DNA of 27,858 nt from Deltaproteobacteria bacterium (GTDB taxonomy: Bacteria > JAUYMQ01). Positions 1-27,858 of the stretch are shown one piece after another (position 1 is the first letter of the stretch; every line of letters starts with the position of its first letter). A program made the translations under genes and the position numbers. The notes beneath the pieces were generated by a model. The model ran no database searches and had not been told where the DNA came from. It was given only the letters and a program-made list of their open reading frames with translations. Location of the stretch: NCBI GenBank assembly GCA_030698575.1, contig JAUYMQ010000337.1, forward strand, positions 1 to 27,858, given 5' to 3'.

Positions 1-2242
1 CCACCTGCGCCCAGGCGCGCGTCTTGAGCCCGCAGTCCGGATTGACCCAGATCTGCTCGGGCTTCAGAACCTTGATGGCCTTTTCGAGAAGCGCCTCCAT
101 CTCCGACTTGTCGGGAACCCGGGGCGAGTGGATGTCGTAGACACCGGGGCCGATCTCGTTCGGGTAACGGTAGCGCACGAACGCGTCCAGAAGCTCCATC
201 TGCGAACGAGAAGTCTCGATCGAGATCACGTCGGCGTCCATGGCTCCCACGGACTCGATGATGTCGTTGAACTCCGCGTAGCACATGTGGGTGTGGATCT
301 GGGTTTCGTCCTTGACGCCGGAGGACGAGATCTTGAAGGCCTCGACCGCCCAGCCCAGGTACGCCTCCCAGTCGGACTTGCGCAGCGGGAGCCCCTCGCG
401 GAGAGCCGGCTCGTCGATCTGGACCACCTTGATGCCCGCGGACTCCAGATCCACCACTTCGTCGCGGATGGCCAGCGCGATCTGACGGCAGCTCTCGGAG
501 CGCGGCTGATCGTCCCGGACGAAGGACCACTGGAGAATCGTCACGGGGCCCGTGAGCATTCCCTTCATGGGCCTGTCGGTGAGCGACTGCGCGTACTTCG
601 ACCACTCGACCGTCATCGGCGCGGAACGCCAGACGTCGCCGAAGATGATCGGCGGCTTGACACCCCGCGAGCCGTAGCTCTGCACCCAGCCATGCTGCGT
701 GAAGGCGAATCCTTCCAGCTGCTCTCCGAAGTACTCGACCATGTCGTTCCGCTCGAACTCCCCGTGAACGAGCACGTCAATCCCGATCCGCTCCTGGAAA
801 CGCACCGCCTTCTCGGTCTCCTCGCGGAGGAAGGCGTTGTAGCTCGCCTCGTCCCGCTTGCCGGCCTTGAACTCGGCGCGGGCCGCGCGGACTTCCTTCG
901 TCTGGGGAAAGGAACCGATGGTCGTGGTGGGGTAGGGCGGGAGCCCGAGGAGCGCCATCTGCTTCTTGCGGCGCTCGTCATAGGGGCTCTTCCGGCGGGC
1001 CATCGATGCGTCGGTCTTCGCGAGCCTCGCCTCGACGTCCTTGTTGTGAATTCTCTTGGAAGTGCGCCGGCTCTCGACTGCCTTCTTGCTGGCGTCGAAA
1101 GCCGCCCTGGCCGCATCGCGCCCCTCGTTGGCCGCCGTCGCCAGCGCGCGGATCTCCGCGAGCTTCTGCTTCGCGAAGGCCAGCCAGCTCCGGAGATCGT
1201 CGTCGAGCTTCTCTTCCAGATCCAGATCGACCGGCACGTGGAGAAGCGAGCAGGAGGGGCCGACCATGAGGCGGTCGCTTCCAAGCGCCTTGATCGCCGC
1301 CTCGAGCTGCTTGAAGGCTGCTTCGAGATCGGACCGCCAGATGTTGCGGCCGTTCACCAGGCCGAGGGAGAGCATCATCCCCTCGGGCAGTGTCTTCAGC
1401 GCCTGATCGAGGCTTCCTTTGCCGCGCACGAGATCGAGATGGATCGCGGCGACGGGGAGCGAGAAGGCGAGGGAGAGGTTGTCGCGAAGGTCGCCAAAGT
1501 AGGTTCCGAGGAGGATGCGTAGCTTGTTCGACACCGCGCCGAGGCGCGCATAGGCGCTCTTCACTGCGTCGTCGGCGCCCTTCGGCAGGTCGAGCACGAG
1601 GCAGGGCTCGTCGATCTGCACCCAGTCGGCGCCCGCCGCGGCCAGCTTCGAGAGGATCTCCTCATAGACCGGAAGAAGCGCCGGGAGGAGCCGGAGCTGC
1701 GCGCCGGCGGCCTCGCCGTGCATCTTGCCGAGGAGCAGGAAGCTCACTGGGCCCAGCAGCACGGGCCGCGTGTGCACGCCCAGGGCCTTTGCCTCCTCGA
1801 ACTCCGCGACCGCCTTGGTGGATGCGAGCCGGAAGGCCTGATCCGCTGCGAACTCCGGAACGATGTAGTGGTAGTTCGTGTCGAACCACTTCGTCATTTC
1901 CATGGCGGGGACGTCGAGGCCGGCGGCCTTGTCCTGCAGCCCCCGGGCCATCGCGAAGTAGGTCTTGAGCGTTACGGGACCCTTCTCGTCCGGGTAGCGC
2001 GAGGGAACGGCGCCCACCATGCAGGCCGTGTCGAGCACGTGATCGTAAAATGAGAAATCATTGCTGGGTATGTGATCGAGCCCGGCTTCCTTGGCGAGTT
2101 TCCAGTGGCGCTCACGCAGCGCGCGCGCGGTCTCGAGGAGCGAGGCCTGGTCGATCTTGCCTCCCCAGAACTGCTCCAGGGCGCGCTTCAGCTCGCGGTG
2201 GGCACCCAGGCGGGGGAAGCCGAGGTTGGTGGCGAGGGTCAT
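1..2242 (-). CDS. metE: Cobalamin-independent methionine synthase MetE (3' end outside window)
   Basis: Catalyses the last step of methionine synthesis: methyl transfer from 5-methyltetrahydropteroyltri-glutamate to homocysteine, with no B12, in the cytosol. The N-terminus reads MTLATNLGFPRLG, typical of MetE, and the C-terminal catalytic barrel is clear. The zinc ligands are all visible: His652 and Cys654 in HTHMCYAEF, Glu676 in SIETSRS and Cys737 in PDCGLKTR, each 11 residues later than E. coli His641, Cys643, Glu665 and Cys726. About 747 codons lie in the window, so only some 15-20 C-terminal residues should be missing. The ATG at 2242 is preceded by AAAAGGAG about 9 bases upstream. It is divergent from the GGDEF-EAL gene and has its own promoter and hairpin leader. 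The family assignment is secure. Confidence 0.97.
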   Translation of the reverse strand, partial: MTLATNLGFPRLGAHRELKRALEQFWGGKIDQASLLETARALRERHWKLAKEAGLDHIPSNDFSFYDHVLDTACMVGAVPSRYPDEKGPVTLKTYFAMARGLQDKAAGLDVPAMEMTKWFDTNYHYIVPEFAADQAFRLASTKAVAEFEEAKALGVHTRPVLLGPVSFLLLGKMHGEAAGAQLRLLPALLPVYEEILSKLAAAGADWVQIDEPCLVLDLPKGADDAVKSAYARLGAVSNKLRILLGTYFGDLRDNLSLAFSLPVAAIHLDLVRGKGSLDQALKTLPEGMMLSLGLVNGRNIWRSDLEAAFKQLEAAIKALGSDRLMVGPSCSLLHVPVDLDLEEKLDDDLRSWLAFAKQKLAEIRALATAANEGRDAARAAFDASKKAVESRRTSKRIHNKDVEARLAKTDASMARRKSPYDERRKKQMALLGLPPYPTTTIGSFPQTKEVRAARAEFKAGKRDEASYNAFLREETEKAVRFQERIGIDVLVHGEFERNDMVEYFGEQLEGFAFTQHGWVQSYGSRGVKPPIIFGDVWRSAPMTVEWSKYAQSLTDRPMKGMLTGPVTILQWSFVRDDQPRSESCRQIALAIRDEVVDLESAGIKVVQIDEPALREGLPLRKSDWEAYLGWAVEAFKISSSGVKDETQIHTHMCYAEFNDIIESVGAMDADVISIETSRSQMELLDAFVRYRYPNEIGPGVYDIHSPRVPDKSEMEALLEKAIKVLKPEQIWVNPDCGLKTRAWAQV

Positions 2243-2273
2243 CGAGAGGGCTCCTTTTCGGTCTTTGAATCTA

Positions 2274-2293
2274 AAGGGGCCCGGAAGCCCCTT
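2274..2293 (-). promoter_or_regulatory. Hairpin in the metE 5' leader
   Basis: On the minus strand AAGGGGC and GCCCCTT form a perfect 7-bp stem around a 6-base loop (TTCCGG). It lies about 30 bases upstream of the metE start, within the RNA made from the promoter at 2314-2342. Part of its 5' arm and loop (GGGGCTTCC) can instead pair, with one bulged base, with GGAGCCC of the Shine-Dalgarno region at 2248-2254. A control role is inference. I could not match it to the SAM, SAH or cobalamin riboswitch consensus. Confidence 0.4.
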
Positions 2294-2313
2294 GAGGATG
2301 CAGGAAAGCACTG

Positions 2314-2342
2314 AAATTACTGGCATTTGGGGAGACTGTCAA
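2314..2342 (-). promoter_or_regulatory. Sigma70-type promoter of metE
   Basis: On the minus strand a perfect TTGACA (2342-2337) is followed after exactly 17 bases by TAATTT (2319-2314), a near-consensus -35/-10 pair. Transcription would begin near 2307 and give a leader of about 65 bases before the metE ATG. The position, spacing and AT-rich -10 inside a GC-rich region support it; it has not been tested. Confidence 0.65.
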
Positions 2343-2436
2343 TGACCCTGGGCGCCGGCCCTCAAACCGTCGCAAGGGCGGGCAGATGGCGCCTGCCCCG
2401 CCGCTCCGGAAAATCTGACCGGGACCCGGCCCCGCC

Positions 2437-2464
2437 TCAACCAGAGAGGGTGTCCGGCCGATAA
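2437..2464 (+). promoter_or_regulatory. Possible FliA (sigma28)-like promoter of the GGDEF-EAL gene
   Basis: GCCGATAA at 2457-2464 is identical to the enterobacterial sigma28 -10 element and lies 60-70 bases upstream of the c-di-GMP gene. The upstream element is poor: TCAA at 2437-2440 gives a 16-base spacer, against the usual TAAA with 15. An 8-mer like this is expected about once by chance in a window of this size, so this is only suggestive. Confidence 0.2.
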
Positions 2465-2527
2465 GCCTTCGGTATCCGACTCCCAACGTCCCACGGCCGT
2501 TTTCTCAGAATCTCGAACTGGGTGCGC

Positions 2528-5497
2528 ATGGCTTCCGCCGACAGAGACAAGTGCCTGGCTTCGCTCCAGAAGCTCATTTCGCGAGGACAACCCGAAAAAG
2601 CCTCCAGGGAGTACGACGCGTTCATCGAGCGCATCCCGGGTGATGCCAACTTCCTGCTCAAGAGCGCCGAGATCTTCGAGCGCGCGGGTTACCGGGACCG
2701 GGCCGCCGATTCCTACTGCCGCCTCGCGCAGTCCTTCTCCGAGGCGGGTTTCTACCCAAAGGCCATCGCGGTCCTGAAGCGGGTGCTCACGCTCCAGCCC
2801 GACGCCCGCGCGGTGCATCTCGATCTGGCCGATCTGAACGAAAAGCTCGGTCATGTCTCGGAGTCCGTCCGCCACTACCAGAATGCCGCCGGCCTCGACG
2901 AGCGAAGCGGCGACAAGCGCCAGTCCATCGACATCCTCAAGAAGATTGCCGACCTCGGCCCTCCGGACGTGGAAAAGCGGCTCGAGGTCGCTTCGCTCTA
3001 CTACCGCGAAACCTACGACGAATCAGGATACGAGCAGTTTTGCCACGCCATCTCCGACGTGGAGCCCGGCTCGCAGGAGTTGCTCGAGATCGCCCAGCGG
3101 ATGTGCAAGGTAGCGCCGCGAGACCAGCGGCTGAAGCTCAAGCTCGCCGAGGTCTATCTCACGCGCCAAGAACCGAAACTCGCCCTCGAGGTTCTGGAAG
3201 GCGCAGCGCAGCAGTCCCGATCGGGGCGCACCGTCGAGCTGCTAGGCGAAGCGAAGGCGCAGGCGGACGAAGCGAGCGAGGCCAAGGCGCTGTTCGAGGA
3301 GGCGGTCGAGCTTTACAAGTCGGAGTGGGATCACGGCAGGCGCCGGGAGGTGGTCGCGCGTCTGCGCGAGCTCGATTCGGTCGCCGAGGAGCGGGAGGTC
3401 GCGCCGCAAACTGGAAGCGTGTCCACAGCGGCGCCCGGTGCAGCAGCGCCCGTCGCATCTCCCGCGCCGGCTACGCCGGAGCCCACAAGGCCCACCGAGG
3501 CGCCTGCGCCCCTTCCATCCATGCCGATCGAGGTCAGCCTGCGCGAACAGGAAAACTACGAACCCGAAACGCGGTCGGGTCCCGGCGCCTCGGTGCGTCG
3601 ATCCGGAGACGTGGGATCTTTCAGCGAGTTGAGCCAGGGCGAGCGTGTGAGCGAGGACCGAAAGCTCGATCAGCGCCTGGGCAAGGCGGATGTGCTGTTC
3701 CGGAAGGGAGACAGCCACCTGGCGATCGCCGAGCTGGAGCAGCTTGCGCAAAACTATCCCCATCGTACGGACCCGCTTTTCCGGCTCCTCTGGATTCACG
3801 AACGCCTCGAGAATTTTGCCGGCCTGGCCCAGGTGCGGAGGCGGCTTGCGCGCGTGATGGAAGAGCGCGGTGACCACGCGCGCGCGGCCCGGTTTACGGC
3901 CGATGCCCACGCCGCCGATCAAAAGGCGGCGGAGGCCGGCCAGGCCCAGCCCCCCGAGGGAGCGCCCGCGAGCGAACATCCGGCCCCTGCGCAGCCCTCT
4001 CCGGTCGGCCGCGCTGTGCGAACCACCGTTACCGTGCCCCTCGACTCGCAGGCGAGCGGGCGAGCCATTCGCGGCCCTGACGGCGCGCGCGAGAGCGCCG
4101 CGGCCAGCCAGCAGATCGAGAGCGAACTGCGCCGGGTCGTCGAGAGCGGCGGAGATCCGGCCGAGCGGCAGGCGATGCAAAAGACGGTGCTCAGCACCGC
4201 ATTCCGCCACGCACTCACCGGGCTTCCGATCCGCGCGCTCTTCATGGAGCGGGTCGATCAGGCGCTCGGGCGCGCACGGCGGGACTCGAACTACATCTTT
4301 GCGGTGCTGATGCTCGATCTGGATCGTTTCAAAATGGTCAACGACAGTCTGGGCCATGATGCAGGCGATAAACTGCTCGTGAGCGTCGCACGCCGGCTGG
4401 AGGACCACGTGCGGGAAGGGAACAGCGCAGCCTACCTCGGCGGCGACGAGTTCACGATCCTGCTGGGCGACATCAGCGACGCGAAGGATGCGACGAGGGT
4501 GGCCGAGCAGATCTGCAACCGGCTGTCCCTCGCATTCAACCTGGACGGGAAGGAGGTCTTCACCACCGCGAGCATCGGCATCGCGCTGGGGAGCGCCGAC
4601 TACGCGAAGCCCGAGGATCTGATCCGCGACGCAGACACGGCCATGTACCGGGCGAAAGCCCAGGGGAAGGCGCGTTACGAGCTTTTCGATTCGGCCATGC
4701 ACACGCGCGCGATCGCCCTGCTCGAGCTCGAGACCGATCTGCGTCGCGCGGTCGAGCGAGGCGATTTCCAGATTCACTACCAGCCGATCGTCGATCTCAG
4801 AACCGGCAAGATCGCGGGCTTCGAGGCGCTCGCGCGCTGGCTCCACCCTGACGGGCATCTGGTGCCGCCGATGGACTTCATCCCGATGGCCGAGGAGATT
4901 TCTCTCATCGTCCCCATCGACCGCTGGGTCCTTCGCGAGGCCTGCCGTCAGATCCAGTCATGGCAGCTCCGCTACGAGTTCGACCCGCCCCTCACCATCA
5001 ACGTCAATCTTTCGGGGAAGCACTTCGCCAAGCCCGATCTGACGGACTTCATAAAGTCGGTGCTGGCGGATACGGCGATCGATCCACGGACGTTGCTCCT
5101 CGAGATTACGGAGAGCGTGGTGATGGATAACATCCAGACCGCGCAGCTCATCGTCAGCCAGCTGAAGAAGCTCAACATCGGCGTTGTGGTGGACGACTTC
5201 GGGACGGGCCATTCCTCGCTCGCGGCGCTGCACCGTTTTCCCTTCGAGACCCTGAAGATCGATCGCGCCTTCGTGCACGGCATGAAGGAAACCCTGGCGA
5301 ACGAGGAGATCGTCAAGACGATCATCGCCCTCGCGAGGAACCTGCGCATGACCGTGGTCGCGGAGGGGATCGAGACCTCCACGCAGCTCGCGCGCCTGCG
5401 CGAGCTGGGATGCGAGTTCGGGCAGGGCCATCTCATGTCCAAGGCGGTGAACCATGAGGCCGCCAACATGCTTCTTCATCGAAACCCCACCTGGTAG
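2528..5497 (+). CDS. TPR-GGDEF-EAL cyclic-di-GMP signalling protein
   Basis: A large cytosolic protein (about 989 residues, no signal peptide or membrane segment). Residues 1-290 are TPR-like helical repeats. A Pro/Ala-rich linker (about 300-345), a second short TPR-like block (375-460) and another low-complexity linker follow. The GGDEF domain (about 555-715) has DLDRFK, VNDSLGHDAGD and an intact GGDEF near residue 640. The inhibitory RxxD site is degenerate (REGN) and the usual LTGLPNR reads LTGLPIR. The EAL domain (about 735-985) keeps the catalytic set: EALARW, N-x-N-x-S, E in LEITES, DDFGTG, K in LKID, AEGIE and the QG motif. This predicts an active phosphodiesterase and a possibly weak or regulatory GGDEF domain. 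ATG at 2528 is chosen; an in-frame GTG lies at 2522. Neither has a clear Shine-Dalgarno. The ligand or partner of the TPR region is unknown. Confidence 0.93.
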   Translation: MASADRDKCLASLQKLISRGQPEKASREYDAFIERIPGDANFLLKSAEIFERAGYRDRAADSYCRLAQSFSEAGFYPKAIAVLKRVLTLQPDARAVHLDLADLNEKLGHVSESVRHYQNAAGLDERSGDKRQSIDILKKIADLGPPDVEKRLEVASLYYRETYDESGYEQFCHAISDVEPGSQELLEIAQRMCKVAPRDQRLKLKLAEVYLTRQEPKLALEVLEGAAQQSRSGRTVELLGEAKAQADEASEAKALFEEAVELYKSEWDHGRRREVVARLRELDSVAEEREVAPQTGSVSTAAPGAAAPVASPAPATPEPTRPTEAPAPLPSMPIEVSLREQENYEPETRSGPGASVRRSGDVGSFSELSQGERVSEDRKLDQRLGKADVLFRKGDSHLAIAELEQLAQNYPHRTDPLFRLLWIHERLENFAGLAQVRRRLARVMEERGDHARAARFTADAHAADQKAAEAGQAQPPEGAPASEHPAPAQPSPVGRAVRTTVTVPLDSQASGRAIRGPDGARESAAASQQIESELRRVVESGGDPAERQAMQKTVLSTAFRHALTGLPIRALFMERVDQALGRARRDSNYIFAVLMLDLDRFKMVNDSLGHDAGDKLLVSVARRLEDHVREGNSAAYLGGDEFTILLGDISDAKDATRVAEQICNRLSLAFNLDGKEVFTTASIGIALGSADYAKPEDLIRDADTAMYRAKAQGKARYELFDSAMHTRAIALLELETDLRRAVERGDFQIHYQPIVDLRTGKIAGFEALARWLHPDGHLVPPMDFIPMAEEISLIVPIDRWVLREACRQIQSWQLRYEFDPPLTINVNLSGKHFAKPDLTDFIKSVLADTAIDPRTLLLEITESVVMDNIQTAQLIVSQLKKLNIGVVVDDFGTGHSSLAALHRFPFETLKIDRAFVHGMKETLANEEIVKTIIALARNLRMTVVAEGIETSTQLARLRELGCEFGQGHLMSKAVNHEAANMLLHRNPTW

Positions 5498-5549
5498 GCC
5501 CTTCCCGAGCCCTGTTTCCAGCCAATCCATCGTCGCATCTGTTCCGCAC

Positions 5550-5577
5550 TTGAGAGCTTCCCGGGTTCTGGTATAGA
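5550..5577 (+). promoter_or_regulatory. Promoter of the thyA-folA operon
   Basis: TTGAGA (5550-5555) and TATAGA (5572-5577) are separated by 16 bases. They lie in the short gap after the GGDEF-EAL gene and about 70 bases before the thyA start. The predicted transcription start, near 5584, falls inside the palindrome at 5582-5594. Confidence 0.5.
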
Positions 5578-5581
5578 CACA

Positions 5582-5594
5582 ATGGGTGACCCAT
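5582..5594 (+). promoter_or_regulatory. Palindrome at the predicted thyA transcription start
   Basis: ATGGGT-G-ACCCAT is a perfect 13-base inverted repeat just downstream of the -10 element, where an operator would block initiation. It also contains the tiny reading frame ATG GGT GAC CCA TGA. Perfect repeats of this length arise by chance several times per 28 kb, so only its location argues for function. Confidence 0.3.
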
Positions 5595-5645
5595 GAGGCG
5601 CTCCCTTGCCGGCCGCGGCCGGGGGCAGCCCGGGAGGAGTCAGCG

Positions 5646-6524
5646 TTGAAAGCCTACCTCGACATCGTGCGGGAAGTGCTGGAACGAGGCACGCGGAAGG
5701 AGAACCGCACGGGCGTCGACACGCTCTCGACCTTCAACATCAACTACGAGATCGATCTTCGGGACGGATTCCCGCTTCTCACGACCAAGGAGATTTCCTG
5801 GAAGAACATCGTCGTCGAGAATCTCTGGTTCCTGTCGGGGCAGACCCACATCGGCCTGCTGCGCAAGCACAAGTGCGCCTTCTGGGATCCCTGGGCGGAT
5901 GAGAAGGGAGAGGTGCCGAGCGCTTACGGCAACTTCTGGCGGAACTTCCCCGTGCGGGAAGCGGGGCGCGGCGCCTTCAACGACCAGATCGCCTGGGTCC
6001 TCGAAGAGATTCGCCGCAATCCGATGAGCCGCCGGCTGGTGGTGACCGCTTGGGAGCCGGGCAACGCGCAGCGGAGCCAGCTCCCTCCATGCCACTGCCT
6101 GTTCATCTTCAACGTTCAGATCGCCGATGACGGCGAGCCCATCCTCTGCCTGCACCTCACGCAGCGAAGCTGCGACGTGGCGCTGGGGGTTCCCTACAAC
6201 GTCGCCGGCTACGCCCTTCTGCTCGAGCTGTTCTCCCGCTTCACGGGCATCCGGCCGGGGATCTTCGCGCACACGCTGGTGGATGCCCACGTCTACACCG
6301 CCAAGCCCGACGGTTCGATGGCCGAGTATGATCACGTGCCCGGTTTGCGGGAGCAGCTCACCCGGGAGCCGCGCCTGCTCCCCCGGCTCTCCATCGATCC
6401 CTCCATCAAGTCGCTGGACGAGATCGCGAAGCTCCTCGAGGCGGACACCGGGGAAGTGATGCGCCACTTCGTTCTCTCCGGCTACGACCCCGAACCCCCC
6501 ATCAAGTTCAAGGTGGCCGTGTAG
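5646..6524 (+). CDS. thyA: Thymidylate synthase
   Basis: Makes dTMP from dUMP using methylenetetrahydrofolate, leaving dihydrofolate. The protein follows E. coli ThyA end to end: N-terminal KAYLDIVREVLERG, the RTGVDT loop, DGFPLLTTK, WDPWAD, the catalytic Cys149 in PPCH, QRSCDVALGVPYN for dUMP binding, and a C-terminus near IKFKVAV that matches E. coli APVAI. A TTG at 5646 is chosen although an in-frame GTG lies at 5586: GGGAGGAG sits 6 bases before the TTG, and the resulting start aligns with MKQYLEL of E. coli. The earlier GTG would add 20 residues absent from the family. The stop codon overlaps the folA start by one base, so the two are co-translated. Confidence 0.97.
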   Translation: MKAYLDIVREVLERGTRKENRTGVDTLSTFNINYEIDLRDGFPLLTTKEISWKNIVVENLWFLSGQTHIGLLRKHKCAFWDPWADEKGEVPSAYGNFWRNFPVREAGRGAFNDQIAWVLEEIRRNPMSRRLVVTAWEPGNAQRSQLPPCHCLFIFNVQIADDGEPILCLHLTQRSCDVALGVPYNVAGYALLLELFSRFTGIRPGIFAHTLVDAHVYTAKPDGSMAEYDHVPGLREQLTREPRLLPRLSIDPSIKSLDEIAKLLEADTGEVMRHFVLSGYDPEPPIKFKVAV

Positions 6525-7012
6525 TGGCCTCCCGTCGCGGTATCATCGTCGCAATGTCGCCGGACCGGGTCATCGGCCTGGGTGGCCGCGTCCCCTGGCA
6601 CTACCCTGCCGATTTGCGGCGCTTCAAGCTGCTCACTTCGGGCGGCACGGTCATCATGGGAAGGAAGACCTGGGAGTCGATCGGTGGAAAGCCGCTCCCC
6701 GGAAGGCGGAACATCGTCATCACGGCGCGCGACCTCCGGGGCGTGGAGTGCTTTCCCGGCATCCCTGCCGCGCTCGCGACCTGTGAGGGAGACATCTGGT
6801 TCATCGGCGGCGCGGGAATCTACGCCGAGGCGATGAACCATGCGGAGTTCATCGACCTGACCCACGTTCCCGACCACGTGGAGGGAGAGGGCGCCGTGCG
6901 CTTTCCCCCCGTCGATCCCGAAGTCTGGGTCGAACGCGAGACCGTGGAGAATCCGGCCGACCCCCGCATTCGACACACGCACTACGACCGCCGGACCGAC
7001 CGCACCCGCTGA
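6524..7012 (+). CDS. folA: Dihydrofolate reductase
   Basis: Reduces the dihydrofolate made by ThyA back to tetrahydrofolate with NADPH. At 162 residues it has the normal length. Visible signatures are IIVAMSPDRVIG, VPWHYPADLRRF with the catalytic Asp30 (E. coli Asp27), MGRKTWESIG for NADPH binding, LPGRRNIV, and WFIGGAGIYAEAM. The GTG start at 6524 shares its G with the thyA stop codon TAG. The thyA-folA order is the classic pairing, because ThyA is the main consumer of the folate that FolA regenerates. Confidence 0.97.
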   Translation: MASRRGIIVAMSPDRVIGLGGRVPWHYPADLRRFKLLTSGGTVIMGRKTWESIGGKPLPGRRNIVITARDLRGVECFPGIPAALATCEGDIWFIGGAGIYAEAMNHAEFIDLTHVPDHVEGEGAVRFPPVDPEVWVERETVENPADPRIRHTHYDRRTDRTR

Positions 7013-7028
7013 GGGGGCGCCGGAAAGG

Positions 7029-7064
7029 GCGGCACCCGTGCCGCGAGGCGGGGAAAGCCCCCGC
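7029..7064 (+). terminator. Two GC hairpins after folA, possible terminator
   Basis: GCGGCAC/GTGCCGC (7029-7044) and GCGGGG/CCCCGC (7048-7064) form two consecutive strong stems just after the folA stop. Neither has a T tract, so intrinsic termination is uncertain; they could instead protect the 3' end. The next gene begins about 130 bases further on. Confidence 0.35.
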
Positions 7065-7192
7065 ATTCGAAGGCTTATCCCCGCTCTGAGGGCCTTTTGG
7101 GTTGCGTTCGAGGGGCAGGTAACCTAGCCTTTGCCGCGTTCATGCGGCCTCGGGGTGACACCCGCACCGCCCGGATCGGAGGCGGACGCTTC

Positions 7193-8146
7193 ATGGAAAG
7201 ACTCCGCGTCGGGATCGTCGGCGGCAGGCGCCGACGGCAGGGGCTCGGCCCCTTCGTGGTGCGGTTCCTGAATCAGGCCGGCGCCGAAATTGGCGGGCTC
7301 GTCGGCACGCGCGAAGATACCCTCGACAGCGCCATTGCGGATTTGAAAACGCGCTATGGCATCGAAGCCCGGGGTTACCTGACCCTCGAGGCCTTGCTCG
7401 AGGCCGAGTCGCCGACAGCTCTCGCCATCCTATCGCCGGCGAACACGCACCAGGGCTATCTCGATGCCGCGCTCGAGGCGGGGCTTCACGTCCTCTGCGA
7501 GAAGCCCTTCGTCTGGGGGATCGACACGCTGGCGGAGACGAGCCGGCGGATCGTGCGGGGGTTCCGGGCGCGCCGTCTCAGGCTCCGGGAGAATTGCCCC
7601 TGGCCTTACACGCTTCCGGCCTATGAGCGGCTGCACCCGGGAGCGCTTTCGCGGGGGGTGGGCCGCTTCGAGATGCTGCTCTCACCCGTCTCCACGGGCG
7701 TGCAGATGCTGGGCGACGCGATGCCTCACGCGCTCAGCCTTCTGCAGGCGATAGCGCCCGGGGAAAAGGTCACGCTCGGTCAGATTCATTACTCCACCCG
7801 GGCGAGCGATGCTCCGGAGGTAACCGTGGCCTTCCGGTTCCTGTCGGACGGCCGGGAAGTCGAGTCCGAGGTCCGGCTCCTGCGCCAGGAGCGCCAGCCT
7901 CGCGAGGCCGGCTACGGCGTCGACGGATGCTGGGCCAAACGCACGGTTCGGATGGAGGACTACGCGCTCTTCTTCGGGGACGGCGGCCGGACGGTCGAGG
8001 TTCCCGATCCGCTGGAGTTGCTGGTCGCCGATTTCGTGAACGATCTGGGGGACGCCGCCGCGGGAGACGATGAACGCCGCGGCGCGGAGATCATCCAGCG
8101 AATGCTGCTACTGGATCAGCTCACCCGAGCCTACGAGGGGTCTTGA
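7193..8146 (+). CDS. Gfo/Idh/MocA-family oxidoreductase
   Basis: A predicted NAD(P)-dependent sugar or cyclitol dehydrogenase, 317 residues, cytosolic. The N-terminal Rossmann fold begins RLRVGIVGG, but the glycine loop carries a run of arginines (GGRRRRQGLG) in place of the common GxGxxG. The family motif is present as LCEKPF near residue 100, after SPANTHQGYLDAALEAG. The C-terminal half has the open-sheet substrate domain, including ENCPWPYTLPAYE and GDAMPH. ATG at 7193 is chosen: it follows GGAGGCGG and leads directly into the Rossmann strand, whereas the frame is open from 7097 without family-like sequence. The next gene, a radical SAM enzyme, begins 37 bases after its stop, which suggests a shared pathway. 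The substrate is unknown. Confidence 0.85.
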   Translation: MERLRVGIVGGRRRRQGLGPFVVRFLNQAGAEIGGLVGTREDTLDSAIADLKTRYGIEARGYLTLEALLEAESPTALAILSPANTHQGYLDAALEAGLHVLCEKPFVWGIDTLAETSRRIVRGFRARRLRLRENCPWPYTLPAYERLHPGALSRGVGRFEMLLSPVSTGVQMLGDAMPHALSLLQAIAPGEKVTLGQIHYSTRASDAPEVTVAFRFLSDGREVESEVRLLRQERQPREAGYGVDGCWAKRTVRMEDYALFFGDGGRTVEVPDPLELLVADFVNDLGDAAAGDDERRGAEIIQRMLLLDQLTRAYEGS

Positions 8147-8183
8147 GAGAGGCCCGCGAGGGGCCAACCGTGAGGGAGAATCT

Positions 8184-9407
8184 TTGAGCCACACGATTCA
8201 TGATTTCAGAGGGAAACTGCTGCAGCCGGCCCTGCGGGATCACATGCGGGCATACGTGGACTGGCGGAAAGCGCTCGGCACGGCACGGAAGGAAGGGAAG
8301 CCGGCGCCCGAGACCCCCGATCTCGCGCCGATCTCCATCAATCTCGATCTCACGACCGCCTGCAACTACCGCTGCGATCACTGCATCGACTGGGACATCC
8401 TGAATTCGCGCCACAAGCACGTCGAGGCGGAGTTGCGACGCTCGGTGGAGCGCATGGCCGGGCGGGGTCTCAAGTCGGTGATCCTCATTGGCGGCGGTGA
8501 GCCGACCCTCTATCCCGGCTTCGCGGGATTCGTCGAATTCCTGAAGGGCCTCCGGCTTCAGGTGGCTGTTGTCTCGAACGGGGGGCGCGGCAACCGGCTG
8601 CTCGAGGCCGCGGAGCACCTCGATGAGCACGACTGGATCCGCCTCTCGCTCGACTCGGGCAGCAACGACCTCTTCCTGGCCATGCACAAGCCGGTCGACA
8701 AGAAGCTCGATCTCGATTCCATCTGCGAATGGATTCCGAAGATCAAGGAGCGCAACCCCCGCGTGAGGGTCGGTTTCTCCTACATCATCGTCTGGAAGGG
8801 CGCCGAGCGCTCCGGGGTGGAGATTCACGAAAACATCCACGAGATCGTCATGGCCACCGAGCGGGCGCACCGCTACGGCTTTGACTACATCTCGCTCAAA
8901 CCCTTCCTCGAGCGATCGCCCGAGGGCGCCGAAGTGATGGACCCGACCCACGCCCAGGAAGAGCTCGATGCAATTGTTCGCCGGATCCGCGCCGAGGTCG
9001 ATCGCGCCAAGTGCCTCGCGACGGAGAAATTCGACGTCTACGAGAGCACGAACCTCCGCGTTCTCGAGGAGGGCAACTGGAAGGACTACACGAACCAGCC
9101 GCGCACCTGCCACATGCAGGCGCTGCGACAGGTTCTGACACCCACCGGGCTCTACAACTGCCCCGCCCATCGGGGCGAGCATAAGGCGCTGATTGCCGGC
9201 CCTCAGGCCTACTGCGACGACGATGCTTCGCGGGGGACCAGTGAAGGGCTCCTGAAGATCCTCGACGGTTTCGACGCGAGCCACGAGTGCCGCGAGGTCA
9301 CCTGCCTCTACAACGGGGTGAACTGGTGGATTGAAAAGATGATTGAGGATCCCCGCGAGGATGTTGATCTTCCGCTGGCCGACGAGCGGCTGGACTATTT
9401 CCTGTAA
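8184..9407 (+). CDS. Radical SAM enzyme with Cys-rich C-terminal region
   Basis: 407 residues. The radical SAM core has the 4Fe-4S site CNYRCDHC (CxxxCxxC) near residue 55, the GGGEPTL motif, VVSNGG and a LSLDSG strand. The last 120 residues carry five further cysteines (TCHMQ, YNCPAHRG, AYCDD, HECREV, TCLYNG), compatible with a SPASM- or twitch-like auxiliary cluster domain; that assignment is inference. A TTG at 8184 is chosen because GAGGGAG ends 5 bases before it and the protein then starts SHTIHDF; the frame is open upstream but overlaps the preceding gene. It is co-directional with the Gfo/Idh/MocA gene and probably co-transcribed. No precursor peptide gene is seen, so modification of a small molecule such as a sugar is as likely as peptide maturation. 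The reaction is unknown. Confidence 0.88.
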   Translation: MSHTIHDFRGKLLQPALRDHMRAYVDWRKALGTARKEGKPAPETPDLAPISINLDLTTACNYRCDHCIDWDILNSRHKHVEAELRRSVERMAGRGLKSVILIGGGEPTLYPGFAGFVEFLKGLRLQVAVVSNGGRGNRLLEAAEHLDEHDWIRLSLDSGSNDLFLAMHKPVDKKLDLDSICEWIPKIKERNPRVRVGFSYIIVWKGAERSGVEIHENIHEIVMATERAHRYGFDYISLKPFLERSPEGAEVMDPTHAQEELDAIVRRIRAEVDRAKCLATEKFDVYESTNLRVLEEGNWKDYTNQPRTCHMQALRQVLTPTGLYNCPAHRGEHKALIAGPQAYCDDDASRGTSEGLLKILDGFDASHECREVTCLYNGVNWWIEKMIEDPREDVDLPLADERLDYFL

Positions 9408-9442
9408 TACCCGTCCTTCCCAGCTGAACCCGCCACCGCGTA

Positions 9443-9565
9443 TCAGCGCGTCGCGCTTCCCCGGTACTGGTAGTCGGAGAAGCTCGCGCGGCCGGCTGGG
9501 ACGAACTCGTGTACGTCGGCCAGCCGGAAGCCGGCGTCGCGGATAAGATCGTCGATCTTCAGGCT
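9443..9565 (-). pseudogene. Remnant of a methyltransferase C-terminus
   Basis: Directly behind bolA on the same strand and in its frame, after the bolA stop, about 40 codons read SLKIDDLIRDAGFRLADV, then HEFVPAGRASFSDYQYRG, then a stop. This resembles the tail of class I SAM-dependent methyltransferases, which end in a DLL..AGF helix and a Y.YRG.A strand. There is no start codon, Shine-Dalgarno or SAM-binding domain, so it looks like a stranded gene end left by a deletion or insertion. The identification rests on pattern memory only. Confidence 0.45.
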
Positions 9566-9604
9566 AAAATTACTTGTAAAATCTGCCGGAGATCGGGTGC
9601 CAGG

Positions 9605-9880
9605 TCATTTCTGCCAGCCAGAGGTGGGGAGGGTCGTCAGGGCGAGCGCGTGGATCTCGCCTTGCAGGAGATCGGCGAGCGCCTCGTTCACGAGGCGGTG
9701 CTGGGCGAGGGGAGGCATCCCCTCGAAGCGGGCGGAAACGATCTTCACGCGGTAGTGCCCGCCGCCGGAGGCCGCGCCGGCGTGTCCGGCGTGCGCCGCG
9801 CTCTCGTCCGCGATCTCTATGTGCAGGGGATCGAAGCGCTCCCGGAGTATCCGTTCAATCTTCTCGACTGTGTTCTTCAC
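9605..9880 (-). CDS. bolA: BolA-family protein
   Basis: A 91-residue protein with the BolA fold: an N-terminal helix (VEKIERILRERFDP), a strand with a loop enriched in His and Gly, then HYRVKIVSARFEGM and the conserved P.AQHRLVNEAL helix, ending IHALALTTLP. BolA proteins partner monothiol glutaredoxins and act in Fe-S cluster handling; some bind DNA. No glutaredoxin gene is near. It lies 33 bases downstream of the sterol-desaturase gene on the same strand and is probably the last gene of a three-gene transcript. Which BolA subgroup it belongs to cannot be decided here. Confidence 0.9.
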   Translation of the reverse strand: MKNTVEKIERILRERFDPLHIEIADESAAHAGHAGAASGGGHYRVKIVSARFEGMPPLAQHRLVNEALADLLQGEIHALALTTLPTSGWQK

Positions 9881-9913
9881 ATCACTCCCGTTCCCGCCGT
9901 CAGACCGGCGATC

Positions 9914-10753
9914 TCATCGCCCGCGATCCGTGATCGACGCGCCTGCCGCATCGCCCCGGAGTGGCTGCGTCAGCATCTTCGCAAGGCCGTACTCCGCCGG
10001 CGACCGGAAACTCTCGAGCCCTATTCGCATCTCGAGATGGCCGTCCCGCGGCTGGGCCCGGTAGGTGCCCAGCAGGCGATCCCACCAAGGCAGATTGAAT
10101 CCGAAGTTGCTGTTGGTTTCTCGTGTCACGACCGAGTGGTGCACGCGATGCATGTCCGGGGTCACGACGAACCAGCGCAGCACCCCGTCCAGCGCCGACG
10201 GGATGCGCACGTTCGAATGGTTGAAAAGCGACATGCTGCTGAGAACTATCTCGAACAGGACGACTGCCGCAACCGGCGGGCCGATCGCGGCGACGGCCCC
10301 CACCTTGATGACCATGCTCAGCAGGATCTCGGCGGGGTGAAAGCGGCCGCCCGTTGTCACGTCGAAGTCGACGTCCGAGTGATGCATCCGGTGAAAGCGC
10401 CAGAAGAGCGGCACGGCATGGAACATGACGTGCTGCAGGTAAATCAGGAGATCCAGAAGCAGGACTGCGGCGGGCAGGGCTATCCAGGCGGGAATCGCGG
10501 CAACCTTCAGGAGTCCCCAGCCCCGTTCGCCGGCCGCGATGGCCATACCCACCGCTGCGGCGGGAAAGAGCAGCCGGACGAGCAGCGTATTGATCACGAG
10601 GATGCCCAGATTGGGCGGCCACCGGCGCCTATGCGCGTTCTCGATCCGCCGGCGCGGGAGAAAAATCTCCGCGAGGGCCATGACTCCGAAGACGGAAGCG
10701 AAGGCCCCGAAACGGACGAGCGCTTCGTTCTCCTGCATGATCGCCGCGATCAC
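9914..10753 (-). CDS. Sterol desaturase / fatty acid hydroxylase family membrane protein
   Basis: An integral-membrane di-iron oxygenase of 279 residues. The eight-histidine signature is present: HVMFH, HRMHH, a single His in FNHSN, and HRVHH near residue 205. Hydrophobic segments lie near residues 15-30, 47-70 and 85-110, and again around 150-175. Such enzymes hydroxylate or desaturate sterols, hopanoids, carotenoids or fatty acids; the substrate is not evident. The GTG start at 10753 overlaps the stop of the upstream alpha/beta hydrolase by 4 bases (GTGA), indicating translational coupling. BolA follows. The hydrolase-hydroxylase coupling suggests a lipid or ether-lipid function, which is inference. 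Confidence 0.9.
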   Translation of the reverse strand: MIAAIMQENEALVRFGAFASVFGVMALAEIFLPRRRIENAHRRRWPPNLGILVINTLLVRLLFPAAAVGMAIAAGERGWGLLKVAAIPAWIALPAAVLLLDLLIYLQHVMFHAVPLFWRFHRMHHSDVDFDVTTGGRFHPAEILLSMVIKVGAVAAIGPPVAAVVLFEIVLSSMSLFNHSNVRIPSALDGVLRWFVVTPDMHRVHHSVVTRETNSNFGFNLPWWDRLLGTYRAQPRDGHLEMRIGLESFRSPAEYGLAKMLTQPLRGDAAGASITDRGR

Positions 10754-11649
10754 GGAGATCCCTCGAGGAACTCCGCCAGCGCCTTGCAGAACTCCTCGGG
10801 CCGCTCGAGTTCCGGGAAGTGCCCTGTCCCCTCGAACTCCCGGTAGGCCGCATGCGGCAGATGGGTGAGGGATGAACGCTTGTCGGTCCGCCGGTGCGTG
10901 CGATCCTTCAGGCCCCAGAGAACCATTGACGGCTTCTCGAGGTCGCTGAACTTCGGCGCGGGTTCGGACACGAGTTTCTGGAAGGCCGAGGCCAGCGAGT
11001 AGCCGGCGCCCTGATCGAACGCAGCCTGTGCGACGGTGTCAAAGCGCGCCGCGGTGGCGGTGTCGGGCGTGCAAATGTCGTACCAGCCGCGCGCGACGCG
11101 CCGCTTACCGACCGCCAGAATGAGCTGCCCGAGCACGGGCGTGCCCAGCCGCCCCTGCGGATCCACCCGGTTGTACCAGGCGATCTGCTCGGGCCAGGAC
11201 GGGGTTTGAATCAGGATAATGTGCGATACGAGTTCGGGCCGATCGGCGGCCAGACGAAGGGCCATCTGGCCCGCCACGCAGGAAAACGCGACAACGCAGG
11301 GCGCGGCTTCGAGCCTGTCGAGAATTTTCGCCGCGATGCGCACCTGCGACTCGAAAGAGAAGCTGAAGCCCTTCTTGGGAACTGACAGGCCGAAGCCCGG
11401 GATCTCGAGACAAATCACGCGATGCGCGGGCGACAGAAGTTCGAAGAGGCGGTCGTAGTGCTCGATGACGTTGGGCGGATCGGGCGTGAAGACAATCGTC
11501 GACGGGCCCCTGCCGAGATCGCGCACACGCACGAGGGCGTCGTCCAGTTCAATGTGCCCGAGGCCCGGCCGCTCCGCGGACGCTGTGGCGCGCCGCAGGC
11601 GGGGCAACAGCCGCTGCATGAGGGTTCGATCAATCCATCCGGCGTCCAT
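10750..11649 (-). CDS. Alpha/beta hydrolase with atypical nucleophile elbow
   Basis: 299 residues with an alpha/beta hydrolase fold: an oxyanion-side strand TIVFTPDPPNVIEHY, the IPGFGLS turn near residue 85, an Asp in LWGLKDR, and the catalytic His in EGTGHFPELERPEEF near the end. The nucleophile elbow reads VVAFSCVAG instead of GxSxG, with Ala before and Val after the presumed Ser, so the exact nucleophile (Ser or the adjacent Cys) is uncertain. The ATG at 11649 follows GGGGAGAA. It is first in the minus-strand transcript, coupled by a 4-base overlap to the sterol-desaturase-type gene, and divergent from selO. It could be an esterase, thioesterase or epoxide hydrolase; the substrate is unknown. 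Confidence 0.85.
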   Translation of the reverse strand: MDAGWIDRTLMQRLLPRLRRATASAERPGLGHIELDDALVRVRDLGRGPSTIVFTPDPPNVIEHYDRLFELLSPAHRVICLEIPGFGLSVPKKGFSFSFESQVRIAAKILDRLEAAPCVVAFSCVAGQMALRLAADRPELVSHIILIQTPSWPEQIAWYNRVDPQGRLGTPVLGQLILAVGKRRVARGWYDICTPDTATAARFDTVAQAAFDQGAGYSLASAFQKLVSEPAPKFSDLEKPSMVLWGLKDRTHRRTDKRSSLTHLPHAAYREFEGTGHFPELERPEEFCKALAEFLEGSP

Positions 11650-11726
11650 GGGCCGTTCTCCCCTGCGCGCCCTCCCGATCGTCGAGGCCGCGCGCTCGCC
11701 GCCCGGGGCCTATGTTAGCATCGGCG

Positions 11727-11738
11727 GGGCAATTGCCC
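11727..11738 (+). promoter_or_regulatory. 12-bp palindrome between divergent genes
   Basis: GGGCAATTGCCC is a perfect palindrome in the 129-base gap between the alpha/beta hydrolase (minus) and selO (plus). It lies just downstream of TATGTTAGCAT, a possible -10 region for selO. Its location would suit an operator serving one or both genes, but palindromes of this length also occur by chance. Confidence 0.25.
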
Positions 11739-11778
11739 ACGGATGGGCGCCGTAGCGCGCCCCGGAGTATTTTCAATC

Positions 11779-13197
11779 ATGCCGGTTTCAGCCGCCTACC
11801 GCCCCGCACCGCGCTTCCCGGCGCTGGGGGGCGCCTTCTTCGACGCCGTCGAGCCTGCGTGCTTTCCGACGTCGAGAATCCGCTACCGGAATGATCGGTG
11901 GGCAGCCCGGATCGGGCTCGAGGATCTCGACGGCCAGGAATGGGAGCAGCATTTCGCGCGCTTCGAACCGCTTCCAGGAAATCTCGACCGGCCTCTTGCG
12001 CTGCGTTACCACGGCCATCAGTTCATGGTCTACAACCCGAACCTGGGCGACGGCCGCGGCTTTCTCTTTGCGCAGCTCATCGACGCCCGGGACGGACGCC
12101 TGCTCGATCTCGGCACGAAGGGGAGCGGGCAGACGCCCTGGTCGCGGGGCGGCGACGGACGGCTGACCCTGAAAGGCGGCGTCCGTGAGGTTCTTGCCTC
12201 GGAAATGCTCGAGGCGCTGGGCGTCAGCACCTCCAAGAATCTGAGCCTCATAGAGACGGGCGAATCGTTGCACCGTGGCGACGAGCCCGCGCCGACCCGT
12301 TCCGCCGTTCTCGTGCGCCTGAGCCATTCCCATGTGCGCTTCGGGAACTTCCAAAGGTTGTCCTATCTCAAGGACGGCGCGAGTCTCCGGAACCTGCTCG
12401 ATTACTGCATCGAGAATTACATGCCGGAACTCGCCCTCTCCGGGAACAGGCCTGCGGCCTTTCTTCGGGAGGTATCCCGGCGGAGCGCCGCACTCTGCGC
12501 AAGCTGGATGATGGCCGGGTTCGTTCACGGTGTGCTGAACACCGACAACATGAACGTGACGGGCGAGAGCTTCGACTACGGCCCCTACCGGTTCCTGCCA
12601 GCCCTCGATCCGGCTTTCGTGGCGGCCTATTTCGATCACGGCGGATTGTACGCCTACGGCCGCCAGCCGTTGATCGTGCGCTGGAATCTCGAGCGGCTCG
12701 CCGATGCGCTCCGGCCCCTCGCAACCGAGGCGTCGCTTTCGGAGGCGCTCGACGGATACGAACACGATCTCGATCTCGCGCTGCAAGCAGGGTTCCTGTC
12801 GCGGCTCGGGCTTCGCGCGCTGGGGCCGGAGTCCGATGCGCGACTCCTCGCGGTGGCTTCCGAATTTCTCGAAGAGAGCGGTGCGGGATTCGAGCAGTTC
12901 TTCTTCGACTGGCGCGGCGGGATGGGCGCCGAGCGGCGCGCGATGAACGGCCCCGCGGGCGCGCGCTACGCGGGAGGTCCCTTTGCTTCCTTCCGGCGCG
13001 CACTCGAGACCTACGAGCCGGAAGCCCGGGCCGTTCGCGCCCATCCGTACTTCGAAGGCGTGCGCCCGTGCGCGCTTCTCGTTGACGAGGTGGAGAAAAT
13101 CTGGGAGGCTATCGCCGATCGCGACGACTGGTCGCTCTTTGACGCCAAGATCGCGCGCATCGGCGAGATGCGGGACGCCTACGGCGGGCAAACCTGA
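11779..13197 (+). CDS. selO: Protein adenylyltransferase SelO (YdiU family)
   Basis: A pseudokinase-fold enzyme that transfers AMP to Ser, Thr or Tyr of target proteins and is linked to oxidative stress in other bacteria. At 472 residues it is close to the usual bacterial length. Key residues are in register with the characterised Pseudomonas syringae protein, about 1-4 residues later: Lys114 in GTKGSG, Asp256 and Asn257 in LNTDNM, and Asp266 in FDYGP. LALRYHGHQF and LGDGRGFLFAQ are further family blocks. No selenocysteine motif is seen at the C-terminus. ATG 11779 is preferred to ATG 11743 because GGAG precedes it and family homology starts shortly after. DoxX follows after 20 bases. Confidence 0.95.
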   Translation: MPVSAAYRPAPRFPALGGAFFDAVEPACFPTSRIRYRNDRWAARIGLEDLDGQEWEQHFARFEPLPGNLDRPLALRYHGHQFMVYNPNLGDGRGFLFAQLIDARDGRLLDLGTKGSGQTPWSRGGDGRLTLKGGVREVLASEMLEALGVSTSKNLSLIETGESLHRGDEPAPTRSAVLVRLSHSHVRFGNFQRLSYLKDGASLRNLLDYCIENYMPELALSGNRPAAFLREVSRRSAALCASWMMAGFVHGVLNTDNMNVTGESFDYGPYRFLPALDPAFVAAYFDHGGLYAYGRQPLIVRWNLERLADALRPLATEASLSEALDGYEHDLDLALQAGFLSRLGLRALGPESDARLLAVASEFLEESGAGFEQFFFDWRGGMGAERRAMNGPAGARYAGGPFASFRRALETYEPEARAVRAHPYFEGVRPCALLVDEVEKIWEAIADRDDWSLFDAKIARIGEMRDAYGGQT

Positions 13198-13217
13198 CCG
13201 GACGATAAGGGGGAAAT

Positions 13218-13646
13218 ATGATCGGATCCATCCTCGACAACACCACGCGTCAGAGTGCGGGATCGTTCGGGCTGCTGGTTCTCCGGGTCGGCACGGCCGG
13301 CATGATGATCTACTCCCACGGCTGGGACAAGCTCGCCGGTTTCACCGAGAAATCAGCCGTCTTCCCGGATCCGCTGGGCATCGGCAGCGCCGCGAGCCTG
13401 GCCCTGGCCACCTTCGCCGAGTTCTTCTGCGCCATCGCGATTCTCCTCGGCTTCGCGACGCGGGTCGCCGCGCTTCCCCTCGTTATCAACATGCTCGTGG
13501 TGGTGCTGGTGGTCCACGGCGCCGACCCCTTTGCAAAGAAGGAGTTCGCGCTGCTGTACGCGATTCCCTACATTACCCTCCTCTTCGCGGGCGGTGGAAA
13601 ATATTCCCTCGATGCGGTTCTATGGTCCCGGTCACGCGGGCGATAG
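13218..13646 (+). CDS. DoxX family membrane protein
   Basis: 142 residues with four hydrophobic helices (about 18-35, 52-75, 78-98, 108-125), typical of DoxX/DoxD-like inner-membrane proteins. LRVGTAGMMIYSHGWDKL near the start and AEFFCAIAILLGFATRVAAL in the middle are characteristic. Family members form redox-related complexes (for example with SseA/SodA in Mycobacterium) or act with thiosulfate oxidation; the role here is not known. The Shine-Dalgarno AAGGGGGAA precedes ATG 13218, and the selO stop is 20 bases upstream. A weak stem overlapping the stop codon, followed by GTTTTT (13656-13661), could reduce read-through into the next gene. Confidence 0.9.
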   Translation: MIGSILDNTTRQSAGSFGLLVLRVGTAGMMIYSHGWDKLAGFTEKSAVFPDPLGIGSAASLALATFAEFFCAIAILLGFATRVAALPLVINMLVVVLVVHGADPFAKKEFALLYAIPYITLLFAGGGKYSLDAVLWSRSRGR

Positions 13647-13777
13647 ACCGCCTCCGTTTTTCCCCCCACGCCTGAATCCTTTTTCGCGCTTCCGGCATCA
13701 GGATAGGGAGGGGTTTGCGCGCCGCCGGCCCCCGGCAGGGCCGGTCCAGGTCAACAGAGTCAAGAGGAGGAAGACGC

Positions 13778-14965
13778 ATGGCCGCAGGAAAGAATGGTTC
13801 CGCGCTCGATGTGGAGCGCGTGGTCCGCGAGCGGTACGGGGAGGCCGCGCGCGGGCGCGAGGAGGCGCTTTGCTGCCCCCTGGAGTACGACCCCCGCTAT
13901 CTCGAGGTCATTCCGGAGGAAGTTCTCGAGCGCGACTACGGTTGCGGAGATCCGTCGCGCTACGTGCGCGAGGGCGACACGGTTCTGGATCTCGGCAGCG
14001 GCGGCGGCAAGATATGTTTCATCGCGGCGCAGATCGTCGGACCCAAGGGGCTCGTGATCGGTATAGACATGAACGATGAGATGCTCGCGCTTGCCCGCCG
14101 GAGCGCCCCGATCGTGTCCGAGCGCGTCGGCTATGCGAACATCTCCTTCCACAAGGCCCGCATTCAGGATCTCGCCCTCGATCTCGACAGGCTCGAGGCG
14201 AGGCTCAATGACAAGCCGGTCAAGAGCCTCCACGATCTCGCGTCCCTCGACGAGTACTCCCGGCGCCAGAGGGCCGGGCAGCCTCTCGTTCCCGACGCGT
14301 CCGTCGACGTCGTCATATCAAACTGCGTCCTGAACCTCGTGCACGACGCCGACAAGCCGGCGCTCATCCGGGAGATCTTCCGCGTCCTGAAACCCGGCGG
14401 CCGCATCGCCATCTCTGACATCGTGAGTGACGAGTTCGCGCCGGAGGCGCTCAAGGCCGATCCGGAACTCTGGAGCGGCTGCATTTCCGGCGCTTTCCAG
14501 GAGGAAGAGTTGCTGCGCGCGCTCGAGGAGGCGGGATTCTATGGCATCGCCCTGGATCAGTGGGTCGAGGAGCCCTTCCGGGTAGTCGATGGAATCGAGT
14601 TCCGCGCGATCACGGTGACGGGGCGAAAGGGAAAAGAAGGGCCCTGCTTCGAGGCGAACCAGGCGGTGATCTACAAAGGTCCCTGGAGGCAGGTCGAGGA
14701 CGACGACGGCCACGTGCTTCGCCGCGGCCAGCGGGTGGCCGTGTGCGCCAAGACCTACCGGATCTACACGTCGCCTCCTTATTCGCAGGACGTCATCGCG
14801 GTCCCGCCGCGTATCGAAATTCCCCTGACGGCCCGGGAGCCCTTCGACTGCGCGCGCACCGCGCTCCGCCACCCCCGCGAAACCAAGGGCGAGGCCTACC
14901 GCGAAAGCACGCCGGCGCCGGCCGCCGGCAGCGGCGGCTGCTGCGCGCCCGGCGATTGCGGATGA
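13778..14965 (+). CDS. ArsM-like SAM-dependent methyltransferase with Cys-rich tail
   Basis: 395 residues. The SAM-binding motif is DLGSGGG (about 71-77), with IGIDMND as the acidic strand. Three cysteines align with the conserved triad of arsenite methyltransferases: Cys56 in YGCGDP, Cys183 in SNCVLNL and Cys235 in WSGCISG. An additional Cys32-Cys33 pair precedes them, and the protein ends [10 protein letters not shown]. Compared with well-known ArsM proteins there is an insertion of about 25 residues before Cys183 and a C-terminal extension of about 100 residues. AGGAGG sits 7 bases before ATG 13778. An OsmC gene follows and DoxX precedes. Methylation of As(III) or another thiophilic metalloid is the best guess; no arsR, arsB or arsC is present nearby to confirm it. 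Confidence 0.82.
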
Positions 14966-15023
14966 CGACCCGGGGCCGCAGCCCGTCCAGCGCTGTTAAA
15001 TTTTCTGAACCGGAGGCTCCTTC

Positions 15024-15485
15024 ATGTCGGAACACAAGGCGTCGGTGACCTGGAAGCGGAACACGCCCGACTTCAGCTACGAGACCTATGACCGGACGCA
15101 CGCCTGGCGCTTCGAGGGGGGCGTGACGCTCACCGCGTCGGCGGCGCCGGAGTTTATGGGAAACCCCGAGCTGGTCGACCCGGAGTCGGCCTATGCCGCC
15201 TCGCTTTCGAGCTGTCACCTGCTCTCGTTCCTCGCGATCGCCGCGCGGAAGAAGTTCACCGTGGACAGTTATGCGGACCATGCAGTTGCAACCCTGGAGA
15301 AGAACGCCGAGGGAAAGCTCGCGATCACGCGTGTGGTCCTTCGACCGCGGGTGACTTTCGGGGGCGAGCGGATCCCCGACGAAGCCGAGATCAGGAAGCT
15401 CCACGAGCGCGCTCACGGCATTTGCTTCATCGCCAATTCTGTTCGCTCGGAGGTCGTCGTGGAGCCGGTGGTGGGCGCGGGGTGA
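15024..15485 (+). CDS. OsmC/Ohr-family peroxiredoxin-like protein
   Basis: 153 residues. OsmC proteins reduce organic hydroperoxides using two cysteines; both are present, Cys64 in SSCHLLSFL and Cys134 in HGICFIANSV. The N-terminal strand block (ASVTWKR, WRFEGGVTLTASAAP) and the long central helix match the OsmC rather than the Ohr pattern. ATG 15024 follows GGAGG. It is 58 bases after the ArsM-like gene and probably in the same transcript. It faces the CLC transporter gene across an 81-base convergent gap, in which I see no clear terminator. Confidence 0.92.
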   Translation: MSEHKASVTWKRNTPDFSYETYDRTHAWRFEGGVTLTASAAPEFMGNPELVDPESAYAASLSSCHLLSFLAIAARKKFTVDSYADHAVATLEKNAEGKLAITRVVLRPRVTFGGERIPDEAEIRKLHERAHGICFIANSVRSEVVVEPVVGAG

Positions 15486-15566
15486 CCGGCGGCGACACTC
15501 AGTCGGAGAGCGCCCGCAGGCCCTGAGGGATGGCGACGGCAGCATCGGGCCGAGGGAGCGGGGGCG

Positions 15567-17543
15567 CTACATGCTTGCGATTCGCTCGACGGCCGCGGTG
15601 GGCCCCGCAAGGAGGAGCGTATCCCCCTCGCGGATCCGGTCGCTGGAGGACGGGACGCGAGTCCTCGAACCTCCCTTGCTCCCGGTCTGGTTTCGAATGA
15701 AGATCACCTGCACACCGTACTCCACCCTGACGTTCAGCTCGCCGATGGTCCGGCCGAGAAATGCGGGCGGCGCCAGTATCTCCCCCATGACGTGACCATC
15801 CCCGAGGTCGACGCGGCGTAGCTTCTCCGCGAGCCGGACGCTGCTGCCCAGGCTTCCGGTCAGATCCAGTTCGATCAAGGCGCGATTCCGGGCCTCGATG
15901 ACGTCGGATTTCCGCACGACACCAATCACCTTTCGAGGGTTGTCCGCCGGCACCACGGCGATCTCGTCCATGTCCCCCTGGCCGAACAGGCGGAGCACGT
16001 GGTCGAGGTCGTCTTGCTCGGTCACCGTCATGCGGAAGGGATCCAGCAGATCCCCCGCGACGACCACGTCCTGCAGCGTTTCGCGCTCGAAAATCACTTC
16101 TCTCAGCCGTGACAGCGAGATGGCCCCTTCCAGTTCCCCCCTGTTGTTGAGGACGAATAACTCCTTGTGGCGGCTTCTGACGACCATCTCGAGCACGACG
16201 AGCAACTTTGCTGAATCCGGTATCAACTCGGCTTCTCGATCGAAGATGTCGGCGACACGGATGTGCTTCAGCACGTTCGCGTCGGGCACGGCGCGGATGT
16301 CCACTCCGCGGCGCATGAGCTTCATGGTGTAGATCGAGTCCCGTTTGAGCCAGGTGGCCAGAAGGCTGCTCACCACGCACGACGCCATGAGGGGCGGGAC
16401 GATGGTGTAGTCCCCCGTCATCTCGAATATGATGATAATGGCGGTGATCGGGGCATGCGTCGTGGCCGCCACGACGGCGCTCATGCCCACGAGGGCATAG
16501 GCGCCTGACGTCGCGGTCCAGCCGGGAAACCACTGATGGACGAGGGTGCCGAAGAAGCCCCCGGTCACCGCCCCGAGAAAGAGCGAAGGCGCGAAGACAC
16601 CGCCCGAGCCGCCCGAACCGATCGTGACCGAGGTGGCGACCATCTTGGCCAGCAGGAGGGCCCCCAGGGTCAGCAGGGGCAGGCTGCCCACGAGGGCATG
16701 ATTGATGCTGCCGTAGCCGACGCCGAATACCTCGGGGAGCCAGACGCCGATACACCCGATGAGAAGCCCTCCCAGGGCGGGCTTCAGGTACTCCGGCATC
16801 GGCACCCGCTCAAACAGGTCCTCCGTCCCGTAGAGCAGGACCGTCATTCCCACGCCCACGAAAGCCGCGACGATGCCGAGCCCCATGTATGGGACAAGTT
16901 CGAAAGGGCTCACGAGCGCGTAGTCCGGGACATCGAACGCGGGAAAGTCGCCCAGGAAATGGCGGGAGAGCACGGTGGCCACGACGGAGGAGATGACGAT
17001 GGGGCTGAATTGGGCGACGCCGAAGTCACCCAGGATGATCTCCACGGCGAACAGGGCTCCGGCGATGGGTGCGTTGAAGGTCGCCGCGATTCCCGAGGCG
17101 GCGCCACAGGCCACGATGGTCCTGAGGTGGCGGGAAGGGAGCCGCAGGAACTGACCGATCGTCGAGCTGAGCGCCGAGCCTATCTGAACAATGGGCCCTT
17201 CGCGCCCCACCGAACCGCCCGATCCGATGGAGATCGCAGAGGCCAGCGCTTTGACGGCCACCACGCGGGGGCGGATGGTCCCTCCGCGCAGCGTAACGGC
17301 TTCCATGACCTCCGGCACGCCGTGACCCTTGGCTTCCCGGGCGAAGAAGTAGACCAGGGGCCCGACAATGAGTCCTCCCAGTGCGGGGATGAGTAGACGG
17401 TAGGTCCACGGAAGGGCGCTGGCGATCGGGAGAAGATCGCCGCTGCCTCCGAAGAACCGGGACTGAACGAGCTTGATAAGCTCGCGGAAGGCAATGGCGC
17501 CGAAACCCCCGGCAACGCCGGTGAAGATCGCCACCACCACCAT
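15567..17543 (-). CDS. CLC-type chloride channel/antiporter with CBS and RCK_C domains
   Basis: 658 residues. The membrane CLC core (1-420) carries GSGGS (107-111), GREGP (113-117) with the gating Glu115, and GGVFAPSLFLGAVTGG for the anion site; the pore Tyr is in GDYTIVPP. The position of E. coli Glu203, the internal proton glutamate, reads Ile (LFAVEII instead of LFIIEE), so coupling may differ from the classical 2Cl-/H+ exchanger. A CBS pair follows (about 430-550), then a TrkA-C/RCK_C-like domain to the end (LGRTIGEL, IREGDTLLL). ATG 17543 begins right at the first helix and has no good Shine-Dalgarno. The frame stays open upstream for more than 50 codons without ATG, GTG or TTG, so the true N-terminus is uncertain. 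Confidence 0.93.
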   Translation of the reverse strand: MVVVAIFTGVAGGFGAIAFRELIKLVQSRFFGGSGDLLPIASALPWTYRLLIPALGGLIVGPLVYFFAREAKGHGVPEVMEAVTLRGGTIRPRVVAVKALASAISIGSGGSVGREGPIVQIGSALSSTIGQFLRLPSRHLRTIVACGAASGIAATFNAPIAGALFAVEIILGDFGVAQFSPIVISSVVATVLSRHFLGDFPAFDVPDYALVSPFELVPYMGLGIVAAFVGVGMTVLLYGTEDLFERVPMPEYLKPALGGLLIGCIGVWLPEVFGVGYGSINHALVGSLPLLTLGALLLAKMVATSVTIGSGGSGGVFAPSLFLGAVTGGFFGTLVHQWFPGWTATSGAYALVGMSAVVAATTHAPITAIIIIFEMTGDYTIVPPLMASCVVSSLLATWLKRDSIYTMKLMRRGVDIRAVPDANVLKHIRVADIFDREAELIPDSAKLLVVLEMVVRSRHKELFVLNNRGELEGAISLSRLREVIFERETLQDVVVAGDLLDPFRMTVTEQDDLDHVLRLFGQGDMDEIAVVPADNPRKVIGVVRKSDVIEARNRALIELDLTGSLGSSVRLAEKLRRVDLGDGHVMGEILAPPAFLGRTIGELNVRVEYGVQVIFIRNQTGSKGGSRTRVPSSSDRIREGDTLLLAGPTAAVERIASM

Positions 17544-17760
17544 GAAGGTGTGGCCGGGGATCCGTGATCTCAGCGAACTGGAAGACGCCTCGGCGATGAC
17601 CCTTCTCCACGCAACTGATTCGGGACAGGGCCGGCTGCGGTCACAAGACGACGAGTACCTGCGGGCCCCCGGGCCGCGCGCGGGCAGGATCCCGGCTGAG
17701 CGCGGTGCGCGTTCGTGACCATAACGCCTGCCGATGCGCGGCGCAATCAGTCGAGGATTT
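17544..17760. other. Gap between CLC gene and DUF2779 gene
   Basis: A 217-base stretch with no independent gene seen. The minus-strand CLC frame stays open through much of it but without an ATG, GTG or TTG. No convincing promoter or terminator was found. Confidence 0.4.
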
Positions 17761-19239
17761 TCAGGAAGCGAGCAGCTGGAAGAGGCTTAGCATGGCCTCG
17801 GTGTCGCGCTTGCAGTAGGCTAGAAGCTCCGCGCGCAGCCGGACGGCGCGGTCCGCGGGCGTGGCCGGGTCGATCATCTCGGCGTAGGCGAGTCCGGCCA
17901 GCGTCCCCTCGGCGATCGCGAGATCGCCGTAGCCACTTCCAGGCACGAGGACCGGGAGGACGTTTTTGATCGAGAAAGACCCGTGGAAGTCCGGATGGTA
18001 GCAATGGTCCCGGATGAGGGGGTGCATGTCCTGCACGCGGCCCTCGATGCTGAGCAGTTCCGTGGCCAGGTCAGGAAGGGCGTCGGCCAACTCCCTGAGG
18101 CGTGTCGCCTCGAAGCTTGAATAGGCGGCGACCGATGCGGCGCCGCGTGTGGCCTCGACCAGGCTTCGCGCGAGGGCAGGGCGGGGGTCGTCGGCTCCGC
18201 CGTGAAGATACTCGTGGTGAACCGGCTGCCCGTTCTTCTCCAGCACATGCAGGGAGTACTGGAAGGGGATCATCTGGTAGGGGTGCGTGCCCGGAAAGAG
18301 CGGGAGGCCCGGATTCACCGTTTCGAAGTCGAGGAAGTGGACAGGATACCGGTAGGCCTTCAATCGTTTCGACAGCGCGGCGTCGATGATCGGCTTGCCC
18401 GTCCTGATAGCGAGGCACTGGCGATCCTGCAGCCTGGTCAGCGCCACCTCCCCCTCCGGCAGGTCGCGGAGGTCGCGCAAGCCGAGCGCCCGCAACTCGT
18501 CGAGCAGCCGGGGCGAGATCCGGTAGAGCTCATGGAGCGGATGCGCCGGGGCATCCCGGTGACAGTGGCCGTGGAAGGGGCAGACGTAGGGGCGGGCGCA
18601 ATGCGGCCCGATCTCGATGGGCGGCGGCGTGTTTTCGCGAAGAATCGCCCACATGCCGTCCAGGTGGGACTCGACGGCAGGGAGCCGCCCGCGCGCCTCC
18701 TTGGTCAAATCCCCGAGGTGTAAGAGCTTTGCGAGATCGTACTCACCGCCCGGATGGACGTAGTCGCGGTTCAGGTGCATGAGGCCCGCCCGCCTGATGC
18801 TGACCCCCGCGCCATCGATGACGTGGAGCTGGAGGGCGACGTCGTCGACGTGCTCGTTCTTCACGCGCGTGGTCGACTTCACCTCGATGAGATCGAATTC
18901 GTCCTTGCCCGCGCGTCGCAGCACATCGGCCCGGATTCGAATGCCCTCATGCGTGAAGGCCGCCTCGAAAATGGCGGGTATCCCGTCGTCCTGGAGCGCG
19001 CGGCGCGTGCGGGACTCGGCGCGGGCGTGCTGCAGAGGTCCTTCCTCGACGAGAAGGCCGCCGGGGTATTGCTGGCGCGCCAGCGCGCCCACCCGGTTGC
19101 CGCTGTCGAAGATGGCCTGCTGCACGGGCCCGACGGGATCGGCCAGGCGCGGATCGTGTCCGGTCAGGTAGAGCCGCTTCGGGCACTGGAGCCCTGCGGT
19201 GTAGCGTGATTTCGAAAGTGTGGGTGCGCGTGATGCCAT
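17761..19239 (-). CDS. DUF2779-type protein: Cas4-like Fe-S nuclease fused to RNase H-fold exonuclease
   Basis: 492 residues in two parts. The N-terminal half resembles Cas4/AddB-like PD-(D/E)xK nucleases: catalytic Asp116 and Glu119-Val-Lys121 in DLIEVKS, with four cysteines placed for a 4Fe-4S cluster, Cys19 in LQCPKRLYL and Cys214, Cys220, Cys226 in HCARPYVCPFHGHC. The C-terminal half has a DnaQ-like exonuclease core: Asp304 and Glu306 in FLDFET, AAYSSFEATRL, and CKRDTEAM near the end. This matches the DUF2779 architecture; its biological role is not established as far as I know. There is no CRISPR, helicase or toxin nearby. ATG 19239 is chosen since family-like sequence (TLSKSRYTAG) starts right after it; the frame is open to 19857 but the added sequence is compositional noise. 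Confidence 0.83.
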   Translation of the reverse strand: MASRAPTLSKSRYTAGLQCPKRLYLTGHDPRLADPVGPVQQAIFDSGNRVGALARQQYPGGLLVEEGPLQHARAESRTRRALQDDGIPAIFEAAFTHEGIRIRADVLRRAGKDEFDLIEVKSTTRVKNEHVDDVALQLHVIDGAGVSIRRAGLMHLNRDYVHPGGEYDLAKLLHLGDLTKEARGRLPAVESHLDGMWAILRENTPPPIEIGPHCARPYVCPFHGHCHRDAPAHPLHELYRISPRLLDELRALGLRDLRDLPEGEVALTRLQDRQCLAIRTGKPIIDAALSKRLKAYRYPVHFLDFETVNPGLPLFPGTHPYQMIPFQYSLHVLEKNGQPVHHEYLHGGADDPRPALARSLVEATRGAASVAAYSSFEATRLRELADALPDLATELLSIEGRVQDMHPLIRDHCYHPDFHGSFSIKNVLPVLVPGSGYGDLAIAEGTLAGLAYAEMIDPATPADRAVRLRAELLAYCKRDTEAMLSLFQLLAS

Positions 19240-19559
19240 CGAACCTGCCCTCTTTGTCGGGGCGCGCGGGAAGTGCTGCGATGAGCCGGGAACGAGCAAC
19301 CAGATGAGCAACCGCTGGACGGGCGGCCAGTACAGTATGTTCCGGATGTTCCCCGGCGCATATCTCGTATTTTCCTTCCTGTAACTATAGACCAGGCATG
19401 TGACATCGGCTCCTGGTGTGAAGGCATCTGGCCTTCGCGGCCGGCGGCGGCACGGGGCCGGGGGGACGGTTGCTCGTGCGCGCGCGCTATCGCAGCGGAG
19501 TTGTGCGGGGTGTGGCGGCTCGCGGGAATTCTCGGGGCGCTCGTTCCGCGGGATGTGTC
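19240..19559. other. Non-coding gap between DUF2779 gene and quinone oxidoreductase gene
   Basis: This 320-base stretch has no credible gene on either strand. It must hold the promoter of the DUF2779 gene (minus strand) and the 3' end of the upstream minus-strand gene. A short direct repeat, GGAACATCC GGAACATAC on the minus strand (around 19335-19353), and an AT-rich patch near 19365-19392 are the only things that stand out. I found no clear -35/-10 pair and no T-tract terminator. Confidence 0.5.
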
Positions 19560-20534
19560 CTAAGGGGTCACGACGAGCTTGCCGTAGCTCTCCCGCGATC
19601 CGAGGGCGCGGAGCGCCTCGGGGAGCTGCTCGAGCGGATAGCTCTTGTAGACTACCGGGTTGATCTTGCCGTCTTCGTAGAGCTTGAAGAGCGCGTCGAA
19701 GGTCTCGGGCATGCGCTGGGGCTCGTTCACGGCGTAGGCCCCCCAATGGAGGCCCACGACGGAGATGTTCTTGAGCAGAATCCGGTTGGCCTTGATCTCC
19801 GGAATATTGCCGCTCGCGAAACCGATCACCAGCAGCCGCCCGTTCCACGCGATGCACTTCAGCGATCGATCGAGGATGTCGCCGCCCACCGGATCGTAGA
19901 TGACGTCGGCGCCCCGGCCGTCGGTCATATCGCGCACCTTCTGAACGAAATCCTCCGTCTTGTAATTGATCGTGAAGTCCGCGCCTTCCTTCTTGACGCG
20001 CTCGAGCTTGTCGTCGCTCCCCGCCGTTCCAATGACCGTCGCACCGAGCGCCTTGCCGATCTGAACGGCCGCGATCCCCACGCCGCCCGCCGCCGCATGA
20101 ACGAGCAGCGTTTCGCCGGCCTGGAGATTGGCGCGGTAGACGAGCCCTGCGTAGGAGGTCGGGTAGACGATCGGAAGACCGGCCGCCTGCTCGAAGGACA
20201 TTCTTTCCGGGAACTTGTAGGCCGCAATCGCCGGCACGACCGCGCGCCCGGCGTAGCCCCCCGTCGGGATGGCGCCCAGGACGCGATCGCCGACGGCGAA
20301 CCCTTCGGCCTCGGGCCCCACTTCGCGAACAACGCCGGCCACTTCGCCTCCGGGGATGAACGGGAAGGGGGGCTTCGACTGGTACTTCCCCTGGACCAGA
20401 AGGATGTCAAAGAAGTTGACTCCGGCGGCCTTAACATCGATGCCGAGCATCCCCCGGGTTACCTCCGGCTCGGGTGCCTCCTGGACCTTCAGGTCGGCCG
20501 GCTCCATCCAGCGGTCAACAACAATCGCTTTCAT
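19560..20534 (-). CDS. Quinone oxidoreductase-like MDR-family protein (NADPH-dependent)
   Basis: 324 residues of the medium-chain dehydrogenase/reductase superfamily, zinc-free quinone reductase branch: no zinc-binding cysteine cluster, a GroES-like N-terminal half with AAGVNFFDIL and PFIPGGEVAGVV, then the Rossmann motif HAAAGGVGIAAVQIGKALGA near residue 145 and VIYDPVGGDI. Members reduce quinones or enoyl compounds with NADPH. The ATG at 20534 is preceded by GGGAGGATC on the minus strand. It stands alone between the DUF2779 gene and an accessory patch. The physiological substrate is unknown. Confidence 0.93.
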   Translation of the reverse strand: MKAIVVDRWMEPADLKVQEAPEPEVTRGMLGIDVKAAGVNFFDILLVQGKYQSKPPFPFIPGGEVAGVVREVGPEAEGFAVGDRVLGAIPTGGYAGRAVVPAIAAYKFPERMSFEQAAGLPIVYPTSYAGLVYRANLQAGETLLVHAAAGGVGIAAVQIGKALGATVIGTAGSDDKLERVKKEGADFTINYKTEDFVQKVRDMTDGRGADVIYDPVGGDILDRSLKCIAWNGRLLVIGFASGNIPEIKANRILLKNISVVGLHWGAYAVNEPQRMPETFDALFKLYEDGKINPVVYKSYPLEQLPEALRALGSRESYGKLVVTP

Positions 20535-20747
20535 TGATCCTCCCTGTGTGGTGCGGCGACGAAGGAGTCTGCCGAGCTAGCGCCCCGTCCATGCAACCAC
20601 CGCCCCCCGGGACGGGCGGGCGGCGTGAAACCCCCAGTCTACCCGATCGAGCACGCCATTGGCATCGTCGCTTCGATCCGGGCTCGGCATCGCGGGGAAT
20701 AGCGCAGCGGTGCGTGCGTCGCGGGGTCTGGAAACGGAGCACTTTCT

Positions 20748-20775
20748 TTGGACCGTCGAATTGCGGTGTTATACT
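20748..20775 (+). promoter_or_regulatory. Promoter of the small hypothetical gene
   Basis: TTGGAC (20748-20753) and TATACT (20770-20775) are 16 bases apart, and the ATG of the following gene lies about 37 bases after the -10. The AT-rich -10 is distinctive against the surrounding GC-rich sequence. Confidence 0.5.
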
Positions 20776-20811
20776 TCCCGCCGCGGCAGCCTATCTGCTA
20801 AGGGGCAGAGA

Positions 20812-21237
20812 ATGGGACGTCGAACTGGCCGTATGTTGATTGGATTTTCGGGTGTTCTCTTGGCCGCCGCTGTCGCGGTGTGGGCGATCGATATTTACCA
20901 GGGTCCAGGTAGAGTGGCCCAGATACTCAACATTGCTGTAGCGCCAAGATCCCTCCATGTGATGGACTGCAAGGACGGACCGATTACAGACGTATTGATA
21001 ACGTGCGCAATAGAGATCGATCCTCAAGAGTTTCCGCTGCTTCTTGCCGGGTATTCCTTTGCCAGGACTTCCACGGATGTTATTAGTTCCTCCTCCGGCT
21101 TGCCGAAGATCGGACCCGAGTTCCCTGTCAGGGCGGTATACAGCGTCTTCCCCTCAAGCTTCAAACATGGCGGTTCCGTGACAATCCTTGCAGACAGCGA
21201 GCGCAGGCGGGCGATAGTGCATCTGTACATTGAATAG
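20812..21237 (+). CDS. Hypothetical protein with N-terminal membrane anchor
   Basis: 141 residues, not recognised. Residues 1-7 are basic (RRTGR), followed by a hydrophobic stretch at 8-26, so it is exported or anchored with its C-terminus outside the cytoplasm. The outer part has two cysteines, Cys53 and Cys65, that could form a disulfide, and is rich in short beta-type segments (VLITCAIEI, FPVRAVYSVF, GSVTILAD, AIVHLYIE). ATG 20812 is chosen: AAGGGG lies 6 bases before it and a promoter is visible upstream. Base composition is noticeably less GC-rich than in the neighbours, and there is no operon partner, which suggests horizontal acquisition. Confidence 0.7.
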   Translation: MGRRTGRMLIGFSGVLLAAAVAVWAIDIYQGPGRVAQILNIAVAPRSLHVMDCKDGPITDVLITCAIEIDPQEFPLLLAGYSFARTSTDVISSSSGLPKIGPEFPVRAVYSVFPSSFKHGGSVTILADSERRRAIVHLYIE

Positions 21238-21388
21238 TTGCGCCTTGATCTCAGATGGAACGGACGCGCTGCCAGCGCCGTCCCGACTTCGAGTGTTGTG
21301 ACGCCACAGGATCTAGTAATCGACGCACCTTCAACATGCGTCATTGCGGCGTCTGACACCTGGCAAGAGGATTCATGCATTCCAGTCG

Positions 21389-21934
21389 TCACATGCCTGT
21401 CCCATGAAAACCGATGCGGGGGCGCGGCGGAGTCGGCGGAGGCGCCGCCAGCCGCCGGATTACGCCCACGAGTTCCCGGATCGCCGCGTCGTGCGCGCCC
21501 ACGCGGCGCTCCAGTTCCGCCAGCGTGTGGACCAGTTCCTTGTGCTCGGCGACCACCTGCCGAAGTCGCACGAAGGCCCGCACGACGTACACGCTCGCTT
21601 CGACCGCCCGGCAGCTGTTCAGCACGTTCGCGGCCATGATCGTCCCATGCTCGGTGAAGGCGTAGGGTCGGTATCGAACATTCCGCTTCGAAGCGGTCAC
21701 AAATTGTGACCGCATGATTTCGGCCTCTTTCAAGGTCAACCTGAAGGCGAAGTCCACGGGAAACCGTTCTGTGTTCCTCTTGACGGCTTGATTCAACACC
21801 TTCGTGGGGACGCCGTAGAGTTTCGCCAGATCCGCATCCAACAAGACCCGCTGGCCGCGAATCAGGAGGATCTGGCTCTCGATCCGCTCGACCGACGCGA
21901 TGACGTGAGCCGACCCTTCTCGCCTGGAAACCAT
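21389..21934 (-). CDS. ORF6N domain protein
   Basis: 181 residues. The N-terminal 100 residues are a typical ORF6N domain: IESQILLIRGQRVLLDAD, LAKLYGVPTKVLNQAVKRN, RFPVDFAFRLT, and RPYAFTEHG followed by a helix with VLNS and AVEASVYVVRAF. The C-terminal part is a charged helix, probably coiled coil (VVAEHKELVHTLAELERRV), then a Pro-rich tail. ORF6N proteins come from phages and mobile elements and are thought to bind DNA, but are also common as lone chromosomal genes. AGAGGAAT directly precedes the ATG at 21934. No other phage gene is present. Its role is unknown. Confidence 0.88.
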   Translation of the reverse strand: MVSRREGSAHVIASVERIESQILLIRGQRVLLDADLAKLYGVPTKVLNQAVKRNTERFPVDFAFRLTLKEAEIMRSQFVTASKRNVRYRPYAFTEHGTIMAANVLNSCRAVEASVYVVRAFVRLRQVVAEHKELVHTLAELERRVGAHDAAIRELVGVIRRLAAPPPTPPRPRIGFHGTGM

Positions 21935-22022
21935 ATTCCTCTGTGGTTGTCTTGTTCGTCTTTCCCGGCCGAGGCGTCCAGCCGGTCCGGACGATTGACA
22001 CTCTCTTTCATGGCATACGGGT

Positions 22023-22041
22023 GCGACGAAAAAATCGTCGC
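22023..22041 (+). repeat. Perfect hairpin GCGACGA-AAAAA-TCGTCGC
   Basis: A 7-bp perfect stem with an all-A loop (22030-22034), only 3 bases before the REPIN-like inverted repeat at 22045. It lacks a following T tract. It may be a separate structural element or part of the same mobile repeat. Confidence 0.5.
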
Positions 22042-22044
22042 GGC

Positions 22045-22116
22045 AATAGGGACGTTCACTATTCTCGCCGCTCTATGTGGCGGGGAAGCTGAAGGAAAAT
22101 AGTGAACGTCCCCATT
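22045..22116 (+). repeat. REPIN-like inverted repeat element
   Basis: The arms AATAGGGACGTTCACTATT (22045-22063) and AATAGTGAACGTCCCCATT (22098-22116) are inverted repeats with one mismatch in 19. The 34-base centre can form a second small stem (CGCC/GGCG at about 22066-22082). This layout matches repeats moved by REP-associated tyrosine transposases (RAYT, Y1_Tnp), and the GGGACGTT core is one I associate with such repeats. No transposase is encoded in the window, so the copy would be non-autonomous. Confidence 0.65.
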
Positions 22117-22191
22117 ATCCCGTCTGGCACTGCGCTCGGGGTTCCATTATGCTGGAGCCCGCATCCAACGCCTGCAAAGGAGGGGACCCCC

Positions 22192-23133
22192 TTGGAACTC
22201 AAGGAGATCGGCAGCAATGTATACGCCTGCCTGCAGGAGGACCGGGGGCTCGGGTGGAGCAACTCCGGACTGATCAACCGCGCCGGCGGCCTCGTGGTGG
22301 ATACCTTCTGGGATCTCCCTCATACGCGCGAGTTGATCGAGAACTACAGCCGCGTGTGGAAGACGCCCGCGCGGCGAGTCGTGAACACCCACCACAACGG
22401 CGACCACTGCTGGGGGAACCAGCTCTTCGAGGGCGCCGAGATCATCGGCCACCGGCTGTGCGCCGAGGGGATGAAAGGCGAGTCGCCGGAGCTGCTCCAG
22501 ATGATGAAGGGGATGGCCGGGAATGAAGACGCCGCACTGGCGGGCTTCGCCCGGGCGCTGGTTGCCTGGGATTTCGCGGGGATAACGCCCACGCCGCCGA
22601 CCACATTCATCGAAGGGCGCATGACATTGAACCTTGAAGACGTCCCCGTGCATCTCATCCACGTCGGGCCGGCGCACACGGGGGGAGACGTCATCGTCCA
22701 CCTTCCCGAGCAGCGCGTCGTGTTCGCCGGTGACGTGCTCTTCCGGCGCTGCACCCCCATCGGCTGGGACGGCACCTACGCGAAATGGATCCAGGCCCTC
22801 GATGACATCGTGGCGCTCGCGCCGGAGGTCATCGTGCCGGGCCACGGTCCCCTCTGCGGCGTCGAGGGGCCGCGTGAAATGAAGGCCTATCTCGAGTATG
22901 TGCGGAGCGAATCGAAGAGATTCTTCGACGAGGGGGTTCCGGCAATCGAGGCGTCGCGGCGCATCGATCTGGGCCCCTACGCCGGCTGGACCGAACCCGC
23001 CCGGATCATCTTCAATGTCGAGCGAGCCTACCGTGAGTTGCGGGGTGACCCCTACGATGCGCCCATCGATGCGCAGGAAATCATCCGTAACATGTTCACC
23101 CTCCAGCAAGAACCGAAGTTCGCCCGCGCCTGA
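22192..23133 (+). CDS. Metallo-beta-lactamase-fold hydrolase
   Basis: 313 residues with the MBL fold: NTHHNGDHCWGN near residue 65, His in GPAHTGGD, Asp in VFAGDVLF, and His in VPGHGPLCG. The first motif is HxNxDH rather than HxHxDH, so one usual zinc ligand (His118 in the standard numbering) is Asn; some hydrolase subfamilies share this pattern. TTG 22192 is chosen over the in-frame GTG at 22102 because AGGAGG lies 8 bases upstream of it, and because the GTG falls inside the REPIN-like arm. The LCAT lipoprotein gene follows after 31 bases. The substrate is unknown; it is unlikely to be a true beta-lactamase. Confidence 0.88.
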   Translation: MELKEIGSNVYACLQEDRGLGWSNSGLINRAGGLVVDTFWDLPHTRELIENYSRVWKTPARRVVNTHHNGDHCWGNQLFEGAEIIGHRLCAEGMKGESPELLQMMKGMAGNEDAALAGFARALVAWDFAGITPTPPTTFIEGRMTLNLEDVPVHLIHVGPAHTGGDVIVHLPEQRVVFAGDVLFRRCTPIGWDGTYAKWIQALDDIVALAPEVIVPGHGPLCGVEGPREMKAYLEYVRSESKRFFDEGVPAIEASRRIDLGPYAGWTEPARIIFNVERAYRELRGDPYDAPIDAQEIIRNMFTLQQEPKFARA

Positions 23134-23164
23134 GCGGCGCGCCCGGCTTCGCCCCGGGCCGAGC

Positions 23165-24580
23165 ATGTCCCGCGCGGTCTTTGCCGCCGGCTGTCTCGTG
23201 TTCCTCCTTGGCTGCCGGACGACGGCCGAGGCGCCCGATCTGGCCGGCCTGTACAACCGGGCGGCGAGCTATCACGGCGCCGATCGCAATCCCATCATCG
23301 TCATCCCCGGCATTCTCGGCTCGAGGCTTGTCGACGCTCCCACTGGGCGGACCGTCTGGGGCGCCTTCAGCGGCGACTACGCCAACCCCCAGAAGCCCGA
23401 TGGCGCCCGCCTCCTGGCGCTTCCCATGGAAGAGGGCGTGCCGCTCGGGGATCTCCGCGACGAGGTCGCGCCCAAGGGGGTGCTCGACCGGATCAAGGTG
23501 CGCGTGTTCGGGGTGCCGGTCGAGCAGAAAGCCTACCTGAACATCCTGGGAACTCTCGGCGTGGGCGGCTACCGGGACGAGGATCTCGGCCTGTCCGGCG
23601 CCATCGACTACGGCAACGATCACTACACCTGCTTCCAGTTCTCCTACGACTGGCGCCGTGACAACGTCGAGAACGCGAAGCGCCTCCACGCGTTCATCCT
23701 GGAGAAGCGCGCTTACGTCCAGAAAGAGATCGAAAAGCGCCACGGCGTGAAGAACGCCGACGTGAAGTTCGACATCATCGCCCACTCGATGGGCGGACTC
23801 GTCACGCGCTACTACCTCATGTACGGGACGCAGGATCTCCCGGAGAAGGGCGTCCCGAAGATCAGCTGGGCGGGAAGCCGTTACGTGGAGCGGGCGATCC
23901 TTCTCGGCACGCCGAATGCCGGCTCGACGGAGGCCATCATCCAGCTCGTGCAAGGAGTGAAGTTCGCGCCGATCCTCCCGCGATACGAACCCGCGGTGCT
24001 GGGGACGATGCCCTCGATCTACGAGCTTCTTCCGCGCGCGCGCCACGGGGCGCTGGTGGATGCGTCGGATCCGGGCCGGAAGCTTGACGTGCTCGACCCC
24101 GATCTCTGGGAGCGGATGGGGTGGGGGCTCGCCGATCCTGCCCAGGACGGCGTCCTCCGGAAGCTCTTGCCGGAAGTTCCCGATGCAGCGGCGCGGCGGC
24201 GCATCGCACTGGATCAGCAGCGCAAGTCGCTGCGCCGCGCGGGGCGCTTCTTCGAGGCGATCGACCGGCCCGCCTCGCCTCCCGACGGGCTCACGCTGCA
24301 CCTGATCGCGGGCGACGCCGTGCAGACCACCCAGGTGATCGCGGCGGACAGCGCAACGGGAGAGATCGAGGTCATCGCCCGCGGCCCGGGGGACGGCACG
24401 GTGCTCCGGAGCAGCGCCCTCATGGACGAGCGCGCCGGCGGCAATTGGCAGTCGGCGCTGCGTTCGCCCATCGACTGGCGATCGGCGCTCTTTCTCTTTA
24501 CGGATCACCTCGCGCTGACGCGGGATCCGGCGTTCACCGACAACATCCTGTACCTACTTCTCGAAGAACCTCGCCGCTAG
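23165..24580 (+). CDS. LCAT-family lipoprotein esterase/acyltransferase
   Basis: 471 residues. A lipoprotein signal peptide ends in the lipobox LLGC with Cys17 as the lipidated residue, so the enzyme is anchored to a membrane outside the cytoplasm. The mature part is an alpha/beta hydrolase of the lecithin:cholesterol acyltransferase family: IIVIPGILGSRL at the start, FQFSYDWRRDN, nucleophile Ser208 in AHSMGG, LLGTPNAGS, the likely Asp in GPGDGTV and the likely His in FTDHLAL near the end. Probable activity is hydrolysis or acyl transfer on phospholipids or other esters. The Shine-Dalgarno is weak. The glycosyltransferase gene begins 14 bases after the stop, and an MBL-fold gene precedes. Confidence 0.9.
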   Translation: MSRAVFAAGCLVFLLGCRTTAEAPDLAGLYNRAASYHGADRNPIIVIPGILGSRLVDAPTGRTVWGAFSGDYANPQKPDGARLLALPMEEGVPLGDLRDEVAPKGVLDRIKVRVFGVPVEQKAYLNILGTLGVGGYRDEDLGLSGAIDYGNDHYTCFQFSYDWRRDNVENAKRLHAFILEKRAYVQKEIEKRHGVKNADVKFDIIAHSMGGLVTRYYLMYGTQDLPEKGVPKISWAGSRYVERAILLGTPNAGSTEAIIQLVQGVKFAPILPRYEPAVLGTMPSIYELLPRARHGALVDASDPGRKLDVLDPDLWERMGWGLADPAQDGVLRKLLPEVPDAAARRRIALDQQRKSLRRAGRFFEAIDRPASPPDGLTLHLIAGDAVQTTQVIAADSATGEIEVIARGPGDGTVLRSSALMDERAGGNWQSALRSPIDWRSALFLFTDHLALTRDPAFTDNILYLLLEEPRR

Positions 24581-24594
24581 ACGAGGAAGCAGGC

Positions 24595-25470
24595 ATGCCC
24601 GCGATCCCTCACGTCTCGATTCTCCTCCCCGCCCGCGACGCCGGGTCCACGCTCGCCGCGTGCCTCCGCAGCGTCTCGCGCCAGACTCTCGCTGATTGGG
24701 AGTGCGTCGTCGTGGACGACGGCTCAACGGACGCGACGGCGACGATTGCGCGACGGTTCGCGCGGGGCGATCCCCGCTTCAGCACGGTCACCACCGCCCG
24801 ACGTGGGCTCGTCCCGGCGCTTGCCGAGGGGCTCTCGCGCTGCCGTGGCGCGCTCATCGCGCGCATGGACGCCGACGATCTCATGCACCGCAGGCGTCTC
24901 GATGCGCAGTGCGCCGCGATGGAGGGCGACCCGACACTCTCCGCCGTGGGGTGCCACGTGCGTCTGTTCCCGCGGGCGCGGCTCACGGCGGGCCTGCGCG
25001 ACTACGAGCGCTGGCTGAACGGCATTGCCTCGGCCGAACAACTCCGCGCCGAGGCCTTCGTCGAGTGCCCGCTGGTGCACCCCACCCTCATGATCCGGCG
25101 CCGCGTGCTGACGGAGTTCGGATACCGCGACCGCGGATGGCCGGAGGACTACGATCTGGTATTGCGGCTGCTCGGAGCGGGGCATCGCATCGGGATGGTC
25201 TCGTCGCGGCATCTCTCCTGGCGGGACGGGCCCGACAGGCTCTGGCGGACGAGCCCGGCCTACGCTCTCGATCGGTTCCTGGCGGTGAAGGCGCACTTCC
25301 TCGCCGAAGGATTCCTGCGTGAGGGCGAGCGGTACGCCCTGTGGGGCTACGGGCATACGGCCAAGGGGCTCCGGCGGGCGCTGGCCGGGGAGGGGGGAAG
25401 CTGCCCGCCTACATCGTGGAAATGCACCCGGGGAGGATCGGACGGCGGATCCACGGCTCGCCGGTGGTGA
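24595..25470 (+). CDS. Family 2 glycosyltransferase (reading frame as it stands, frameshifted near its end)
   Basis: A GT-A fold glycosyltransferase: HVSILLPARDAGSTL at the start, VVVDDGSTD near residue 42, the DxD-type metal site in ARMDADDLM near residue 95, ECPLVHPTLMIRR and WPEDYDLVLRLL. ATG 24595 follows GAGGAAG and is 14 bases after the LCAT gene. The frame runs normally to WGYGHTAKGLRRALAG and then, at the G6 run 25392-25397, changes to Arg/Gly/Ser-rich noise ending at 25470. The expected C-terminus continues in the -1 frame to 25607 (separate entry). The acceptor and sugar are unknown. Confidence 0.88.
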   Translation: MPAIPHVSILLPARDAGSTLAACLRSVSRQTLADWECVVVDDGSTDATATIARRFARGDPRFSTVTTARRGLVPALAEGLSRCRGALIARMDADDLMHRRRLDAQCAAMEGDPTLSAVGCHVRLFPRARLTAGLRDYERWLNGIASAEQLRAEAFVECPLVHPTLMIRRRVLTEFGYRDRGWPEDYDLVLRLLGAGHRIGMVSSRHLSWRDGPDRLWRTSPAYALDRFLAVKAHFLAEGFLREGERYALWGYGHTAKGLRRALAGEGGSCPPTSWKCTRGGSDGGSTARRW

Positions 25471-25607
25471 GTCCGGAAGCGCTGCCGGGTCTTCCCCGGC
25501 TGCCTATAGTCGTTTCTGTGGCGAGGGAAAAGCCGCGAAATGAGATTCGCGCGGCCCTCGAGGAGATGAAATTCAGGGAGACTGCCGACTTCGTCTGCGC
25601 GGCCTGA
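25398..25607 (+). pseudogene. Displaced C-terminus of the glycosyltransferase (-1 frame)
   Basis: From about 25398 the -1 frame encodes KLPAYIVEMHPGRIGRRI, then GSPVVSPEALPGLP, VVSVAREKPRNEI, and ends FVCAA. This is the tail expected after WGYGHTAKGLRRAL in this type of glycosyltransferase, where a small domain of the pattern G.G..gk..L, D..P.kIG..i.G.pVv, and IR..L..m precedes a C-terminal Cys. The join is at GAG GGG GGA AGC (25390-25401). One missing G (6 instead of 7), a sequencing error, phase variation, or -1 slippage on G GGG GGA are all possible. Confidence 0.75.
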
Positions 25608-25614
25608 GCGGACG

Positions 25615-27036
25615 TCAGGCCTTCAGTTCCTTCAGGACGTCGGCGATGACTTGCTTTGCGTCTCCGAAGCACATGACCGTATTGTTGTTGTCAAACAGCG
25701 CATTTCGAATACCGGCGAAGCCGGGACTCAGCGATCGCTTGACGACGACGACGGTCCGCGCCTCGTGGACGTTCAGGATGGGCATGCCGTAGATCGGGCT
25801 CGACTTGTCATTGAGCGCAGCGGGGTTCACGACGTCGTTCGCACCGAGCACGATCGCGACGTCGAAGGATTTGAACTCGGGGTTGATGTCCTGCATCTCG
25901 ATGAGCTGATCGTAGGGAACGTCGGCTTCCGCCAGCAGGACGTTCATGTGGCCCGGCATCCGCCCGGCCACGGGATGAATCGCGTATTGCACGCGCGTGC
26001 CTCGCGCCTGGAGAAAGTCGGCAAGCTCGCGCGTGATGTGCTGGGCGCGCGCGACGGCCAGGCCGTAGCCCGGGACGAAGACCACGCCGGTCGCGTCTTC
26101 CAGAAGCATCGCCACTTCGTCCGGCCCCGCTTCCTTGACGTTCGTGTAGCCGGCCTGGGCCGCCGCCGACACCTCGCCGCCGAACCTGCCGAAGAACACG
26201 CTTATGGTCGACCGGTTCATCGCCTTGCACATGATCTCCGTCAGGATGAGACCCGACGCACCCACGAGCGAGCCCGCGATGATGAGCAGGTAGTTGGAGA
26301 GCACGAATCCCGCCATCGCACCCGCGATGCCCGAGAGGCTGTTGAGGAACGCGATCACCACCGGCATGTCGGCACCGCCGATCGGCATCACCATGGCCAC
26401 ACCCAGGAGAAACGAAATGCCCATGAGCACGAAGAAGAGCGTCGTGGTGGTCGCGTCCGTGAAGGGCACGACCGTGAGCACGCCTGCCAGAGCGAGGGAG
26501 GCGATGAGGCTCACGAGGGTCAGGTAGTTGCCTCCCGGGAGTCGCATCGCCCGCTCGATGGCCGTGCCGCGAAGCTTGAGATAAGCGATGTAGCTCCCGG
26601 AGAAAGTTGCGGCGCCGACGATGAGCGTCAGCTCTCCGGTGACGGCGGTCTGGTATCCGCCGAAGAGGCTCGCCAGGCTCTCGGAGTTGCTGGAAGGATG
26701 CTTTTGAAACTCCTGAAAGAGGATGGAGACCGCCACGAGGGCCGAGGCGGCCCCGCCGAATCCGTTGAGCAATCCCACCATCTCCGGCATGGACGTCATC
26801 GGGACCCGCACGGCCACGACGGCGCCGACGGCCGAGCCGATCAGGAGCCCCGCCAGGATGTAGCGGTAGTCGACCGCAGCGGCGTCGATCAGTGTGACGA
26901 CGATTGCGAGGAACATGCCGACGGCGGCGAGCGTGTTGCCTCGACGCGCGGTCCTCACCTTCCCGAGGTCGCGCAGGCCGAGGATGAAGAGCGAGGCGGC
27001 GACGAGATAACCGAGCGGAATCCAGGCGGTCTCCAC
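25615..27036 (-). CDS. pntB: NAD(P) transhydrogenase subunit beta
   Basis: 473 residues. The beta subunit of the proton-translocating transhydrogenase, which transfers hydride from NADH to NADP+ at the expense of the proton gradient. Residues 1-270 hold about nine membrane helices (for example SASALVAVSILF, FFVLMGISFLLGVAMVMPIGGADMPV), followed by the cytosolic NADP(H)-binding domain dIII with VPGYGLAVARAQH, VLAEADVPYD, VLGANDVVNPAA, and KRSLSPGFAGIRN. The GTG start at 27036 lies 4 bases after the pntAB stop; GAGGTAG, which spans that stop, serves as Shine-Dalgarno. The stop lies only 7 bases from the end of the convergent glycosyltransferase tail. Confidence 0.97.
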   Translation of the reverse strand: METAWIPLGYLVAASLFILGLRDLGKVRTARRGNTLAAVGMFLAIVVTLIDAAAVDYRYILAGLLIGSAVGAVVAVRVPMTSMPEMVGLLNGFGGAASALVAVSILFQEFQKHPSSNSESLASLFGGYQTAVTGELTLIVGAATFSGSYIAYLKLRGTAIERAMRLPGGNYLTLVSLIASLALAGVLTVVPFTDATTTTLFFVLMGISFLLGVAMVMPIGGADMPVVIAFLNSLSGIAGAMAGFVLSNYLLIIAGSLVGASGLILTEIMCKAMNRSTISVFFGRFGGEVSAAAQAGYTNVKEAGPDEVAMLLEDATGVVFVPGYGLAVARAQHITRELADFLQARGTRVQYAIHPVAGRMPGHMNVLLAEADVPYDQLIEMQDINPEFKSFDVAIVLGANDVVNPAALNDKSSPIYGMPILNVHEARTVVVVKRSLSPGFAGIRNALFDNNNTVMCFGDAKQVIADVLKELKA

Positions 27037-27040
27037 GGAA

Positions 27041-27325
27041 CTACCTCTTCTTCTTGAACATGCGGAGCATGCGGTCGGTGACCATGAAGCCGCCGACGAC
27101 GTTGATTGTGGCGAAGGCGATCGCGAGGAACCCGAGGATGTTGGCGACGCTCGCTTCGCCCGTCCGGGCGCAGAAAAGGGCGCCCACCAGCGTGATGCCC
27201 GAGATGGCGTTGGACCCCGACATGAGGGGCGTGTGGAGCGTCGGCGGGATCTTAGTGATCACCTCGAATCCGATGAAGATGGCCAGGACGAAGACGTAGA
27301 GACCGATGACGAAGGTCGAGATCAT
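27041..27325 (-). CDS. pntAB: NAD(P) transhydrogenase alpha-2 (membrane) subunit
   Basis: 94 residues. The short membrane subunit found where the alpha chain is split in two, as in Rhodospirillum rubrum. Three hydrophobic helices (about 3-22, 38-55 and 60-82) and the signatures GFEVITKIPPTLHTPLMSG and AISGITLVGAL are typical. It ends in a basic FKKKR tail. Its ATG overlaps the pntAA stop by 4 bases (ATGA), and pntB follows after 4 bases, so the three subunits are tightly coupled. Confidence 0.95.
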   Translation of the reverse strand: MISTFVIGLYVFVLAIFIGFEVITKIPPTLHTPLMSGSNAISGITLVGALFCARTGEASVANILGFLAIAFATINVVGGFMVTDRMLRMFKKKR

Positions 27326-27858
27326 GGCTGCTTGCCTCCCGAGGCCAGAGCCTCCCGGGTGGCTGCGTGGAGCACCTCGCCGTTGTGAGTGATGAGCGAA
27401 CCGGCCACCAGCTCGTCCTCGAGGTCAAACACCAGGGCGCCGTCCTTCAGGAGGGACTGCACCACGTTCAGGACGTTGCGTGCGTACATGTCGGTCGCGT
27501 CGACGGGGACGAGCGCCGGCACGTTTTCCCGCGCGATGATCGTCACGCCGCCGCTGCGCACCACCTTGTCGCGTTCGCCCAGTTCGCAGTTGCCGCCCGT
27601 CTCGATCGCAAGGTCAACCACCACGGAGCCTTCCCGCATTTCGCGCACCATGTCGGCCGTGATGAGCTTCGGGGCGGGCTTTCCGGGGATGCTCGCCGTG
27701 GTGACGACCACGTCGGCCGCGACGATGCGCGATCGAACCATCTCGCGCTGTCGCTTGAGGTACTCTTCGGTCTGCTCGCGTGCGTAGCCGTCCTTGTCGG
27801 CGATCTCGCCTTCTACCTGCGGCGGCTCGATGAACCGGGCGCCGAGGCTCTCGACTTC
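27322..27858 (-). CDS. pntAA: NAD(P) transhydrogenase alpha-1 subunit, C-terminal part (5' end outside window)
   Basis: The last 178 or so residues of the NAD(H)-binding alpha chain, cut by the window edge. Visible blocks are EVESLGARFIE at the edge, VVTTASIPGKPAPKLIT, SVVVDLAIETGGNCE, and PALVPVDATDMYARNVLN, all typical of PntA and alanine dehydrogenase relatives. The membrane portion is absent because it is encoded by the separate pntAB gene. The end overlaps pntAB by 4 bases. Confidence 0.96.
   Translation of the reverse strand, partial: EVESLGARFIEPPQVEGEIADKDGYAREQTEEYLKRQREMVRSRIVAADVVVTTASIPGKPAPKLITADMVREMREGSVVVDLAIETGGNCELGERDKVVRSGGVTIIARENVPALVPVDATDMYARNVLNVVQSLLKDGALVFDLEDELVAGSLITHNGEVLHAATREALASGGKQP

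Follow-up and report, generated by a model that had tools for sequence, protein, structure and literature searches.

Conserved pairing of a Gfo/Idh/MocA oxidoreductase with a radical SAM enzyme, possibly for heptose modification, in Planctomycetota and a few other bacteria

In apramycin biosynthesis, the radical SAM diol dehydratase AprD4 and the NADPH-dependent reductase AprD3 act on paromamine (PMC5461906). DesII is a radical SAM deaminase/dehydrogenase of a TDP-sugar with a single [4Fe-4S] cluster (PMC11434129), and BlsE is a radical SAM decarboxylase of cytosylglucuronic acid, possibly with two clusters (PMC3715490). The UDP-GlcNAc 3-dehydrogenase GnnA (PDB 7bvj) takes part in lipid A sugar biosynthesis. 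The ADP-heptose pathway of lipopolysaccharide (LPS) comprises GmhA, HldE, GmhB, HldD and heptosyltransferases (PMC10948575). Our literature searches returned no radical SAM step for the known ADP-heptose pathway or in the papers found on heptose modification (e.g. PMC10440746, PMC10680097). Likewise, in the open-licence literature we found neither a radical SAM reaction described for the biosynthesis of LPS heptose nor an account of a radical SAM/oxidoreductase pair like the one presented here. The enzyme families are known; their combination and genomic context appear to be undescribed.

We analysed a window of 27,858 nucleotides, contig JAUYMQ010000337.1 of a Deltaproteobacteria bacterium. 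The gene for P0001, an oxidoreductase of the Gfo/Idh/MocA type (317 aa; positions 7193..8146, + strand), starts with ATG at 7193, and its stop codon ends at 8146, 37 nt before the TTG start of the gene for P0002, a radical SAM protein (407 aa; 8184..9407, + strand). The adjacency, common direction and 37-base gap described in the initial annotation were thus found in the open reading frames as stated. In the alignment, the TTG residue is the first residue of close homologues as well. Purine-rich, Shine-Dalgarno-like stretches precede both starts, and we read GGAGG (7178..7182, + strand) as the probable ribosome-binding site of the oxidoreductase gene and GAGGGAG (8172..8178, + strand) as that of the radical SAM gene. 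The two proteins were aligned with 36 and 40 orthologues, respectively, and both structural models are confident (pLDDT 95.1 for P0001 and 89.5 for P0002).

Upstream of the pair lie genes for thymidylate synthase and DHFR, and downstream, on the opposite strand, a BolA-like gene, all named from their translations only. A role linked to thymidylate synthase and DHFR was dropped, because these genes do not recur beside the pair in relatives. Within the window, no peptide precursor, transporter or sugar pathway adjoins the pair, as had been noted initially. Elsewhere in the window, an arsenite-methyltransferase-like protein (13715-14965) is flanked by DoxX-like and OsmC-like genes, again going by translation alone.

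A scan of genome contigs yielded 45 loci with relatives of P0002, most of them labelled Planctomycetota. In 41 of these loci, tblastn located an oxidoreductase homologue directly upstream of the radical SAM gene. At four loci (L026, L027, L034 and L095), the radical SAM gene persists but no oxidoreductase orthologue is close by; the genome of L031 encodes one elsewhere. In total, the radical SAM gene was present in 52 of 294 Planctomycetota genomes (about a sixth). Among the surveyed Planctomycetota, 47 of 48 carriers of the radical SAM gene also possess the oxidoreductase, versus none of 32 non-carriers (Fisher p = 1.5e-21, a statistic that ignores shared ancestry). The oxidoreductase profile scored at least 240 bits in 46 of the 48 carriers and was matched in two pieces in G131, while scores in the 32 non-carriers did not exceed ~61 bits; the profile search found one carrier, G261, without the oxidoreductase.

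The two genes are neighbours on one contig in most carriers. They are on separate contigs in G113 and G188 and at two contig ends in G173, and the gene order in G083 is rSAM-Nudix-Gfo. We found one fusion, in G079 (L081), where oxidoreductase and radical SAM protein form a single ORF of 769 aa. The adjacency of P0001 and P0002 is real and far beyond chance. The initial annotation had regarded the genes as a two-gene functional unit and had proposed a search for neighbouring homologues in other genomes. The adjacency and co-occurrence counts bear out the unit. Of the two findings that the annotation had named as counter-evidence, absence of adjacency in other genomes and firm assignment of each gene to a known, unrelated pathway, neither was obtained: adjacency is widespread, and both proteins stay below every NCBIfam cut-off.

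Of 386 genomes selected for their relatedness to the window genome, only two have the radical SAM gene, the window genome itself and G024. The G024 gene (L080, 9730-11148, minus strand) is a divergent homologue with 43% identity, outside the sampled Planctomycetota; it has no adjoining oxidoreductase, and an SDR-type gene follows it directly. RpoB of the window genome (G000:C48, L141) groups outside Planctomycetota, and the closest sequence compared, from G035, shares 66% identity; the RpoB tree, in which the rows of G028, G023 and G214 are poorly aligned, was used for this placement only. In the tree of radical SAM proteins, P0002 nests inside a planctomycete clade. Mis-binning of the contig as the source of the planctomycete-like pair is unsupported, because the window, with the pair in it, resembles other contigs of this genome most closely in tetranucleotide usage, and RpoB of this genome falls outside Planctomycetota. 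Horizontal transfer is the simplest reading of the origin of the pair.

P0002 matches Pfam PF04055 with 65.4 bits (cut-off 29.5), which places it in the radical SAM superfamily. In the 40 orthologues, the CxxxCxxC motif of the radical SAM cluster (C60/C64/C67; 8361..8384, + strand) and C181 are invariant, and GGGEP is nearly so. The initial annotation had counted five extra cysteines after the core and suggested an auxiliary cluster domain. The count is correct (C309, C326, C344, C369 and C374), with C277 as a sixth cysteine closer to the core. Only four of the post-core cysteines are invariant, and these are the predicted ligands of an auxiliary cluster: C309 and C326 in CX12GX3C (9108..9161, + strand), and C369 and C374 in CX4C (9288..9305, + strand). 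According to alignment and model, the protein has the arrangement of a twitch-type domain, with four cysteines, a predicted beta-hairpin (315-324) between the first two and then a helix (346-362), although its GX3C spacing is one off the usual GX4C of such domains. The SPASM set of seven cysteines for two auxiliary clusters (CX9-15GX4C ... CX2CX5CX3C ... C) was not found, as P0002 has four invariant C-terminal cysteines. Hence, the invariant cysteines and the predicted hairpin support the suggested auxiliary domain, and of the SPASM or twitch fold that was to be looked for in the C-terminal part, the twitch type is predicted and the full SPASM type is not.

None of the NCBIfam radical SAM equivalogs, including viperin, MoaA and the W-cofactor maturase, reached its cut-off with P0002; the best match was the viperin-like NF038283 (60.2 bits versus 180 required). 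Because many radical SAM families were matched, all of them sub-threshold, we did not annotate P0002 by name. In structural searches, the best Foldseek match of its model was DesII (E = 1.3e-13, ~15% identity), an enzyme with a sugar-nucleotide substrate; the two share a fold but belong to different families (TM-score ~0.58), and the four extra invariant cysteines further distinguish the P0002 family. VIA-align gave Z scores of 22.8 for SkfB (3.6 Å, 289 aligned residues), 21.2 for BlsE (3.9 Å, 302 residues) and 21.1 for DesII (4.3 Å, 338 aligned residues), the last two being tied. The BlsE alignment covers the C-terminal part and BlsE acts on a glucoside, but identity is 14% and its substrate is a carboxylated nucleoside sugar of antibiotic biosynthesis. 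The peptide-modifying enzymes SkfB and SuiB are about as near in fold to P0002 as the sugar enzymes.

P0001 matches Pfam PF01408 with 42.1 bits (cut-off 24), and its model follows the two-domain Gfo/Idh/MocA fold along the full length. It reaches no NCBIfam cut-off, with 35.4 bits versus 355 for IolG (TIGR04380) and 15.1 bits versus 450 for the archaeal UDP-GlcNAc dehydrogenase (NF040723). The predicted dinucleotide-binding loop (G10-P20; 7220..7252, + strand) departs from the canonical GxGxxG. It had been singled out as unusually Arg-rich, and the sequence GGRRRRQGLGP is indeed present; however, the alignment gives a family consensus of GAGRxRQGLGP, of which R13, G17, G19 and P20 are conserved; the additional arginines are particular to the window copy. 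Other conserved features in the 36 aligned orthologues are the EKP motif (residues 103-105, K104 and P105 invariant; 7499..7507, + strand) and the invariant residues His179 (7727..7729, + strand), R237, R250 and Y257. GnnA was both the top Foldseek and the top sequence-profile match of P0001. Yet identity is ~20%, the dinucleotide loop of P0001 is longer and altered, and no aminotransferase partner was found. The VIA list, in which many rows were tied, was led by enzymes that likewise act on sugars or sugar nucleotides, GenD2 (27.5; 2.8 Å, 281 residues), KijD10 (26.4; 3.0 Å, 286 residues) and GnnA (26.2; 3.1 Å, 280 residues). Inositol dehydrogenases have this type of fold as well. A fold in common proves no function; the matches would suit action of both enzymes on a sugar or a sugar nucleotide.

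Several genes of the ADP-heptose pathway and the LPS core are recurrent neighbours of the pair in relatives. HldE, a GmhB-like phosphatase, a stand-alone RfaE2, HldD, a heptosyltransferase and a WaaP-type kinase were found in several arrangements. The closest relatives have the order Nudix-Gfo-rSAM-GT9-RfaE2, and L107 and L108 combine HldE-GmhB-like-Gfo-rSAM-Nudix-RfaE2-LPS kinase-GT9 in one cluster. HldD lies directly 5' of Gfo-rSAM in L100, L101 and L102 and is convergent in L103. LpxB lies directly 3' of the pair in L099, and GT2/GT4 genes occur in L027 and L034. In the clade of P0002 (support 0.988; L004, L005, L006, L013, L043, L044, L095 and L096), RfaE2 adjoins the radical SAM gene or is one gene away in all eight members. 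Because the arrangements differ (downstream, divergent or convergent), the linkage appears to have several independent origins. In the closest relatives, the GT9 protein scored above the heptosyltransferase II cut-off in two of three cases tested. The neighbouring RfaE2 and GmhB-like proteins are below their NCBIfam cut-offs, and therefore their sugar may not be heptose.

At least one of RfaE2, GT9, HldD, WaaP-type kinase, GmhB-like protein or LpxB was encoded within 6 kb of the pair in 28 of 80 loci, a set biased by redundancy and by loci fetched for such neighbours. In the unbiased survey, 16 of 48 carriers had RfaE2 or HldD within 6 kb, where ~0.3 would be expected at roughly two to three matches in a 5-Mb genome; about two thirds of the surveyed carriers had neither gene within this distance. 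When 107 neighbouring ORFs were scanned in bulk against Pfam, trypsin-like proteases, methyltransferases, SmpB, DUF72 and LPS kinase recurred, the non-kinase families in 3-5 loci each, and no other pathway did. The initial statement that no known sugar pathway lies beside the pair holds for the window but fails for its relatives, in which the pair is physically linked to HldE, GmhB-like, RfaE2, HldD and GT9 genes, often together with a Nudix gene. In the window genome, HldE, stand-alone RfaE2 and HldD are encoded on other contigs. We also considered the pair as a replacement of the HldD epimerase, which is unsupported because HldD and the pair coexist in several genomes, even side by side.

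Stand-alone RfaE2-like nucleotidyltransferases occur widely in Planctomycetota, whether or not the pair is present (e.g. G119:C65, G094:C97, G294:C12); they differ from the fused HldE, near which they are often encoded. Two fused proteins were observed near the pair: one joins a methyltransferase to a WaaP/Kdo-type kinase (L089:10188-11390), the other a family 2 glycosyltransferase to a methyltransferase (L034:6034-7797).

The Nudix-type gene adjoins the pair in many loci, either upstream or downstream. Of 48 carriers, 30 have it, several times away from the contig of the pair, and none of 30 non-carriers does; it is absent from the window genome. Its Pfam match is marginal; in profile comparison, ADP-ribose and GDP-mannose pyrophosphatases are nearest (E = 3e-9 to 2e-7). 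This third co-occurring gene is predicted to encode an ADP-sugar-type Nudix hydrolase.

Given co-inheritance across Planctomycetota and the frequent heptose-gene context, the pair probably catalyses an undescribed modification of the LPS heptose. Our best explanation, which we put forward tentatively, is that the two proteins cooperate in modifying a nucleotide-activated heptose destined for the inner core of LPS or for a related glycan of the cell surface. It is based on co-inheritance, adjacency, the fusion, genomic context, predicted folds, and conserved catalytic and cluster residues. The assignment to the heptose/LPS pathway is fairly well supported. We infer the substrate, carbon position, direction and cofactor of the reaction, as well as a role of the window copy in the same pathway as its relatives. 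The most likely substrate would be ADP-heptose, or the heptose phosphate one step earlier. The radical SAM enzyme would abstract hydrogen from a C-H(OH) group of the heptose, the four-cysteine auxiliary cluster would take up or return an electron, and collapse of the substrate radical would leave an epimerised, keto or deoxy-keto sugar. With its EKP lysine and invariant histidine, the Gfo/Idh/MocA enzyme would oxidise or reduce the matching keto or hydroxyl position with NAD(P), and the Nudix partner, where present, may hydrolyse an ADP-sugar. An auxiliary cluster, which DesII lacks, would suit net oxidation or epimerisation. A keto product whose redox chemistry is completed by a partner is proposed by analogy with DesII (PMC11434129) and AprD4/AprD3 (PMC5461906). 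Likened by description rather than by sequence, the latter also combine a radical SAM enzyme with an NAD(P)H reductase on one sugar, but their substrate is paromamine in antibiotic biosynthesis, and the genomic context of our pair differs.

Alternatively, the pair could modify another envelope sugar, such as a lipid A amino sugar, Kdo or an NDP-sugar of the outer core or O-chain, and merely share its locus with heptose genes. The oxidoreductase would then resemble GnnA or WlbA in dehydrogenating an NDP-sugar at C3, and its product would be the substrate of the radical SAM enzyme, in line with the two top matches to GnnA, the downstream LpxB in L099 and the GT2/GT4 genes at L027 and L034. However, the recurrent neighbours are specifically HldE, RfaE2, HldD, GmhB-like protein and heptosyltransferase, and the Nudix partner suggests ADP-sugars over UDP-sugars, so that we consider this explanation unlikely. 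It is even less probable that the two genes serve a small-molecule pathway of their own (e.g. for a cyclitol, cofactor or natural product) with LPS genes as frequent but unrelated neighbours. Many carriers, the window among them, do lack an adjoining LPS gene, and the oxidoreductase shares its fold with inositol dehydrogenases. Yet several deep clades show linkage of the pair to heptose genes, in varied arrangements and many-fold above expectation, whereas the bulk scan offered no other pathway.

Anaerobic sulfatase-maturing enzymes (anSME) install a modification in sulfatases. Similarly, the radical SAM protein could be a maturase of the oxidoreductase or of another protein, with only the oxidoreductase working on a small molecule. 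The four-cysteine auxiliary domain and the fold likeness to SkfB, SuiB and anSME are traits of peptide-modifying enzymes, and a one-to-one pairing suits an enzyme and its own maturase. Conversely, the four loci without a nearby oxidoreductase orthologue retain the sugar context, DesII and BlsE are equally near in fold, and the invariant residues of the oxidoreductase include no obvious modifiable motif; we consider a maturase role the least probable of these three alternatives. Chance adjacency of two unrelated genes, to which only the uninformative flanks in the window lend any weight, is rejected as practically inconceivable, given adjacency in 41/45 loci, co-occurrence in 47/48 versus 0/32 genomes and one fusion.

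The cooperative modification of an activated heptose remains our preferred explanation, and it bears out in part the initial idea of redox and radical rearrangement of a small molecule, such as a sugar or cyclitol, and moves it to a specific pathway, with a sugar retained as the likely substrate. It is possible, albeit somewhat doubtful, that radical chemistry on ADP-heptose yields a chemically new LPS inner-core sugar in Planctomycetota and, by transfer, in a few other bacteria. If the explanation is true, the pair would offer two concrete enzymes for assay, along with the Nudix partner, a radical SAM family that falls below every NCBIfam cut-off would now be tied to a pathway, LPS heptose biosynthesis would include a radical step, and a new inner-core sugar would be predicted in about one sixth of the sampled Planctomycetota genomes (52/294).
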